Assembly (NCBI GenBank): GCA_029860345.1
Contig: JAOUBJ010000013.1
Span: 1-64,000, forward strand
Length of the DNA stretch: 64,000 nt
Reading direction: 5' to 3'
Origin: Candidatus Zixiibacteriota bacterium
Lineage (GTDB): Bacteria > Zixibacteria > MSB-5A5 > GN15 > FEB-12
Below the pieces are notes generated by a model. The model did no database searches. It worked only from the letters and a program-made list of their open reading frames with translations, and was not told the DNA's origin. Positions 1-64,000 of the stretch are shown here, piece after piece. The translations under genes were made by a program, and so were the position numbers. Each line of letters starts with the position of its first letter. The first letter of the stretch is position 1.

Positions 1-40
1 TCACTCGTTCATTCATAGGACAGGTCTCTTTCCAGGGCAC
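1..40 (-). CDS. IS481-family transposase, N-terminal fragment (partial)
   Basis: Thirteen codons are visible from a GTG start at 40, reading MPWKETCPMNERV and then leaving the window. A textbook ribosome binding site, AAGGAGGTGA, lies at 44-53. The opening MPWKE.. ..M.ER resembles IS481-family transposases, which carry an N-terminal helix-turn-helix followed by a DDE integrase core. Neither domain can be seen here. The good Shine-Dalgarno suggests the start is intact, but whether the rest of the gene is complete cannot be judged. Confidence 0.5.
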   Translation of the reverse strand, partial: MPWKETCPMNERV

Positions 41-130
41 GAATCACCTCCTTGTCGATTCATACCCAATGTAACCTGTTACCTATGTCTCCGGTTTAAT
101 CTGTTACCTATCTGCCCGGTTCATACCTCG
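1..130 (-). mobile_element. End of an IS481-like insertion sequence (cut by left edge)
   Basis: The element enters from the left edge and carries a transposase start on the minus strand. Outside the gene lies a terminal zone with two imperfect 25-bp direct copies (76-100 and 101-125), both beginning CTGTTACCTAT and containing CCGGTT. Terminal sequences of the TGTTACCTATGTCTCCGG kind are, to my knowledge, typical of IS481-type elements. The exact outer end is uncertain; sequence after about 130 changes to the dispersed repeats seen elsewhere in the window. Assignment rests on the terminal motif plus the short protein start. Confidence 0.55.
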
Positions 131-201
131 GCGGAGCCACCCCTCTCAAGAGGGGACAGGCAAGCCTGTTCCTCGCGCTTCACGGTCATGAATGGCTTTC
201 G

Positions 202-296
202 GCGCTTCCCGCATCCCCCTGTCATTCCCGCGTCCCGCTGTCATTCCCGCATCCCCCTGTCATTCCCGCATCTCCCTGACATTCCCGCGCAGGCGG
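202..296. repeat. 19-bp tandem repeat, about 4-5 copies
   Basis: The unit GTCATTCCCGCATCCCCCT starts at 221, 240 and 259, with diverged copies at about 202 and 278; the period is exactly 19 bp. The unit is derived from the left half of the dispersed ATTCCC-N8-GGGAAT palindrome, and the last copy runs into a complete right half (CATTCCCGCGCAGGCGGGA). This looks like local expansion of half a palindromic repeat. It is not a CRISPR: there are no unique spacers. Confidence 0.75.
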
Positions 297-557
297 GAAA
301 ACATCTTTCTGATAATGTGCACGGCAGATGTCCACATCTGCCGCTTTTTTGCGCCCGAAACTGTTCAGCAGGGTCCTGGTCCGCCGCGGCGGAGTGTGAC
401 CCTGCTGGTCGCCAAGGCGCAGGGTCTCACTCGCCTGCGGCGAGAAGGACCCCGCGCAACATCAAGGAGGCATCCAACCTCATGCTGAGCGGAGTCGAAG
501 CATGAACTTTTGGGTGGCACCCTCAAAGCTGCTTTGGGGGTGATTCCTGCTACAGGT

Positions 558-905
558 CCCAAACAGGATTTGAGACGGCCACCCGACCGAAGTGGCGGGT
601 TCACGCCGCGGCGCGCAGGCGAAGACGGACCCCGCCCTACAAAAGAAGATGGATGCCGGATCAAGGTCCGGCATGACAGAGGGGCGGCGCTTCACAGGCA
701 GGTGTCGGGCGGGGTCGCCGCGACACCACACGACAATCCGTCCCAAACAGGATTTGAGACGGCCACCCGACCGAAGTGGCGGGTTCACACCGCGGCGCGC
801 AGGCGAAGACGGACCCGCCCTACAAGAGAAGATGGATGCCGGATCAAGGTCCGGCATGACAGAGGGGCGGCGCTTCACAGGCAGGTGTCGGGCGGGGTCG
901 CCGCG
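558..905. repeat. 184-bp direct duplication
   Basis: The block starting CCCAAACAGGATTTGAG at 558 is repeated from 742 with only small differences, including one single-base indel. Both copies run through the GATGCCGGATCAAGG-type inverted repeat and end with GGCGGGGTCGCCGCG at about 722 and 905. The duplication is composite: it contains three different dispersed modules in the same order, so a cassette of modules was duplicated as one piece. Confidence 0.8.
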
Positions 906-1145
906 TTACCACGAAACGGTTGGATGTCCACAGTCTGTCCCAAACAAGGTTTGAGACGGCCACAAGTGGCTTCCGCCAAACGCCCACAGAATTCATGCTT
1001 CGACTCCGCTCAGCATGAGGTTGTGTCAGGACCGCAACGGGTCCTGACCTACTGTTAAGAGTGTTACTCAGGTCAAGGCCACCCGGCCCTTCGACTCCGC
1101 TCGGGGTGACTGAAGAGAGGATCAAGGCCCAAACCAAATTTTATC

Positions 1146-1174
1146 TTGACGTTTGCCAGATCGGGGGGTAATAT
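1146..1174 (+). promoter_or_regulatory. Sigma70-type promoter of the zapA-rny-ymdB-folD cluster
   Basis: TTGACG at 1146-1151, a 17-bp spacer and TAATAT at 1169-1174 make a near-consensus housekeeping promoter. It sits at the exact boundary between the repeat mosaic and the first gene, 57 bp before the zapA start. It is the strongest promoter match in this part of the window. Confidence 0.7.
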
Positions 1175-1230
1175 GTTGAAAATAGGTAGGATAGTAAATA
1201 CGACCGGATTGGGTCAAATTCGGGTTGAAG

Positions 1231-1527
1231 ATGTCTGATACTCTCGCTGAGAACAAAGTAGTAGTGAATATATTCGGAGAAGATTACCCCATGACCGGGG
1301 TGACTGATCCATCCTACATATCCCGGGTGGCCGATTTTGTGGATGCCAGGATGAAAGCCGCGGCCGGCGACAGTCGAGTACGAAGTCGCGACCGTATAGC
1401 CATTCTGGCCGCTATGTCGCTGGCCTCTGAATTGATGGAAGCCAAAGAGCGACTTGACGGTAGCCAGGGTGAGTTGAACTCTCAAGCAGACGGTATTCTC
1501 GCACGCCTCGAAAGCGAACTATCTTAA
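1231..1527 (+). CDS. zapA: Cell division protein ZapA
   Basis: A 98-residue protein of the ZapA family, small cytoplasmic proteins that bundle FtsZ filaments at the division site. The N-terminal part shows the family pattern (V.V.IFGEDYPM.G..DP.YI..VA.FVD.RM), followed by a helical second half predicted to form the dimeric coiled coil (ASELMEAKERLDGS). The usual length is about 90-110 residues. The ATG at 1231 is preferred over an in-frame TTG two codons upstream; the Shine-Dalgarno site is weak for either. The gene lies directly upstream of rny under a shared promoter, an order seen in many bacteria. Confidence 0.88.
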   Translation: MSDTLAENKVVVNIFGEDYPMTGVTDPSYISRVADFVDARMKAAAGDSRVRSRDRIAILAAMSLASELMEAKERLDGSQGELNSQADGILARLESELS

Positions 1528-1643
1528 GAGGTGTTGTCCGCATTCTTCTGTCCGCTCGGTTAGCTCCAATCCGACTCAGTTTTTCTATCCCCACTGCTTT
1601 AACATAGATAATTCGTCCGGACTCTTTCGGACGGGAGGATGGA

Positions 1644-3209
1644 ATGAACGAGACTATAATCTTCGTTGCCATTGCCGTAGTTGTTGCGGTCGTCTCTTAT
1701 TTTGTGACGCGCGCCCTGGCGCGCCGTGCCCTGGAGCAGAAGTTCACCGAGTCCAAGGCGGAGGCGGAGCGAATCGTCAGCGATTCGGAGAACGAAGCCA
1801 AGATAAAGCGACGCGAGGCAGCTTTAGAAGCCAAGGAGGAGTGGCTAAAGCGCAAGGGCGAGTTTGATCGTGATGCCGAGACCAAACGGCGTGAATTGGA
1901 AGAACTGCAAAAGGCCTACGATGAGCAGCAAGCCGCCCTGGTCAAAAAAGTCGATGTTCTCGATCAGCGGGAGAGAGAACTTCACAACCGAGAAAAGGGA
2001 ATCCACACTCGCGAAAAGGGGATCGGTCTGCGCGAGTCTGAGTTGGATCAGATAATCTCGACTCAAAACGAAAAGCTGCAGAAGATTGCCCAGATGACCC
2101 CGGAAGAGGCCAAAAAGCAGCTTATGAACAACATGATCAACGCAGCCAAAGTGGAAGCAGCTGCGCACATAAAAGAGATCAAGGAAAAGGCCGAAAGAGA
2201 AGCGGATAAAGAAGCCAAAGAGATCATCCTGTCGGCCATTTATCGCTGTGCCGCCGATCATACGGTGGAGTCAACAGTGTCGGTGGTCAGCCTGCCCAGC
2301 GATGAAATGAAAGGTCGTATCATCGGGCGCGAAGGTCGCAACATTCGCTCGTTTGAAACCGCTACCGGTATCGATGTAATCGTCGACGACACACCGGAAG
2401 CGGTGATTTTGTCGGGGCACGATCCGGTGCGGCGTGAAATAGGTCGCATGGCCCTGGAGAAATTAATAAGCGACGGTCGCATCCATCCCACTCGTATCGA
2501 AGAAGTCGTGGAGAAGGCCGAAAAGGAGATGGAAGTAATCGTTCGCGAAGCCGGCGAGCAAGCCTGTTTCGAACTTGGTGTCCACGGATTGCACCCGGAT
2601 ATTATGCAGCAGTTAGGCAAGCTGAATTTCCGCACATCCTACGGCCAGAATGTGCTGGCCCACGTTAAAGAAGTCTCTATGCTCTGCGGCCTGATGGCTG
2701 CCGAGTTGGAACTGGACGCCGTGCTTGGCAAACGTTGCGGTTTGCTTCATGACGTCGGTAAGGCGATCGATCGTGAAACCGAGGGGACCCACACACAAAT
2801 CGGCGCCGATTACATGCGTCGCTACAATGAAAACGACATAGTCGTCAACGCCGTCGAAGCCCATCACGGTGACATTGCGCCTATAAGCCCCTATCCTATC
2901 TTGGTCCAGGCCGCCGATGCCATCTCCGGTGCTCGACCGGGTGCCCGACGAGAACCGTTGGAAGCCTATATCAAGCGACTCCAGCAATTGGAGGAACTGG
3001 CCGACAGTTTTATGGGCGTGTCCAAGGCGTATGCTATTCAGGCCGGACGCGAGGTGCGAGTGATTGTCGAGCATGAGACACTCGACGATCTGGCCTCAAG
3101 CATCCTGGCCGGCGACATTGCCGGTAAGATCGAAAGCGAAATGCAGTATCCCGGACAAATCAAGGTGACGGTTATCAGGGAGCGACGCTCGACCGAATTC
3201 GCCAAGTAG
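1644..3209 (+). CDS. rny: Ribonuclease Y (membrane-anchored endoribonuclease)
   Basis: RNase Y starts mRNA decay by endonucleolytic cleavage at the inner membrane. The 521 residues match the family length. In order: an N-terminal membrane segment (about 4-22), a long charged coiled coil (about 25-190), a KH domain with the [10 protein letters not shown] signature near 223-232, and an HD domain with the metal-binding HDVGKAID motif near 368-375. All key motifs are intact. The start at 1644 has GGGAGGA at 1633-1639. It is followed by a ymdB-type gene, as in Bacillus subtilis ymdA-ymdB, which supports the call. Confidence 0.97.
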
Positions 3210-3224
3210 TTCTTTTTTGTTCGG

Positions 3225-3273
3225 AACAGTTGCGGCAAGGGTGGAGTTTTATTAAACTCCACCCTTAACTGTT
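3225..3273. terminator. Strong stem-loop between rny and ymdB
   Basis: A perfect 13-bp stem (AAGGGTGGAGTTT at 3237-3249 and its complement at 3254-3266, loop TATT) is extended outside by AACAGTT (3225-3231) pairing with AACTGTT (3267-3273) across a one-sided internal loop. No U-tract follows on the plus strand, so it may act as an mRNA processing or stabilising element, or a factor-dependent terminator, rather than a classic intrinsic terminator. Confidence 0.55.
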
Positions 3274-3343
3274 ACGGCTGACCGGCCAAGGGTGGAAGCC
3301 GGCGGTCCGATGGGAATCCAATCCACCTTAGAAAGTTTTCAAG

Positions 3344-4171
3344 ATGTCTCTCTTTACTATCCTGTACATCGCCGATGTCTGCGGCAAGGCGGGGCGCCAG
3401 GCTTGTGCGCACATGATCAAACCGCTTCGGGCCAAGTATGACGTTGACTATGTGGTAGCCAATGTCGAAAACGCCGCCGGCGGATTCGGCATAACTCCTG
3501 AAATGTCGATTAAGGCGTTCAGCTATGGCATCGACATGCAGGTTTCAGGCAACCATATCTGGGACCGCGTGGCCATTCTCGAATACTTCGAACGTTCGCC
3601 CAAGCTGCTCAGACCGGCCAACTATCCGTTGGGAGCGCCCGGTCGTGGGTCCTATGTCGACAGTGTCGGCGATGTGAAAGTAGGTGTCATCAACCTTCAG
3701 GGCCGGACTTACATGAAGGAGATCGACTGCCCGTTTCAGGTTGGTCGCCGTGAAGTTGAATCGGTCTCCAAGCAAACTGCCGTCATTCTGGTCGACTTCC
3801 ATGCCGAGGCAACCTCAGAAAAGCAGGCCATGGCCTATTACCTAAACGGCAAGGTCTCGGCCGTTATCGGTTCGCACACGCATGTCCAAACGGTCGATGA
3901 TCACATCACTTTGCGTGGTACCGCCTACCTTACCGATGCCGGCATGACCGGCCCACATGACTCTATCATTGGTATGGAAAAAGGACCGGCCCTCGGCCGC
4001 TTCCTCACCGGGATGCCCAAACGCTTCACGACCGCAACCGATGATATCAAACTGTCGGGCGCGGTGGTCCGAGTCGATCCGGAGACAGGGCGGGCTGAAC
4101 ATTTTGAGCGGCTTCGACTGGACTTCGATATTACGAAATTCAAACCGGAAGATATCCAGCAGGACGTATAA
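3344..4171 (+). CDS. ymdB: YmdB-family metallophosphoesterase (TIGR00282 type)
   Basis: A 275-residue calcineurin-like phosphoesterase of the YmdB/TIGR00282 family. The Bacillus homologue hydrolyses 2',3'-cyclic nucleotides and affects biofilm and RNA decay. Metal-binding motifs are visible in order: IADVCGKAGR (8-17), ANVENAAGG (about 39-47), SGNHIWD (about 66-72), VDFHAE (about 149-154) and GSHTHVQT (about 174-181). The length matches the family. It sits between rny and folD and its stop codon abuts the folD start, so it is probably co-transcribed. The substrate in this organism is unknown. Confidence 0.92.
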   Translation: MSLFTILYIADVCGKAGRQACAHMIKPLRAKYDVDYVVANVENAAGGFGITPEMSIKAFSYGIDMQVSGNHIWDRVAILEYFERSPKLLRPANYPLGAPGRGSYVDSVGDVKVGVINLQGRTYMKEIDCPFQVGRREVESVSKQTAVILVDFHAEATSEKQAMAYYLNGKVSAVIGSHTHVQTVDDHITLRGTAYLTDAGMTGPHDSIIGMEKGPALGRFLTGMPKRFTTATDDIKLSGAVVRVDPETGRAEHFERLRLDFDITKFKPEDIQQDV

Positions 4172-5068
4172 ATGAGTAGTTCAACTATGGCAGCGCAAAT
4201 CATTGATGGTAAGGAGGTTGCAAAATCCGTCCGTAAGGCTCTAAAAGGCCGAATCAGAGTCCTGGCCGAACAGGGAGTGCAGCCCGGTCTGGCCGCGGTA
4301 CTGGTAGGTGACGATCCTGCGTCGGCCACTTATGTCCACAGCAAAGCTAAAGCCTGCGAAAAACTCAAACTGTATTCACGCGTCATTGTCAAAGCGGCCG
4401 ATACGACGCAAGCGGAGTTGCTTCAGATTGTCAACGACCTGAATGCTGATGCAAAAATCCACGGCATACTGGTGCAGTCGCCGTTGCCGTCGCATATCGA
4501 CGAACTGGCCATCACTTTGGCTATCAGTCCGGACAAGGATGTCGACGGTTTTCATCCGCACAATGTCGGTCTTGTGCTGTTGGGTCGTCCGAGTTTGCTG
4601 CCATGCACGCCGTTTGGGATTGTCAAGCTGCTGGAACATTACCAGCTCGATCCGGCCGGTAAGGAAGTGGTCATCGTGGGACGTTCGAACATAGTCGGCA
4701 AACCGGTGGCGGCGATGCTTCTGCAAAAGGGACCGATGGCCAACGCCACGGTAACGGTTGCCCATTCGCGCTCGGTCGATCTGCCTTCGATTACACGTCG
4801 TGCCGACATCGTAATCGCTGCCGTTGGACGCCCGGACACTATCACCGCCGATATGATTAAGGACCAGGCGGTGGTGATCGACGTCGGTGTCAATCGCGTC
4901 GATGCGCCTGACACCGAGAAGGGTTATCGATTGGTGGGGGATGTCGATTTCGAAGGTTGTGCGGCCAGAGCAAGCTGGATCACACCGGTGCCGGGGGGGG
5001 TTGGTCGGATGACGATTGCCATGTTGATGGTCAACACCGTCACGGCGGCTGAGTTGTTGTCGTTGTAG
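4172..5068 (+). CDS. folD: Bifunctional methylenetetrahydrofolate dehydrogenase / cyclohydrolase FolD
   Basis: FolD interconverts 5,10-methylene-, methenyl- and 10-formyl-tetrahydrofolate in the cytoplasm. The 298 residues carry the family signatures: VGDDPASATYVHSKAKAC with the catalytic lysine region, GILVQSPLPSH, PDKDVDGFHP, the Rossmann motif VIVGRSNIVGKPVA and the C-terminal PVPGGVGRMT. The ATG at 4172 directly follows the TAA of ymdB; an in-frame ATG at 4187 is possible, and no strong Shine-Dalgarno separates them. The stop codon overlaps a dispersed GGGTGAT/ATCACCC hairpin (5068-5083). Confidence 0.96.
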   Translation: MSSSTMAAQIIDGKEVAKSVRKALKGRIRVLAEQGVQPGLAAVLVGDDPASATYVHSKAKACEKLKLYSRVIVKAADTTQAELLQIVNDLNADAKIHGILVQSPLPSHIDELAITLAISPDKDVDGFHPHNVGLVLLGRPSLLPCTPFGIVKLLEHYQLDPAGKEVVIVGRSNIVGKPVAAMLLQKGPMANATVTVAHSRSVDLPSITRRADIVIAAVGRPDTITADMIKDQAVVIDVGVNRVDAPDTEKGYRLVGDVDFEGCAARASWITPVPGGVGRMTIAMLMVNTVTAAELLSL

Positions 5069-5318
5069 GGTGATAAATCACCCATAAATGGGCTTCATGC
5101 GCTACGCGCATCACTCATGTCATGCCGAGCGGAGTCGAGGGGTGCTTCTTCTCTTCGTAGGTCAGGCCCCTTGCGGTCCTGACGGCATTGGCGGGTCCGG
5201 AGACGGACCCACCCTACTGGAAGGTCGAAACGCTAGGCCCGAAGGGGTCGTCCTGAGCGCAGTCGAAGGACGAGGTTCCGACAATTTCCGAATCGGAAAA
5301 TTACCTCGCCCTACGATG
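5069..5318. repeat. Dispersed-repeat mosaic downstream of folD
   Basis: The stretch begins with the GGGTGATAAATCACCC hairpin (5068-5083), which overlaps the folD stop. It continues with a CATGCGCTACGCG unit, a GAGCGGAGTCGAGG unit, a GGGTCCGGAGACGGACCCACC palindrome (about 5191-5211) and an AGCGCAGTCGAAGGA unit. There is no gene with a ribosome binding site. The hairpin may serve as terminator for folD and the convergent small gene. Confidence 0.6.
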
Positions 5319-5579
5319 CTAGCTAGAACTGAGAACGGTTTGGATTAGAGAGGGAAAGACGCTATAGAGATTCTGAGCATTATCCAAATCGCGGTGTGAG
5401 GTATCATCGTGATGGCTGGGCAGCTCGACGGAAGGTTGAATGAAATCCAAAGCTGCCTGTAAATCGGTCGGGTAATAGCGGACTGTACATTCCGTTAAAT
5501 CGACGGCGCCTATAAGGGCCAGGACTGTTACCGCTATCACCATCTTTTTTGGCACAGTTTTTCTCTCTTTGTCTTGCAT
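5319..5579 (-). CDS. Small exported protein of unknown function (86 aa)
   Basis: Not recognised. The protein has a basic start (MQDKERKTVPKK), a hydrophobic segment at about 13-28 (MVIAVTVLALIGAVDL) that looks like a signal peptide or anchor, and a short polar tail with no clear domain. It is supported as a real gene by an excellent Shine-Dalgarno (AAAGGAG at 5587-5593, eight bases before the ATG) and a plausible promoter at 5664-5691. It lies on the same strand as the Cys-rich peptide operon upstream but has its own promoter and shares no sequence with those peptides. The single cysteine does not form a proper lipobox. Confidence 0.55.
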   Translation of the reverse strand: MQDKERKTVPKKMVIAVTVLALIGAVDLTECTVRYYPTDLQAALDFIQPSVELPSHHDDTSHRDLDNAQNLYSVFPSLIQTVLSSS

Positions 5580-5663
5580 ATAAAATCTCCTTTAGGTAAA
5601 ATTTATTAGTTTTCCTCGGTAGCCTTAATTTTGCGACCAAGGTTTGGATTTGCAATGTTCTAA

Positions 5664-5691
5664 GTTATAGCCCGCACACTAGTTATAACAA
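5664..5691 (-). promoter_or_regulatory. Putative promoter of the small exported protein gene
   Basis: Read on the minus strand: TTGTTA (5691-5686), 16-bp spacer, TATAAC (5669-5664). A second GTTATAAC overlaps the -35 element, giving a direct repeat of TATAAC about 20 bp apart that could be an operator. The surrounding sequence is AT-rich, unlike the neighbouring repeats. Confidence 0.4.
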
Positions 5692-6052
5692 TATTTATTG
5701 CCCAAAAGTTCCCTCGGCGGAAAAAAGTCCACAGTTTCTTTTGTGAAATGCATGGCGGTCAGTTGCTCTGTAAATGTCAGAAAGCGGCGGCAGGTCACAC
5801 GAATCCACTGACGCAGATTCGCAAGACCCGCCGCAACGCTCACATTTCATGCTTCGACTTCGTTCAGCATGAGGTGGGTGGCGCGCCTGGCGCGAAGAAG
5901 TGATTTATCACCGCGAGGCGCGGGATGTCGGAACCACAAGGGGTTCCGACCTACGGTTTAACATTCAGCATGATGATCGACGAGACAAACATGACCCACC
6001 GGCCGGTGGTGAAACTTACTTGAGAGTTATGAGCAAGTGCTCATCAGATTTA
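5692..6052. repeat. Gene-free stretch with dispersed modules
   Basis: No gene seen. It contains an AT-rich part next to the promoter, a TTCATGCTTCGACTTCGTTCAGC unit near 5846-5868, a GTGATTTATCACC hairpin near 5899-5911 and a GTCGGAACCACAAGGGGTTCCGACC inverted repeat near 5928-5952. The last part before the Cys-rich gene is non-repetitive, and I see no terminator with a U-tract in it. Confidence 0.5.
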
Positions 6053-6310
6053 CTAACACTCTTCTTCCAGCCAACAGCCAAAAACGTTGAAATCGCAGAC
6101 TTCGTGGCACACAGGCGGGGCTGACAGGCAGATGCCATACTCTATGTAATCACGCTGGCAGCCGCCCAGATCAATGCAGCACCAGAACGCCATGCACGGC
6201 GAACCGCCGCATTCATTGGCGACCGCCTGATCAGGCGTCACGGCAAAAACGCCCAGACCAAGCAACAGCGATAATGCGAGAATGGTCATGTAGAGCTTGC
6301 AGTCTCTCAT
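6053..6310 (-). CDS. Exported 10-cysteine peptide, copy 2
   Basis: An 85-residue precursor with a signal peptide (MRDCKLYMTILALSLLLGLG..., predicted cleavage after AVA at about 31) and a 54-residue mature part holding ten cysteines, including one CC pair. No known family is recognised. The ATG at 6310 is chosen because AAGGAGGT stands just upstream; longer in-frame starts lack this. It is a tandem paralogue of the gene at 6401-6658: 35 of 54 mature residues are identical, all ten cysteines are conserved, and the leader is nearly identical. It lies third in an operon with a thioredoxin-like protein. A disulfide-stabilised secreted peptide is the simplest reading; a toxin, signal or structural role is open. 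Confidence 0.75.
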   Translation of the reverse strand: MRDCKLYMTILALSLLLGLGVFAVTPDQAVANECGGSPCMAFWCCIDLGGCQRDYIEYGICLSAPPVCHEVCDFNVFGCWLEEEC

Positions 6311-6400
6311 CCTTGTACCTCCTTGTCTATCGAACATTGTAACCGACCGGCCGGCGATCACGTTTAGTATCCAGCTATTTCTCTATGTTCAACAATCCAA

Positions 6401-6658
6401 TTAACACTCCTCCGGGAACCAGCAACCCATGAAATCGAAGTCGCAAACCTCCGAACACGAGGGTGGCGCGACCAGGCAGATTCCATATTCGAGGTATCCG
6501 GCAGAGCACTGGCCCTGATCCTGGCAGCAGTAATAGGCACGGCATGGAAATCCACCGCACTCGTTGGAGACCGCCTGATCAGGCGTGACAGCGAAAACGG
6601 CCAATCCCAACAACACTGAAAATGCGAGAATGGTCATGTAGAGTTTACAGTCTCTCAT
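6401..6658 (-). CDS. Exported 10-cysteine peptide, copy 1
   Basis: An 85-residue precursor, paralogous to the next gene. Signal peptide MRDCKLYMTILAFSVLLGLA..., likely cleavage after AVS, then a mature region starting NECGGFPC with ten cysteines in the spacing C-4-C-4-CC-5-C-9-C-6-C-3-C-6-C-5-C. The start at 6658 is fixed by AAGGAGGT upstream, identical to that of copy 2. It begins 32 bp after the thioredoxin-like gene, so it is probably co-transcribed. The shared spacing suggests five disulfides or a metal-binding fold; I do not recognise a described family. Confidence 0.78.
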   Translation of the reverse strand: MRDCKLYMTILAFSVLLGLAVFAVTPDQAVSNECGGFPCRAYYCCQDQGQCSAGYLEYGICLVAPPSCSEVCDFDFMGCWFPEEC

Positions 6659-6690
6659 CGTTTTACCTCCTTGTGTAACCGCAGTTTGAC

Positions 6691-7293
6691 TCACCGGCCG
6701 GCGTTTGTTAACAGTTCGAAGATCTGATAGTCCAAAGTTCCGCCAAAGCCAAGCTGTATGTGCTGCACAAAGCCCTGGTTGTCGACTACTACCGTGGTCG
6801 GCGCCAGTACCACGTTGTAGGTGTCACTTAGCAGCGTCTGACTATACTTGACCACGCGCTTGCCCTCCATTATCAGCGCATAAGCATAATCTGGGTCATC
6901 CTGGGTATCCGGCCAGCAGATAACGAGTTGTCCGTTGGGTATCATCATCGGGTCGACTTTCTCGACCCAGAACTTGAGCAGGTTGTAGCACGGTTCGCAT
7001 CCGGGTGCGGCAAATACGAACGCGGTCGGTCGGCCGTCTATGACCTCGCTGAAGTTGACCGTGTCTCCTGCCATGCTGACACAGTTGACCGGGGGGAACA
7101 AATCTCCCGCTTGAAACGCCGGTTGTACCCGTGGGTCGGGTTCGATCTCCATCTCCCAATCGGCGGGGATACGCTGTTGGGGGCTGGTGCCGGTCAGAGC
7201 GTATCCGAGGTAGATTCCTCCGGCCACCCCGACGAAGCCCAGAATGGAGCCGATGATTATTTTGGCGTAGACTGAAGATAGGATGCCGGACAT
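6691..7293 (-). CDS. Membrane-anchored thioredoxin-like (TlpA/redoxin-type) protein
   Basis: A 200-residue protein with one N-terminal membrane segment (about 11-33), a linker and a thioredoxin-fold domain (about 60-200) carrying a CxxC active site, GCEPCYN, at C99/C102. TlpA/ResA-type proteins act outside the inner membrane in thiol-disulfide exchange. The start at 7293 is chosen for the AGGAGG six bases upstream; an upstream ATG at 7308 lacks a good site. The downstream neighbours are two 10-Cys exported peptides, so a role in their oxidation or isomerisation is an attractive inference. Redox direction cannot be read from sequence. Confidence 0.8.
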   Translation of the reverse strand: MSGILSSVYAKIIIGSILGFVGVAGGIYLGYALTGTSPQQRIPADWEMEIEPDPRVQPAFQAGDLFPPVNCVSMAGDTVNFSEVIDGRPTAFVFAAPGCEPCYNLLKFWVEKVDPMMIPNGQLVICWPDTQDDPDYAYALIMEGKRVVKYSQTLLSDTYNVVLAPTTVVVDNQGFVQHIQLGFGGTLDYQIFELLTNAGR

Positions 7294-7304
7294 TGTGAAC
7301 CTCC

Positions 7305-7520
7305 TCATGCTTGTATTAGCCGAGATTTCCCAAGTCTCTTCGAATTATCAATAATCTTATCGCATCCCATGGTGGCATGTTCCATGAGCACAAAATGACA
7401 GTGTTTTGCAATCGTTGATTCTCCTAAAGCTGTTTTGGGCATACCCGAGCGATCTGTCCCCATAGCGGACGACGACAAGAGACCCGTGCAGTCCTTTCCA
7501 TACGCCGTATGATAACGCAT
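7305..7520 (-). CDS. Possible 71-aa leader ORF upstream of the thioredoxin-like gene
   Basis: A non-repetitive open frame of 71 codons lies between the putative promoter (7566-7594) and the thioredoxin-like gene. Its TGA stop runs straight into the AGGAGG site of that gene (GCATGAGGAGG), which is the typical geometry of translational coupling. Against it, there is no clear Shine-Dalgarno for its own ATG (7518-7520), no recognised domain and unremarkable composition. It may be a real small protein, a regulatory leader or chance. Confidence 0.25.
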   Translation of the reverse strand: MRYHTAYGKDCTGLLSSSAMGTDRSGMPKTALGESTIAKHCHFVLMEHATMGCDKIIDNSKRLGKSRLIQA

Positions 7521-7565
7521 CTTATTCCCAGACCCTGATTCAGATAGAAGATACCCAACAGTGAA

Positions 7566-7594
7566 AGGATAGGTATAGAAGACACTTTTGTCAA
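7566..7594 (-). promoter_or_regulatory. Putative promoter of the thioredoxin/Cys-peptide operon
   Basis: On the minus strand TTGACA (7594-7589), 17-bp spacer, TATCCT (7571-7566). It is placed where repeat-rich sequence gives way to unique sequence, about 270 bp before the thioredoxin-like start. The long leader would include the possible 71-codon frame. Confidence 0.45.
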
Positions 7595-8228
7595 TATAAA
7601 AGACCCGAACGTCCGAGCCGCCATGAGATAAGAATCCCTGCCCCCCAGGTGTAGGGCGAGGTCGCCCAACACCACCCGGCGGCAGATGTGGACATCTGCT
7701 GGGCACTGATAGTGTGATGTGGGTGGCACCCTCAAAGCCGCTTTGGGGGTGACTTGCTTATTCTCCGGCCCAAACAAGGTTTGAGCCGGCCACCCGTCGA
7801 TGCGTTCTTGTCATTCCCGCGCAGGCGGGAATCTATCTCTTCTTGTTTTCTAGCGGGAAGTTCCGCCCCAAACAAGGTTTGAGCCGGCCACCCGACAGCG
7901 TCTGGCTCAGAGGGAGCAAGGTGTCGGGCGAGGTCGCCCAACACCACCCGGCGGCAGATGTGGACATCTGCCGGGCACTGAACCCGGCGGCAGATGTGGA
8001 CATCTGCCGGGCACTGAAACTCGATCCGGCAGCCCAGTTTGGTAACGAAGACTGGATTCTGGCCTTCGCCAGAATGACAGAGTAAAGACAAATCTAATAG
8101 CACCCATTTTAATGGCACCCAAAAATCTCGCACTATCTTGGCTGGAGAGTTTGCGTTTCGCTGAAAAGTGCCTATATTGGCTGCATTGCCGGGTCCACAA
8201 GACGTTGGGTGTTCAACGAGGTTTTTTT
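7595..8228. repeat. Gene-free mosaic of dispersed repeats
   Basis: Contains GGCGAGGTCGCCCAACACCACC units (about 7648 and 7926), the CGGCAGATGTGGACATCTGCC palindrome three times (about 7679, 7952 and 7985), CCCAAACAAGGTTTGAG units (about 7769 and 7868), the ATTCCC-N8-GGGAAT palindrome (7813-7832) and a TTCTGGC-CTTC-GCCAGAA hairpin near 8055-8072. The last 120 bp are unique and hold the 5' region of the next gene. Confidence 0.7.
7813..7832. repeat. ATTCCC-N8-GGGAAT palindrome (dRS3-like)
   Basis: A perfect ATTCCC..GGGAAT with eight central bases, GCGCAGGC, which themselves complete the stem. This exactly fits the consensus of the 20-bp dRS3 repeat known from Neisseria and resembles widespread intergenic hairpins. 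A second perfect copy is at 62626-62645 and a partial one near 283-300. Homology with dRS3 is not implied. Confidence 0.7.
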
Positions 8229-10139
8229 ATGTCCTACAAATCTCCGGTTTGGTTATTGATGACGATAGTGCTGCTTGGCTTATCGAGTCTGTCAGTGTCG
8301 GCCAATGACGATAGTCTGTTCGTGCCGTCGTTGGGTGCTCGATCTCAAGGTATGGGTGGCACCGGAGTGGCGTCCACTTACGATCTGTCGCCCGCATTTG
8401 GCAACCCGGCCTTGTTGGCGCTCGGTTCTCCCTGGAACACCGCCCTGAGTTTCCGCCACCCGTCCCGGAGAGTTCAGGACTTTTCGCTCTACGCCAACGG
8501 ACAGTGCCCGCGCAAAGAATACACTTGGGGTGTGGGTCTGGATGCCGTCAAGGCCAGTCGCCGGATGTGGCCGGGTCGCACGTCGGCCGTGCGCAACTGG
8601 CGTATCCAGGGAACAATGGCGGTAGCCCGTCGAGTCTATGATGAGTTAGTGGCTGGCATCGCGCTAAAACCGGCGCGATGGCGGCTATACGGCGAGAAAA
8701 GCACATCGCTTGAAGCCGATCTGGGTCTGGCCTATCCCACCCGCTGGCGTGATGTCGATTTCGTCGTCGGCGCCGTGGTCCGTGACCTCCTGGGTTCAGA
8801 GGTGACTCGTCGTGATCACGACACGGCTCTGGATGTGTCGGCGTTGTTGGGCGTAGCTGGTCGTTATTTCGCCGACGATTCGCTTTGGGAGTTCTCGGCG
8901 GCGGTCAATCTGGAAGCCGTGGAGCGCGACTTTGTGGCCGATCCACAGGGGCGCTTTCGTATCGGCGGTGAGGCGGCCACGCATCGATGGGAGGGGTATC
9001 GGCTGGCTGGACGACTGGGCCATGATGGTGAGCATTTCACCTTTGGTCTTGGTTTTGGCTGGCGCTTTCTCAAAGTCGATTGGGCCAAGACAGCCTGGAC
9101 CAAGTGGGAACATGGGCAAAACCTGACCGTTTCGATCGACCCTCTGGGCGCTCGGGAGTACTTGTATGAACTCTTTGGCGAAAAAGCACCGCTTGTGAAT
9201 TGGCGTGATTCTATAGGTGTCTACCGCCTCGAACAGTTTACACACTACGACTCCAGCGCCAAGGCAAGTTCGGATGCCGCTTACTACGATACCACGCAAT
9301 ACGACGAGACCCGGATTCTTTACCACAACGCCCGAGTATTTGCCGACGACGACGACCAGATAGCCCGGGCCGATAGAGGCATCGCTAATTCTGAAGAAGC
9401 TTTGGATCGCTGGAAGTTCGTGGCCGACTCACTTATTCGTGAGACACACCTGGACAGTTTATTGAAGGCGGAGCGCAACCTTACTGACTCCCAACATCGA
9501 GAGTTACTCAGTCGGGCTGATACATGTTTCAGACATCGTGACTACATTTGTGCACTGGAACTTATCGACATGGTGTTGGCCAAAGACTCAGCGAATCCGG
9601 AAGCGCTGTCTCTCCGAAGTGATGTCGAACAGGGGCGTGAGCTGGAAATCGTCTTTAGCCTCGTGCTGGCCGATACGGCCGAACGGGAGAATCTTCTGGG
9701 ACGAGCGCTTGAAGCCTACGTGCATATTCTGTATTTGGATTCGCTGCATGAAGATGGTCAGACGGGGAAAGAGCGGGTGGAAGAAAGGTTGGCAATTCGG
9801 CGCTTTGTCGATCGGGCCGTGCGCGCATACCAGGCCGGCCAAATGGCCAAAGCCTCCATGGCCTTCGACTCGGCGGCGGCCCTTGATCCCAACTTGAAAG
9901 GGCTGCAAAACATCCTCTCCGGATTCAACACGAATGCGGCCGACACTACGTCGTTGGACGTTATTCGAGCAGATACTTCGGCCTATCGGCTCTATGAACA
10001 AGGTCTGGAATTCAACCGGAACCAGGAATACGAAAAGGCCATCGAGGTTTTCAACAAGGTTCTCAAGAAGTATCCGAATAGCCCCGCCGTCACCAAAGAA
10101 CGTGACCAGGCCCTATTGATGTTGCAGCAAGCGGGTTAG
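8229..10139 (+). CDS. Outer-membrane PorV/FadL-like barrel protein with C-terminal TPR region
   Basis: A 636-residue protein. A signal peptide (1-25, ..LLGLSSLSVSA) is followed by GARSQGMGGTGVAS...SPAFGNPALLAL, the typical opening of PorV/PorQ/TraF-type outer-membrane barrels. The barrel-like region spans to about 330. The C-terminal third (about 390-636) is helical with TPR-like units, the clearest being the last (YRLYEQGLEFNRNQEYEKAI...). The start at 8229 (MSYKS) places the signal peptide correctly; upstream in-frame starts would bury it. Which side of the membrane the TPRs occupy is not known; a scaffold for envelope assembly is possible. Confidence 0.65.
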   Translation: MSYKSPVWLLMTIVLLGLSSLSVSANDDSLFVPSLGARSQGMGGTGVASTYDLSPAFGNPALLALGSPWNTALSFRHPSRRVQDFSLYANGQCPRKEYTWGVGLDAVKASRRMWPGRTSAVRNWRIQGTMAVARRVYDELVAGIALKPARWRLYGEKSTSLEADLGLAYPTRWRDVDFVVGAVVRDLLGSEVTRRDHDTALDVSALLGVAGRYFADDSLWEFSAAVNLEAVERDFVADPQGRFRIGGEAATHRWEGYRLAGRLGHDGEHFTFGLGFGWRFLKVDWAKTAWTKWEHGQNLTVSIDPLGAREYLYELFGEKAPLVNWRDSIGVYRLEQFTHYDSSAKASSDAAYYDTTQYDETRILYHNARVFADDDDQIARADRGIANSEEALDRWKFVADSLIRETHLDSLLKAERNLTDSQHRELLSRADTCFRHRDYICALELIDMVLAKDSANPEALSLRSDVEQGRELEIVFSLVLADTAERENLLGRALEAYVHILYLDSLHEDGQTGKERVEERLAIRRFVDRAVRAYQAGQMAKASMAFDSAAALDPNLKGLQNILSGFNTNAADTTSLDVIRADTSAYRLYEQGLEFNRNQEYEKAIEVFNKVLKKYPNSPAVTKERDQALLMLQQAG

Positions 10140-10299
10140 CGTCGATTTCCAGAGCATTTGTCGTCGGTCAGACCAGTCTCGGACCAGCCGGTTGAGAGGC
10201 TTGACCAGGTGGTGGGAGACCCATTACACCCTGAAAAACCCGGATATGATTGCGTAGTTTTTAGTAGAAGTTTATGCCTTACGGAGTTAGGTTTCAGCC

Positions 10300-12351
10300 A
10301 TGTTTAAGCGCCCCGTGAAAGAGATTAGCGCCGAGTTTTCGGCTGAAGAGAGATTCCTTCCCAGTATTCAGCGGACGGTGCGCGAAAGTTGTATCGTTGC
10401 CGGACTCAGGCGCAAGGAAGTCTCGGCGGTACTCCTGGCGACCGAGGAAGCGGCCACCAACATAATCAGACATGCCTATCTCTACGAAAAAGGGGTGCTC
10501 AGGCTGCGGATTGTCATTTACCGCAAACTGGTCGTTCTCTCGCTGATCGATTTCGGACGGTCGTTCACACCGGACGCAACGGGAACGCTGGACCTCAAGC
10601 GACTGATCGAGTCGGGGCGCAAAGGCGGGCTCGGTTTCTACATGATCCAGAAAATCATGGATTCGGTCGAGTATATATCCTCGGCCGGGCGCAACGAACT
10701 GAGAATGATCAAGCGTATCACTTCGCGTCCTATCGAAAGCCGTCCTTTTCTCAGACGCATGTCGACGCTAAGGGTCAAGTTTTCCTTCTGGACTTTTATG
10801 ATTATGGCTGTGATCATCGCCGGGAGTTTCTATTACCTTGACCGCCGCACCTCCGGCCAATTGTATGACCGTCTCGACGAAACGGTGTTGGCTCTGACCA
10901 AGACGATCACCGACCAGGCGGCCGGACATCTCTTGCGTAGTCGGTCGACGACCGAATTCGATGAACTGGTTCTAAGCTACACGCGGGCTAATCCGGAGTT
11001 GCTGCAGGTGGTCCTGGTAGACTCAGGCGGGCTGGTTATGGCTCACTCCGACAACATCCGCAACATTCGCAAACCCTACCAGCCGCCCGATGATGTAGGC
11101 AAGGTTGTTCTGGGGCACCCTTTCAGGTATGTGCAGGACGGTCAGGAACTCAACTTTCTGGCGCAACCGATTGAACGGAACGACCGTCATCTGGGCGATG
11201 CTTTTGTCGTCTATTCGTCCGAACCGATCAGTGAGCCGCTTAGACAAGCCCGTGAACGCGTTATAAAGCTGACCGCGTTGCTCTTGCTGTTCGGCGTGCT
11301 GGGCATTTACATGCTCTCGAACTACTTTGTTCGGCCAATAGTGCAGATCACGCGACGGGTACGCGGGTTCACATCGGGCGACCTGGAGTCGGAACTGCCG
11401 CTTGAGGGGGCCGAAGAATTTTTTGAGATTTCCCGTGCTTTCAATGAAATGATGACTCGCCTGCGTCAGGATCGAGAGAACATCGTGGCCCGTGAGAAGA
11501 TGGCTAAGGAGATCGAACTCGCTTCTCAGATACAGCAGACTCTCATGCCGACTCGTCTGCCAAACCTGTCGGGCCTGGACCTGGATGCGTTCTACCGAGC
11601 GGCTTCAATTGTCGGTGGCGATCTCTACGATGTTTTCGAGATTACACCCGAGCGTTACTGTCTGGTCGTGGCCGATGTTTCCGGCAAGGGAGTGCCGGCC
11701 TCGCTGGTCATGTCCATGCTGCGCACGGTGATCCAGATAAGCGCTGCCGGCGCCGTCAGTGCCGCCGACACACTGGTAAAAGTGAACGAGTATCTATGCA
11801 ATAATATGCCGCCCGGAATGTTCATCACGGTTATGCTGGTTTTTTATGATGCGGACGAGCGCAAAATCGACATCGTGTCAGCTGGGCACAACCCCATGCT
11901 ATATTACCATGCTCAGACCGGACATGTCGACCGGATCAATCCAAGTGGTCTGCCGTTGGGCGTTCCGGTACTGATAGACGGGGACTTCGGCGATCGACTT
12001 GAACAAGTCAGCCTGACCCTTGAAGCCGACGATTGCTTTCTCATGTACACCGACGGCATCACCGAGGCGTCCGACCGACAAGGCACTCAATTCGGCCTGG
12101 ACCGACTGTCTGGCCTGCTGGCTGACCGCCTGAGTGCCGGAGGATCGATCAAGGCGGCGCAGGTTGCCGACGCGATAGTTGCTCAGCTTGATGATTTCGC
12201 CGGGTTCGATAAGCAAACCGACGATATAACGTTCATAGTAGCCCGGGCTACCACCGGGGCCGAGGTTCAGCCGGGCGGTGAAACGGCGGATTTGATCTCG
12301 GTTGACCATCCGGCCGAGACGACAAATCGCGAATGGACGGAGGGACATTAG
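10300..12351 (+). CDS. Fused RsbW-type kinase / membrane sensor / HAMP / SpoIIE-type phosphatase
   Basis: A 683-residue signalling protein. Residues about 10-145 form an RsbW-like HATPase domain with EEAATNIIRHAY (N box), DFGRSF and KGGLGFYMI (G boxes). A membrane segment (about 159-179), an extracytoplasmic sensor region, a second membrane segment (about 323-344) and a HAMP domain (about 345-395) follow. The C-terminal PP2C/SpoIIE domain (about 405-650) keeps the metal-binding aspartates in GGDLYD, VADVSGKG, YTDGITEA and DDITF. Such kinases and phosphatases normally act in opposition on STAS anti-sigma antagonists; the next gene encodes a STAS protein. Start 10300 has GGAGTTAGG upstream. Having both activities in one chain is unusual. 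Confidence 0.88.
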   Translation: MFKRPVKEISAEFSAEERFLPSIQRTVRESCIVAGLRRKEVSAVLLATEEAATNIIRHAYLYEKGVLRLRIVIYRKLVVLSLIDFGRSFTPDATGTLDLKRLIESGRKGGLGFYMIQKIMDSVEYISSAGRNELRMIKRITSRPIESRPFLRRMSTLRVKFSFWTFMIMAVIIAGSFYYLDRRTSGQLYDRLDETVLALTKTITDQAAGHLLRSRSTTEFDELVLSYTRANPELLQVVLVDSGGLVMAHSDNIRNIRKPYQPPDDVGKVVLGHPFRYVQDGQELNFLAQPIERNDRHLGDAFVVYSSEPISEPLRQARERVIKLTALLLLFGVLGIYMLSNYFVRPIVQITRRVRGFTSGDLESELPLEGAEEFFEISRAFNEMMTRLRQDRENIVAREKMAKEIELASQIQQTLMPTRLPNLSGLDLDAFYRAASIVGGDLYDVFEITPERYCLVVADVSGKGVPASLVMSMLRTVIQISAAGAVSAADTLVKVNEYLCNNMPPGMFITVMLVFYDADERKIDIVSAGHNPMLYYHAQTGHVDRINPSGLPLGVPVLIDGDFGDRLEQVSLTLEADDCFLMYTDGITEASDRQGTQFGLDRLSGLLADRLSAGGSIKAAQVADAIVAQLDDFAGFDKQTDDITFIVARATTGAEVQPGGETADLISVDHPAETTNREWTEGH

Positions 12352-12473
12352 TTCATGACACCCGGACAAGTCTGTCGAGTTTTGACCCAGCGTCTGTTTT
12401 TAGTTGCGACGCTAACGAATGAAACGTTTATTTCGTGCAAAGGTCGCCAGAGTTTTGGTATGAACGGACGGTC

Positions 12474-12863
12474 ATGGAAGCATTAGCCATCTCATTGTCG
12501 GAAGGAAGCACACAGGTCGCATCGGAAGTGCGAGTTGATGGTGTTATCGACACGGCTACGGCCTCGCAGCTTGAGGAAGTCTTCGAGTCGTTGCTCAAGC
12601 GTGGGCGTTACCGGATCGTTGTGGACCTGGCCGGTGTGGACTATATCTCATCGGCCGGATGGGGTATCTTTATCGCAAACATCCGTGATGTCCGGGCCAA
12701 CGACGGTGATATCAAGTTGGCCAATATGATCCCCAGTGTATATGAGATCTATGACTTGCTCGAGTTCGATAATGTGTTGCGCGCATACAATTCGGTAGAG
12801 GATGCCCGGCTCGATTTCGGCGAAACGATATCCGCCGAGTCAAAAAAAAAAGTCCCACGCTGA
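12474..12863 (+). CDS. STAS-domain protein (anti-sigma factor antagonist type)
   Basis: A protein of about 129 residues consisting of one STAS domain, like SpoIIAA/RsbV. The phosphoacceptor region is recognisable: VDLAGVDYISSAGWGIF, where a serine in the ISSAG motif is the conserved kinase target in the family. The start at ATG 12474 matches domain length; a GTG at 12435 would add 13 residues. It follows the kinase/phosphatase gene by about 120 bp and is the obvious substrate of both its activities. The C-terminal tail is short and basic (ESKKKVPR). Confidence 0.85.
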   Translation: MEALAISLSEGSTQVASEVRVDGVIDTATASQLEEVFESLLKRGRYRIVVDLAGVDYISSAGWGIFIANIRDVRANDGDIKLANMIPSVYEIYDLLEFDNVLRAYNSVEDARLDFGETISAESKKKVPR

Positions 12864-12868
12864 CCCGC

Positions 12869-13138
12869 GTGACGCTTGAGGATCACTTCAGCAGTATCGA
12901 TCAGCCAGGTGTTGCCGGTGTCGGATCGGACGGCCATCTCTACCACGACACCGGACTCGAAAGTGAACTATTCAGATTAGTGAGGGAGGACCCGTTTGCT
13001 TCGATTCGGGAAATGTCGCAGGAGCTTAGGCGAAGGTCGGAGTTTCGCCGGGTCGGTTGGTGGCAGGTGTTCAAGATTCTCCGAAGCCATCGACTTCTGA
13101 CGAGGCGCCGGCGATTCAGATTCATGCGCGGTCGCTGA
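12869..13138 (+). CDS. Small winged-helix-like protein of unknown function
   Basis: An 89-residue protein starting at GTG 12869, five bases after the STAS stop, so translation is probably coupled. The second half (VREDPFASIREMSQELRR...VGWWQVFKILRSHRLLTRRRR) has the pattern of a winged helix-turn-helix: a helix, a turn, a recognition-like helix and a strongly basic end. Transposase N-terminal HTH domains look similar, but no transposase remains are nearby. It may be the output or partner of the STAS switch. Family assignment is uncertain and the start codon is weak. Confidence 0.55.
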   Translation: MTLEDHFSSIDQPGVAGVGSDGHLYHDTGLESELFRLVREDPFASIREMSQELRRRSEFRRVGWWQVFKILRSHRLLTRRRRFRFMRGR

Positions 13139-13192
13139 CCGCGTTTGTAGTTGACGCATGGATCGACGTTTCTATATTATTAGAACGAAGTT

Positions 13193-14824
13193 ATGACCAT
13201 CGAACAGTCTTTCATAGTCGTTCTGGCCTTTTTGGCCATCCTGTTGGCTCTTTTGTTGGTCCAACGGATCACGGGCGAGTCGCGACGCACCGCGGCGCTA
13301 AGAAGACTCGACATGGAGGACTTCGACCAGCTTCTCAGAACCAACGCCCGCCAGGGAGTGATTTCTAACGTGGGTTCCAGAGTTTCGAATCTACTCAAAG
13401 GAACCTTCGGCTGCTCACGAATACTATTCCTGCGTAAAAAAAGAGGACAGCTAAGGCTGAATTACAGCCATGGCTTGGACCAGAGTGATGCGTCCGGGTT
13501 TCGCCTTCCGGCCTCCAGCGAGCTGGATGAAAAACTCCGCGAGGAGTATATGCTCAGGAATCTCTCGCAGCTAAAACCATCACTGCCCAGCGACTACTAC
13601 GAACGATTGGTTCAACTCGGGATCGATTCGTTCTTCCCCATTTTCTGGCGGGATAATCTGTACGGTGTCTACTTTATATGCAGCACGCTGGAAACCCGTG
13701 AGCGCTCGTTTCGTACCCTGGTAGCTTCTTTGGGGCAAGTGTTGTCGGCGGCCTACCATGTCAAGTGGCACGAGTCTCGTCATGATGAACTACGCAAGAA
13801 ACTGGATGTAGCTTCAGATAAACCGGATCAACCTCGTTCGGTCGATCTGGATTCCTTAATGGGGTTGATTCGCCATCGCAAGGCAGGCACTATGGTCAGT
13901 CGGATTTTTGAAGTGCTGACGGTAGACGTCGGGTGGACCCGGGCTGCATTCTTCCACCGCCTCAACAGCCAATCTCAGTGGGAACTTGATACCCACGAGA
14001 TCAGCCCGACCTTCCTGAGCGGCCATGCCGACGAGCTCAGTTTTATGGTCGGCCAACTGTCTGATATCCACCTGACAGGTCCGGCCGAGTTGAAAACCGA
14101 GCATGGACAGATGGCTGCATTGGCAACTGCTCTTGAGGAAAGCGGGTTGGAGCATGTGATGGTCTATTCGGTTTCGTCGGGGCGTGACGGTGTGCTGGCC
14201 TGGAGCGGTGGGGGAGACCCGGTCGATGTAAGCGGCCGTCTGGAAACTCTGAGATCGCACTTGCATGACCTCATCGACAATGCCGAGTCGTTCGAACGCA
14301 TCGAGGGATTGTCATACACCGACAACCTCACCGGCCTGGCCAACCAGCGTTACTTTCTCAAACGGCTGGATGAGGAAATCTCACGTGCCGAGCGTTACGG
14401 CCGCCACCTGGCTTTCATCCTCTTTGATCTTGACGAGCTTAAGGCAACCAACGACACCTACGGCCACTTGGCCGGTGACGACATCCTAAGGCAGCTTGGT
14501 GAGATCCTTCGTAACAGCATTCGGTCAATCGACGTTGTTGCGCGCTATGGCGGCGATGAATTCTGCGTCATTATGCCCGAGGCCGATCAAGAGACTTGCC
14601 GAAGGTTCATGCGGCGTCTTCAGGCGACCATTGCCGGTACCGATTTTCAAATCGAGCACATTGACGAGCCGATCAAGTGTACGGTATCGTTGGGTGGCTC
14701 CATTTTCCCGGATCATGGTAAGGACTCGCGTGGATTGATTCATGCGGCCGACATGGCTTTGCTTCGGGCCAAAGAGAGCGGTCGCAACCGCTCGTTGATT
14801 TTCGAGTTGGAACCCGGGGTCTGA
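13193..14824 (+). CDS. Membrane-anchored diguanylate cyclase (GGDEF)
   Basis: A 543-residue protein with an N-terminal membrane segment (about 6-25), a GAF-like sensory middle (about 45-350) and a C-terminal GGDEF domain (about 375-535) that makes cyclic di-GMP from two GTP. The active-site motif RYGGDEF is intact, as are DNLTGLANQRYF and FDLDELKATND. An inhibitory I-site, RSID, lies five residues before GGDEF, so product feedback is expected. The gene follows the STAS and winged-helix genes in the same direction with a gap of about 55 bp, suggesting that the partner switch feeds into c-di-GMP signalling. Confidence 0.92.
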   Translation: MTIEQSFIVVLAFLAILLALLLVQRITGESRRTAALRRLDMEDFDQLLRTNARQGVISNVGSRVSNLLKGTFGCSRILFLRKKRGQLRLNYSHGLDQSDASGFRLPASSELDEKLREEYMLRNLSQLKPSLPSDYYERLVQLGIDSFFPIFWRDNLYGVYFICSTLETRERSFRTLVASLGQVLSAAYHVKWHESRHDELRKKLDVASDKPDQPRSVDLDSLMGLIRHRKAGTMVSRIFEVLTVDVGWTRAAFFHRLNSQSQWELDTHEISPTFLSGHADELSFMVGQLSDIHLTGPAELKTEHGQMAALATALEESGLEHVMVYSVSSGRDGVLAWSGGGDPVDVSGRLETLRSHLHDLIDNAESFERIEGLSYTDNLTGLANQRYFLKRLDEEISRAERYGRHLAFILFDLDELKATNDTYGHLAGDDILRQLGEILRNSIRSIDVVARYGGDEFCVIMPEADQETCRRFMRRLQATIAGTDFQIEHIDEPIKCTVSLGGSIFPDHGKDSRGLIHAADMALLRAKESGRNRSLIFELEPGV

Positions 14825-15280
14825 CAGGCAAGCCTGTTTCTCGCGCTTCGCGCGGACGCTCCAATTCAGACAAGAATGGTGTCACAAGGCGCGGAGCGCA
14901 AAGGGTGATTCATCACGACCAAGCAAGGCTTGAGGGTGCCACCCTCTGGAAGGCGTAATGGCACGTTCCTCCGGTTCCTGCGTTCGCCGAAGGCGAGTGT
15001 GTGCACCGGAGGTTTCAAAGGCTGGTTTCACACAACGCATCAGCGAGAATCGCAGGGTCACAACCACGCCTAAGGCGTGGTCAGGACCCTGCGAAACCAC
15101 TTTTGTATCCTGCCATTGGTGCTGGAGCCACCGATGCGCGCAATCGAAACATTTTCAACGTTCTTCAGGCGTCGAATCAGCCTCATTTAATGCTTTACAG
15201 GGAGCGGTGGGGTCGTTTAATTCATAAAATAACGGTGGAATATGCCGATTTTACTATAAGCTATTCTAAGGATGGAACTT
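14825..15280. repeat. Repeat-containing gap before the exopolysaccharide operon
   Basis: The first 280 bp hold dispersed modules: GACAGGCAAGCCTGTTTCTCGCGCTTC (also at about 155-183), a GGTGATTCATCACG hairpin, ACCAAGCAAGGCTTGAGGGTGCCACCC and AGGGTC..GGACCCTGCG. The final 170 bp are unique and AT-richer and should hold the promoter of the next operon. I could not fix a convincing -35/-10 pair. No gene is supported. Confidence 0.5.
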
Positions 15281-16264
15281 ATGCGAAACCATGAAGGTTT
15301 AATGACCAGAATGATTCTCCTTATAGTCATGTTGCTGCTGTCGGCCGGTGCTGCCACGACTTCGGCGGCGGAATACAGAGTTGGACCAGAGGATGTGTTG
15401 CAGATAAAGTTCTGGCAGGAACCGACCCTCAATTCCCAAGTGCGCGTCAACCAGGAAGGTAAGATCGTCCTGGACATAATCGGCGAGGTGGAAGCGGCCG
15501 GACTCCGTATTCAGGACCTGCAGATGGAAATCGTCAACCGCATGTCGCGGCTTAACCGACTCATCTCGCAAGCCACGGTGCAGGTGACCGAGTTCAACTA
15601 TCAGCATGTCTTTGTTTATGGACAGGTGAGCAATCCCGGCAAGAAGACTTTTGAGGAAATCCCCGACTTGCTGGCTATCCTGAACGAAGCCGGTTGGATT
15701 ACCGCCACCGGTGACCTCAGCAGAGTCAGCATTATTCATGGCGGTGAGCGAGCCGGGCAGGTTGAAGTGGTGGATGTTGCCGGGGCGATGGCCAACGGCA
15801 CCGTCGATCAGCTGCCGAAATTGCTGCGCACCGATGCCATCGATGTTCCCAGCATGCCGGTGGGTATCCCACCACCCGATCTGGGACGATTGACCGCGCG
15901 AAAGAACGTCATATATGTGCTGGGCGCTGTCAATACCCCCGGGCCGATTCGTTTTGAAGAAAACATTGATGTCATGGAAGCGTTGGCTCTGGCCGGGGGA
16001 CACACCGGGGAAGCCGATCTCAGACGTGCTCAGATAGTCAGCAAGGACGGATACTACGGCCAGACGATGCAAATAGACCTGGAGAAATACGCAACCACCG
16101 GAACACCGGCCCGTCATTTAATGCACAAAGAAGATGTCTGTGTTGTGCCGTTTCGTAAGCAGGGTTTCATGGGTCGTAACCTGGGGACGATTGTGACCAT
16201 TCTCGGCGCGGCCACATCGGCGGTATTGTTGTACGAAAACCTGAAACCGGAACCGACGCAATAG
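15281..16264 (+). CDS. Polysaccharide export protein, Wza-like (Poly_export/SLBB)
   Basis: A 327-residue exported protein with a signal peptide (to about 31), a Poly_export domain starting EYRVGPEDVLQIKFWQEP, and two SLBB-like beta-grasp units (FVYGQVSNPGKKTF and IYVLGAVNTPGPIRF). Wza-type proteins form the outer-membrane channel for capsule or exopolysaccharide. Unlike classical Wza, there is no lipobox cysteine, and a hydrophobic segment ends the protein (GTIVTILGAATSAVLLY). Start 15281 has AAGGA eight bases upstream; ATG 15302 is an alternative. It is the first gene of a five-gene operon. Confidence 0.88.
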   Translation: MRNHEGLMTRMILLIVMLLLSAGAATTSAAEYRVGPEDVLQIKFWQEPTLNSQVRVNQEGKIVLDIIGEVEAAGLRIQDLQMEIVNRMSRLNRLISQATVQVTEFNYQHVFVYGQVSNPGKKTFEEIPDLLAILNEAGWITATGDLSRVSIIHGGERAGQVEVVDVAGAMANGTVDQLPKLLRTDAIDVPSMPVGIPPPDLGRLTARKNVIYVLGAVNTPGPIRFEENIDVMEALALAGGHTGEADLRRAQIVSKDGYYGQTMQIDLEKYATTGTPARHLMHKEDVCVVPFRKQGFMGRNLGTIVTILGAATSAVLLYENLKPEPTQ

Positions 16265-16282
16265 AGCATCGAGTGGAGCCGG

Positions 16283-17782
16283 ATGGAACGTAAAGAAGAA
16301 AAATCGGTCGACATCAGAGAGCTTCTGGCGGTCGTACTGAAGCGCAAGTGGCTGGTCGTCATTCCATTGATTCTGGCCACGGCGGCCGGTTACGGCACTA
16401 CGTTCCTGCTGACGCCTGAGTATCGGTCATCGACCATCATCTGGATTGACCGACCTAACAATGTCTCTCGTGAATTGGTCAGCATTATCGGCCGTGAGGC
16501 CAACCCGCGCATGAGCGGCGATGATCGGCGTCGTCAACTGCAGTCACTGCAAAACGAATTGACATCGCAAGCCTATCTGTACCAACTGATCCGTGATCTC
16601 AAACTTGATGTCAATCCGGAGATCAGTCGTCAGGCGGCTCGGATGCGGGAGGGAAATCCTGGTCAGAGCCTGGAGCAGCTGAAGTTCCATCTGCTTTTGG
16701 AGAAGCTTCGGGGCCAGATCGGAGTAGCCTTTGTCGGGGCCGATCAGATTAAAATCACCGTGGAATCGGTCGACCCGGTCGAAGCCAGGAACATGGTGCG
16801 GAGGCTGACAGAAATTCTCGAACAGGAAAAAACGAAATACGAGTTGGAGAAGATTCTCGACAATCAGTCGTTTGCCGATTTGCAACTGGAGCGCACCGAG
16901 TGGGAGTATCAGCAAGCGGTGGATTCGCTCACCGCCGCCCGGGTGCTTCTGACCCAGGTTCAGTTGCCGGAGAATATTTCATCGCAGCAAAACCTCCGCG
17001 AGGTGCGCTCCGATGTCGAGCGACTCGACCTTGAGTCCACCAACGCAGCCTCGGAGCTCCGTTCGCTTGTGTCGCAACTGGAGAGCTATGACCTGGACAA
17101 GTCCAGACTGGAGTACACCGACACTCTGGTGGAACTGCGCGCCGAGATCGACGGCCAGGTGGCGACCTTTGCGGGGCTGATGGAGAAATACGCCTGGGAT
17201 GAACAGACGGTGGTCAGCGCCAATATCAGATTGAACGACAATGCCGGTTTTTTGCAACGCGAGTTGGCCGCCGCCGTCGACCGACAGTTTGCATCTTTTC
17301 CTGATAACCATCGTGATCTCCTGGCCAGATACTTTTTTGTTCGCGAGAACCTCGACATTCTTAACTCCCGGCAGAGCCAGTTGCAGCTTGCCCTTGACCA
17401 GATCGATACTCGGCTCAGCGAAATCCCTCGCCTTGAGGCCCAGATAACCGAACTGGAGCGCAAGGCAACCGATGCCCGCCGTTACCGCGACGCTTTCCGC
17501 TCGGAGGAAACGACCGTGGAGATCCTGTCGGAACGGGCCAAAGATCGCACCAAGTACAAAATCGTGGAACCGGCCCGCGTACCGCTGGCGCCGTTCTGGC
17601 CGGACAGGAAGCAGATTTTGGTGATGGCTTTCCTGCTTGGGTTGGTGATAGGCGGCGGGGCTGTCTTCCTGGCCGAGGTGCTTGATAACTCTTTCAAAGA
17701 AGCCGATGCAGTGGAAGAACTCCTGGGTCTGCCGGTATTGGCGGCCATACCCAAAATAGAAAAACTACCTCGTATACGGTGA
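16283..17782 (+). CDS. Polysaccharide co-polymerase / chain-length determinant (Wzz/GumC-like)
   Basis: A 499-residue inner-membrane protein with a membrane segment near each end (about 23-43, KWLVVIPLILATAAGYG; about 450-470, LVMAFLLGLVIGGGAVFL) and a long periplasmic coiled-coil region between them, as in GumC/PCP-2a proteins. The proline-rich run before the second segment (EPARVPLAPFWPDRK) is typical. The C-terminal tail is short and has no kinase domain; a separate BY-kinase gene lies two genes downstream. It follows the export gene by 18 bp. Confidence 0.9.
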   Translation: MERKEEKSVDIRELLAVVLKRKWLVVIPLILATAAGYGTTFLLTPEYRSSTIIWIDRPNNVSRELVSIIGREANPRMSGDDRRRQLQSLQNELTSQAYLYQLIRDLKLDVNPEISRQAARMREGNPGQSLEQLKFHLLLEKLRGQIGVAFVGADQIKITVESVDPVEARNMVRRLTEILEQEKTKYELEKILDNQSFADLQLERTEWEYQQAVDSLTAARVLLTQVQLPENISSQQNLREVRSDVERLDLESTNAASELRSLVSQLESYDLDKSRLEYTDTLVELRAEIDGQVATFAGLMEKYAWDEQTVVSANIRLNDNAGFLQRELAAAVDRQFASFPDNHRDLLARYFFVRENLDILNSRQSQLQLALDQIDTRLSEIPRLEAQITELERKATDARRYRDAFRSEETTVEILSERAKDRTKYKIVEPARVPLAPFWPDRKQILVMAFLLGLVIGGGAVFLAEVLDNSFKEADAVEELLGLPVLAAIPKIEKLPRIR

Positions 17783-17787
17783 GGCTT

Positions 17788-18909
17788 ATGGAAACTTATC
17801 GACTGAAAAGCAAACTGGTCGAAAACAACAAAGAGTTCATCATTCAAACATCCAACGACTCCGATCCCGGACTTGTTTCAACGGTTGTTTATGTCGATGG
17901 TGATCCCACCGGAACTGTCCAGAGCTTGCACCCCTCCGATGTAAGTTCGGAAGAGGTCCTGGCCCTCGTCAAAACCAAGCATGAGGAGATGAAAAAGGAA
18001 GTCGAGACTCTCCTGGAAGCCTACCGGGTGGTGCGGTCGGACGGGGACAGTCTGAAACTCCATCATCTGGGCATGGCTTTTTATTACAAGCAGTTTTACA
18101 ATGAAGCACGGGAGCTGTTCGAGCATGCGGTACGACTGGACCCACAGATGCATCAGACCTACAATCAACTGGGTCTGACCTATCAGGCACTGGGACAACT
18201 GCCCGAGGCAACCCAGGCAGCTTCTACTGCCGTCGAGGCTCAACCGGGATTTGCCGACTATCGCAACAATCTGGGCGCTGCTTTTCTGGCGGTTTGTTCA
18301 TATAAGCGGGCGGTGATTGAGTTGGAAGAAGCCATCAGGATTAATCTGTACTACTCAGAAGCCTATTTCAACTTAGGACTGGCCCTGATCCGAAATGCAC
18401 TGGGCGGCGATGATACCAGTTTGTTCGAGAATGTGCTCACCAAGTCTACCGACTATTTCAAACGAGCCGCTCTTATCCAGCCTGATCACGAGACAGATGC
18501 TTTTCGCCGAGGGCTGGAGGCGATCGCCGAGTCCGACCTCCAAAGCGCCAATGCCTTGCTGACTTCGGTACAGCAAACCAGGAAAGAACGACATCGTCAG
18601 GATTTCACTACTTTCTACATGCGGTATGTAATGTACCCGGAGTGGGTTTCCGAGGAGGCGGTTGTCGACCGCATTGCTTTCCTGCAAGGAGAACTGGACA
18701 AAAATCCCTCGTATGTCGACCTCTACTCCGAGTTGGGGCGCTGCTATTTCGAGCAATCACGTCTCGCTTGGCAAAAAGGGCTTGAGCAATACCGGCGCGT
18801 CGTAGAAATGAACCCTTCGCTGTCCAAGGTTGCTTCCGATCTCGACGAGACCACTTCGCAATACCAAGAGATATGCAGTCTGCTCAGCCGAATAATGCGG
18901 AGATCATGA
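17788..18909 (+). CDS. TPR protein of the exopolysaccharide operon
   Basis: A 373-residue protein with no signal peptide. The first 90 residues form a compact domain (YRLKSKLVENNKEFIIQTS..., then VYVDGDPTGTV), followed by at least four TPR units (about 95-215; for example HHLGMAFYYKQFYNEARELF and YNQLGLTYQALGQLPEA) and a further TPR-like region near the C-terminus. Start ATG 17788 has GGTGAGG just upstream, overlapping the previous stop. Wedged between the chain-length protein and its presumed kinase, it may bridge the two; its function is not known. Confidence 0.75.
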   Translation: METYRLKSKLVENNKEFIIQTSNDSDPGLVSTVVYVDGDPTGTVQSLHPSDVSSEEVLALVKTKHEEMKKEVETLLEAYRVVRSDGDSLKLHHLGMAFYYKQFYNEARELFEHAVRLDPQMHQTYNQLGLTYQALGQLPEATQAASTAVEAQPGFADYRNNLGAAFLAVCSYKRAVIELEEAIRINLYYSEAYFNLGLALIRNALGGDDTSLFENVLTKSTDYFKRAALIQPDHETDAFRRGLEAIAESDLQSANALLTSVQQTRKERHRQDFTTFYMRYVMYPEWVSEEAVVDRIAFLQGELDKNPSYVDLYSELGRCYFEQSRLAWQKGLEQYRRVVEMNPSLSKVASDLDETTSQYQEICSLLSRIMRRS

Positions 18910-18913
18910 CATC

Positions 18914-19717
18914 ATGAGGCCGAAGCGACTCTCAGTAATTGACAACTTTCGGCTGGAAGCACCCTTTGCGACCGAGTTCCGTCGGCTGCTGCACAAGCTA
19001 CAACAGTTCGAACGACCGACCGAGTTGAAGTCTCTGCTCATTACTTCCGCAATGCTGTCTGAGGGCAAGTCAACGGTCTGTGCCTATCTCGGTATCACCG
19101 CCGCCGTCCACAAGGGCATGAAGACACTGATTGTCGATTGCGACCTGAGACGACCGACCATGCACAAGATGTTTGTCCTGGGTCGCAAGCATGGGATGAC
19201 TGAAATCCTGCAGGAAGGGTTCAGCCCCCGTGATGCCGTCAAGAAGACTTCGGTAGACAAACTCGATATTATTACGTGCGGTGAGTTCCACGCCGAGCCG
19301 ACCGAACTGTTCGATGTCGAGGCGATCGGAACTCTCGTGGATGACATGAAGTTCTACTATGATCTCATCCTGGTCGATGCTGCGCCGGCTCTGCCGGTTT
19401 CCGACCCCATGCTGTTGGCGCCCAAACTCGACGGCGCTCTGCTGATCGTAAAGGCCGGCGCCACTCAAAAAGAAATCGTCCTGCGCGCGCTGGATATCGT
19501 TGATCCGTTAAGACAACGGTTCCTTGGTGTGGTCCTCAACAACATGAATAACACCCTGCCCTATTATCACGATTACCGGTACTACGGATACGAGTACCGC
19601 ACACGCAAGACTCAGGAGAAGATTGTGGAGCAGGCCCGAGACCGGCGCGGACGAAAGAAGAATCCCAGCGGAGAGGCCGACGCTCCGACGGATACCTCCC
19701 GGTCGCATCAAAAGTAA
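18914..19717 (+). CDS. Bacterial tyrosine kinase of the CpsD/CapB type
   Basis: A 267-residue cytoplasmic BY-kinase. Walker A is seen as SEGKSTV (about 48-54), Walker A' as LIVDCDLRRPT (about 73-83) and Walker B as LILVDAAPA (about 152-160). The C-terminus carries a tyrosine cluster (YYHDYRYYGYEYR, about 216-228), the autophosphorylation tail of the family. Such kinases phosphorylate in trans and control polymer length together with a Wzz-type activator, here the GumC-like protein two genes upstream. The form that stands apart from its membrane activator is typical of Firmicutes and of XrtA-linked systems. Confidence 0.92.
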   Translation: MRPKRLSVIDNFRLEAPFATEFRRLLHKLQQFERPTELKSLLITSAMLSEGKSTVCAYLGITAAVHKGMKTLIVDCDLRRPTMHKMFVLGRKHGMTEILQEGFSPRDAVKKTSVDKLDIITCGEFHAEPTELFDVEAIGTLVDDMKFYYDLILVDAAPALPVSDPMLLAPKLDGALLIVKAGATQKEIVLRALDIVDPLRQRFLGVVLNNMNNTLPYYHDYRYYGYEYRTRKTQEKIVEQARDRRGRKKNPSGEADAPTDTSRSHQK

Positions 19718-19730
19718 GCAAGGCGCCGCC

Positions 19731-20597
19731 ATGGTCACTGATCTCAATCTGCTCACTGTAGACCTTGAGGAATGGTTCGTGGTGGAGGCTTTGGCCGGTC
19801 GACACACCTACGAAGACTGGGAACGACTACCCTCCACAGTTGAAAAGAACTGCTTGCGTCTGCTGGAATTGTTCCGGCGGCACGACGTTCAGGCTACTTT
19901 CTTCGTTCTCGGATACGTTGCACAACAGTATCCGAACCTGATTGAGACCATCCACACGGCCGGTCATGAAGTTGCGTGTCATAGTTTTTTTCATCGTCGG
20001 GTCGACAGCCTCGACCGCGAAGAGTTCAGACTAGATACCAGACGTGCCATGAATGCTATCACCAAGGCGTGCGGTGTGCGACCGCTGGGCTACCGTGCGC
20101 CCAGTTGGTCGATCAACGACTCGACCGGTTGGGCTTTCGAGGTGTTGTCCGATCTCGGTTTTGAGTACGATAGTTCGATTTTTCCCATCAAACACGACTT
20201 GTACGGGATGCCCAAAGGACCCCGCGAGATGTTTCGCATGAAATTTGACTCGGGACGCTTCCTTTATGAAGTCCCGGCCTCGACATATCGGGTGGCCTGG
20301 TTCAACCTGCCCATCGCCGGTGGTGGCTACCTTCGCCACTGTCCTTACTGGTACTCAAGTCGGATTATCCGCAAATTGAATCGAGCCGGGCGACCGGCCG
20401 TGGTTTACGTCCATCCCTGGGAGATCGATCCCGACCCGCCGGCCATCGAGGGCTTGTCCAAACTGCAGAGGCTGCGCACTTACGGTTCAACTTCCATCCT
20501 TCTGGCCAAATTGGAAAGGCTGTTGACTGATTTCAGATTCTCAACGGTGATGCATTATATCCAGCGGCGCCGACAACAACAGATCGGTTTTCGGTGA
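19731..20597 (+). CDS. Polysaccharide deacetylase, XrtA/DUF3473-associated type
   Basis: A 288-residue NodB-fold deacetylase starting at ATG 19731; longer upstream starts overlap the kinase gene. The opening LLTVDLEEWF is characteristic of deacetylases linked to exosortase/PEP-CTERM exopolysaccharide systems. Metal-binding residues are the aspartate of TVDLEEW and the histidines of HSFFH (84 and 88). The C-terminal part (about 210-270, ending VVYVHPWEIDPD) corresponds to the DUF3473 extension. It probably removes acetyl groups from the polymer exported by this operon. No exosortase gene is in the window. Confidence 0.88.
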   Translation: MVTDLNLLTVDLEEWFVVEALAGRHTYEDWERLPSTVEKNCLRLLELFRRHDVQATFFVLGYVAQQYPNLIETIHTAGHEVACHSFFHRRVDSLDREEFRLDTRRAMNAITKACGVRPLGYRAPSWSINDSTGWAFEVLSDLGFEYDSSIFPIKHDLYGMPKGPREMFRMKFDSGRFLYEVPASTYRVAWFNLPIAGGGYLRHCPYWYSSRIIRKLNRAGRPAVVYVHPWEIDPDPPAIEGLSKLQRLRTYGSTSILLAKLERLLTDFRFSTVMHYIQRRRQQQIGFR

Positions 20598-20601
20598 CGG
20601 G

Positions 20602-20799
20602 CACGGCTGCAAAAGGGCGCATCGCAAAAGGCACGGCTTGACCGTGTCACCCTTCGACTTCGCTCAGGGTGAGGTTGTGTTGTGCTCAGGTCACGGCTGC
20701 AAAAGGGCGCATCGCAAAAGGCACGGCTTGACCGTGTCACCCTTCGACTTCGCTCAGGGTGAGGTTGTGTTGTGCTCAGGTCACGGCTGCAAAAGGGCG
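20602..20799. repeat. 90-bp tandem repeat, 2.2 copies
   Basis: CACGGCTGCAAAAGGGCG begins at 20602, 20692 and 20782. The two full 90-bp units are virtually identical and contain the dispersed CACCCTTCGACTTCGCTCAGGG module. The third copy breaks off after about 18 bp. The near identity points to a recent duplication. Confidence 0.85.
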
Positions 20800-21276
20800 A
20801 TGCGCGAAAGAGTGATTTATCACCCGCCCGCCGCAAAGCCTCTGGGTGGGGTACCGGACGCGGCGGGAGCGCAGGGTCTCATCCCGCGTTTCGCGGGAAA
20901 GGACCCAGCGCAACGGAGGGGAACAACCAGCCGGGCAAATAGTGCATTGTCATGCCGGCGCAGGCCAGCATCCTGTCATAGAATACAGACCCGGATTCCG
21001 ACCTTGGCCGGAGTGACATGCAGATAGATAGGTTGGATTGTCTTGGACAAGGTCTACTTCGCGCGTGGTGTTGGGCGACCCGGCCCGACACCTGCCGCCC
21101 AATCCTATGGCCGCCCGGCGAGTCGCCTGATAGCATCAGTGCAGCTGTGACTTCAAAAGCATGGTGCTCGATGCCCCGAACGCCCAACTTTTTGCATTAT
21201 TTCCTTGACTATCAACGTATAAGAGTAAAATTTATAGGCAGACATGACTGAGTTTGCTGACAGGAGGTAAATAGAG
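20800..21276. repeat. Gene-free stretch, dispersed modules then unique leader
   Basis: It contains a GTGATTTATCACC hairpin (about 20812-20824), a CAGGGTCTCATCCCGCGTTTCGCGGG unit, a GTCATGCCGGCGCAGGCC unit and TGTTGGGCGACCCGGCCCGACACCTGCCGCCC. From about 21180 the sequence is unique and AT-rich (TTGACTATCAACGTATAAG), probably the promoter region of the next gene, though no well-spaced pair could be fixed. Confidence 0.5.
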
Positions 21277-21984
21277 ATGAAGAGACTGGTAATAGTTGCT
21301 CTGCTGCTTTTGGTGTGTGTCCCTCAGGGCTTCGCAAGGCGCAAAAAGGCCAAGGCCGGCAAGATTGAAAACGGCGTTTTCACCGACAAAGAATACGGTT
21401 TTCAGATGACCCTGCCTGAGAACTGGAAAACGAAAACCGGTGATCAGAAGGGCCATTTCAGACTCACTCTGGTTCAGAAAAACTACGAGGTGCCGCCGGA
21501 TTACCAGGACGCTCCGGACTACACTCAGGTCCCGCGCATAGTCGTGTGGGCCGACACAACTACGCTTGGCGCTGCGGCGTTCATTGATTCGTTGGTCAGC
21601 AATACATTCAAGTCGGACCAGAAAAAGGAAGTGTTCAAGGAGTTTGACTTGCTGAATGAAGCCTCCGCCGGTTCCGGCACCTATAGGGACCCGGTCGTTC
21701 AGAAAGGACGCAAGACGATCAAGATCGACGGCGCCAAAGGTTTGCGCTATAGTGGTCGCGCCACCTACATGAAAGAAGTGGCCCTCTCGGCCTCATCGAC
21801 CGGCGGCGGCAAGCGTGTCCGGGGAGCCTACGGGGGCACCGTGGTGGCCTTGAAGCAGGGAAATACGGTTGTTGTATTCCACATGATGTGTGAGTGGAAT
21901 TACTACAAAGGTATCGACCAGATGATGATGAACATGGTGAATGCTCTTACGTGGGCCGGATCGGACGACGAGAGCAAAAGTTAA
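21277..21984 (+). CDS. Exported protein with PsbP-like opening, unknown function
   Basis: A 235-residue protein with a signal peptide (MKRLVIVALLLLVCVPQGFA, cleavage near 20) and then a basic stretch. The segment TDKEYGFQMTLPENWKTK is the pattern that opens PsbP/Mog1-like domains of exported bacterial proteins. The rest is a mixed alpha/beta region without recognised catalytic motifs. The start is fixed by AGGAGGTAAATAGAG before ATG 21277. It stands alone, followed by a palindrome and the lapA operon. Confidence 0.7.
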   Translation: MKRLVIVALLLLVCVPQGFARRKKAKAGKIENGVFTDKEYGFQMTLPENWKTKTGDQKGHFRLTLVQKNYEVPPDYQDAPDYTQVPRIVVWADTTTLGAAAFIDSLVSNTFKSDQKKEVFKEFDLLNEASAGSGTYRDPVVQKGRKTIKIDGAKGLRYSGRATYMKEVALSASSTGGGKRVRGAYGGTVVALKQGNTVVVFHMMCEWNYYKGIDQMMMNMVNALTWAGSDDESKS

Positions 21985-21993
21985 GTTACAGTA

Positions 21994-22013
21994 TGATCAG
22001 AGATTTCTGATCA
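21994..22013. promoter_or_regulatory. Perfect 8-bp stem palindrome before lapA
   Basis: TGATCAGA-GATT-TCTGATCA is a perfect stem with a four-base loop. It is directly followed by a second hairpin (CACTCGCCA..TGGCGAAGTG, about 22024-22047). No U-tract follows, so termination is uncertain; an operator or mRNA structure in the lapA leader is equally possible. Confidence 0.4.
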
Positions 22014-22084
22014 ACGGGTTCAGCACTCGCCATGGAGTGGCGAAGTGAGATGGTTATAGACAACTAGATCGTGATGGAGGTCCT

Positions 22085-22450
22085 ATGTGGGCTGTCAGGG
22101 CGATATTGATTGTAGCATTGGTTTTGTGTGTAGTTGCATTCGCGTACTATAACACTAACTCGCAGCAGCTTGTTGAAGTCAACCTAATATGGGCTCAATA
22201 TGTTGACGTCCCGTTAATCACGGTCGTGTTTTGGTCGTTCGTGCCGGGTGTTCTGGTGTCGTTGTTTGTGTTCATGTCGGTGTTTATCAAACAGTCGGTC
22301 CAATTGCGCGCGTCCAAGCGGCGGATCAAAGCGCTGGAGGGCGAGGTGACGGCTTTGCGAAATCGTCCGATTGAGGAGTCGGCCGAGTTGCTGGCCTCGT
22401 CAAACGTGAAACCGCCCGGCCAGGCTCCATTGTTCAAGGACGGCAACTAG
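22085..22450 (+). CDS. lapA: LapA-domain (DUF1049) inner-membrane protein
   Basis: A 121-residue protein with two membrane segments (about 3-22 and 41-64) and a cytoplasmic helical tail, the layout of LapA/YciS. The pattern AFAYYNTNSQQLVEVNLIWAQ..VPL fits the family (N...V.vnl). In Escherichia coli LapA works with LapB to control LPS synthesis through LpxC turnover. GGAGG at about 22075-22080 supports the start. The next gene is a LapB-like TPR protein, reproducing the lapA-lapB order. Confidence 0.8.
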   Translation: MWAVRAILIVALVLCVVAFAYYNTNSQQLVEVNLIWAQYVDVPLITVVFWSFVPGVLVSLFVFMSVFIKQSVQLRASKRRIKALEGEVTALRNRPIEESAELLASSNVKPPGQAPLFKDGN

Positions 22451-22462
22451 CGCCGGTGGTGG

Positions 22463-23569
22463 ATGATGCTGGAATATGTAATTGTCTTTGTAGTCCTTTT
22501 GATCGCCTCGGCCGCGCTATATGTTCTCTACGATAGATTCGTGCGGCCGGCCGGTCCAACGGTCGCTTCGCTTTATGTGGAAGCGTTGCAGGACCTTCTT
22601 GATGGCCGTGCGGAAACGGCCTTTACCAAACTTCGCCAGGTGGTCGCCGAAGATTCCTCAAACATTGAAGCCTACCTTTGGTTGGGGCAGATACTCAGAG
22701 ATCACAAGCGGCCCGACCGCGCCCTTCAGGTTCACAAAGATCTCACCCTGCGCACCGACCTGACTGTCACCGAGAAGCAGTCTATTCTCAAACAATTGTC
22801 TCGCGATTATGCCGCCCTGGACGACGACGACATGGCTGAAGCAGCCTTGAAGGAACTCACCACCACCGAGCCTGCCGAGCGCTGGGCTTTCGATCAATTG
22901 CTCCAGATACAACAGAGGCAATCACGGTGGAGCGAGGCGTATGAGACGGCGGCGCGGATTCTCAAGATCGAAGCCAACAAATCAAAAAAACCTCTCGCTG
23001 TGTTCAAGTTTCAGCAGGGGTTGCAATTGAGCAAACAGAAAGAGCACCATAAGGCTCGCATTGTTTTCAAAGAGGCGCTTGGATTGGACCCTTCGTATGC
23101 CGCTGCTTATCTGGCTATCGGAGATTCGTATTGTGATGAAGAGCGTTTTGAGGATGCGGTCAATTTCTGGACTAAGCTGATCGAAGCAGTGCCGACCCAG
23201 GGTCACCGTGCCATCGAACGACTAAAAAAAGCGCTCTTCGATTTGGGACGCTTTGGCGATATCGCTCAGATTTGTGAGGACATCCTTAAACACTCTCCCA
23301 AAGACCTGAAGGCCCGGCTTTCGCTGGCTGAGTTCCATGAGAAAAAGGGTGACATGGAACTGGCTCAGGAATTACTCACGCAAATCGTTGAGGACGAACC
23401 GGACAACCTGGAGGCGATCCTGGAGTTGATTCGGATCTACGGTGAACGAGGCGACAATAAAAAGCTCACCGAATTTCTCAGGCAGGTCCAGCTAAAACGA
23501 GAGAAACTTCGGAAGGGCTCCCCGGAATCGATTCCGGAAGAAGTTGTCGCAGTCACCAGTCAGAGTTGA
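22463..23569 (+). CDS. LapB-like membrane-anchored TPR protein (no rubredoxin domain)
   Basis: A 368-residue protein with an N-terminal membrane anchor (about 4-25) and about eight TPR-like units, resembling LapB/YciM in topology, length and position after lapA. In Escherichia coli, LapB ends in a rubredoxin-type metal knuckle with two CxxC motifs needed for activity. Here the protein ends in a short polar tail and has only two isolated cysteines, so that domain is missing. It is probably a LapB relative or a generic TPR adaptor; orthology is not certain. Confidence 0.72.
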   Translation: MMLEYVIVFVVLLIASAALYVLYDRFVRPAGPTVASLYVEALQDLLDGRAETAFTKLRQVVAEDSSNIEAYLWLGQILRDHKRPDRALQVHKDLTLRTDLTVTEKQSILKQLSRDYAALDDDDMAEAALKELTTTEPAERWAFDQLLQIQQRQSRWSEAYETAARILKIEANKSKKPLAVFKFQQGLQLSKQKEHHKARIVFKEALGLDPSYAAAYLAIGDSYCDEERFEDAVNFWTKLIEAVPTQGHRAIERLKKALFDLGRFGDIAQICEDILKHSPKDLKARLSLAEFHEKKGDMELAQELLTQIVEDEPDNLEAILELIRIYGERGDNKKLTEFLRQVQLKREKLRKGSPESIPEEVVAVTSQS

Positions 23570-23587
23570 AACTACCTTGGACCTTCG

Positions 23588-24586
23588 ATGATGAGACGTC
23601 TAACTGTCACTGTTCTTCTGCTTGTGACACCAGTCTTCAGCAGCGCTGCCACGGACATATACCAACTGATTGTCGAGGGTGATCTCAGGCAGGCGGCGGA
23701 TTCTCTCTCCAGCGTGTCGACGGCCTCGACGCGTGACGGCGACCTTCTGTTCTATGCCGGGTTGATGGAAACCGACGGCGCCAAGGCTATCAAGTTTATG
23801 CAGGCGGCCTTGCAGGCGTCGGTTTCGCCGCTCCACCGTGAGCAGATTTATCGCCGTCTGGCACAGTACTATCATATCAATCGCGACCTGGAGAACCTCG
23901 GCCGTGTCGTGACCGACTACCTCTCTCGTTGGGAGGTCGGTCGCTACCGGGACGAAATGCTGCGCTATTCGATCCTTGTGGACGACCTCCAGGCTCAATA
24001 CGAGTCGGCTTTGCGGCAGCTTGATCACTATGCACTCTCCTACAAGGATGGCGACCCGGGTCTGTGGGGTCGGCTGGACAAGGCCAGGATAATGATGCAT
24101 CATGGCAAGAAGATCGGTGCCGCCAAGGTCCTCAAAAAGCTGGCCCGGAAGAAGTCGGGAGTTGTTGTGCCGCCCGCGATGTATTTGTTGACTCTGGCCG
24201 CCATTGCCGATGGTCGCACCGATGACGCTGTATTCTATCATAGCCTTCTGAAAGAGAGCTATCCCTCGGCGGTAGGTGTCGACGCTTTGCTGGATAGGAT
24301 GAGCGACGTGTCTCCGGCCGGCGCCAGCGATCAAACGGCCAACGAACTGACAGGGACATACTACTCCGTTCGGCTGGGAGTTTTCTCGGTCAAAGCGAAT
24401 GCCGACAACATGGTGGCGGCCTTCAAGCGGTATGGCAAGAAGACCGAGGCGCTCAACAAAAAAATCTCAGACAAAATGTACCACGTCGTCTACATCGGTC
24501 GCTTTTCCGACTACCAATCGGCATCGAGTTTTAAGGAAGCACTTCAGACGGAACACAACCAGGTTTTCCAAGTCGTTGCTCGATGA
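23588..24586 (+). CDS. Exported TPR protein with C-terminal SPOR domain
   Basis: A 332-residue protein with a signal peptide (to about 21, ..TPVFSSAA), a helical TPR-like region (about 25-245) and a C-terminal SPOR domain (about 255-332, YYSVRLGVFSVKANADNMVAAFKR...VVYIGRFSDYQSA). SPOR domains bind denuded peptidoglycan glycan strands at division sites. Its stop overlaps the mutS start by four bases (ATGA), so it is co-translated with mutS, a linkage that reflects operon packing rather than function. Confidence 0.82.
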   Translation: MMRRLTVTVLLLVTPVFSSAATDIYQLIVEGDLRQAADSLSSVSTASTRDGDLLFYAGLMETDGAKAIKFMQAALQASVSPLHREQIYRRLAQYYHINRDLENLGRVVTDYLSRWEVGRYRDEMLRYSILVDDLQAQYESALRQLDHYALSYKDGDPGLWGRLDKARIMMHHGKKIGAAKVLKKLARKKSGVVVPPAMYLLTLAAIADGRTDDAVFYHSLLKESYPSAVGVDALLDRMSDVSPAGASDQTANELTGTYYSVRLGVFSVKANADNMVAAFKRYGKKTEALNKKISDKMYHVVYIGRFSDYQSASSFKEALQTEHNQVFQVVAR

Positions 24587-27186
24587 GTAAGTCGTCTTCA
24601 GGCAATTCACTGACGCCGCTCATGCGTCAGTACCACTCGGTCAAAGAACAACACCCCGACAAGATCCTCTTCTTTCGCATGGGGGATTTCTACGAGATGT
24701 TCGGCGATGATGCTGTTTTGGCGGCGCCTATTCTCGGCATCGCTCTGACCTCACGCTCACACGGCGACTCAGAGCGAATTCCCCTGGCCGGGGTACCGTA
24801 CCATGCCGCCGAAAAGTACCTGGCGCGGCTGTTGGCCGCCGGACAAAAAGTGGTGGTCGTGGAGCAGGTCGAAGACCCCAAAGCGGCCAAGGGAATCGTC
24901 AAACGGGAAATCGTGGAAATCCTGACGCCCGGCACGGCTACGGTGGAATCACCTGATGGCTACGATAGCCCCCTTTGCCTGGCCGCGGTCTGTCCCGACG
25001 GCAAATCGAAGATGGGTCTGGCCGCCCTGGACATGTCTACCGGATCCTTCGTGGTGGATGAAGGTCCCACCCTGGACATCGTCGAACGTCTGAAAGTCCT
25101 CGAACCGGCGGAACTGCTGTGTCCCGACGATCTGGAGGTTGATGACTTTGCCAAGACGCTCGGTCTGGCCGACGGTGCGGCTCGCATTACTCAGTTTGGC
25201 GAATGGAATTTCGACAGAGCAACAGCCGAGCGCGATCTCAATCAACACTTTGGAACATCGACCCTGGCCGGATTTGGTGTCGGCGGCGGTCGGGCGCTCG
25301 GTGCGGCCGGGGCTATCTTTCGGTACTTGCGTGAGAATCATCGTGATCGACTGACCCATATCAATCGCCTCAATCGATTCGACTCAAGCGAATACATGCA
25401 TCTCGATTATTCAAGTGTGCGCAATCTGGAACTGACACGATGTATCGCATCGGGCACCGAAGATCTGTCGTTGTTCGCAGTGATTGATCACACACTCACG
25501 CCGCCCGGGGCACGACGATTGCGCAACAGTCTGCTTCGTCCCTTCAAGAATAAAACTACGATAGAACGCCGCCTGACCGGTGTCGCCGAGCTGGTTCGCA
25601 ATCGAGAACTGGCCGCCGGAATTCGTGGACAGACAAAACAACTGCCCGATCTGGAAAAGCTGTCCGGACGTCTCGGTATCGGCAGACTGAATCCGCGCCA
25701 GGCGGCCTCCATAAAGAACGGCTTGAAAGTTGCGGGTCAACTGGTCGACTTGTTGCACGATGCGACAAGTCCGCTACTGTCGCAGTTGGCACAGTCTATG
25801 CCGGACAATCGGGACATTATCCGAACTATCGAGGACGCTCTGTCGGACGAACCGCCGTTGACCGTGAACAAGGGGGGTATCCTTAAGACAGGTTACTCAG
25901 AGGAACTGGACAGGTTGAACGACTCCATCCGCGACGCTCGTTTGTATATCGCCTCGCTTCAGGAGTCCGAACGAAAAGCAACCGGCATCCCCAGTCTTAA
26001 AGTGGGCTTCAACAAGGTTTTCGGTTACTACCTCGAGGTTACCAAGGTCCATTCCGAGTCCGTCCCCGCCGAGTACATCCGCAAGCAGACTCTGGTCAAC
26101 GCCGAGCGATACATCACGCCCGAATTGAAAGAGAAAGAAGAACTGATTCTGGGCGCCGAAGAAAAGATATTTCGGCTGGAAGAAGAGTTGTTCACGAAGC
26201 TCATCGGCCGTCTGGAGAGTCGAATCGGCGATATCCTTAGCAGTGCGCATCTCCTGGCCGAACTGGATTTGGTGTCATCGCTTGCCGAACTGGCCGTGCA
26301 TCGGAATTACTGTCGGCCTGAATTATTCGAGGATGGACGTCTGGCGATCACCGATGGTCGCCACCCGGTCATCGAAAAAGTGCTAGCGGCGGGCGCGTTC
26401 GTAGCCAACGATGCAACCCTGTCAAACGATGTCGACCGCATACAGATACTGACCGGCCCCAACATGTCCGGAAAATCGACGTATCTCAGACAGGTCGGTC
26501 TGATTGTAATCCTGGCCCAGATAGGTTCCTTTGTTCCGGCTGCCAAAGCCCAGATCGGTCTGGTCGATCGTGTGTTCACGCGCGTTGGCGCCCTGGATAA
26601 TCTGGCCGCCGGTCAGTCGACCTTTCTTGTGGAGATGGTGGAGACCGCCAATATCATGCACAACGCGACTACCCGGTCGTTGATTCTGCTTGACGAAGTT
26701 GGACGCGGCACATCGACTTTTGACGGTTTGTCGGTAGCCTGGGCGGTGGTGGAGTTTATCAATGAGAATATTGGAGCACGAACGATTTTTGCAACGCACT
26801 ACCATGAACTGACATCGATGGCTGCGATCTATCCGACCGTGCACAATTTTCAGGTGGCCGTGCGCAAGTGGGAGGACTCCGTTGTCTTTTTACATCAGAT
26901 CATCCCGGGCGGTTGCGATGACTCTTACGGCATCGAGGTTGCCAAATTGGCCGGTGTTCCGAAGTCTTCGATCAGCCGAGCGCGACAGGTTCTCAGGTTG
27001 CTTGAGTCGGGTAAGTTCAACCAAAGTGAGTTGGGCGCCGGGCTGTACAAAGACAGGGTGCAACCGACACTGTTCGACCGGCAGCCATCGGCGGTGGAGA
27101 AGATGCTCGATGAAATCGATCCCGATCATATCACACCCATGGAAGCGTTGGAACTTCTTAAGCGGCTCAAGGAGACATCAGAATGA
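24583..27186 (+). CDS. mutS: DNA mismatch repair protein MutS
   Basis: An 867-residue MutS, full length. The mismatch-reading F-x-E motif is at GDFYEMF (F36, E38). The core and clamp regions follow, then the ATPase with Walker A GPNMSGKST (about 625-633) and LILLDEVGRGTS (about 704-715), and the C-terminal HTH (ISRARQVLRLLE). It recognises mismatches and recruits MutL. Start ATG 24583 overlaps the upstream stop. mutS, mutL and miaA form one tightly overlapping unit. Confidence 0.98.
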   Translation: MSKSSSGNSLTPLMRQYHSVKEQHPDKILFFRMGDFYEMFGDDAVLAAPILGIALTSRSHGDSERIPLAGVPYHAAEKYLARLLAAGQKVVVVEQVEDPKAAKGIVKREIVEILTPGTATVESPDGYDSPLCLAAVCPDGKSKMGLAALDMSTGSFVVDEGPTLDIVERLKVLEPAELLCPDDLEVDDFAKTLGLADGAARITQFGEWNFDRATAERDLNQHFGTSTLAGFGVGGGRALGAAGAIFRYLRENHRDRLTHINRLNRFDSSEYMHLDYSSVRNLELTRCIASGTEDLSLFAVIDHTLTPPGARRLRNSLLRPFKNKTTIERRLTGVAELVRNRELAAGIRGQTKQLPDLEKLSGRLGIGRLNPRQAASIKNGLKVAGQLVDLLHDATSPLLSQLAQSMPDNRDIIRTIEDALSDEPPLTVNKGGILKTGYSEELDRLNDSIRDARLYIASLQESERKATGIPSLKVGFNKVFGYYLEVTKVHSESVPAEYIRKQTLVNAERYITPELKEKEELILGAEEKIFRLEEELFTKLIGRLESRIGDILSSAHLLAELDLVSSLAELAVHRNYCRPELFEDGRLAITDGRHPVIEKVLAAGAFVANDATLSNDVDRIQILTGPNMSGKSTYLRQVGLIVILAQIGSFVPAAKAQIGLVDRVFTRVGALDNLAAGQSTFLVEMVETANIMHNATTRSLILLDEVGRGTSTFDGLSVAWAVVEFINENIGARTIFATHYHELTSMAAIYPTVHNFQVAVRKWEDSVVFLHQIIPGGCDDSYGIEVAKLAGVPKSSISRARQVLRLLESGKFNQSELGAGLYKDRVQPTLFDRQPSAVEKMLDEIDPDHITPMEALELLKRLKETSE

Positions 27187-29045
27187 TCGATAGGTCGACC
27201 GAACGCGATAGCGACCGATGGATCCGTCCTCTACCGGACCGGGTGGTGAACAAGATTGCGGCGGGCGAAGTGATCGAACGACCGGCCGCCGTGGTCAAAG
27301 AACTAGTCGAAAACGCGCTTGATGCCGGGGCCGACCGGATCGACATTACCATTGAGAAGTCCGGGGTCAAACAGATTCGAGTGGTCGACAACGGCTGTGG
27401 GATACCTGAAGAGCAGGTTCAGGTGGCCTTCGGTCGCCATGCCACCTCGAAGATTTCCGGTTTCGATGATCTGGAATCTTTGAGTTCCTACGGATTTCGA
27501 GGCGAGGCGCTGCCTTCGGTGGCCTCGGTCTCACGGTTGCGCATGGTATCCCGTCCGTCGTCGCAAACCAGCGGGACTGAGATTATCTATGAGGGAGGTG
27601 TCCTTCAGTCTTGCCAACCGGCTCCTTCGGCAGTGGGAACCACCGTGGAGGCGGCTGACCTGTTTTACAACACACCGGCCCGACGCAAATTTCTCAAAAC
27701 CGAGACAACTGAGGCGCGACACATCTCCCGGCTCTCAACCGCCCTGGCCATCGGTCGCTACGATGTCGGTTTCTCGCTCAAGATGAACGGGCGGGTCATA
27801 TTCAGTCTCCCGTCCGGCCAGACGCTGGCCGATAGGGTGGCCACTCTGTTGGGCAGCGGCCGCAAGTTCCTTTCGTTCTCGACCGATCTCGGCCCGGTGG
27901 CCATCGAAGGATGCATCGGTACACCGGACGTGGTGCAGAACAATCGTAACGGGCAGTATCTTTTCATTAACGGTCGTTACATTTTCGCACCGATGTTGTC
28001 GCACGCCTTTGCGGCGGGATACGGTGAGTTATTGGTGCCGGGTAGTTTTCCAATTGGCGCCTTGCTCTTAAAGATCGACCCGGCTGAGATCGACGTCAAC
28101 GTACACCCCTCGAAAACCGAAGTGAAAATGACACAGGACCGTCCCATCCACGATGCGGTTGTGACGGCCATACGCGAAGCCCTTCGGCACGACGGTGTCA
28201 TAGCCGATTTTGATTCCGCCGGTCCAACGACCGCCGAAGGACGACAGAGTTTTCAGCCTTCACGGCCCGCGCCCGGCGGGCATGTGATCCCCGGAATAGG
28301 TAGTCAGGCCGGGTCCAGCGCCCAGTTTCTCGATGAACTCTATCGATCGTCGAAAACGGAAACCACAGAGCCATCCGACGCGAGATTGGTAACGGTCAAT
28401 ACCGAAACCGGGGAGATTGTCGAAGCCACCGGTCACAGCGAGATGCCGGTTTCCGGCGACGCAGAAGGTCCCTCGGGCGGCTATCGTCTGGCCGGACGGT
28501 TCTCGGACCTGTACCTCTTGCTGCAAGCCGGGGATGATCTGTACATCGTGGATCAGCATACCGCCCACGAACGAGTGCTGTATGAAGAGACGGTCAGGCG
28601 GATAGACGAGCAGACTATGTCGGCGCAGTCGATTTTGTTCCCGGTGCAGGTGGAACTTAGCCCTGAGCAGTCGGCGCTGTTTGAGTCGGCCACCGAGGTG
28701 TTCGGTCGCTCGGGATTCGTGGTCGCGCCGTTCGGCGGTCGCATGGTCAACATTGAAGCGGTGCCTTCGATGATGAGCGGTAAGTCGCCTGAGAAGATGT
28801 TGCTGAGCGTACTGGATGACATTGCGTCGCTGCGTAAGAGCGGGCACGATCTACTTAAGGCGATGGCTCAGTCGATTGCCTGCCGCGCCGCCGTTATGGC
28901 CGGTGATCGCTTAGGCGACGAAGAAGCGGTGCACTTGATTGATCGCCTTCTGCAATGCGACGACAAATACTCTTGTCCGCACGGACGACCGACATTCATC
29001 AAGATCAGCAGGGAAGACCTCGACCGGCGGTTTGGACGTGCCTGA
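27183..29045 (+). CDS. mutL: DNA mismatch repair protein MutL (endonuclease type)
   Basis: A 620-residue MutL. The N-terminal GHKL ATPase has ENALDAGA, DNGCGI and GFRGEALPS. The C-terminal part has DQHTAHERVLYEE, which fits the DQHA(X)2E(X)4E endonuclease motif with A replaced by T, plus an ACRAAVMAGD element and CPHGRPT. This points to a MutL that nicks DNA itself, as in bacteria without MutH. It overlaps mutS by four bases (ATGA). Confidence 0.97.
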   Translation: MIDRSTERDSDRWIRPLPDRVVNKIAAGEVIERPAAVVKELVENALDAGADRIDITIEKSGVKQIRVVDNGCGIPEEQVQVAFGRHATSKISGFDDLESLSSYGFRGEALPSVASVSRLRMVSRPSSQTSGTEIIYEGGVLQSCQPAPSAVGTTVEAADLFYNTPARRKFLKTETTEARHISRLSTALAIGRYDVGFSLKMNGRVIFSLPSGQTLADRVATLLGSGRKFLSFSTDLGPVAIEGCIGTPDVVQNNRNGQYLFINGRYIFAPMLSHAFAAGYGELLVPGSFPIGALLLKIDPAEIDVNVHPSKTEVKMTQDRPIHDAVVTAIREALRHDGVIADFDSAGPTTAEGRQSFQPSRPAPGGHVIPGIGSQAGSSAQFLDELYRSSKTETTEPSDARLVTVNTETGEIVEATGHSEMPVSGDAEGPSGGYRLAGRFSDLYLLLQAGDDLYIVDQHTAHERVLYEETVRRIDEQTMSAQSILFPVQVELSPEQSALFESATEVFGRSGFVVAPFGGRMVNIEAVPSMMSGKSPEKMLLSVLDDIASLRKSGHDLLKAMAQSIACRAAVMAGDRLGDEEAVHLIDRLLQCDDKYSCPHGRPTFIKISREDLDRRFGRA

Positions 29046-29967
29046 GAAACCGGTAGTTCCGATAATCTGCGGCCCCACCGGGTGCGGTAAAACAGCAGTG
29101 GCCGTTGAACTCGCAGAACAGTTTGCTGTCGAAGTGATCTCGGCTGACTCCCGGCAGATAATCAAGTATCTCGACATCGGCTCGGCCAAACCAACCAAGG
29201 CCGAATGCAACAAAGTGGCCTTTCATCTCGTCGATTTAATTGAACCGGGCCAACGCTACAGCGCCTATAGGTTTGTCGAGGATGCCGACGCAGCGCTGGA
29301 ACAAGTTACGGCCCGAGGCAAGTTTCCGCTCGTGGTGGGTGGTACCGGGATGTATCTGAAAGCCCTGACTGACGGAGTTGTAAAAATCGAAAGCCAAGAC
29401 AATTCGATACGCAACCGGCTGGAGGCTGAGATGGACCAATCGGGGGCCGAGGCCATGTATCAACGGCTGGCCACGCTGGACCCGGACGAGGCGGCGCGGT
29501 TGCACCCAAACAACAAAATCCGCGTGATTCGCGCTCTCGAAATGTGCGAACTCACCGGCCGGTCCAAGACGGAATTGTTGGCCGAGGCAGAACACCTCAA
29601 AAGTGACTGGAACTTCGAGTACCACTGCTTGTTGCCGAATCGTGAAGAATTGTACGATGACATTGACCGGCGCGTCGATCAGATGATGGCTGCCGGTTGG
29701 CTGGACGAATTGCAGAGTCTTGTGCGCCGGGGCCAGGGTGGACGAATAAGAGAGGCCCGGGTGATCGGCTATGTCGAATTGCTGGATCATCTGGATGGGC
29801 TCTGCTCGCTTGATGACGCCATCGGCCTGATTAAGCAAAACAGTCGCCGCTATGCCAAGCGCCAATACACCTGGTTTCGTAACCAGATAGCCGGCCAATT
29901 CTACAATAATAGGACCGAAATGAGAGAAAGACTTGGGGCCGGGTTTTCAGGCAGAGTGGGGAATTAA
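29038..29967 (+). CDS. miaA: tRNA dimethylallyltransferase MiaA
   Basis: MiaA adds a dimethylallyl group to A37 of tRNAs that read UNN codons. The 309-residue product has the P-loop GPTGCGKTAVA (about 11-21), SADSRQIIKYLDIGSAKP (about 41-58), VVGGTGMYLKAL and the C-terminal RRYAKRQYTWFR. The GTG at 29038 is chosen because it starts eight bases before the mutL stop and places the P-loop at the usual distance; an earlier start would lie deep inside mutL. No strong Shine-Dalgarno is visible, consistent with coupling. Confidence 0.93.
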   Translation: MPEKPVVPIICGPTGCGKTAVAVELAEQFAVEVISADSRQIIKYLDIGSAKPTKAECNKVAFHLVDLIEPGQRYSAYRFVEDADAALEQVTARGKFPLVVGGTGMYLKALTDGVVKIESQDNSIRNRLEAEMDQSGAEAMYQRLATLDPDEAARLHPNNKIRVIRALEMCELTGRSKTELLAEAEHLKSDWNFEYHCLLPNREELYDDIDRRVDQMMAAGWLDELQSLVRRGQGGRIREARVIGYVELLDHLDGLCSLDDAIGLIKQNSRRYAKRQYTWFRNQIAGQFYNNRTEMRERLGAGFSGRVGN

Positions 29968-30090
29968 AACTTGCATCGGCATCGCCTCTGGCATTAGTTA
30001 ACGGATTAACCGCCTTATGGTTAAGTAGGCCAGTTGGCAGACCGATAACCTGTAAAGGCGTTAAAACAGTAAAGAACAAAGGAACTCAGC

Positions 30091-32307
30091 GTGAACAGCC
30101 TGGTGAAACGACTACTTTGTATCAGCACAATCCTCACTCTTGGAATAGTCCTCCTTGTCGGCTGCGGAGGTCGGGGCAGCATGGACACGCCCGGCGCCGG
30201 CAACGAAGGGCGGCATCATTCCCAATCGGCAGATTCCACCGTCACGGCCGAAGAAAGTCAACAGGGCGACAACCAGCCGCTTCTTTACAGGTCGAGTCAT
30301 GCCGAGGTGCAGGAGGAGCGCAGCAACGAACAGGACCCCAACGAAGTACCCGACATCGAGAAATCGCCTGAGCCGGTTGAGCAGGTTTGGTCCTTTGGCT
30401 CGGCCGATCTGAGCGATTCAGCCTCAGCCGTCGATGACGACATCTGGCGGAAATTCGAATTGGCCGAGGAATACCATCTGATGGGCGTGATGGCCAACCG
30501 TGAAGCCAGTTGGGAGGAGGCGCAGTACTTCTTCGAGAAGGGGCTCAGGATTCTGGCCAAGCTGGATATTGAGACGGACTCTGTGGCCACCCCGGAAGGG
30601 GTAAAGTACAATCGATTGCTGGACAATTTCGTGGCCGACTATCGGGTGACTCTCAGATCGCTGGGACATCTTGAGCCGGATGTGTCTTCCAGCGTTATAA
30701 TCGAACGCTTCGGCGATCTGGCTCGCAACCCCGAGTCTGATTCGGTTCGGGTGTTTGGCGGCGAGAAAGTCGGCGTAGTTTATGATTTGCCGGTGGTGAT
30801 GAACGATCGGGTCAAGCGTTCGATTGTCTATTTCCAAACTGTGGCCAAAGGTGCCTTCACCAAGTATCTGGTTCGCTCCAAACGCTACACACCAATGATG
30901 AGCCGGATTATTGCCGAATACGGACTGCCGCAGGACTTGATTTATCTGTCACTGGTCGAGTCGGGCTACAATCCGAACGCATACTCATGGGCGCGGGCGA
31001 TGGGCTTGTGGCAGTTCATAGCCTCGACCGGCCGTATGTATAATCTGAATCGCAACTGGTGGATGGATGAACGCAAAGACCCGGTCAAGTCGACTCATGC
31101 CGCCTGCCAGTTCCTGAAACATCTTTACGAGAAGTTCGGTCACTGGGAGTTGGCCATGGCTGCCTACAACGGTGGTCCCGGACGAGTCAGTCGAACCATA
31201 AAAAAGCAAAAGACCAACGACTTCTGGAAGATGAAACTGAGGCGGCAGACAATGGACTACGTGCCGCTGATATATGCTGCCGCGATCATTGCCAAGAATC
31301 CGGAGAAGTACGGTTTCACCGATATTGAAACTGAGCCGGAAGTGGTTTGGGACGAGGTGGAGATCAATCGTTGCCTTGAACTGTCGACTGTTGCCAGAGA
31401 ATTGGGTACCACGACGGCCGAGTTGAAGCGCCTCAATCCGGAACTGCTTCGCAAGTACACGCCACCGAAAGTGAAGCGATACAAACTGAAGATTCCGGTC
31501 GGCAGCAAGCAGAAGTTTCTGGCCGCCTATGACAAGATGCCTTCACCACAGGAAACCAGTTGGGTGCGGCACAAGATACGTCGTGGCGAGACGATTTCCA
31601 CTATCGCCTCGCGATATGGCGTTTCTCAGTATGCGATCCTGGAAGCCAACAATCTGAGCAGGCGTTCGACGATTTTTGCAGGCAAAGAACTGATCGTCCC
31701 GGTACCCCTCGACCATGGGCAGAGTTCTTCGTCTTCTCCCCGAAAAAACAAAGACTATACGGCCAAGAACTCGATCTATTCGGTGCGGCGCGGCGACACC
31801 ATGTGGGATATCGCGCGCGCCTTCGGCACCACGGTCGATGCTCTGAGGCGGATCAATTATATTCAGCGCGGCTCCCGAATATATGTCGGCCAAAAACTGA
31901 AACTGCCGTCTTCCGCCAAACAGAGTCCCAAGAGCAAGAGTCAGGGTTCTTCCACCTACGCCTCCAACAACAAGCCGCAGAAGACATCCTCGGGTGGCAC
32001 AAAGAGTCACAAGGTGCGCCCCGGCGACACTATATGGGACATCGCGCGCAAGTACGGCACCACCTCGGCCAAGATTCGCACTCTCAACGGACTGGGTCGC
32101 TCCAGCCGGATTTACCCCGGTCAGTTGCTGAAAGTGGCCGACGGCAGCAGTAGTGATTACATTGTCCACAAGATTCGACGCGGAGACACTCTCAGTCGCA
32201 TTGCGCAGAAGTATCGCACCAGTATCTCTCGCATCATCTCAGCCAATGATCTGGATGATCCTGACGAGTTGACGGTCGGGACCAAGCTGAAGATCTACGT
32301 GAAGTAA
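30091..32307 (+). CDS. MltD-like lytic transglycosylase lipoprotein with LysM repeats
   Basis: A 738-residue lipoprotein. The signal ends LLVGC, a good lipobox with the cysteine at about 26. After a low-complexity acidic linker, a lytic transglycosylase (SLT) domain lies at about 260-400 with the catalytic glutamate in LVESGYNPNA (about E290) and AYNGGPGRV. Four clear LysM domains follow (starting near 493, 565, 645 and 692), preceded by one degenerate copy near 430. It cleaves peptidoglycan with formation of 1,6-anhydroMurNAc and binds glycan through LysM. The GTG start has AAAGGA upstream. Confidence 0.9.
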   Translation: MNSLVKRLLCISTILTLGIVLLVGCGGRGSMDTPGAGNEGRHHSQSADSTVTAEESQQGDNQPLLYRSSHAEVQEERSNEQDPNEVPDIEKSPEPVEQVWSFGSADLSDSASAVDDDIWRKFELAEEYHLMGVMANREASWEEAQYFFEKGLRILAKLDIETDSVATPEGVKYNRLLDNFVADYRVTLRSLGHLEPDVSSSVIIERFGDLARNPESDSVRVFGGEKVGVVYDLPVVMNDRVKRSIVYFQTVAKGAFTKYLVRSKRYTPMMSRIIAEYGLPQDLIYLSLVESGYNPNAYSWARAMGLWQFIASTGRMYNLNRNWWMDERKDPVKSTHAACQFLKHLYEKFGHWELAMAAYNGGPGRVSRTIKKQKTNDFWKMKLRRQTMDYVPLIYAAAIIAKNPEKYGFTDIETEPEVVWDEVEINRCLELSTVARELGTTTAELKRLNPELLRKYTPPKVKRYKLKIPVGSKQKFLAAYDKMPSPQETSWVRHKIRRGETISTIASRYGVSQYAILEANNLSRRSTIFAGKELIVPVPLDHGQSSSSSPRKNKDYTAKNSIYSVRRGDTMWDIARAFGTTVDALRRINYIQRGSRIYVGQKLKLPSSAKQSPKSKSQGSSTYASNNKPQKTSSGGTKSHKVRPGDTIWDIARKYGTTSAKIRTLNGLGRSSRIYPGQLLKVADGSSSDYIVHKIRRGDTLSRIAQKYRTSISRIISANDLDDPDELTVGTKLKIYVK

Positions 32308-32321
32308 AGGAATGGAGTACC

Positions 32322-33224
32322 ATGGCGCGTAAGAGAGATATAATCATCGCCGTCATAATAGGCGTCTCGTTTGTGTTGGCGATGGGATTCTTCGGGCTCA
32401 TGTTTATTGGAATGATGTCGGGGGAGTCCGATTTCGAATTTGCATCCCTGGGCGGTGACATAGGCGTTGTCGAGGTTTTTGGGATCATTGACGAAAGCTC
32501 GGGTCGACGGTGGATTCGGCAGATTGACAAGTGGGCCGAAAGTGGTTCAATTGAGGCTATTGTGATTCATATCAATTCAGGGGGCGGGGGAGCGGCCATT
32601 TCGCAGGAAGTGTATGACGCCATCCGCCGTGCTCGTGAAGAGAAACCGGTGGTGGCGGCCATGGCTTCGGTTGCTGCCTCGGGCGGGTATCTGATAGCTT
32701 GCGGCTCAGATCGTATCATTGCCAACCCCAGCACCCTGACCGGGTCGATCGGGGTGATACTCAGTTTTCACACGGCCGAGGACCTGCTGGACAAGATCGG
32801 CCTTGGTACCGAAACGATCAAGTCTGGTGATCTGAAAGACGTGCTTACCTACACTCGGCCGATGGAGACCGAAGAGAGACTGATGATCCGAAACGTGGTT
32901 ATGGATACGTATGAGCAGTTTGTGGAAGTGGTGGCCCAGGGACGCGGTATGGAAAAGGAGGAGGTCTACCCATTTGCCGACGGCGCCGTATTCACAGGCT
33001 TGCAAGCGTACAATCACGGCTTGGTCGACACAATTGGCGGTTTCAGGGAGGCCCTGGATTTGGCCGCGGAGCTGGCCGGTATTGATGGTGATCCCGAGGC
33101 GGTCTGGCCGTATGAGCGTAAGCGAAACACCTGGAGTGACTTACTGGGCGGGGTGTTGGGTCAGGTCCGCCGGGCTGTTGATGAGGAGTTTTCAGGCCCC
33201 CAATTGATGTATCTATATAAATAA
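32322..33224 (+). CDS. sppA: Signal peptide peptidase SppA (short form)
   Basis: A 300-residue membrane serine protease of family S49 that degrades cleaved signal peptides. An N-terminal membrane segment (about 8-31) is followed by the protease domain. The nucleophile is Ser120 (VAASGGYLIA) and the general base Lys172 (SGDLKD); the spacing of 52 residues equals that of Bacillus SppA (S147/K199). It starts 14 bp after the transglycosylase gene with GGA upstream, so it is likely in the same operon. Confidence 0.93.
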   Translation: MARKRDIIIAVIIGVSFVLAMGFFGLMFIGMMSGESDFEFASLGGDIGVVEVFGIIDESSGRRWIRQIDKWAESGSIEAIVIHINSGGGGAAISQEVYDAIRRAREEKPVVAAMASVAASGGYLIACGSDRIIANPSTLTGSIGVILSFHTAEDLLDKIGLGTETIKSGDLKDVLTYTRPMETEERLMIRNVVMDTYEQFVEVVAQGRGMEKEEVYPFADGAVFTGLQAYNHGLVDTIGGFREALDLAAELAGIDGDPEAVWPYERKRNTWSDLLGGVLGQVRRAVDEEFSGPQLMYLYK

Positions 33225-33412
33225 TCGAAAAAAAAACCCAAAAAACGAAGAAATCTATAGACAATCGGAGAATTATTGCTTTTCTTAGCCGTCGGCATTT
33301 CGTATCCCTGCGTGTCCCATAGGGTTATAAATCGCATGAGATCGCCGATAGATTGGTATGGTAAAAATGAAACGGTTGGTATACAAGGAAAGTCTTCTTC
33401 AGGGAGGACTCA

Positions 33413-33697
33413 GTGACTAAAGCCGATTTGGTTGAAAAAGTGGCCGAGAAAACCGGCCTCACAAGAACGGACGTGGCTGTTGTCGTGGACTCGTTTCTCG
33501 ACACGGTCAAGAAATCGCTTGAAGCGGGTCATGGAATCGAAATCCGTGGCTTCGGTACCTTTAAGGTCAAACTGCGTAAGGCCAGGAAGGCCCGCAATCC
33601 AAGAACCGGTGAGGTTGTACCGGTTCCGGATCGCAAGGTCCCTGTCTTCAAGCCGTCCAATGAATTCAAAAACATGATCACGAAACAACCGATCTGA
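33413..33697 (+). CDS. HU/IHF-family DNA-binding protein
   Basis: A 94-residue nucleoid protein, of the usual length. It shows the family pattern TKADLVEKVAEKTGL at the start, the turn GFGTFKV (about 43-49), and the DNA-binding arm KARKARNPRTGEVVPVPDRKVPVFKPS. Start GTG 33413 is supported by AGGGAGGA at 33401-33408. It may be HU or IHF-like; the arm residues do not decide this. It is followed after 22 bp by the bS22-like gene, so the two are probably co-transcribed. Confidence 0.93.
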   Translation: MTKADLVEKVAEKTGLTRTDVAVVVDSFLDTVKKSLEAGHGIEIRGFGTFKVKLRKARKARNPRTGEVVPVPDRKVPVFKPSNEFKNMITKQPI

Positions 33698-33719
33698 TCA
33701 ACGTACTTACGGAGGATTG

Positions 33720-33815
33720 ATGCCGAGCGGAAAAAAACGGAAGCGTCTGAAAATCAAAACCCATAAGCGTAAAAAGCGCAGACGCGCCAACCGCCACAAG
33801 AAAAAGAAGATCTAG
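33720..33815 (+). CDS. 31-residue basic protein, AURKAIP1/COX24 (bS22/mS38-like) type
   Basis: A very short gene encoding 31 residues with 20 Lys/Arg: it starts MPSGKKRKRLKIKTHKRKKR and ends NRHKKKKI. The start is secured by GGAGG at 33711-33715. The pattern matches the AURKAIP1/COX24 domain, represented by mycobacterial ribosomal protein bS22 and mitochondrial mS38, and by short Bacteroidetes proteins with the same MPSGKKRKR opening. A small-subunit ribosomal component is the likely role. At this size gene finders often miss it. Confidence 0.82.
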   Translation: MPSGKKRKRLKIKTHKRKKRRRANRHKKKKI

Positions 33816-33957
33816 GCAAGTCCGCACATCCTCCGTTTGACGTCGTGATGTCCGCCTCGCTAATCAAGTGAGCGTGAGTTGTCATTTTGTGGTCTGTTTC
33901 GGACTCGGCTGGATATGCTTGTTATAGCTTGCCCGGGCTCGAACAATCAAAGCTGGT

Positions 33958-33983
33958 AGCTGCCCGCATTTTTGTGGGCAGCT
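33958..33983 (+). terminator. Putative terminator after HU/bS22 unit
   Basis: AGCTGCCC (33958-33965) pairs perfectly with GGGCAGCT (33976-33983) around a ten-base, T-rich centre that can extend the stem. The downstream tract ATTCTTGTTCCTATTTG is only moderately T-rich. Confidence 0.45.
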
Positions 33984-34448
33984 ATTCTTGTTCCTATTTG
34001 AAAACCTTGCACAAACCAAGCTTGGCGGGTCCGGAGACGGACCCACCCTACTTGTTTTGGATGGCCGTCTCAAACCTTGTTTGGGACGGATATCGGTGCC
34101 ATAGATTCACCCTTCGACTCCGCTCGTGGTGAGGTTATGGAGCTGCGAAGCGCAAGAAAGCGATTTATCGCCACCTCCAAACCGGGTTTGAGGGTGCCAC
34201 CCGGCAGCCACGGTTTGATTTCTAACCTCGCGTAGCGGGCGGCCTTGTGTCGCCCGTATTGCATGGCCGGAGACAAGCCCCGGCCCTACTCGACAACCCC
34301 CGCCCTAATTGAACATCCTCCGTGGGACTAGTTTCCCCACCTAATTTGCGGATTTCGCGAACAAATGCAGGGGTGACGGCAACCTTTTTGCCCAAGCTGC
34401 GTAACCTTATAGCATGAAAGAAGTAACTGCTTCGATGAGGTGACGTGT
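33984..34448. repeat. Gene-free dispersed-repeat stretch
   Basis: It holds a GGGTCCGGAGACGGACCC palindrome (about 34026-34043), an inverted CTCAAACCTTGTTTGGG unit (about 34070-34086), TTCGACTCCGCTCG, a GCGATTTATCGCC hairpin, CCAAACCGGGTTTGAGGGTGCCACC and GGCGGCCTTGTGTCGCCC. The last 100 bp before the next gene are unique. No gene is supported. Confidence 0.55.
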
Positions 34449-35696
34449 ATGAAACATCTCTGGATACTCTCAGCCGCCGCCATTCTGATAATGGCTTTCT
34501 CGTTGACCGCCGTGGCCGACAACGCCGGAAGGATTTACGGCAAGATCACCACCGTCGACGATGATGTATTCGAGGGACTGATACGTTGGGACAAAAACGA
34601 GGGGAGTTGGGTGGATGTCTTAAACGGCAATAAGGAATTGTCGCGCAGAGAACGTTCCGGTCGCAAGAAATATGGAGACCGCAACCGCGAACGATCCATC
34701 GAACTGTTTGGAATTACCATCGCTAAAACCGGTGGATCAAGTTGGAATTTCGGTAATGTCGCTCAGTCCGGTATGAGGTTCGGGCACATCCAGTCACTGG
34801 AAGTGATTGATGATGACGCCGCGCGCCTGGTGTTGAAGTCGGGCGATGAAATCGAACTGGAAGGAGGCTCCACCGATATCGGTACCGGCATCCGAGAGAT
34901 CACCATCGAAGATAACGATGAGGGTGAAATCGAGCTGGTGTGGGATGATATCGATCGTGTCGAGTTCATGCAAGGCGATGGCTCAATCGTGTCCAACCAG
35001 GGTGAACGGCTTTATGGATCTCTGACCACTCGGCGGGGTGACACCTATACAGGATTTGTCTGTTGGGACGTCGATGAACTGTTCACTCGTGATATTCTCG
35101 ACGGTGAACTCAAAGGCCGCAAGCGCAAAATCAAATTCGGCAAAATCAAATCAATCGAAAGGTACTCCTCCAACGGTGCAACGGTGGTCCTCAACAACGG
35201 TGACGAACTGCTTCTGAGGGGTACCAACGACGTCGATGGTAGCAACTCGGGTATTATTATCTCCGACCTCGGTTTCGGACAGGTGATCGTCAAGTGGGAT
35301 GAGTTTGATCGACTGGATTTTCACAATGAAGCCGCTCCCCTGACTTACGCGGATTTCGACGGCGGTCGCAAACTTAGCGGTACTGTTTTCACCGACGACG
35401 GAGAAAGCTACACCGGCCTGATTCGTTGGGATGACGATGAAGAGTACACCTGGGAGATTCTCGACGGCGATTATCGAGACATTGAATTCGATATCGAATT
35501 CGGTTTGATCAAAGAGATTGCCAAGAAGTCATACCGTTCGGCCATCGTAACAGTTTGGGATGGACGGACCTTCCGGTTGCGCGGCTCCAACGATGTGGAC
35601 GAAGACAACAAAGGTATTTTCATAACGACTGCGGACGGCGAAGAAATTGAACTTGACTGGGAGGAGTTTGAGCGCGTCGAGTTCAGCCGGAACTGA
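34449..35696 (+). CDS. Exported protein built of three internal repeats, unknown function
   Basis: A 415-residue exported protein: signal peptide to about 21 (..FSLTAVA), then three copies of a unit of about 110-150 residues starting at about 27, 187 and 308 (RIYGKITT, RLYGSLTT, KLSGTVFT). Each copy follows the same plan: a beta-rich opening with D.Y.G.IRWD, a WEILDG-like segment, an I.FG.I..I element, a LRG(S/T)NDVD...GI.I segment and a closing W(D/E)EFDRV.F. I do not recognise a described family; the acidic, beta-rich units suggest a surface or periplasmic binding protein. ATG 34449 with GAGGTGA upstream is preferred to GTG 34440. Confidence 0.7.
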   Translation: MKHLWILSAAAILIMAFSLTAVADNAGRIYGKITTVDDDVFEGLIRWDKNEGSWVDVLNGNKELSRRERSGRKKYGDRNRERSIELFGITIAKTGGSSWNFGNVAQSGMRFGHIQSLEVIDDDAARLVLKSGDEIELEGGSTDIGTGIREITIEDNDEGEIELVWDDIDRVEFMQGDGSIVSNQGERLYGSLTTRRGDTYTGFVCWDVDELFTRDILDGELKGRKRKIKFGKIKSIERYSSNGATVVLNNGDELLLRGTNDVDGSNSGIIISDLGFGQVIVKWDEFDRLDFHNEAAPLTYADFDGGRKLSGTVFTDDGESYTGLIRWDDDEEYTWEILDGDYRDIEFDIEFGLIKEIAKKSYRSAIVTVWDGRTFRLRGSNDVDEDNKGIFITTADGEEIELDWEEFERVEFSRN

Positions 35697-35761
35697 CGCC
35701 TGATGAAACAGCTCTTTCGGGCAGCATAGTGCCCATTTCCTATACTGTGATTCAACCGATG

Positions 35762-35787
35762 AGGCCGCCTGCAAAGGCGGCCTTTTT
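35762..35787 (+). terminator. Intrinsic terminator after the three-repeat protein
   Basis: AGGCCGCCT (35762-35770), loop GCAA, AGGCGGCCT (35775-35783), then TTTT. A nine-base GC-rich perfect stem with a tetraloop and T-tract, 65 bp after the stop codon. Confidence 0.9.
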
Positions 35788-36011
35788 GGTGCCCATAAAT
35801 GGGTCTTTGCGCTTCGCGCCGTTTTGCAGCGTGCCGAAGCCACAAAAACACGGCTTGACCGTGTCATACTGAGCGGAGTCGAAGCATGAACTGAACCCTT
35901 GTCGGCAGGATAGATGTCCCGGAGAACCGGACCGGTTGTCAGGAGCGCAGGGCTCCTGACCTACTGCATGCCTGTGTCGGGCGAGGTCGCCCAACATCAC
36001 GCACCCGTCCC
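35788..36011. repeat. Dispersed modules between convergent terminators
   Basis: It contains CCCATAAATGGGTCTTTGCGCTTCGCG, CACGGCTTGACCGTGTCA (shared with the 90-bp repeat near 20.6 kb), CTGAGCGGAGTCGAAGC, CAGGAGCGCAGGGCTCCTGACC and GTGTCGGGCGAGGTCGCCCAACATCACGC. No gene is present. Confidence 0.6.
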
Positions 36012-36043
36012 TACAAGAAAACCCCGCCTTGTGGGGCGGGGTT
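36012..36043 (-). terminator. Intrinsic terminator of the minus-strand TPR gene
   Basis: Read on the minus strand: AACCCCGCC (36043-36035), six-base loop, GGCGGGGTT (36028-36020), then a tract TTTCTTG. It lies 28 bp downstream of the TPR gene stop. The perfect nine-base stem could also act in the plus direction. Confidence 0.8.
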
Positions 36044-36070
36044 TGACGTCTTACACTTTAAGGGAAGGGC

Positions 36071-36970
36071 CTACTGCAGGCTGGCCTCCTCTTGGGCGAT
36101 CTTGCTATTCTTGACAATCGTTTGGGCTTCAGCCACCAATGTCTTTGCCTTTGGGTTTTTCTTGGCCATCTTGATAAAGCCCTCATAGGCCTTAATGATC
36201 GCGGCATAATTCTCACTATCACCACTTTGTACCGAAACGGCATAGTTGTAAGAGGCTTTGTAGGCGGTTGGTTTGGCTTTCAGAGCCGCTTTGAAAGATG
36301 CTGCCGCGCTCGGGTAATTGCCCTGGCCGAGGTAGATAGCTCCCAGTGCGGAGTGGGCATTGTAGTAGTTGCTTTTGAGTTTGACAGATTCCTTCAGCGC
36401 CGGGATAGCCTGACTGGGTTTGTTGGTCTTCTGATACGCTTTGCCCAGAATGAAATGAGAAATGTGATCACCGCCACCAGATTCGTGCAGCTTAGTGGCG
36501 ACGCTGATGGCCTCTGCGTAATTCCTGCCATAATAGTAGGCTTTACACAGTTCCAACTGCACCGCTGCATCGCCGGCATTGAGCGACGTCGCGGTCAAGA
36601 GAGCCGCCTGGGCTTTCTCATATTTCTTTAGTTTGATATGCACCCGGCCAAGATTGGCAAAGGCGTCGGCATTCTGGGGAGTCTTTTCGGTTGCCGTGGT
36701 GAAGGACTCAAGCGCCTTTTGATAATCTTTCTGACCGTAGTAGATGGCCCCGAGCTGGACGTACGCATCGCCGTATTCAGCGTCCTCGGCAATCGCAGCT
36801 TTGAAAGCTACCACCGCCGCCTCAAGGTTACCGGCCTGTTTGTCCTGAATACCCTTGTTATAGTTTTCTTTCGCTTTTTCAGTTTCGCCAAAGGCGGGAC
36901 TGATCATGAGCAGCGAAAGCATTACTCCAATAATCAAGACCGTCGTTCTTTTTGCTGACATCACAACCAT
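36071..36970 (-). CDS. Exported TPR protein
   Basis: A 299-residue exported protein with a signal peptide (to about 28, ..LMISPAFG) and six to seven TPR units (for example ENYNKGIQDKQAGNLEAAV, AYVQLGAIYYGQKDYQKAL, AFANLGRVHIKLKKYEKAQ). It was probably built as a periplasmic scaffold; there is no catalytic domain. The start at 36970 is chosen because AAGGAG lies five bases upstream; an ATG two codons before has none. It lies 68 bp after purE on the same strand and ends at its own terminator, so partial co-transcription with purDE is possible. Confidence 0.85.
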   Translation of the reverse strand: MVVMSAKRTTVLIIGVMLSLLMISPAFGETEKAKENYNKGIQDKQAGNLEAAVVAFKAAIAEDAEYGDAYVQLGAIYYGQKDYQKALESFTTATEKTPQNADAFANLGRVHIKLKKYEKAQAALLTATSLNAGDAAVQLELCKAYYYGRNYAEAISVATKLHESGGGDHISHFILGKAYQKTNKPSQAIPALKESVKLKSNYYNAHSALGAIYLGQGNYPSAAASFKAALKAKPTAYKASYNYAVSVQSGDSENYAAIIKAYEGFIKMAKKNPKAKTLVAEAQTIVKNSKIAQEEASLQ

Positions 36971-37038
36971 CAACACTCCTTCGATATTATCTCATCGTTT
37001 CTACAAATCACCGGTACTATGGGTTCACAAAAAAAGCA

Positions 37039-37485
37039 TCACAACGAATTACGGTAAGAGACCACCGCTGCCGCAATACTATCGTGTTTTAGTGCGAGTA
37101 TTCGAGCCGCCAAAACGGCCGCGTTTTTGGCTCCTGGTTTGCCGATCGCCACGGCAGCCACTGGGATACCCGGCGGCATCTGGGTGACAGAGAGCAGGGC
37201 ATCAAGCCCATCCAGAGCGGCTGGTAGTGGCACACCGATCACCGGCAGATTGGAATGAGCCGCTGCTACTCCGGGTAGGGCCGCGGACAATCCAGCCATA
37301 GCTATAATCACCTCAAATCCGTTGTCGGCCGCTTGAGCTGTCAACTCGGCCGTGCGTTGCGGATGGCGGTGGGCCGAACTGACTTCAACCTGGCTTTCGA
37401 TATCGAACTCAGACAACATGGCTACACAGCTTTTGGCATAGTCAGTGTCCGACTTGGAGCCGATAATTATCAGAACTTTGGCCAT
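37039..37485 (-). CDS. purE: N5-carboxyaminoimidazole ribonucleotide mutase PurE
   Basis: A 148-residue PurE, which converts N5-CAIR to CAIR in purine synthesis. The phosphate/substrate loop GSKSDTDY (9-16), SSAHRHPQRT with the catalytic histidine (about 36-45) and AGLSAALPGVAA match the class I enzyme. Class I implies a PurK partner, which is not in this window. The gene starts eight bases after the purD stop, so the two are co-transcribed. Confidence 0.95.
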   Translation of the reverse strand: MAKVLIIIGSKSDTDYAKSCVAMLSEFDIESQVEVSSAHRHPQRTAELTAQAADNGFEVIIAMAGLSAALPGVAAAHSNLPVIGVPLPAALDGLDALLSVTQMPPGIPVAAVAIGKPGAKNAAVLAARILALKHDSIAAAVVSYRNSL

Positions 37486-37493
37486 AAGTAGTT

Positions 37494-38774
37494 TTATCCT
37501 TCGATTGGTTTTGCGGCCCTGAAGCCGATATCTTTGCGGTACTGAGCGCCATCGAACTTGATCTTGTGGACTGTTCGATAAGCCCGATTCAAGGCCGAGC
37601 GAAGATCCTTATCCATGCCCATAACGCCCAAGACACGACCGCCGGATGTTACCCAGCGGTTCTCCTTTCGAGCCGTACCTGCATGGAAGACGTATGAACC
37701 GTTCTCCTGTTTACCGGTCAGCCCGGAAATCTGAGCGCCGGTGGCGTACTTGCCCGGGTAGCCGCGCGAGGCCATAATGACACATGCAGCCGCTCCCGGA
37801 TGCCACTCCAGTTTGCTGAACGAAGCGAGCTTTTGGTTGGCCACGGCCACCATCAAATCACACAGGTCGGTTTTGAGCAGGGGGAGTATCGCCTGCGTTT
37901 CGGGATCACCGAAACGGCAGTTGAATTCGAGTACCTTCGGACCCTGTGGGGTAAGCATGAGTCCGGCGTACAGGATACCTTTGTATGTGATACCGTCTTC
38001 GTTGAGACCGTTGATGGTTCTATTGAGTATGTGGTCTCGAATGAGCTCCATCATTTCCTCATCCAAAAACGACGTCGGCGAGTAAGCACCCATGCCGCCG
38101 GTGTTGGGACCACGATCGCCGTCTAAGGCCTGCTTGTGATCCTGGCTTGAGACCATCGGCACGATCGTTTTGCCGTCGGTCATGGCCATGATAGACACTT
38201 CCTGACCGGAGAGGAAAGACTCTATCAGTATCTTGTTGCCGGCCTTGCCGAAGGTCCGTTTGGTCATCATGCTGTGGATGACATCCTCGGCCTGCTGCCG
38301 GCTTTTGACCACGACGACACCTTTGCCCGCCGCCAGGCCGTCCGCTTTGATCACGATAGGGAACTCGACGGCGTTGCAGAAACCGATTGCTTCAGCCGGG
38401 CTTTCGAACACTTTGAACGGCGCCGTCGGAATGTGGTATTTGCGCATGAAGTCTTTTGAGAACACTTTGCTGGCTTCCAGTTTGGCGGCTTTCTTGCTGG
38501 GTCCGAAAACTTTCAAGCGGCGTCGTCTGAGGTCGTCGACAATACCAGAGGCCAGCGGGTCTTCCGGGCCGACCACGACCAGTCCTATCTTGTTGCGATG
38601 GGCGAAATCGCCGATCGACTTGAAATTGTCAGGTTGGATCTGAACACACTTGGCTATCTGCGCAATGCCGGCATTGCCGGGGGCGCAGAAGAGCTTGTCG
38701 ACCTTGCGCGACTGCTTCAGTTTCCACACCAGAGCGTGTTCTCTTCCTCCCGATCCGATCACTAATACTTTCAT
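37494..38774 (-). CDS. purD: Phosphoribosylamine-glycine ligase PurD
   Basis: A 426-residue ATP-grasp enzyme that makes glycinamide ribonucleotide. It begins MKVLVIGSGGREHAL and shows GPEDPLASGIVD, the ATP-grasp loop VIKADGLAAGKGVVV, GGMGAYSPTSF and the metal site LEFNCRFGDPETQ. ATG 38774 is chosen because the conserved start follows immediately and a GGAG lies three bases upstream; ATG 38783 is an alternative. It is transcribed from the promoter at 38805-38835, divergently from the RDD gene. Confidence 0.96.
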   Translation of the reverse strand: MKVLVIGSGGREHALVWKLKQSRKVDKLFCAPGNAGIAQIAKCVQIQPDNFKSIGDFAHRNKIGLVVVGPEDPLASGIVDDLRRRRLKVFGPSKKAAKLEASKVFSKDFMRKYHIPTAPFKVFESPAEAIGFCNAVEFPIVIKADGLAAGKGVVVVKSRQQAEDVIHSMMTKRTFGKAGNKILIESFLSGQEVSIMAMTDGKTIVPMVSSQDHKQALDGDRGPNTGGMGAYSPTSFLDEEMMELIRDHILNRTINGLNEDGITYKGILYAGLMLTPQGPKVLEFNCRFGDPETQAILPLLKTDLCDLMVAVANQKLASFSKLEWHPGAAACVIMASRGYPGKYATGAQISGLTGKQENGSYVFHAGTARKENRWVTSGGRVLGVMGMDKDLRSALNRAYRTVHKIKFDGAQYRKDIGFRAAKPIEG

Positions 38775-38804
38775 ATACTCCATCAATCGCTTCGAGTAAA
38801 ACTC

Positions 38805-38835
38805 ATTATAATAAGGACGAATTCGGAGATTTCAA
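38805..38835 (-). promoter_or_regulatory. Putative promoter of purD-purE
   Basis: Minus strand: TTGAAA (38835-38830), then TATAAT (38810-38805) at a 19-bp spacing; an overlapping TATTAT gives 16 bp. The perfect -10 hexamer lies about 30 bp before the purD start. No PUR-box-like operator or riboswitch is visible. Confidence 0.55.
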
Positions 38836-39028
38836 GTAGTTTTTTGCCGAAGTTGGAATCGGGGGGGCGTCTGGAACCCTGCGCGGAGCGGTGGGCAGAC
38901 TGCAGTTCAAAGACCCGATAAAGCTGTTGCCAAGCCACATACTGGATCGTAGTTTCCAGTGTTGTTGGATTAGCTTTGACTCGCGCCCGGCTACGACCCG
39001 GCGGATGCAGCGATACGGGAGGACACCT

Positions 39029-40111
39029 ATGTGGATTTGTAAGAACTGTCAGCATCGAATGGGGGATATCTTCAGCGACTGTCTTAGGTGCGGTTATACG
39101 AAAGAGGGCGATCCCCCGACCGACGATAGCCAGAACGACGATGGATGGGCAAAGCATTGGATGCATCGAAAAAAGCCCTGGCGTCTTCGCTCTGCAGCAT
39201 TCATCATTGACTATGTGATCTATGCCGCCGCTTGGGCCGTTATTGACAACCTGATCTACTTCCCGATTCCCTACTTTCTCATAATGATAGGATCGGTATT
39301 GTTCTTCTGTGCCTACTTCGCTTATTTTGAAGGAAAAGGCAAGATCAACCAAAGCTTGGGGAAAAAGTGGCTCGGACTGGAGCTTGTATCGACGGACGGT
39401 GGGCACCTATCCACCATGACTGTGTTCAAACGCTCGGCTATCGTGGCGGCCATGATAGTCTTTGACTTCCATTGGCTGGCAACTCTGCTGCAAATGCCCG
39501 CATTCGCCGCGGGGCTGGGATGGTCCATCCCGTCTGGGTTAGTCGTATATAACGCCTGGTTAGCGATAAAACATCCTGATGGCTTGATGCTTCAGGATCG
39601 CTATACCGGCACACGCGTAGTGCGCACATCGACGAAAGCTCAGATGGCGCCCACACCCGCCTTGGGCGTGGTTAAAGGCATAGTCAAATTCCCAAGACCG
39701 GGGGTGGCCGTCGCGTGTGTATTGGCTCTGTCGATCATAACCCTGGCTGGGAGCTACGGTGTGCATTCGCTTTTAGGTAGCGAGAGCATCTGGGAGTTTC
39801 CCGGAGTCGAGGGTACTGATGTTGTAGCCATCATGGAGCAGTCCGTTGCCGACGAGATGGGTGTTAGGTGCCATGTCTATCTATGGGCGAACAGGAACGT
39901 AACGTACGGTGGCTCAGATGTACGAACTCTGATGGTGTCGATCTGGATACCGGCTTTAATGTGGAATGAGGGGACAATTGAGGAGGTGTCTAAGGTGGCT
40001 CTGAAACCGCTGGAAATCAGCCCAGGCTATTATGACAGGGGTCAGCTAAGGGTCTGGACCGGGTTTGAGTATATCGATGTTGTCCGGACCTTCAACTTGA
40101 AACTTCCGTAG
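39029..40111 (+). CDS. Membrane protein with N-terminal zinc ribbon and RDD domain
   Basis: A 360-residue protein. It opens with a zinc-ribbon knuckle (WICKNCQHRMGD...DCLRCGY, cysteines at about 4, 7, 16 and 19). An RDD domain with three membrane segments follows (about 50-185; arginine-aspartate pattern RLRSAAFIIDYVIYAA), then another membrane segment (about 215-240) and an extracytoplasmic C-terminal domain of about 120 residues that I do not recognise. ATG 39029 is supported by GGGAGGA upstream. RDD proteins are often transporters or envelope-stress proteins. The flanking genes give no clue. Confidence 0.7.
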   Translation: MWICKNCQHRMGDIFSDCLRCGYTKEGDPPTDDSQNDDGWAKHWMHRKKPWRLRSAAFIIDYVIYAAAWAVIDNLIYFPIPYFLIMIGSVLFFCAYFAYFEGKGKINQSLGKKWLGLELVSTDGGHLSTMTVFKRSAIVAAMIVFDFHWLATLLQMPAFAAGLGWSIPSGLVVYNAWLAIKHPDGLMLQDRYTGTRVVRTSTKAQMAPTPALGVVKGIVKFPRPGVAVACVLALSIITLAGSYGVHSLLGSESIWEFPGVEGTDVVAIMEQSVADEMGVRCHVYLWANRNVTYGGSDVRTLMVSIWIPALMWNEGTIEEVSKVALKPLEISPGYYDRGQLRVWTGFEYIDVVRTFNLKLP

Positions 40112-40142
40112 CGTTCCGGTTGCGCCGCTCACTGGCACTTGG

Positions 40143-40162
40143 GGCAGACGAGGGCGTCTGCC
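40143..40162. terminator. Hairpin between convergent genes
   Basis: GGCAGACG-AGGG-CGTCTGCC, a perfect eight-base stem with a four-base loop, lies between the RDD gene and the convergent dockerin-tailed gene. There is no T-tract. A related unit (GAAGACCAGGGCGTCTTC) occurs near 61162, so it may be a dispersed module used as a terminator. Confidence 0.4.
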
Positions 40163-40189
40163 GTCCACAGAATTATTCACTCTACTGAT

Positions 40190-42193
40190 CTACGGACAAG
40201 CTCCCGGCGCCGGGCCTTGGTTGAACATGAAGTCTACCAGGAAGACAAGATCGGCTATGTCCACAGGTTCGGCACCACTGGAATCGATGTCGGCTTCGTC
40301 GAAGCACAGCGGTTCCGGGCCACCTGAGAACATGAAGTCAACCAGGTAGACCAGGTCGGAAATGTCCAGCCCGCCGGAGTGGTCGACATCACCGCGCAGA
40401 ACACAGCATCCGCTGCCGATAGTGAAGGTTCCCTCCGAATAGTCGGTGGAATCGTAAGGCAAATTCGGATCCTGGCGAAACGCTTTCACCCGCCAGTGAT
40501 GTTGGACGTCGATGGCGAAGAGTGATTTCGGCAGTGTGATTGAGTTGTCATCGGTTTCATTGTCGACCAGCAGTTGGACAAAACTCGGGTTGTCGGCAAT
40601 CTCGATTCGATAGAAATCGGACTCAGAGTCCCAGCATGTCGACCAGGTAAAAGTGACTGAGTTGGCCCGAGCCTTTGGGCTCGAACCGCCGGGCGGGCTG
40701 ATAAGTCGCGGCGGCAAAAACGGAATCTCCCAACTGGCTCCGTAAACATTCTGACCGGTGGTTAATCCAAAGGGTTCTTCCGGGCCAGTACCGGTCCAGA
40801 CAGCATGGGCCTGTTTACTGGAAATGCTGAGACCAATATACTCGGCCAGTTTCCCCGCGCGGGATTTGGTCATCGGCGTGTTGAGCACGTTGCCGGTTCC
40901 CCCGACCGTATATGGTGGGGGATCGGCCAGGTCGGGATCAATCCAGTTTTCTGATATTCGATGATTGGTTGTAAAAGTCACACCACCGTCGAATGAGTAG
41001 GCAGCGAAGACCATGAACCAAAAATGACTGTTTTCATCAATGCGTTGATCGTACCAGATCGCTGCCAGTGTGCCGTCGAGTTCGTCGCAGCTTAGCCAGG
41101 GATGGAACTGGTCTACCGTCGCGCTGTCACCGGTGTAGTCATCATTGATGTATATGGGTGTGCTCCAACTTGCGCCGCCGTCCAGCGACCGGATGAACTC
41201 GATGTTGTAATCAGAGTCGATAAATTCGGTGTTGGAAGTGTCCAGATTGGCATAAGCGATATAGATGTTCCCATCGAAAGGACCCCCGGAAATGTCCGCC
41301 GCTGCTGTGGGCGCGTTGTAGACATCGATGCCCCCATCGACAGACCCCCAATTTCCATAGGTTCTTCGAATAGGTGTTGGCGAAGTGAACGATGCTCCGC
41401 CGTTGGTGGACTTTACAAAATCCAGGCCGTATCCTATGGTACATGTAGGAGCTCCGTCAAGATAAGTTCCGGCCCAGAACACATAAACGGACCCGTCCGA
41501 ACCTACCAGCGGGAAAGCAAACTGACCTGCGCCGATGTCCGGCCAGCCACAGGCGCTTGCATCTCGACGCGGGCCGATTACCAGCGTGTCATCCCAGGTC
41601 ACTGCTCCCGCAGTGGAGCGGGCAAACATAATCTGACCTTCAGGACCGCCATCATAGAAGCGTTTCCAGGCGACATAGATATTGCCGGAATGTGAGCCAC
41701 CGGTGCGGTCGACGGCCGTAAACTGCTTATCTTCAAAGAACGGACCGATGGTGTCCTTGACAGTATGGGGGCCAGACCATGATACACCGCTATCATTTGA
41801 TACATGCCAGGCAAGGAAGCAGGAATCATATCCCCAATAGTCCTGGTAATCAACAACGCACAGATAGAAAGTGCCGTTCGCATCAACCGTTAAGGTCGGG
41901 TCTGACTGCCAGTCAAATATCTGATTGGCTGGATTGATCAATGTGTCGCCGGTCCAGTTAAGTCCGCCATCGTTACTGCGACCGATCCCCACTTGTCGAT
42001 AACCCTGTCTAAAATCTCGCCAGCATGCAACCAGAATATCGGGAGCTGTCGGGCTAACCCATATCTGCTCTTCGTTCTGAACATCCCACCAGTTGGAAAT
42101 AGTAATCTGTGTGGGAACGGGTACCGGGTCCGCATGTGAGGCACTTGAGGAAATCAAGAACGTAACGAATAGAAGTGAACACAGCTTAGTCAT
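40190..42193 (-). CDS. Secreted BNR/sialidase-like propeller protein with dockerin-like tail
   Basis: A 667-residue exported protein: signal peptide MTKLCSLLFVTFLISSSASHA, then a sialidase-like beta-propeller with five Asp-box motifs of the S.D.G..W type (SNDGGLNW, SNDSGVSW, STNGGASF, SLDGGASW, SFDGGVTF). A fibronectin-like region follows (about 500-590). It ends in a doubled dockerin-like tail (CCVLRGDVDHSGGLDISD... to ..PAPGACP, last 72 residues). No catalytic Arg triad or Tyr could be assigned, so enzymatic sialidase activity is unproven. An ATG three codons upstream is an alternative start. The neighbouring gene carries the same kind of tail. Confidence 0.8.
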   Translation of the reverse strand: MTKLCSLLFVTFLISSSASHADPVPVPTQITISNWWDVQNEEQIWVSPTAPDILVACWRDFRQGYRQVGIGRSNDGGLNWTGDTLINPANQIFDWQSDPTLTVDANGTFYLCVVDYQDYWGYDSCFLAWHVSNDSGVSWSGPHTVKDTIGPFFEDKQFTAVDRTGGSHSGNIYVAWKRFYDGGPEGQIMFARSTAGAVTWDDTLVIGPRRDASACGWPDIGAGQFAFPLVGSDGSVYVFWAGTYLDGAPTCTIGYGLDFVKSTNGGASFTSPTPIRRTYGNWGSVDGGIDVYNAPTAAADISGGPFDGNIYIAYANLDTSNTEFIDSDYNIEFIRSLDGGASWSTPIYINDDYTGDSATVDQFHPWLSCDELDGTLAAIWYDQRIDENSHFWFMVFAAYSFDGGVTFTTNHRISENWIDPDLADPPPYTVGGTGNVLNTPMTKSRAGKLAEYIGLSISSKQAHAVWTGTGPEEPFGLTTGQNVYGASWEIPFLPPRLISPPGGSSPKARANSVTFTWSTCWDSESDFYRIEIADNPSFVQLLVDNETDDNSITLPKSLFAIDVQHHWRVKAFRQDPNLPYDSTDYSEGTFTIGSGCCVLRGDVDHSGGLDISDLVYLVDFMFSGGPEPLCFDEADIDSSGAEPVDIADLVFLVDFMFNQGPAPGACP

Positions 42194-42341
42194 CTTCGAC
42201 ATCTCCCGGTATCCGGTGGTAATGTGGCAAAGCCTACATCAGACTTCGGTATATATGCGAGCATGGATTGTACCTACCAATATAGTCTCATAAGCGCAAC
42301 AAAGTCAATTGTATTCGTGCCCGGCCTGTGCCGCTACAAGA

Positions 42342-45300
42342 CTACGGACAGGCTGACGGCTCCGGGCCGCCGACGAACATGAAATCGATCAAGTATAACA
42401 AATCGGAAATGTCAATCGGTGGCGTACCACTAGCGTCGACATCGCCTTCGTCAAAGCAAACCGGCTCCGGTCCGCCCTGGAACATGAAATCGATTATATA
42501 CGTCAAATCGGAAATGTCCAAAATCTCACCGCCGTCGTGGTTGATGTCCCCACGTTTGACGCAACAGGGACCGTCCGTTGAAACGGCAATTGCAAAGGGT
42601 GAAAGAGTTGTTGTCGATCCGCAAATGATATTTGAGTCGGCGTCCAGAGATGTAGTAATGTCCCACCATTCGCCCGCTTCGTAATGCTGAAGAGTAAGAG
42701 CAGCTTCTTCGGCAGGAGTCAGACCAGCGTCGTCGTAGTTGATGCATATCTCGATAGCTCCGCTGAAATCAGCATCGGTGGTGACACCGTAGTAACCGGG
42801 CAGGTCCGATGGTATTATTTGAAAATTGTTGCCGGCCGCGGGTCCTTCAGCGCCGTAGGTAACTTCCGTGTTACCGCCAACATCAACGTTGTCGAAAGTA
42901 AGCTCAACCCCTGCACCCGGATTCGTGATCACTCCAGGTCCGGGCGGTGTCTCTTGGACAAACTGGCAGGCATCCCCGACACCATCGCTATCTGAATCAG
43001 TCTGATCAGAGTTAGAGGTCAGCGCACAGTTGTCGCACGGGTCACCGTGACCGTCAGAGTCGTAGTCGCTCGCAACCAAACACTCCTTGGTCCATTGAGC
43101 AATATAGGGTGTTGCCTTCTCGCCCGCGGACAGGAAGGTGCCGCCAACAAAAAGGCTATTGTCATAGGGAGTGATTGCATTAACCGATGCATTCCAGTCC
43201 ACGCCACTGTTCATGCCGGAGCCCAGATTGGACCAGTCAACTCCGTCCCACGACGCGATTCTGTAAATCGAAGAGTCACCAATTTTACCATATCTTCCAC
43301 CCACGAATAATTTATCGTTGTAGACAGACAGACTGAAGACAGGGTTGTCAGCACCCGGATCAAAAACCGTCCAGTCAGCTCCATCCCAGGAGGCAACTCG
43401 ATAGGCGGTAATATCATTAACAATCGTGAACGATCCCCCGGCTATTAGTTCGTCATTGTAGACGGTCAACGCACTCACTCTGCCATATTTCATACCTAAT
43501 CCAAGGGGTGCCCAATTGAGGCCGTCCCATGAAGCAATACTTTTCGTGGTGACAGTTCCGGCGTTACTAAAGAATCCTCCAGCGATTAACTTGCCGTCAT
43601 AGGATGTAAGTGAGTACACACCGGCTGATCCACCTCCCACACCGTCCGGGAACAATCCGAGAGGTCGCCACATCGCACCGTTCCATGAGGCGATATTAGA
43701 TGCCCCGAAAGAACCGGCACTGGTAAACTGCCCACCTGCAATCAGCTCGTTGTTCCAGACTGTAAGTGCATATACAGTGCCATTCATTCCAATACCCAGA
43801 GTTGACCAGACTGCTCCGTCCCAGACGGCGATTCGCCTTGCAGATACTGCACCCGCTTGTGCGAATTCGCCGCCGACTATCAACTTGTTGTCGTAGATAG
43901 TCAAGGCGTGGACACCGTCTTCTATACCGTTGCCCGTTAATCCTGAACCGAGTGCAGTCCAGACCGATCCATCCCAGGCAGCTATAAGATTGGCCGGGAC
44001 TCCGTGCCCAACACTTTTGAACACTCCACCTACTATCAGCTTGTTGTCAAAAATGATCATCGCATTAATGCCGGTAGTTTTGGTACTCCCCATACCAGGC
44101 GAGACCTGCGACCAATTTGCTCCGTCCCAAACAGCAATATGCATGGTCGGGATATGATCATCAGATGATTTGAAATTACCAGCCACATACAACTGAGTAT
44201 CCACCACCATCATTGTCTGAACATAGCTTTGATTGGGTCCCACTCCATCGCCCATCGGTGACCAACTCAAACCATCCCAGACGGCAGTACGATGAGCCTC
44301 ATCTCCACCGGCTTCATCAAAGTATCCACCCGCAATAAGCTGCCCATCGAATTCAGCCAGACTATATACAGTGTAGTTCATCCCCACTCCCAGGGCTGAC
44401 CAGGCCGCGCCATTCCAAGAGGCGACTCTCATTGCAGGATTTCCACCGGCCATATCAAAGTTTCCTCCAACGATCAGATTGCCGTCGAAAACCGTCACGG
44501 CACTCACGTCATCATTGACACCCGTTCCGATCGGCGCCCATGAAGTCCCATTCCATGCAGCAACGCGCGATGCGGTAAGGCCACCGGCAGTTGTAAAGCT
44601 CCCGCCAACAACCAGCTTGTTGTCATAGATAGTAAGTCCGTAGGCTTCATTGTTCAGACCTGATCCCAGGGAAGACCACGTAGAGCCATCCCAGCGAGCA
44701 ATGTGGCTGGGTGAGCCGAATTCTCCGGCTGCATATATTGTGTCGTTATGATTTAGAATGGTATGGATACTACCATCTAAACCGGTCCCCAACGGCGCCC
44801 AGGTGGCGCCATCCCATGAAGCGATGTTGTTTACGGCAACTCCGTCGATTTCGAAAAACCCGCCCGCAACTATCAGTTTGCCATCTAAGATTGCGAACTC
44901 GGACACGCCGCCATCAATCTCAGTGCAGAGTGCAGACCAGTTGGCTCCGTCCCAGGTGGCGATACCGGGGGCTATAACAGAGCCGGCCACACCAAAACTG
45001 CCACCAACAACAAGCTCCCCATCATAGATCGTCATAGCCGAGATGGGGGAGTCCGTCCCCGGTATGGAAGAAATCCCGTCGGCCCAGTAGATATCATCGG
45101 GGTCGGTATCAATACCCGATGGACTCATCATGAGTTGGTTGGTGGCCGGGTCAAGATTCACGTCAAGACCCTCAATGTCCAAAGAGCCTTGATACCCTGA
45201 ACGTCTCGCCGCGTCCAGATCGAAACTTCCGTCGGGGTTCACAAACTCCTGGGCCTTTTTGTTAACCGGTAGCGTTTGGTCGGCACTCACAGATGTGAAA

Positions 45301-45371
45301 CATATAGTGAGCGTACAGGAAAGTATTAGCAACGATTTGACGAGGCGGCAGGATACTGAATTGTGTGACAT
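42342..45371 (-). CDS. Large secreted repeat protein with TSP3 and dockerin-like tail
   Basis: A 1009-residue exported protein. Start ATG 45371 has GGAG five bases upstream; earlier in-frame starts lack it and precede the signal peptide. After the signal peptide (to about 30) come about 13 tandem units of 45-52 residues with the pattern (I/V)ASWDG..W..LG.G......L...D..L(I/V)(V/A)GG.F..AG, which should form one or two beta-propellers. Thrombospondin type 3-like calcium repeats follow (DYDSDGHGDPCDNC, DSDSDGVGDACQ), then a short beta domain and a doubled dockerin-like tail ending PEPSACP. It is probably a cell-surface or secreted adhesin-like protein. Confidence 0.85.
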   Translation of the reverse strand: MSHNSVSCRLVKSLLILSCTLTICFTSVSADQTLPVNKKAQEFVNPDGSFDLDAARRSGYQGSLDIEGLDVNLDPATNQLMMSPSGIDTDPDDIYWADGISSIPGTDSPISAMTIYDGELVVGGSFGVAGSVIAPGIATWDGANWSALCTEIDGGVSEFAILDGKLIVAGGFFEIDGVAVNNIASWDGATWAPLGTGLDGSIHTILNHNDTIYAAGEFGSPSHIARWDGSTWSSLGSGLNNEAYGLTIYDNKLVVGGSFTTAGGLTASRVAAWNGTSWAPIGTGVNDDVSAVTVFDGNLIVGGNFDMAGGNPAMRVASWNGAAWSALGVGMNYTVYSLAEFDGQLIAGGYFDEAGGDEAHRTAVWDGLSWSPMGDGVGPNQSYVQTMMVVDTQLYVAGNFKSSDDHIPTMHIAVWDGANWSQVSPGMGSTKTTGINAMIIFDNKLIVGGVFKSVGHGVPANLIAAWDGSVWTALGSGLTGNGIEDGVHALTIYDNKLIVGGEFAQAGAVSARRIAVWDGAVWSTLGIGMNGTVYALTVWNNELIAGGQFTSAGSFGASNIASWNGAMWRPLGLFPDGVGGGSAGVYSLTSYDGKLIAGGFFSNAGTVTTKSIASWDGLNWAPLGLGMKYGRVSALTVYNDELIAGGSFTIVNDITAYRVASWDGADWTVFDPGADNPVFSLSVYNDKLFVGGRYGKIGDSSIYRIASWDGVDWSNLGSGMNSGVDWNASVNAITPYDNSLFVGGTFLSAGEKATPYIAQWTKECLVASDYDSDGHGDPCDNCALTSNSDQTDSDSDGVGDACQFVQETPPGPGVITNPGAGVELTFDNVDVGGNTEVTYGAEGPAAGNNFQIIPSDLPGYYGVTTDADFSGAIEICINYDDAGLTPAEEAALTLQHYEAGEWWDITTSLDADSNIICGSTTTLSPFAIAVSTDGPCCVKRGDINHDGGEILDISDLTYIIDFMFQGGPEPVCFDEGDVDASGTPPIDISDLLYLIDFMFVGGPEPSACP

Positions 45372-45535
45372 AGGTGCTCCGAATGAAAGTCTTGGCAGTA
45401 ACAAGGACTGATTACGACGAGTTAGGCGATACGTTGGAAATATAACGTCCAGCCGCTGTTTAGGCAAATCGAAATGCATACGCTTATTGTCGGCATGGCT
45501 GGGTTTGGCCCAAAGATTTGTTTGGACATAATCTG

Positions 45536-45566
45536 TTGACAAAGCGTCTTTGGGCATGTTTATTAT
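45536..45566 (+). promoter_or_regulatory. Promoter of the small beta-barrel gene
   Basis: TTGACA at 45536-45541 and TATTAT at 45561-45566 with a 19-bp spacing; an overlapping TTATTA gives 18. It lies about 90 bp before the barrel gene, in the 283-bp gap between two divergent genes, which is otherwise unique sequence. Confidence 0.55.
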
Positions 45567-45580
45567 CCGGCTGAAACGGC

Positions 45581-45597
45581 TCTGACACCGAGTCAGA
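45581..45597 (+). promoter_or_regulatory. Possible operator at the transcription start of the barrel gene
   Basis: TCTGAC-ACCGA-GTCAGA is a perfect inverted repeat placed 15-31 bases after the -10 element, near the expected early transcribed region. A further half-site-like GGCTGAGACC follows. The regulator is unknown. Confidence 0.35.
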
Positions 45598-45654
45598 CCG
45601 GCTGAGACCGTTGTGAAATAGGAAGACGAAGCGCTTCAAATAGAGGATAGGTGG

Positions 45655-46299
45655 ATGAAACTCTGGTCAATTCTACTAATGCTGATTCTGCTTTTGACGA
45701 TCAATTCGACCCTGCTCGCACAGGATGAAGACGAAGCTCGCGACCTTCTGGAGATTTGTGTTTATGGCGGAGTGGGTTCCCCTATGGGCAACTTGAGTGA
45801 CTGGCATGACAGTCTTGGCGCCAAACTGGGCTGGTCGCTTGGAGTGGACTTCGGCTACTTTATGATGCCGAGTTTAGTAGTCGGATTCAATTTCCAGTAC
45901 ACTCAGTTCGGGATCGACGGCCCGGCCGAGGTCGATGGTGCTCACCATCGTCTGTATAACCCGAATCTGTTTGCCAAGTACTACTTCTCGGGCGAATCTG
46001 ATTTTGAACCGTACATCAAAGGCCATGTAGGTATTGAGAACCCGAAGTTCACCACCCTGCTGACCGGTCCCAAGTACCGTTCTGTCTCATACGACGCTTC
46101 GTTGGCCGCCGGTTTCGGAGTCGGGCTCTTCTATTATCGCACTGATTACAGCGGACTTTTCATCGAAGCCAACTACAACTATGCCGCCACCAAAGATGCT
46201 CAGCGAGTGTATGCGGAAGAGACGCTCGATTTCGTTGAGGACATCAGCGTGTTTGACATCCATGCCGGGGTCCGTCTGCTGATCGGATCAGGGGAGTAG
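45655..46299 (+). CDS. Small outer-membrane beta-barrel protein
   Basis: A 214-residue protein with a signal peptide (to about 23, ..NSTLLAQ) and alternating amphipathic strands typical of 8-stranded barrels of the OmpA/OmpW-like class (LEICVYGGVGSPMGNLSDW..., LGVDFGYFMMPSLVVGFNFQYTQF, ..VFDIHAGVRLLIG). The protein ends in beta-structure rather than in a terminal aromatic residue. It stands alone with its own promoter and a strong terminator, and its function beyond the outer-membrane location is unknown. Confidence 0.82.
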   Translation: MKLWSILLMLILLLTINSTLLAQDEDEARDLLEICVYGGVGSPMGNLSDWHDSLGAKLGWSLGVDFGYFMMPSLVVGFNFQYTQFGIDGPAEVDGAHHRLYNPNLFAKYYFSGESDFEPYIKGHVGIENPKFTTLLTGPKYRSVSYDASLAAGFGVGLFYYRTDYSGLFIEANYNYAATKDAQRVYAEETLDFVEDISVFDIHAGVRLLIGSGE

Positions 46300-46319
46300 A
46301 CCAAGACAAATCTTTATGG

Positions 46320-46348
46320 CCCGCCGACTGATCGGCGGGTTTTTTTTT
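46320..46348 (+). terminator. Intrinsic terminator of the barrel gene
   Basis: CCCGCCGA (46320-46327), loop CTGA, TCGGCGGG (46332-46339), then nine T residues (46340-46348). This is one of the clearest terminators in the window. Confidence 0.95.
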
Positions 46349-46551
46349 GAATGTTGTGTCGGGTGTTGGACCACATCGAAAGAGCACATAGTGCCGGTGC
46401 TGTCAGGCGACTCGTCCGACAGCCATTTGGTTGGGCGGCAGGTGTCGGGCGGGGTAGCCCAAGACCACCCGTGAGCCAAGCTCCTTTCAACAAGCCCCTG
46501 ATCCGGTTTTTTTGTGTTGGTCGAAACAGTACGCATTCGTAGATTGAGATC
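46349..46551. repeat. Short gap with dispersed modules before the NtrC-type gene
   Basis: It contains GTGTCGGGTGTTGG, a GGCAGGTGTCGGGCGGGGTAGCCC unit and a GGCGACTCGTCC segment shared in style with other gaps. About 50 bp directly before the regulator gene are unique. No gene is seen. Confidence 0.5.
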
Positions 46552-47904
46552 ATGGCCAAGACGAGACTGATGGTGGTCGACGATGAGTCCGCCCAGCGAG
46601 AACTGCTGGCCGGGTATCTGTCGAAGAACGGCTTTGAAGTGCACACTTTCGCCTCGGGCCGGGAAGCGCTCGAAGGGTATCATCACATATTCTCACCCTT
46701 GGCTATAGTCGACATGAAAATGCCCGGAATGAGCGGCTTGGATTTATTGGAGGGGCTGCGAGAGATCAATCCCTTTATCCAGGTTCTGGTGCTGACCGCC
46801 TTTGGGTCGGTCGAGACGGCCGTGGCCGCGATCAAAACCGGCGCCTTCGACTATCTCACCAAGCCGATCGAAAACCTGGATGAACTGCTTTTGAAGCTGA
46901 ACAAAGCAGCGCAGCAAAACCGCCTCGTCGTTGAACACCAGGTTATGAGCGCCCGACTGGATGAGGTCTTCCCCAGTTCGGAGATAATTGGCGAGTCGCC
47001 ACCGATAGTCAAGATGAAAGAGTTGATCTCACTGGTGGGACCAAAAGAAGCAACAGTGTTGATCACCGGTCCGTCCGGCACGGGCAAGGAGTTAGTCGCG
47101 CGGGCCATCCATGCCTTGTCGCCCCGCTCCGAACAGGAGTTGGTAGCCATCAACTGCGCCGCCTTTCCTGAGACACTTCTGGAATCGGAATTGTTCGGTT
47201 TTGAGAAAGGAGCTTTCACCGGCGCCGATCGAGCCAAACAGGGCCGCTTCGAACTGGCCAACGGTGGCAGTTTGTTTCTCGATGAAATAGGGGAGATGCC
47301 GTTGACCATGCAGGTCAAGATGCTGCGCGTACTGGAAGAGAGAAAAATCCAGAGGTTGGGATCGGTCAAGGAGATATCTCTCGATATCCGATTGATCGCA
47401 GCCACCAACCGCGACCTGATGAAACTGGTGGCTGACGGCAGCTTCCGTGAAGACCTGTTCTACCGGTTGAACGTCATTATGATTGAAGTACCGCCGCTGG
47501 CCGCCCGGGCCGGGGATATCCTCAGGTTGACTGAAAAGTTCCTCGAACGATTCTGCCGCAAGATAGGCAAGGAGATCAGTGGTGTCGAGCCTGATGCGGC
47601 CGAGTTGCTTTCAAAGTATAACTGGCCGGGCAATGTTCGAGAACTGGAGAACATCATCGAGCGGGCGGTCGTACTGTGCCGCAGCGACCGAATCGGCAAA
47701 GACGATCTGACCGGCCTGGCACCGGCGGCCGCTCCGATTGGAGTCGAAGCGAGCCTGACTCCGCTATCAGAGATGGAGTCGAAACACATTAAGACCTGTC
47801 TCGACCAACTGGACTGGAATCTGGGACAGTGCGCCGAGAAACTGGGCATTCACCGCAACACCCTTCGAGCCAAAATCAAAGAATACAACTTGTCCAGGGA
47901 CTGA
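46552..47904 (+). CDS. Sigma54-dependent response regulator (NtrC family)
   Basis: A 450-residue activator with three domains. The receiver (about 4-118) has the phosphoacceptor Asp54 in AIVDMKMPG and KP at about 104. The AAA+ domain (about 143-380) has Walker A GPSGTGKE, Walker B GGSLFLDEIGE and the sigma54-contact loop GAFTGA at 220-225. The Fis-type HTH (about 400-448) contains CAEKLGIHRNTLRAKI. All motifs are intact, so it should activate -24/-12 promoters. No kinase gene is adjacent. A palindrome and a -24/-12 element lie immediately downstream, pointing to the next gene as a target. Confidence 0.95.
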   Translation: MAKTRLMVVDDESAQRELLAGYLSKNGFEVHTFASGREALEGYHHIFSPLAIVDMKMPGMSGLDLLEGLREINPFIQVLVLTAFGSVETAVAAIKTGAFDYLTKPIENLDELLLKLNKAAQQNRLVVEHQVMSARLDEVFPSSEIIGESPPIVKMKELISLVGPKEATVLITGPSGTGKELVARAIHALSPRSEQELVAINCAAFPETLLESELFGFEKGAFTGADRAKQGRFELANGGSLFLDEIGEMPLTMQVKMLRVLEERKIQRLGSVKEISLDIRLIAATNRDLMKLVADGSFREDLFYRLNVIMIEVPPLAARAGDILRLTEKFLERFCRKIGKEISGVEPDAAELLSKYNWPGNVRELENIIERAVVLCRSDRIGKDDLTGLAPAAAPIGVEASLTPLSEMESKHIKTCLDQLDWNLGQCAEKLGIHRNTLRAKIKEYNLSRD

Positions 47905-47947
47905 TCTGCCTGGGTCTGACAATTGTTGTGCATAGCGAGTATGAGTA

Positions 47948-47964
47948 CGCACAATATTTGTGCG
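47948..47964 (+). promoter_or_regulatory. Palindromic activator site (putative UAS)
   Basis: CGCACAA-TAT-TTGTGCG is a perfect 17-bp palindrome, with an extra half-site TTGTGC at 47926-47931. It sits 66 bp upstream of the -24 element and just after the NtrC-type gene, the usual place and symmetry for a Fis-HTH dimer binding site. Confidence 0.6.
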
Positions 47965-48029
47965 CGGAGGCCGGGTCTGATTCGTAGTCCATCAACCTAT
48001 TACCCTGCAACACAATGGATTATGCAGTT

Positions 48030-48045
48030 TGGCATGCTTCTTGTT
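48030..48045 (+). promoter_or_regulatory. Sigma54 (-24/-12) promoter
   Basis: TGGCATG-CTTC-TTGTT matches the consensus TGGCACG-N4-TTGCW at all but two of the defined positions, with correct spacing between the GG and TG elements. Transcription would start near 48055, about 30 bp before the lipoprotein start. The weak point is T instead of C in the -12 GC. Confidence 0.65.
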
Positions 48046-48084
48046 AGAGTTAATACCGGAACGAATGAGACAAGGAGAATGAAA

Positions 48085-48963
48085 ATGTACTCGAAATCAC
48101 TTTTGACCCTGATGATCGCACTGATCGCGACCGTTCTGACCACCGGATGCTCTGATGATGAAGTTATTGCCGTTTATGATCCGGTGCCACAACCTCCGCA
48201 AAACGTCTTTACAGTAACCGGCGATGTTTCGGTCTCTGTTTTTTGGACCGCTCCCTACGAAGGGGACATTACCTTTTATGGTATCTACCGCTCCGCCCAG
48301 GAGTTCACCGGCTACGATGTGATCGCGACCATCTCAGCGGAACCAAACCCGGACCGCGACCTGGTGTACTACGACCCCGGTTACATCGACACCGATGTAA
48401 CCAACGGAGAGACTTATTTCTACGCGGTCACTTCAATTGACAGAGCCGGGCATGAGTCCGAATTATCAGCGGAGTCGGCATTTGATACTCCACGGCCCGA
48501 TGGTGAAATGACTCTCTATGACGATGCCATTGATTCTGATCGATCCGGTTTTGACTTTTCGACCGGGACTAGAGTCGCATCTGAGAATCCAGAAGCCGAT
48601 GTCTACCTTGATCGCGATCTCAATAATGTGTTCTACATCAACTCCACCGATGCGAATAACGTACTGGTTCAGGCGGCCGGATTTCATTCGAGTTTCGATG
48701 GTGTCGGCTGGGCGCCTCAGGATGGCTGGTCTTATACCGGCTGGGCCGAGATCGTCCCCGGACATATTTACATTGTGGCTATCAAGTATGCTCCCGACCA
48801 GTGGAACTACGCCAAGCTGCGGGTGCTGACAGAGAACGACAATGCCGGTACCGTCAGGTTCCAATGGGCTTTTCAGACTGATATAAATAATCCCGAACTG
48901 GCGCCGCCCTCGGATGCGAATATAGATACTCGCAGCCGCGTTGACGCCGGTTCAACGTTATAG
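48085..48963 (+). CDS. Lipoprotein with fibronectin type III-like domain
   Basis: A 292-residue lipoprotein: signal peptide MYSKSLLTLMIALIATVLTTGC with a lipobox ending in the cysteine at about 22. An Fn3-like domain (about 37-130; PPQNVFTVTGDVSVSVFWTAP...TYFYAVTSIDRAGHESELS) is followed by a C-terminal beta domain of about 150 residues that I do not recognise. ATG 48085 is chosen since AAGGAG at 48072-48077 is seven bases away; ATG 48079 would be too close. It is the first gene behind the -24/-12 promoter. Confidence 0.78.
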   Translation: MYSKSLLTLMIALIATVLTTGCSDDEVIAVYDPVPQPPQNVFTVTGDVSVSVFWTAPYEGDITFYGIYRSAQEFTGYDVIATISAEPNPDRDLVYYDPGYIDTDVTNGETYFYAVTSIDRAGHESELSAESAFDTPRPDGEMTLYDDAIDSDRSGFDFSTGTRVASENPEADVYLDRDLNNVFYINSTDANNVLVQAAGFHSSFDGVGWAPQDGWSYTGWAEIVPGHIYIVAIKYAPDQWNYAKLRVLTENDNAGTVRFQWAFQTDINNPELAPPSDANIDTRSRVDAGSTL

Positions 48964-49000
48964 GATGAGACTAAGGAAGTTGGAAAGGAAGGTGATTGAG

Positions 49001-50602
49001 ATGTTGAAAAAGACAATCATAACACCGGCTGTGGCGCTCCTGATGTGCCTGATGATCACCGGCGTGGCTTTTGGCCAGAATATGCAGCGGGACGAGAACG
49101 GCGGCCCCGATTATTTCCCGCCCGATAAGCAGGCCGCTAATCAGGACTATGGTGAAGACATCCGTATCGACCGTTATCTTGATGCCGAAGTCTGGACCAA
49201 CCATCTGGACGGCGAGTATTTCGTCGGCGACAATGTTGTCCTGAACTTTCGGACCAACCGCGATGCCTTTGTGGCCATCTACTCGGTCGATAGCAGGGGG
49301 CGCGTCAACCTGCTTTTCCCGACCGAGCCGGAGCAGGACAATTTCATTAACGGCGGCGTAACCTACCATCTACCGGGTCCTAATGACGACTATGATTTGG
49401 TGGTAGCGGAGCCTGAGGGAATCGAGAATATTCAGATCATCGCGTCGCGCGAACGGTTTCCCATTCCCGATTGGCATCCTGTCTCCGGATTGCTTTGCGA
49501 CTGGGATGATCGCTTTGAGTTCATGGACTATCTCAACGGCCGGCATTTCGTCCGGTATGGTGGTCAGAAATTTGCATTCGACCGCACCGCCATGTACGTC
49601 AACGAATGGGAACCGTCCTATTATCGCCCGGTTTATTATCCTTACTATCCTTCGTGGTCGGTATGCGGTAACGGCTATATCGATTATCCCTGGGGCGCCT
49701 CAATCTATGTTGACGGCATCTACTGGGGTTGTGCGCCGCTGTACATTCCACGGATCTATGTCGGTTGGCACACTATCACCGTATATAATCACTGGGGACA
49801 TTGCTGGGAACGTGACGTACACTTCACACGCTACCACACGGTCATTCTGGACCGCACGATAATCAATCCCGGTCGTACCAACGTGTCCAAGTACAAGGAT
49901 GTCAGGAGTGCCGGCTACCGCGATCCGGTGACCAACGGCTATCCCAAGTTCAAGCAGAAACAAACTGTGGCCACCAAGGTATCCGGTGTGAAATCCAAAA
50001 CCTCACCGAGCGACAAGATGAAGTCCAAAGTTCAGACTGTTCCTACCAAGAAGTATGCGCGCGGCAGCGCCAAGCTGATTTCCACCGATCGTGGCCTGGA
50101 GAGTGCCGGCCGAACTGTCAACCGCGGCAAGCGCAGTAGCGGCATGCGGAGCAAGCCGACCGACAGACTGACCACAACTTCATCCGGGACCAAAGGGAAG
50201 CAATCAAACGGCCAAGGGTCCGACAGCCGGATTTCGGGATCGACATCAGGTAGCGTAGGCTCCGGCGGCAAGCGGTCTTCCAACAAAGGCCGGGTGGGAC
50301 AACGTCAGACTCAGCAGCAGTCGAAGGACTACTACAAGAAGAAGTCCGGTTCCAAAACGCGAAGGTCGGGCGGGGATGCCGGTCGTGTCCAACCGAAACG
50401 GAGCGGCGGCAAGTCTGATTCCAAGGGCACCAAGCCCAGTGTGAAGCCTCGCTCGCAACCTACCAAGAGTCGCGGTGGCACCAAGTCGCAGGGCGTGAAA
50501 CAGTCCGGCGGCACAAAGAGCGCTCCCAAGTCGACGCCCTCATCGGGCGGCAGCAAGACAAAGAGCTCCGGCGGCAAGACCAAAAAGGGAGGACGTAAGT
50601 GA
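49001..50602 (+). CDS. Exported DUF4384/PEGA-like protein with basic low-complexity tail
   Basis: A 533-residue exported protein. After the signal peptide (to about 26, ..ITGVAFG) comes a DUF4384-type domain (about 50-150; VWTNHLDGEYFVGDNVVLNFRT, with AFVAIYSVDSRGRVNLLFP), an aromatic linker (YYRPVYYPYYPSW), a PEGA-like beta domain (about 225-285; GASIYVDGIYWGCAPLYIP) and a tail of about 240 residues rich in Lys, Ser, Gly, Thr and Arg. The tail is probably disordered and polycationic, suited to bind acidic polymers such as LPS, exopolysaccharide or DNA. It starts 37 bp after the lipoprotein gene, likely in one operon. Confidence 0.75.
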   Translation: MLKKTIITPAVALLMCLMITGVAFGQNMQRDENGGPDYFPPDKQAANQDYGEDIRIDRYLDAEVWTNHLDGEYFVGDNVVLNFRTNRDAFVAIYSVDSRGRVNLLFPTEPEQDNFINGGVTYHLPGPNDDYDLVVAEPEGIENIQIIASRERFPIPDWHPVSGLLCDWDDRFEFMDYLNGRHFVRYGGQKFAFDRTAMYVNEWEPSYYRPVYYPYYPSWSVCGNGYIDYPWGASIYVDGIYWGCAPLYIPRIYVGWHTITVYNHWGHCWERDVHFTRYHTVILDRTIINPGRTNVSKYKDVRSAGYRDPVTNGYPKFKQKQTVATKVSGVKSKTSPSDKMKSKVQTVPTKKYARGSAKLISTDRGLESAGRTVNRGKRSSGMRSKPTDRLTTTSSGTKGKQSNGQGSDSRISGSTSGSVGSGGKRSSNKGRVGQRQTQQQSKDYYKKKSGSKTRRSGGDAGRVQPKRSGGKSDSKGTKPSVKPRSQPTKSRGGTKSQGVKQSGGTKSAPKSTPSSGGSKTKSSGGKTKKGGRK

Positions 50603-50747
50603 TAACCCGGGAGGGAATGGACGGCGATACGGGACCGGCTCGGCGAATACCGGGTCGGTCCGCTGTCCTGCTGAAGATGGCGCTGGGTCAAAAAACAAAC
50701 TTGCCGATTAGACCCATAGCAGCTATCTTGAAACCGGAGTTTGAATT

Positions 50748-51059
50748 ATGAAACATCTCTTATACATACTTTTGAGCCTGGCTCTGCTGGTCTCGTTTTG
50801 CGGCGACACTTATGCCGTGAACAAGAAAGACAAGAAAGCCACCTCCACACAGAAGGTCGTCAAAAAGTCCAAGCCGGCGCCGAAGAAGCCAGCGGTCAAA
50901 AGCAACAAGCAGGTGAAACCACCGCCCAAGGGCAAGCGCAAGAAGTATGACAATTTCATAGACAAGAACAACAACGGCATCGATGATCGCAAAGAGAAGT
51001 TAGTACCCAAGGCCGGTAAGCAGGACAAGAAGAAGCCGACCAAGAAGAAGAAAAAGTAA
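50748..51059 (+). CDS. Small Lys-rich exported protein with a calcium-loop-like motif
   Basis: A 103-residue protein with a signal peptide (to about 23, ..CGDTYA) and a lysine/proline-rich body. Its only ordered-looking element is DNFIDKNNNGIDDRKE (about 66-81), which resembles the DxNxNG calcium loops of EF-hand, dockerin or TSP3 repeats. GGAG lies upstream of ATG 50748. It follows the basic-tailed DUF4384 protein and precedes a terminator, so it closes this exported-protein unit. Function unknown. Confidence 0.7.
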   Translation: MKHLLYILLSLALLVSFCGDTYAVNKKDKKATSTQKVVKKSKPAPKKPAVKSNKQVKPPPKGKRKKYDNFIDKNNNGIDDRKEKLVPKAGKQDKKKPTKKKKK

Positions 51060-51084
51060 GGCAAGTTTCTTAGATTGAATCCTC

Positions 51085-51115
51085 AAGCCACGCCCGCTAT
51101 GGGTAGTGGCTTTTT
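51085..51115 (+). terminator. Intrinsic terminator after the Lys-rich protein
   Basis: AAGCCAC (51085-51091) pairs with GTGGCTT (51106-51112), with an inner CCC/GGG extension, followed by TTTTTC. It lies 25 bp after the stop codon. Confidence 0.8.
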
Positions 51116-51653
51116 CTATGGGTGGTGATAAATCATTTTCTTGCTCTTGGCGGTGATAAATCACTTCTTCGCGCTTCGCGCGGTGGCAACCTCATCCTGA
51201 GCGGAGTCGAAGGGTGAATACGCACCGCTGATTCCCGCCCCAAACAAGGTTTGAGGCGGCCACCCAAACGAGGCCTGGATTCTGGCCTTCGCCAGAATGA
51301 CGGAGGTGGGCTGTCCGGCAGTCTGCTTTGTGTTACAGAACGGTGTTGCCACCGTTCCGCTGGGTCTCACCCGCCTTCGGCGAGAAGGACCCAGCGCAAC
51401 TGCTACACCCTAGGCGGAGTCGAAGGGTGAATACGCACCGCTGATTCCCGCCCCAAACAAGGTTTGAGGCGGCCACCCGACCGAGGACTGGATTCTGGCC
51501 TTCGCCAGAATGACGGAGGTGGGCTGTCCGGCAGTCCGCTTTGTGTTGGCTGAGCCTTCAGACTCGGCGATAGCTTAAACCGCTTGCGCCTTCCCTCGCG
51601 ATCTGAAGACCACGCGCGCGCTAGAACAGCTTTGAAAAACAGCCCATTTGCTC
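51116..51653. repeat. Gene-free stretch with a 213-bp-spaced duplication
   Basis: A block of about 135 bp starting GCGGAGTCGAAGGGTGAATAC at 51201 recurs from 51414, ending with GCTTTGTGTT in both (about 51337 and 51547). Each copy holds CCCCAAACAAGGTTTGAGGCGGCCACCC and the TTCTGGC-CTTC-GCCAGAA hairpin. Upstream are two GGTGATAAATCA hairpin units near 51124 and 51152. Nothing here is a gene. Confidence 0.75.
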
Positions 51654-51682
51654 TTGACTTGGCGGTGTAAACAAGTTACCTT
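51654..51682 (+). promoter_or_regulatory. Putative promoter of the hrcA operon
   Basis: TTGACT (51654-51659), 17-bp spacer, TACCTT (51677-51682). The -10 is weak. It marks the start of unique sequence 64 bp before hrcA. Confidence 0.4.
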
Positions 51683-51703
51683 ATCAGCAGCCTGACACGA
51701 TGG

Positions 51704-51718
51704 CTGCCAATGTGGCAG
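51704..51718 (+). promoter_or_regulatory. Palindrome in the hrcA leader (not CIRCE)
   Basis: CTGCCA-ATG-TGGCAG is a perfect inverted repeat between the putative promoter and the hrcA start. The expected HrcA operator, CIRCE (TTAGCACTC-N9-GAGTGCTAA), is not present before hrcA, grpE or dnaK. This palindrome is the only candidate operator seen. Confidence 0.4.
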
Positions 51719-51745
51719 GTGGGCCGTCGATAATATGGTAACTAT

Positions 51746-52792
51746 ATGGCGTTTGAACACTTAAGTGAACGTGAAAAACAGGTTCTGTACAACCTGATAA
51801 CGCACTACATCCAGTCTGCCGACCCGGTTGGCTCGCGCGTGATTGCCAACCGGTTTACCATGGGCTTGTCGTCGGCCACTATCAGGAATACTTTGCAGGA
51901 CCTCGAAGAACTGGGTCTGGTGGAGCAGCCGCATACTTCGGCCGGACGGATACCGACCGATCTGGGTTATCGCGTCTATGTCGACTTTCTTTTGAAGCCG
52001 GATCAGCTTTCGGCCAAAGAAAAACTGGTGATTCGTGACGCCGTCCTCAAAGAAGGGCGCGGGGTGGATGCTATTCTCGGCCAGACCTGCAAAGTACTGG
52101 GTGACATTACGCGCGAATTGGGCGTGTCGATTGCGCCGCGGTTCGATGAAGGCGTGCTCAAGCGGCTTCAGTTGGTACCGATTAGCGACGAGCGGATCAT
52201 GGTGATCGTTGTTGTCAAATCCGGCTTGGCCCGAAGTGTTATCATTGAGATACAGGCGGCTATCTCCGAGACATCGCTGCGCCAGGTTGAGGCGGTGCTC
52301 AACGAGCGCCTGTGTGGTTTGACACTGGGTGATATTCGTAGGACCATTACCGATCGATTGGCCGATGTGGCCGAGGGTGGCCGTTTGGTGAAACTGCTTT
52401 TGGATTCAAAAGACAGAATCTGGACCGACCTCGATCCCGACGGCATCCATGTGGCCGGCGCCGATCATCTTTTGCAGCAACCGGAGTTTGCGGATATAGC
52501 AAAGATTTCAGAATTGATGCGAGTACTGGAAAACGGCAGCCTGATTTCTGATTTCTTGAAAGAGGCTCATGATTCAGGTTTGGTTATAGTGATCGGGCAG
52601 GAAAACAAATACGCCGATGTTATAAACTGCTCGCTGGTGGCCACGTCGTATCGCGTCGGCAAAGTTACCGGCGCCATCGGCATTATCGGACCGACCCGGA
52701 TGCCGTACTCCAAACTGGTTTCGGTGGTCGAGTACACGGCCAAGACAATCACCCAGGTACTTTCCGGAATTGACCAAGAGAAGGATCAATAA
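51746..52792 (+). CDS. hrcA: Heat-inducible transcription repressor HrcA
   Basis: A 348-residue HrcA. The N-terminal winged helix (about 5-75) shows LSEREKQVLYNLITHYIQSADPVGSR and the recognition region GLSSATIRNTLQDLEELGLVEQPHTSAGRIPTD in family order; a GAF-like dimerisation region follows (ending RMPYSKLVSVVEYTAK). HrcA represses groE and dnaK operons and is kept active by GroEL. The start is ATG 51746. It is followed by grpE after two bases, the classical hrcA-grpE-dnaK-dnaJ order. Confidence 0.96.
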   Translation: MAFEHLSEREKQVLYNLITHYIQSADPVGSRVIANRFTMGLSSATIRNTLQDLEELGLVEQPHTSAGRIPTDLGYRVYVDFLLKPDQLSAKEKLVIRDAVLKEGRGVDAILGQTCKVLGDITRELGVSIAPRFDEGVLKRLQLVPISDERIMVIVVVKSGLARSVIIEIQAAISETSLRQVEAVLNERLCGLTLGDIRRTITDRLADVAEGGRLVKLLLDSKDRIWTDLDPDGIHVAGADHLLQQPEFADIAKISELMRVLENGSLISDFLKEAHDSGLVIVIGQENKYADVINCSLVATSYRVGKVTGAIGIIGPTRMPYSKLVSVVEYTAKTITQVLSGIDQEKDQ

Positions 52793-52794
52793 CG

Positions 52795-53427
52795 ATGGCA
52801 GACGACGACAAAGTCGATGAGGTCAAAGAAGTCGAGGTCAACTTCACCGAAAACGACAGGCCGGACGACGAACCTCAGGCAGTGACGGACGAACCGAAAG
52901 AGGAGACGGACACTGCCGAGCAGGAGACGGCGCCTGAGTTGACCGAGGAAGAACGGCTGACGGAACAGGTTGCTCAGCTTGAGGATCAACTCCTGCGCGC
53001 GGCGGCCGAGTTTGACAATTACAAAAAGCGGACAGCCCGCCGGTTTGAGCAGATTGTCCAGAGCGGGCAGGATAGAATCCTGTTGGAATTGCTTGAGGTG
53101 ATCGACAATTTTGATCGCGCCCTGGCCCCCAATGGTGAACAAGATGATCTGGACGCCCATCGTAAGGGCATGAAGCTGATTTACGAGCAGTTGAATTCAC
53201 TGCTTGGCAAGCACAACGTCGAACCGATTGAGGCAGTGGGCAAAGTGTTCGATCCCAACCTGCACGAAGCTCTGATGCAGACGGATAGCGATGAGTATCC
53301 GGAGGGAACGGTGGCCGTCGAAGTGGCCAAGGGTTATCGTCAAGGCGACAGAGTCATCCGCCACAGCAAAGTGGGCGTGGTGGGTGCGGCCGAAACGCAG
53401 AGTTCGGACGATGAGAGTGATGGGTAG
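52795..53427 (+). CDS. grpE: Nucleotide exchange factor GrpE
   Basis: A 210-residue GrpE, which releases ADP from DnaK. An acidic, probably disordered N-terminus (about 1-60) precedes the long coiled coil (VAQLEDQLLRAAAEFDNYKKR) and the C-terminal beta domain with the signature region FDPNLHEALMQ...EGTVAVEVAKGYRQGDRVIRHSKVGV. Length and motifs are typical. A 201-bp gap separates it from dnaK. Confidence 0.95.
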   Translation: MADDDKVDEVKEVEVNFTENDRPDDEPQAVTDEPKEETDTAEQETAPELTEEERLTEQVAQLEDQLLRAAAEFDNYKKRTARRFEQIVQSGQDRILLELLEVIDNFDRALAPNGEQDDLDAHRKGMKLIYEQLNSLLGKHNVEPIEAVGKVFDPNLHEALMQTDSDEYPEGTVAVEVAKGYRQGDRVIRHSKVGVVGAAETQSSDDESDG

Positions 53428-53628
53428 GACCCAGCGCCGCGTTGGTGCCTGGTGTACGTCCTCGTGCTCCACGCTATTTAAGGGGCAGACGGGGACGGCC
53501 ACAAGAAATGTCATGCTGAGCGCAGTCGAAGCACTGCGGCGACGGGGCCGCTCACAAGAACCGAGAGCGGTGACCAGGACTGGATAAGAAGATGGATTTG
53601 GAAAAACATAGCGTAAGGAGTGAGTAAA
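53428..53628. repeat. Repeat unit inside the chaperone operon
   Basis: Between grpE and dnaK lies GGTGCCTGGTGTACGTCCTCGTGC (also near 61107-61126) and CATGCTGAGCGCAGTCGAAGCA, both dispersed modules, followed by a unique 90-bp leader. No terminator or internal promoter is clear. Such modules are rare inside operons in this window. Confidence 0.5.
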
Positions 53629-55575
53629 GTGGGTAAGATAATTGGAATCGATTTGGGCACAACCAATTCCTGTGTGGCCGTGATGGAGGGACAGGACCCG
53701 GTCGTGATCCCGAATCTGGAAGGTGCGCGCACGACCCCGTCTATCGTAGCTTTTGCCAAAGACGGCGAGCGGCTGGTCGGTGCGGCGGCTAAACGTCAGG
53801 CGGTGACCAATCCTGAGAACACGGTGTTCTCGATTAAACGATTCATGGGCCGCAACCACAACGAGGTCAGTTCAGAAGAAAAGATGGTTCCTTACGAGGT
53901 GACCGAAAACGAATCGGGTGCGGTGATAGTCGGGGCCGGTGGCGCCAAGCATTCACCGCCTGAGATATCGGCCATGATTCTCAGGTCGATGAAGCAGGCG
54001 GCCGAGAGCTATCTGGGCGAAGATGTTACCCAGGCCGTCATCACGGTGCCCGCCTATTTCAACGATGCCCAGCGTCAAGCTACCAAGGATGCCGGAAAGA
54101 TCGCCGGTCTTGAAGTCGAGCGTATCATCAATGAGCCGACCGCTGCATCTCTGGCTTATGGACTCCAGAAAGAAGGCAACCACAAGATCGTTGTGTATGA
54201 TTTGGGTGGTGGTACTTTCGACGTTTCGATTCTGGACATCGGTGATGGTGTCTTCGAAGTTCTGGCCACCAACGGCGATACTCATCTGGGTGGTGACGAT
54301 TTCGATCAGGCTGTGATTGACTGGATGGCTGAGGAGTTTTTGAAGTCGAACGGTATCGACCTGCGCAAGGATCGCATGGCCTTACAGCGTCTCAAGGAAG
54401 CTGCGGAAAAGGCCAAGATAGAACTATCGACAACCATGCAGACCAATATCAACCTGCCGTTCGTCACCGCCGATCAGTCGGGACCCAAGCATCTGGACCT
54501 GACCTTGACGCGCGCCAAGTTCGAACAGTTGACCGAGAGTTTGATAGCACGATCGGTCGAACCGTGCAAAGCAGCCCTGGCCGATTCCAAGTTGTCTCAA
54601 TCGGACATTAACGAAGTGGTATTGGTCGGTGGCATGACTCGCATGCCCAAAGTGATCGAATTGGTTAAAGAACTATTCGGGCGTGAACCGCACAAAGGTG
54701 TCAACCCGGACGAAGTGGTGGCTATCGGTGCCGCCATTCAGGGTGGTATCCTGGCCGGTGAGATGGGTGACAAGAATATCGTTTTACTCGATGTTACGCC
54801 TTTGTCGCTGGGGATCGAAACGCTGGGCGGCGTTATGACTCGATTGATCGACCGCAACACGACCATCCCGACGACCAAGTCGCAGATATTCTCGACGGCC
54901 GCCGACAATCAACCGGCCGTATCCATTCACGTTCTGCAGGGTGAGCGCACCACTGCTATCGACAATCGTACTCTGGGACGGTTTGATCTGGTCGGTATCC
55001 CACAAGCGCCGCGCGGCGTGCCGCAGATTGAAGTGACTTTCGATATCGACAAGAACGGCATCGTGCATGTCTCGGCCAAAGACAAAGCGACCGGCCAGGA
55101 ACAGTCGATCAAAATCGAAGTGTCATCCGGGCTTTCCGATGAGGAAATCGACAAGATGGTCAATGACGCCGAGGTCCATGCCGAAGAGGACAAGCAGCGC
55201 GAGGAGTTGGTGAAAGCCCGCAACGAGGCGGATCAATTTGTTTACAGCACCGAGAAAACGCTCAAAGAGCATGGCGACAAGGTCTCCGAGGATGAGAAGA
55301 AGGCCATCGAAGAGAAAATGCAGGCTCTCAAAGATGCCCTGGGCGGCGACAACCTTGAGACGATCAACAAAGCCAAGGAAGAACTGATGACCGCGTCACA
55401 CAAACTGGCTGAGGAGATGTACAAGGAAGCTCAGGCCGAGCAAGCCGCCCAAGGGGGTGGCGAGGCTTCTCCCGGGGCTGAGGATGCAGGGTCCAGCGAA
55501 GAAAAGCCGGCTGAAGATCCGACCTCCGATGCCGTGGACGCCGACTTTGAAGTGGTCGATGAGGACAAGAAGTAG
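53629..55575 (+). CDS. dnaK: Chaperone DnaK (Hsp70)
   Basis: A 648-residue Hsp70. The nucleotide-binding domain begins [15 protein letters not shown] and has [23 protein letters not shown] and [10 protein letters not shown]; the substrate-binding domain and helical lid follow, ending in an acidic tail ([10 protein letters not shown]). GTG 53629 is chosen because AAGGAG (53615-53620) stands eight bases before it; the GTG at 53620 overlaps that site. It works with DnaJ and GrpE encoded on either side. Confidence 0.98.
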
Positions 55576-55582
55576 CTGACCT

Positions 55583-56746
55583 ATGGCCCAGCGCGACTAT
55601 TACGAAATACTGGGTGTCGACCGCGGCGCTTCCGATAGCGACATCAAGTCGGCCTATCGCAAGTTGGCCCTTCAGTATCATCCGGACCGCAATCCGAACG
55701 ACAGCTCGGCCGAAGATAGATTCAAGGAAGCCACCCAGGCCTACGAGGTCCTCAAGGATCCACAAAAACGTCAGACCTACGATCAGTTCGGTCATGCCGG
55801 GTTGGGCCAGGGCGGCGCAGGCTACGAGGGATTCGGCGGCTTTGACATAGGCGATGCGCTAAGAGCTTTCATGCGCGACTTCGGCGGCGGCGGGGGCGGC
55901 GGCGGATCGATATTCGATGATCTATTCGGTATGGGTGGCGGCGGAGGTCGACGCAGCAACCGCGGCGAAGACCTGCGGGCAAGGATGGAACTTACGCTCG
56001 AAGAGATTGCCACCGGTTGTGAGAAGTCAATCCGGGTCAAGAGGCTTAAACGGTGTGACCCTTGCGGCGGCTCCGGAGTTGCCGCCGGGTCGACACGGAA
56101 CACCTGCCCGCAGTGCAAGGGTGCCGGCCGCGTGCGGACGCTCAGCAGAACATTCCTGGGGACCATTCAACAAGTCACCACCTGCAATCAATGTCGTGGC
56201 GCCGGGGAGATAATCTCCGAACCATGTTCCACCTGCCGAGGTGAAGGACGGGTCAGGGGAAATTCGACGGTGAATATCAAAGTGCCGCCCGGCGTCTCCG
56301 GGGGCAACTATATGATGGTCGAAAACATGGGCAACGCCGCTGCTCAGAACGGCGAGCCGGGCGATCTCATCGCGGTGTTCGAGGAAAAACCGCACGAATA
56401 CTTTACTCGGCACGGCGACAACATGGTTTGCGACAAGACGATTTCTTTCACCACCGCCGCCCTGGGTGGATCGATCAGGGTTCCTACTCTGGAGTCTGAA
56501 GCCAATCTGAGAATCCCCGCCGGTACCCAGTCGGGCAAAGTCATGCGTCTGCGCGGAAAGGGAATTCCCCATTTGCATCGTGGCGGGCGAGGCGATCTGC
56601 TGGTCCGGATCACGGTGTGGGTGCCGACCAAACTGTCGGCTGAGGACAAACAGATTCTGGAGGGACTGGCCCGGTCCGAGTCGATGGCCCCGCCGGAGGG
56701 AAACAAGTCGTTCTTCGACAAACTTAGAGAGACGCTGGGCGTATGA
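55583..56746 (+). CDS. dnaJ: Co-chaperone DnaJ
   Basis: A 387-residue full-length DnaJ. The J domain (about 4-68) has the HPD motif (YHPDRNPND). A glycine/phenylalanine-rich segment (about 75-125) carries runs of glycine. The zinc-binding region has four CxxCxGxG repeats ([32 protein letters not shown]), and a C-terminal substrate-binding domain follows. It starts seven bases after dnaK and its stop overlaps prmA by four bases. Confidence 0.97.
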
Positions 56747-57636
56747 ACTCGGCCGATGGTGACACCATGTTCATTGAGGTCAGGGTGACCGTTGACCACG
56801 AGGTGGTGGATGCACTGTGCGACATTATCATCGAAAACTTCTCCCCGGGATTGATTCTTGAGGACGAGGAAGATTCCTCCGTGACGACAATCAAGTTCTA
56901 TCACCCGGGATCGGATGCCGATGAGTACCTCAGACGGGTGAGTGCGTTTCTTAGTCGTTTGCCGGCCTTCCAGACAGCCCGCACGGCGGAGATCAGAAGC
57001 CGCACGGTGTCCAGTGTTGACTGGGAGCAGCAGTACCGCGACTCGATTGAGTCTATCGGCATCGAGCCGGGCATCGTTGTCCGGCCACCTTGGCAGGAGC
57101 CGATCGGGTCAGCGTTGTATGACATCGTTGTAGAACCAAAAATGGCTTTTGGTACCGGACGTCATGAGACTACTCGTTGCTGTCTAAAAGTTATAGCCGA
57201 ACGTTTCCAACCGGGATGGCGATTTCTGGACCTTGGATGTGGTTCGGGGATACTCTCGATTCTGGCCGATAAGTTGAGCGCGTCGTTTATCAAAGGGATC
57301 GATTACGATCCCGAAGCCGTGGACAACTGCCGCGAGAACTTTCAGCTAAACAACGTCGCCGCACCTTTTGAGATTCTGTTGGGTTCCATTGAACTCTGCC
57401 GATTCGATCCGCCCTATCAGTTTGTCTGCGTGAACATCATCAAAGAGACGATTCTGGAGATGCTCCCAACCCTGAAAGACCTTACTGCCGACGACGGCAT
57501 TGTTCTCCTGGCCGGACTCCTGGCGCGGGATCAGGCTGAAGTGAGAGCGAGCTTTTCAAAGGTCGGCTTAGTTGAGCTGGCCACCGTGGCCGATAACGAA
57601 TGGCTGACCTTTGTCCTGAAGAAGGAGTCGGCGTGA
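56743..57636 (+). CDS. prmA: Ribosomal protein L11 methyltransferase PrmA
   Basis: A 297-residue PrmA. The N-terminal substrate domain ([20 protein letters not shown]..) is followed by the linker motif [14 protein letters not shown] and the SAM-binding motif [13 protein letters not shown] (about 165-177). The catalytic-region motif reads CVNIIKETI, where many homologues have NILA. It trimethylates L11 lysines. ATG 56743 overlaps the dnaJ stop (ATGA). Placement of prmA and rsmE behind dnaJ is common. Confidence 0.93.
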
Positions 57637-58385
57637 TGGACGCCCCGATCTTCCATGCGTCGGCCGAGGCGCTTGCCGGCGACCTGATAGAATTGTCCAA
57701 AGTGGAGAGCCATCACGCGGCATCGGTTTTACGTCTGAAGCGTGGGGACCTGGTTCTGATCGTCGATGGGTTGGGGCAGGCCAGCCGTGGGGAGATTGAA
57801 AGGATCGGGCGCGGCCGGAACGTTCGGGTGCTCGTGCATACGCGACACCGGAACTTCGGCGAGCCGGTCGTCCGTCTGACTCTGGCGGCCGGATTGTCGG
57901 TTGGCTCAAAACAGGACACCATATTACAGAAAGCCACCGAGCTTGGAATCAAACGATTCGTGCCCGTTTTGTCGGAACGGTCTCGCGTGAAACTTCAGGA
58001 CCCCAAACGCACTCTGTCCAGGATAAAGCGGCTTGAAAAAGTTGCCCTGGCCGCAGTCAAACAGTGCCGTCGATCCTACCGCCCGGAAATCGCCGAGCCT
58101 GTCTCATTCGAGAGTTTCATAAGTACGACAGATCCTGCGACCGCAAACCTGATTTTCCACCAGTCAGATTCAGCCACCCCTCTTAGTGCGATGTTACCCG
58201 ACGAAAACGTCTCCCGGGTGACAATATTGGTAGGACCTGAAGCCGGTTTTTCCGAGGATGAAATCGCAGCTGCCGCAGCGGCCGGCTACAGGCTGGTTTC
58301 CTTGGGCCGCCGTGTGCTCAGAAGTGAGAACGCAGCGCCGGTGGCGTGCGCTCTGGTGATGGCGCAGCTCGGAGAGTTGAGCTAA
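57636..58385 (+). CDS. rsmE: 16S rRNA m3U1498 methyltransferase RsmE
   Basis: A 249-residue SPOUT-class methyltransferase. An N-terminal PUA-like domain (to about 72; VESHHAASVLRLKRGD) is followed by the knotted SAM-binding domain with KATELGIKRFVPVLSERS, ILVGPEAGFSEDEI and SLGRRVLRSENAAP. It methylates U1498 of 16S rRNA. ATG 57636 shares one base with the prmA stop (TGATG), which fixes the start. Confidence 0.95.
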   Translation: MDAPIFHASAEALAGDLIELSKVESHHAASVLRLKRGDLVLIVDGLGQASRGEIERIGRGRNVRVLVHTRHRNFGEPVVRLTLAAGLSVGSKQDTILQKATELGIKRFVPVLSERSRVKLQDPKRTLSRIKRLEKVALAAVKQCRRSYRPEIAEPVSFESFISTTDPATANLIFHQSDSATPLSAMLPDENVSRVTILVGPEAGFSEDEIAAAAAAGYRLVSLGRRVLRSENAAPVACALVMAQLGELS

Positions 58386-58410
58386 CCGCGAAATTGGTCG
58401 ATAAGCCAAC

Positions 58411-59193
58411 ATGCAGTTTTTCCCGTTCATTCTGGCCTGTGTAGCCGGACTTGTCGTTGGTTCATTCCTAAACGTGGTAATCTACCGAGTGCCGCGCAAG
58501 ATCGGTTTTGTGGCCGGGAGTTCCCGATGTCCTCATTGTTCACAACCTCTGAAGTGGTTTCACAACATCCCACTGCTGAGCTTTCTTGCTCTACGAGGGA
58601 AGTGCGCCAACTGCAAAGAATCAATCTCTTTGAGATACCCGCTGGTAGAGCTGCTTAATTCACTGTTTTACCTGTACTGCTACTGGCAGTTCGGACTCAG
58701 CTTGCACTCGGTGGCTCTCGGTTTTTTGGCTTCCTCACTGTTGCTGATCTTTTTCATCGACCTGGATTTTCAGATCATTCCCGACAGTATCACGATCCCC
58801 GGGATGATTGTCGGCCTTGGTATCTCATTCGCCCCGGGCGGAATTGGAATTGTGAACGCCTTGATCGGACTGGTGGTCGGGGGTGGGGCCTTGTATGCCA
58901 TTGCCGTTCTGGGTGACTGGCTGTTCAAAAAAGAATCGATGGGCGGCGGTGATATTAAGATGGCGGCCATGCTGGGATCATTTATGGGCTGGCAGAAAAT
59001 CCTGTTGGTGTTTATAAGCTCGGCCGTCATCGGCGTTGTAGTGACCCTGGGCCTGATGCTTTTCTCGGCCCGGTTGCGCCGTGAACGGCTGGTACCGTTC
59101 GGACCTTTCCTGTCGGTCGCCGCTGTGTTGGCCCTGGTGGCCGGCGACCGCATTATCGAGTTCTACATTTCCAACTTTCTGCCCACGCCTTAG
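58411..59193 (+). CDS. pilD: Prepilin peptidase / leader N-methyltransferase (PilD, A24 family)
   Basis: A 260-residue multi-pass inner-membrane aspartic protease that cleaves and methylates type IV prepilin-like proteins. The N-terminal methylase part includes GSFLNVVIYRVPR and a zinc-binding pair (CPHC, CANC). The two catalytic aspartates are in FIDLDFQIIPD and GGGDIKMAA. At least seven hydrophobic segments are visible. It begins 25 bp after rsmE. No pilin or pilus assembly gene lies in the window, so its substrates are elsewhere. Confidence 0.94.
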   Translation: MQFFPFILACVAGLVVGSFLNVVIYRVPRKIGFVAGSSRCPHCSQPLKWFHNIPLLSFLALRGKCANCKESISLRYPLVELLNSLFYLYCYWQFGLSLHSVALGFLASSLLLIFFIDLDFQIIPDSITIPGMIVGLGISFAPGGIGIVNALIGLVVGGGALYAIAVLGDWLFKKESMGGGDIKMAAMLGSFMGWQKILLVFISSAVIGVVVTLGLMLFSARLRRERLVPFGPFLSVAAVLALVAGDRIIEFYISNFLPTP

Positions 59194-59246
59194 TCGGGCT
59201 TCTGATTCATCTTAATCTCGCCTTGGCCGATAAACGGCTTAGGACA

Positions 59247-61094
59247 ATGAAAAAGAAATCTCACAAATTCGAGTCGGAAGTCCACCTCGGATTGCTGGCC
59301 ATTATTCTGGTCCTGCTGGTTTTGAACGCCGGTTCGAACTATGTCTCCTACCATGCCCGAGTTGCCGAGCATGACAGGGTTGAAGGACGGCTCAACGATG
59401 CGGCGCTGATAATCAGTCGGCGGCTGGAGAGTTTTGGCCGCCCACAATTGACCAAGGAGCAACAACTCAAGCTAAGGCGTGAACAGAGTCTCAGCCGATT
59501 GGTCTATCTGCCGGTAACGCCGGCTCTGAGTCGACCGAGCGTAGACAGCGCCTGGTTGTCCACTCTCAAGCCGTTGCAGAGCGGCTTAGGTGATGTCGTT
59601 CAATACTTGGACGGGGCAGAGTTTAGACGGATTGTCCGGGGTGACAAGGATGAGTATTTATTGCTGTATCCCATGCCGGGACGGGTCGGCCACGGGCTGT
59701 TGGTGGTGGCCCGGCGGGCGCCGCTCCTGGCCTATCTGGACACGGCCGGTCGCACTATGGTTGCGGTGGGGATCGTGGCCGCTCTGTTGGTACTGGCCGT
59801 TTATGTCATGTTGTCACGATTCGTCTTATCACCGTTCCGGCGTATCCGGCAGGAGGCGCTCCAGGCCGGACGGGTGGTCGATGACGGTGCCGATGAAGTC
59901 GAGGCAATGGTGGCTGACTATCGACGCATCATCGAAGAACTGAAAGCCCAGGAAGCACAGCTCAGAAGATTAAATCAGGAGACACAACAACGAGCCGATT
60001 CCATCCAACAGTTCAACGAACATCTTTTGAGCTCTATCGATTCCGGGATAATCACGGTGGACCAACGGGGGATAGTCAAATCGATCAATGCCGCCGCCCT
60101 GGATATCCTCGATGTTTCGTCCGAAGAATACCAGGGTAAACATTACTGGGAGCTCCTCGGCTCCAACGTGCACCTGGTCGATGCCGTCAGTCGTGTCCTT
60201 GACTGCGGCAAAAACCAAGCCTATCGCGAAACCGAGTTCAGCCGACCGGCCAAATCGGTGCTGGCGCTCGGTGTTACCATTTCGGTGATCCACGACCGCA
60301 TGGGACAACCGCTGGGGGCATCGCTCCTGATCAATAATCTTACCGAACTGGCTGCCCTCAGGCGGCAACTGGAGGCCAAGGGGAGGTTGGCGGCTCTGGG
60401 TGAAATGGCCGGAGGGTTGGCCCACCAGGTACGCAATTCGCTGGGCGCCATTGCCGGTTATGGCAACCTCGTGAAAAAGAAACTTTCCAACCTGAGTCTG
60501 CCTGTTGAACATGCGACCGCCCTGGTGCAGGAAACCCGTGAGGCGGAATCGTTGATCGAACGATTCCTATACTTTGCCCGACCACTCAACTTCCAACCCG
60601 ACCGGCTGGACGTCGTCGATCTCATTAAAGAACTGCTGGCCGGGTTCCGAGTACGCGCCGACTGCGCCTCGATCACCTTTGTTGACAAGACCAAAGGAGT
60701 GGTTGCGGTGGATTCCGACGGGTTGTTGTTGAAACAGGCCTTGACCAACCTGATAGAGAACGGCGTCAATGCTCACCACTCAGGCTGCGGTACTGTAACC
60801 GTAGAGTGCCGGGAGACAAACGACGAGGTTCAAATAGAAATCTCCGACACCGGATGCGGGCTTGACTCCGAGACGACCGCGAACATGTTCACCCCGTTTT
60901 TCTCGACCCGACCGTCCGGGAGCGGGCTGGGGCTTCCTCTGGTCAAAAAGATCATCGATCTGCACGGCGGCCGGTTGTCCCATCGGTCAGAACCCGGGAT
61001 CGGTACCACTTTCACGATAGGTCTGGCGCGACGCTTGCCGGAGCTTGGATCGGCATCCACCAGCGGCGTTGGCACGACAGTTTTAGGGTCTTGA
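59247..61094 (+). CDS. PAS-containing sensor histidine kinase (NtrB/PilS-like)
   Basis: A 615-residue membrane kinase. Two membrane segments (about 12-34 and 170-193) frame an extracytoplasmic sensor; a HAMP-like linker, a PAS domain (about 255-370; SSIDSGIITVDQRGIVKSINAAA) and the kinase core follow. The phosphoacceptor is His393 in LAHQVRNSLGAIAGY. The N box (NLIENGVNAH) and G boxes (DTGCGL, GSGLGLPL) are intact. This resembles NtrB/ZraS kinases that drive NtrC-type regulators. No response regulator is adjacent; the nearest is the orphan at 46.5 kb. ATG 59247 is chosen over an upstream TTG. Confidence 0.92.
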   Translation: MKKKSHKFESEVHLGLLAIILVLLVLNAGSNYVSYHARVAEHDRVEGRLNDAALIISRRLESFGRPQLTKEQQLKLRREQSLSRLVYLPVTPALSRPSVDSAWLSTLKPLQSGLGDVVQYLDGAEFRRIVRGDKDEYLLLYPMPGRVGHGLLVVARRAPLLAYLDTAGRTMVAVGIVAALLVLAVYVMLSRFVLSPFRRIRQEALQAGRVVDDGADEVEAMVADYRRIIEELKAQEAQLRRLNQETQQRADSIQQFNEHLLSSIDSGIITVDQRGIVKSINAAALDILDVSSEEYQGKHYWELLGSNVHLVDAVSRVLDCGKNQAYRETEFSRPAKSVLALGVTISVIHDRMGQPLGASLLINNLTELAALRRQLEAKGRLAALGEMAGGLAHQVRNSLGAIAGYGNLVKKKLSNLSLPVEHATALVQETREAESLIERFLYFARPLNFQPDRLDVVDLIKELLAGFRVRADCASITFVDKTKGVVAVDSDGLLLKQALTNLIENGVNAHHSGCGTVTVECRETNDEVQIEISDTGCGLDSETTANMFTPFFSTRPSGSGLGLPLVKKIIDLHGGRLSHRSEPGIGTTFTIGLARRLPELGSASTSGVGTTVLGS

Positions 61095-61228
61095 ATCTGT
61101 TAGTGAGTGGTGTACGTCCTCGTGCGCCACGTTCGAGTCTTTCTGGGTGCAGTCGAAGCAGGTGAAGACCAGGGCGTCTTCCGCCCTCATGAGTTATCAT
61201 CTCATTTCCGTACCCCGGCAAAAATCGT

Positions 61229-61256
61229 TTGGGTCAAGCCAGCTTTTTGTTATATT
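61229..61256 (+). promoter_or_regulatory. Putative promoter of efp-rnhC
   Basis: TTGGGT (61229-61234), 16-bp spacer, TATATT (61251-61256), 25 bp before efp. The -35 is imperfect. Upstream (61095-61200) are dispersed GGTGTACGTCCTCGTGC and AAGACCAGGGCGTCTT modules. Confidence 0.4.
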
Positions 61257-61281
61257 CCGGGCCACTTGACCAGGAGGTACG

Positions 61282-61842
61282 ATGTATACGCCGTCTGATT
61301 TTCGAAAAGGTTTGCGCATAATTGTGGACGACCAGCCTTACTATGTCGTCAGCTACCAGCATTTCAAAATGGGCCGTGGCAAGGCCAACATTCGCACCAA
61401 ACTCAAGCATATCAAGAGTGGTGCCGTTGTGGAGAAAGTTTTTTCATCCAACGACAGTTTCAAGCCGCCCGACATGGAAGAAAAGAAGATGCAGTTTCTG
61501 TATGAAGACCCCGACGGTATGGCTTTCATGGATTCCACAACATTCGAACAGATATCAATAGCCCTGGAAAACCTGGGCGACTCGAAGTGGTACATGCTTG
61601 AAAACGAAGAATACAAAGTTCTGTTTCTCGATGGCGAGGCCATTTCTATCGATCTTCCGGCGGCTGTGGTTCTGAAAGTAACCGAGACGGAACCGTCCGC
61701 CCGCGGTGACACTGTCAGCAACGTTACCAAGCCGGCCAAGCTGCAAACCGGGTTGACCGTCAAAGTACCTCCCTTCGTCAAAGAGGGCGACAAAGTAAAA
61801 GTGGACACGCGCTCCGGAGAATACCTGGAACGGGCCAACTGA
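61282..61842 (+). CDS. efp: Elongation factor P with arginine at the tip position
   Basis: A 186-residue EF-P, which relieves ribosome stalling at polyproline runs. Three beta-barrel domains are recognisable, with the C-terminal signature region GLTVKVPPFVKEGDKVKVDTR. In the domain I loop, which contacts the P-site tRNA end, the sequence is KMGRGKAN: the residue equivalent to the modified Lys34 of Escherichia coli is Arg32. Arginine at this place is known from EarP-type EF-P, which is rhamnosylated. No earP or other modifying enzyme is in the window. AGGAGG lies upstream of the ATG. Confidence 0.95.
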   Translation: MYTPSDFRKGLRIIVDDQPYYVVSYQHFKMGRGKANIRTKLKHIKSGAVVEKVFSSNDSFKPPDMEEKKMQFLYEDPDGMAFMDSTTFEQISIALENLGDSKWYMLENEEYKVLFLDGEAISIDLPAAVVLKVTETEPSARGDTVSNVTKPAKLQTGLTVKVPPFVKEGDKVKVDTRSGEYLERAN

Positions 61843-61845
61843 CCA

Positions 61846-62502
61846 ATGGGCGAAACTCGACGGGTGGTAGGGGTCGACGAGTCCGGCAAGGGGGATTTTT
61901 TCGGTCCTTTGGTGGTGGCTGCCTTTCTGGCCGATGACTGCAAGGCCGATGAACTGAGCGCTCTCGGCGTGCGTGACGGCAAACTGATCGCCGACAAAAA
62001 GACGCTTGAGATTGATCTCAAGTTGCGGGCCGATTTTTCACATGAAATCCTGATTGTCGAACCCTCCGATTATAATCAACGATATGCTTTGATCAAGAAC
62101 CTCAACAAACTGCTGGCCGAAGGGCATGCCGAGGTAATCGACCGCCTGCTCTCGGAAAAACAGGCCGATCTGGTGATTTCGGACAAGTTCGGTAAGCCGG
62201 AACTTGTCGAAGGAGCGCTGGCGGCGCGGGGACAAAATGTGCCGCTTGAACAAATGGTCAGAGGGGAGCGCATCATTCAGGTGGCGGCCGCCTCGATTTT
62301 GGCTAGGGCGGCGTTTATCCGCGAGATGCAGAGACTTTCAGAGCAGTACGGCATTACCATTCCCAAGGGCGCGGCCGCTCAGGTCGACGCGGCCGGACGA
62401 AAGATCGTGCGTATGCATGGAATCCAGACGCTTCCGAACCTGGCCAAGACACACTTCAAGAACTATCGTCGAGTCGTGAACCCGACTCTGTTCACCCGCT
62501 GA
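61846..62502 (+). CDS. rnhC: Ribonuclease HIII, catalytic domain only
   Basis: A 218-residue type 2 RNase H. The opening GVDESGKGDFFGPLVVAA is the RNase HIII signature; the DEDE catalytic acids fit D10, E11, an aspartate in the ADLVISDKFGKPE segment and a later acid. RNase HIII normally has an N-terminal TBP-like substrate-binding domain of about 80 residues, but here the catalytic motif begins at residue 8, so that domain is missing. The start three bases after efp excludes a longer form. The stop codon is the first triplet of a dispersed TGATAAATCACCC repeat. Confidence 0.88.
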   Translation: MGETRRVVGVDESGKGDFFGPLVVAAFLADDCKADELSALGVRDGKLIADKKTLEIDLKLRADFSHEILIVEPSDYNQRYALIKNLNKLLAEGHAEVIDRLLSEKQADLVISDKFGKPELVEGALAARGQNVPLEQMVRGERIIQVAAASILARAAFIREMQRLSEQYGITIPKGAAAQVDAAGRKIVRMHGIQTLPNLAKTHFKNYRRVVNPTLFTR

Positions 62503-62682
62503 TAAATCACCCATAACCGGGTCTCATGCGCTTCGCGGCTGATGGCCCCACACCGAGTTTCCACCAACCTCATTCTGAGCATCCTCTAACCGAACCCTGA
62601 GCGGAGTCGAAGGGTGAGCTATGTCATTCCCGCGAAGGCGGGAATCTATCCGTTTAACAGTGTAGCCAATATCGAATTCACG
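62503..62682. repeat. Dispersed repeats after rnhC
   Basis: It contains ATAAATCACCCATAACCGGGTCTCATGCGCTTCGCGG (start shared with the folD 3' end), a CTGAGCGGAGTCGAAGGGTGAG unit and a perfect ATTCCC-N8-GGGAAT palindrome (62626-62645). Unique promoter sequence begins at about 62660. Confidence 0.7.
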
Positions 62683-62711
62683 TTGACAAACTGATCGCCC
62701 CTTTTTAGTAT
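62683..62711 (+). promoter_or_regulatory. Promoter of the exported protein gene at 62.7 kb
   Basis: TTGACA (62683-62688), 17-bp spacer, TAGTAT (62706-62711). The -35 is perfect and the -10 matches four of six bases. It lies 32 bp before the gene. Confidence 0.55.
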
Positions 62712-62743
62712 ATGATACCAATCGACAAAGGAGGAAGACTGGC

Positions 62744-63298
62744 ATGAGATTTCTAGTGATGATCTTGCTCGTGTTTACAGTGTGCGTAGTGAGCTCTGCT
62801 GCCGCTTCGGAGGTGGCGGCAAATGCGCGTAGTCTGAAAGACAGCGTCGGGGCTTCAGGTAGTAGTAACATGACGAGGGAGTCGTGGTTGGAACTGGTGA
62901 AACAATCGAAAAAGGTCCAGGACCTGGCAGGGTTCATAAACAGCCTCTCAAAGAACTGCCAACAAACACTGGATAAGTTGATGCAGGAGTTGTTTGATAG
63001 TTGTCCGGGCGTGCTAGTGCGGGCGGGGATAGATGATGAGGATTCATATCGATTCAATGTGAGGTACAGAAAGCGTCCCGACACGTCACGCTACACAGTG
63101 TGTATGAGGATAATTCCGTTAATTGACGAGGGCATTCGCGTCAATGTTCGGAAGTTCTTGGGTGAGGGATGGGAGGAATATACTGAGGAATCTAATGGGT
63201 ATGTGCAGGTCTGGTGGTGGAAAATGATAAACAATGATAGTGGCATTGATGCTGTGATCCAGCACTTTCGAGAGGAGTGTTGTGCAGAGGAGCAGTAG
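62744..63298 (+). CDS. Exported protein of unknown function
   Basis: A 184-residue protein with a signal peptide (to about 21, ..VCVVSSAAA). The body is mixed, with a helical first half (LVKQSKKVQDLAGFINSLSKNCQQTLDKLMQELF), a beta-rich second half (YRFNVRYRKRPD..YTVCMRIIPL) and a CC pair near the end. I recognise no family. The start is well fixed by AAAGGAGGA upstream and the gene has its own promoter. Codon use appears more AT-rich than in its neighbours, which might indicate a more recent acquisition. Confidence 0.72.
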   Translation: MRFLVMILLVFTVCVVSSAAASEVAANARSLKDSVGASGSSNMTRESWLELVKQSKKVQDLAGFINSLSKNCQQTLDKLMQELFDSCPGVLVRAGIDDEDSYRFNVRYRKRPDTSRYTVCMRIIPLIDEGIRVNVRKFLGEGWEEYTEESNGYVQVWWWKMINNDSGIDAVIQHFREECCAEEQ

Positions 63299-63654
63299 CC
63301 CCGCCTCCGAGCCATAGAAAGATGTACTGTTGTGTCGGGTCTTGATTCCGTGCCAACGGAAGTGTGACCCGACGCTCAAATCACTCACCTGATATGTTGT
63401 CGGAACCTCGTCCGTCGGCTCCGCTCCGGACGACCCCTTCGGGGCAGGGGTTCCAACCTACGAAGCTTGATCCGGCATCCAGTTCTTGGTGTAACAACGC
63501 ACGGCAATCTGTTGGGCACGCGGCCTGAACTTCCTTGTTGACAGAAACTTCAGAGCTTAGGCGTAGGGCGGGTCCGTCTTCGAACCCGCCACCAACGGCA
63601 GGTCTGAAGACAGACCTGCCCTACAAGATGTCGTCACCTTTCAACGGCTGGTTC
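63299..63654. repeat. Gene-free dispersed-repeat stretch near right edge
   Basis: It contains GTGTCGGGTCTTG..GTGTGACCCGAC, a GTCGGAACC..GGGGTTCCAACC pair with TCCGGACGACCCCTTCGGGG, TAGGGCGGGTCCGTCTTCGAACCCGCC and AGGTCTGAAGACAGACCTGCCCTAC. The last two are palindromic. No gene is supported. Confidence 0.6.
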
Positions 63655-64000
63655 TCAGTTAAATCCATATTGGACCAGTTCGCCGACTTCACGACCTTCC
63701 GGGTAATCCGCCCCGGTGGCATCGAGTACGTACTTGACCAAGCCCACGCCGGCTACATACCAATAGTAACTTTCGTCGCCAAAATTGTTACTACTTGATA
63801 CTTTGAGCGCTGATGAGTAGTACGTACCGTTGGACATTTGAAGGCCCTCGAAACCGTCGACCGTCAGGTAGGTTGAACCCAGAGCCGGATACGAGAACAG
63901 CGGTCCGTCGCCGTAAATACCGGAGGTGTCCGGGCCGCTCTTGTCGCCGGTATCGGTGTTCGTGATCAGAGAGTCGTAACTGTTTCCCCAGCTGTCGTCA
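63655..64000 (-). CDS. C-terminal part of a probable exported protein (cut by right edge)
   Basis: An open frame runs without interruption from the right edge to TGA at 63655-63657, giving at least 114 residues. It ends in the sequence pattern YYWYVAGVGLVKYVLD...VGELVQYGF. A closing GVGLVK...EL..Y pattern is common at the ends of exported beta-rich lipoproteins of FCB bacteria, where it follows a Y.W.A motif. An internal ATG at 63837 would give only 60 residues and cut the domain, so the true start lies beyond the window. Function unknown. Confidence 0.65.
   Translation of the reverse strand, partial: DDSWGNSYDSLITNTDTGDKSGPDTSGIYGDGPLFSYPALGSTYLTVDGFEGLQMSNGTYYSSALKVSSSNNFGDESYYWYVAGVGLVKYVLDATGADYPEGREVGELVQYGFN

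Follow-up and report, generated by a model that had tools for sequence, protein, structure and literature searches.

Behind the gene of an NtrC-type response regulator of a Candidatus Zixiibacteriota bacterium lie a palindrome, a -24/-12 promoter and several genes for exported proteins, which raises the question whether these parts constitute a sigma54-dependent switch dedicated to the genes downstream. An earlier note on this stretch of DNA (64,000 nucleotides of contig JAOUBJ010000013.1, positions 1 to 64,000, here called the window) had proposed that they form a complete two-component, sigma54-controlled envelope unit with the palindrome as its enhancer. We followed this proposal up by analysing the window, the whole genome and the genomes of relatives, in which gene content, sites, spacing, conservation and the presence of rpoN can be read directly from the sequence.

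The regulator and the genes that follow it

The regulator is encoded on the forward strand at 46552–47904. Pfam searches assign to it a receiver domain (PF00072, 3e-25) with the phosphorylatable D54 in the motif IVDMKMPG, a sigma54-interaction AAA domain (PF00158, 1.8e-70) with GAFTGA and the Walker A and B motifs GPSGTGKE and LFLDEIGE, and a Fis-type helix-turn-helix (HTH_8, PF02954, 3.9e-11). All parts of an intact GAFTGA activator are thus present, as the earlier note had stated. Judged by these domains together with the presence of rpoN, the protein is a group I NtrC-type enhancer-binding protein, for which DNA binding and ATP-dependent activation are predicted. The rpoN gene itself was found at C8 (E 6.9e-57) and encodes a normal RpoN box, ARRTVTKYR; hence, the absence of rpoN, which the note had named as an argument against its own reading, does not apply to this genome.

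The REC-AAA(GAFTGA)-HTH_8 layout is shared with regulators of the NtrC, AtoC and ZraR type, which are also the best NCBIfam models for the protein, and the nearest solved chain of the NtrC family is 4l4u. However, the regulator falls far short of all equivalog cut-offs (for AtoC, 438 vs 714 bits) and differs from these group I regulators in having its own palindrome, GCACA-N5-TGTGC, no adjacent kinase and an uncharacterised exported-protein unit as its proposed target. Most genomes of the order contain one clear orthologue with 53–84% identity, the next paralogues reaching 48% at most. HRNTL, the recognition helix, does not vary among the about 40 orthologues examined and differs in ten paralogues from the same genome. 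At least ten further REC-AAA-HTH_8 regulators are encoded in this genome, four of them also orphans, which makes five orphans including the regulator studied here.

The genes downstream, all on the forward strand, correspond to those listed in the earlier note. The lipoprotein at 48085–48963, whose start codon may be the ATG at 48079 or at 48085, is conserved in relatives and possesses the lipobox LTTGC, an FN3 domain (profile match to the Fn3-like 3mpc, 7e-06) and a C-terminal domain weakly resembling HmuY. Membership in the HmuY haem-binding lipoproteins (PF14064) was rejected, with a best E-value of 0.0014 that falls short of the family cut-off, weak matches in eight of 12 C-terminal domains and a probability of 4% when hhalign was run against true HmuY; a single-sequence AlphaFold2 model of the lipoprotein was discarded because of its mean pLDDT of 33.5. 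There follows a conserved exported protein with a DUF4384 and a PEGA domain (49001–50602; PF14326 1.9e-22, PF08308 7.6e-05) and a tail rich in Ser, Lys, Arg and Gly, for which a PDB search with the DUF4384 family returned low-complexity matches only. The exported Lys-rich peptide at 50748–51059 is, in an alignment of 19 orthologues, variable and charged apart from an invariant FxDxNxNGxDDRxE core, which by its sequence may represent something like a calcium loop. A terminator hairpin at 51085–51112 (fold of -16.6 kcal/mol) closes the unit. Before hrcA begins, near-identical direct repeats are found at 51200–51570 in the gap that follows the unit (e.g. CGGAGTCGAAGGGTGAATACGCACCGCTGATTCCCGCCCCAAACAAGGTTTGAGGCGG, which occurs twice).

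Upstream of the regulator, a putative outer-membrane beta-barrel protein (OMP_b-brl, weak Pfam match PF13505 at 7.5e-06) is encoded on the forward strand at 45655–46299. It lies outside the sigma54 unit, an intrinsic terminator with a 10-bp stem and a T run (46318–46341, forward strand, -18.4 kcal/mol) being located between both genes, and nearly all relatives have its orthologue immediately before the regulator. Beside it, the minus strand encodes at 40190–45557 two large exported proteins whose C-termini are dockerin-like (beta-propeller, BNR repeats). Dockerin-like repeats point to Candidatus Zixiibacteriota as the probable affiliation, and the nearest named relative, at 66% identity, carries the label Calditrichaeota. 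The order of outer-membrane protein, regulator, lipoprotein, DUF4384/PEGA protein and, usually, Lys-rich peptide is kept in about 30 genomes from several families and is mostly followed by hrcA-grpE.

Probable tandem enhancer sites and the -24/-12 promoter

The main palindrome, GCACA-N5-TGTGC (GCACAATATTTGTGC), is located on the forward strand at 47949–47963 and is contained in the exact dyad CGCACAA-TAT-TTGTGCG with its 7-bp arms (CGCACAATATTTGTGCG, 47948–47964), which we could confirm. The same holds for the sigma54 promoter TGGCATG-N4-TTGTT at 48030–48045 on the forward strand (TGGCATGCTTCTTGTT, N4 being CTTC), from which transcription would be expected to start at about 48056. In the 64-kb window this promoter is the sole match within one mismatch of TGGCAYRN4TTGCW, and -24/-12-like matches are fewer in the window than the shuffled expectation (17 vs 26). 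A degenerate enhancer-like site (TGACAATTGTTGTGC, 47917–47931, forward strand), which does not appear in the earlier note, precedes the main palindrome by 32 bp. In 30 orthologous promoters such a second site is found 31 or 32 bp upstream of the main one, and its right half, GTGC, is almost invariant. Classical NtrC enhancers consist of tandem sites about three turns apart at about 100 bp from the transcription start, and the locus resembles the NtrC, AtoC and ZraR type in that tandem sites with a separation of about three helical turns precede a -24/-12 promoter.

A genome search for the palindrome, as the earlier note had advised, gave a divided answer. Taken alone, the palindrome, like the -24/-12 element, is not beyond chance, as copies with up to two mismatches are found 130 times in the genome compared to 105 times for the reversed control, but its combination with GGCAN6TTG after 50–80 bp is unique, with one match in the 4.76-Mb genome and none for the control. 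Another exact copy of the palindrome (C1:140049) was dismissed, since no -24/-12 element is present at the right distance. A relaxed composite search with three mismatches resulted in nine matches vs five in controls, of which only the known site is convincing, statements on a regulon in this genome being based on such pattern searches.

In the relatives, the region behind the regulator orthologues yielded 39 promoters with GCACA-N5-TGTGC or GAACA-N5-TGTGC followed by GGCA-N6-TTG, of which the 85-bp case of G038 is doubtful. Measured from the start of the palindrome, the -24 box follows at 81 bp in 20 and at 80 bp in 14 of these promoters (34 of 39), at 79, 82 and 85 bp in one each, and at 71 bp, one helical turn shorter, in two, counts that describe a peak inside the range of 68–85 bp admitted by the scan. 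Outside the motifs, the spacers of the aligned family promoters show no conservation. All 39 promoters carry GG at -25/-24, which the scan required, at a fixed spacing to the -12 element, and GGC and TTG are nearly invariant. The canonical GC at -13/-12 is absent; the window has GT, and the -12 base is A or T in 37 of the 39. In this class of promoters the -12 element (48042–48045 and the 39 orthologous promoters) is nearly always TTGW rather than TTGC, and in the other promoters bearing the dyad described below the -12 base is T in 27, A in 26 and C in 12.

The exact composite pattern is present in 30 of 61 genomes, the control giving 0 in all, and nearly all matches fall either in the interval from regulator to lipoprotein or, at contig ends, in front of the lipoprotein. 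When 610 kb from relatives were scanned with a weight matrix, the composite was likewise recovered at the expected places only, with no stray sites, and enhancers and promoter keep their place within the gene order in about 30 relatives. Orthologous promoters do not count as independent samples, and the weight of these counts rests on their spread over genera and families, on the rigidity of the spacing and on the control patterns. At the level of sequence, the switch is nearly unchanged across dozens of genera of this uncultured lineage, for which our literature search found nothing on sigma54 control; DUF4384 was met in papers in passing only. No clear composite was detected behind the regulator by pattern and weight-matrix scans in the families f2 and f3; in f2, regulator and outer-membrane protein are kept and the lipoprotein is not found behind the regulator. 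In two of these f2 genomes, and once more in G035, the composite precedes other genes for exported proteins, namely proteins read from their sequence as beta-barrel-like (L199, L219) and an exported protein (L220), so that the set of targets appears to change and yet to stay exported.

The proximity of palindrome and regulator is in itself no proof that one binds the other, and with at least ten similar regulators in the genome the palindrome might serve another activator or a repressor, the adjoining regulator controlling something else. We consider this very improbable, because the site adjoins the regulator in most members of two families, the recognition helix and the palindrome are conserved together, and tandem sites with a phasing of 31 or 32 bp and jumps of one helical turn are what is expected of an enhancer. 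That the adjoining regulator acts on this promoter, in a sigma54 switch dedicated to the exported-protein unit, is by contrast highly probable from the sequence comparisons.

A 25-bp dyad shared by sigma54 promoters

Alignment of 29 family promoters on the -24 box revealed further conserved columns, which form a 25-bp dyad, TAAC-N3-TTG-N5-CAA-N3-GTTA. In the window it reads TAA-N4-TTG-N5-CAA-N4-TTA (TATTACCCTGCAACACAATGGATTA) and occupies 47998–48022 on the forward strand, 7 bp before the -24 box. This element, too, had escaped the earlier note, and the promoter is more complex than described there, as it combines a tandem enhancer with an extra dyad common to unrelated sigma54 promoters. The dyad is found with at least nine of 12 letters in 30 of the 39 spacers compared to a mean of 1.4 in shuffles, and 35 of the 39 spacers have their best match in one register.

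A search for the dyad together with TGGCA-N6-TTG gave 158 matches in the 61 genomes vs 12 for the reversed pattern, and about 49 vs 11 in 52 genomes that stand further away within the class (all counts summed). The extra matches precede hsp20, clpB, dnaK, TolC-like and HlyD-like genes, examples of which were confirmed with Pfam, and the enhancer repeats of those promoters, compared by eye, differ, with TGCCA/TGGCA before hsp20 and AATATT before TolC genes. Among these promoters the symmetry extends to letters that the search left free (T/A at positions 10/14, R/Y at 6/18). An orthologous lipoprotein promoter near the efp/kinase cluster of relatives is likewise of the sigma54 type with the dyad about 10 bp further upstream, and single other promoters carry it 10 or 20 bp further upstream. 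Among promoter-like sites of other phyla (863 kb), 0 of 196 possess the dyad at these registers. As it occurs in promoters with other enhancers and at none of these sites from other phyla, the dyad accompanies sigma54 promoters throughout the lineage and is no site of the regulator itself; the regulator was ruled out as the dyad-binding protein on account of those other enhancers. Small heat-shock genes, clpB and, in family f2, dnaK were observed with sigma54-type promoters, and such promoters with TGCCA/TGGCA repeats upstream of hsp20 suggest that a sigma54-dependent heat-shock response may exist.

Two readings come into question for the dyad. It may be a bending site of the IHF/HU type, in which case the promoter would follow the usual enhancer-IHF-sigma54 layout with a site of unusual regularity; to this we assign a considerable but clearly less than even chance. 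IHF is already known between enhancer and promoter (PMC7962754, PMC3897727), as in Desulfovibrio orp (PMC3897727); the dyad likewise lies between the enhancer and the -24 box, where IHF acts, and each half of it holds CAAN4TTA, the core of the IHF consensus WATCARNNNNTTR quoted in PMC7962754. The site in the window, CATCAACCTATTA, agrees with it in 12 of 13 letters, and across relatives the consensus is enriched but not exact, being present within one mismatch in 18 of the 39 spacers vs 5 in shuffles, mostly at the two dyad halves. However, the element that is conserved is the symmetric dyad with its excess over shuffles, A rather than T precedes CAA in most sites, and the promoter-like sites of other phyla lack the dyad at that register. 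Unlike the IHF-assisted promoters, those described here share one fixed register (some being displaced by 10 or 20 bp) although their enhancers differ. We also consider, at only a little under even odds, a dimeric global factor other than IHF that would bind the dyad at many sigma54 promoters, whichever activator serves them, and that envelope and heat-shock genes alike would need as a third component. The dyad would suit a symmetric DNABII dimer as well as some other dimeric protein.

Possible signal input and the proposed circuit

All the elements that the earlier note listed were recovered, but its designation of the unit as a complete two-component system is not supported, since no kinase gene adjoins the regulator at the locus. 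A candidate partner is encoded 11 kb away on the forward strand at 59223–61094, between a prepilin peptidase and efp, and is by Pfam a membrane histidine kinase with a PAS domain, an orphan like the regulator, with one orthologue in 56 of the 61 genomes; in none of 11 neighbourhoods of this orthologue that were read does a regulator lie beside it. Whether it pairs with the regulator we regard as about an even question. In most family members each occurs as a single orphan within one shared neighbourhood, and their best NCBIfam models are the cognates AtoS and AtoC, though both proteins score far below the cut-offs. It is nearly an even prospect, too, that this kinase serves another orphan regulator while an unlinked kinase drives the one studied here: five orphans of this type are present in the genome, and in G033 and G023 the genes of kinase and regulator are not linked.

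That an envelope unit is under sigma54 control here, the palindrome being its enhancer, is on the other hand well backed by footprinting in relatives, by the rigidity of the spacing, by rpoN and by a recognition helix conserved together with the palindrome. From these data we infer that a sensor kinase, possibly that at 59223–61094, would phosphorylate the regulator at D54, dimers of which would bind the two phased sites at 47917–47931 and 47949–47963, assemble an AAA ring, loop over about 100 bp and open the sigma54 polymerase at 48030–48045. A further dimeric factor, common to many sigma54 promoters of the lineage, might aid looping or polymerase recruitment from the dyad at 47998–48022. The lipoprotein, the DUF4384/PEGA protein and the Lys-rich peptide would then be produced and probably remodel the outer surface.

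The uncultured lineage thereby gains a well-defined circuit of one regulator, one palindrome and one target unit, which lends itself to reconstruction and testing in a laboratory host. The common dyad suggests a third component of sigma54 transcription in this lineage, which would widen the textbook picture of an activator and a sigma54 polymerase. In having lipoprotein, outer-membrane and other exported targets, the locus agrees with the control that sigma54 exerts on the bacterial exterior (Francke et al. 2011, PMC3162934); it differs in that the roles of the products are uncharacterised here and that the same promoter class also serves hsp20, clpB and dnaK, which points to sigma54-dependent heat-shock genes.
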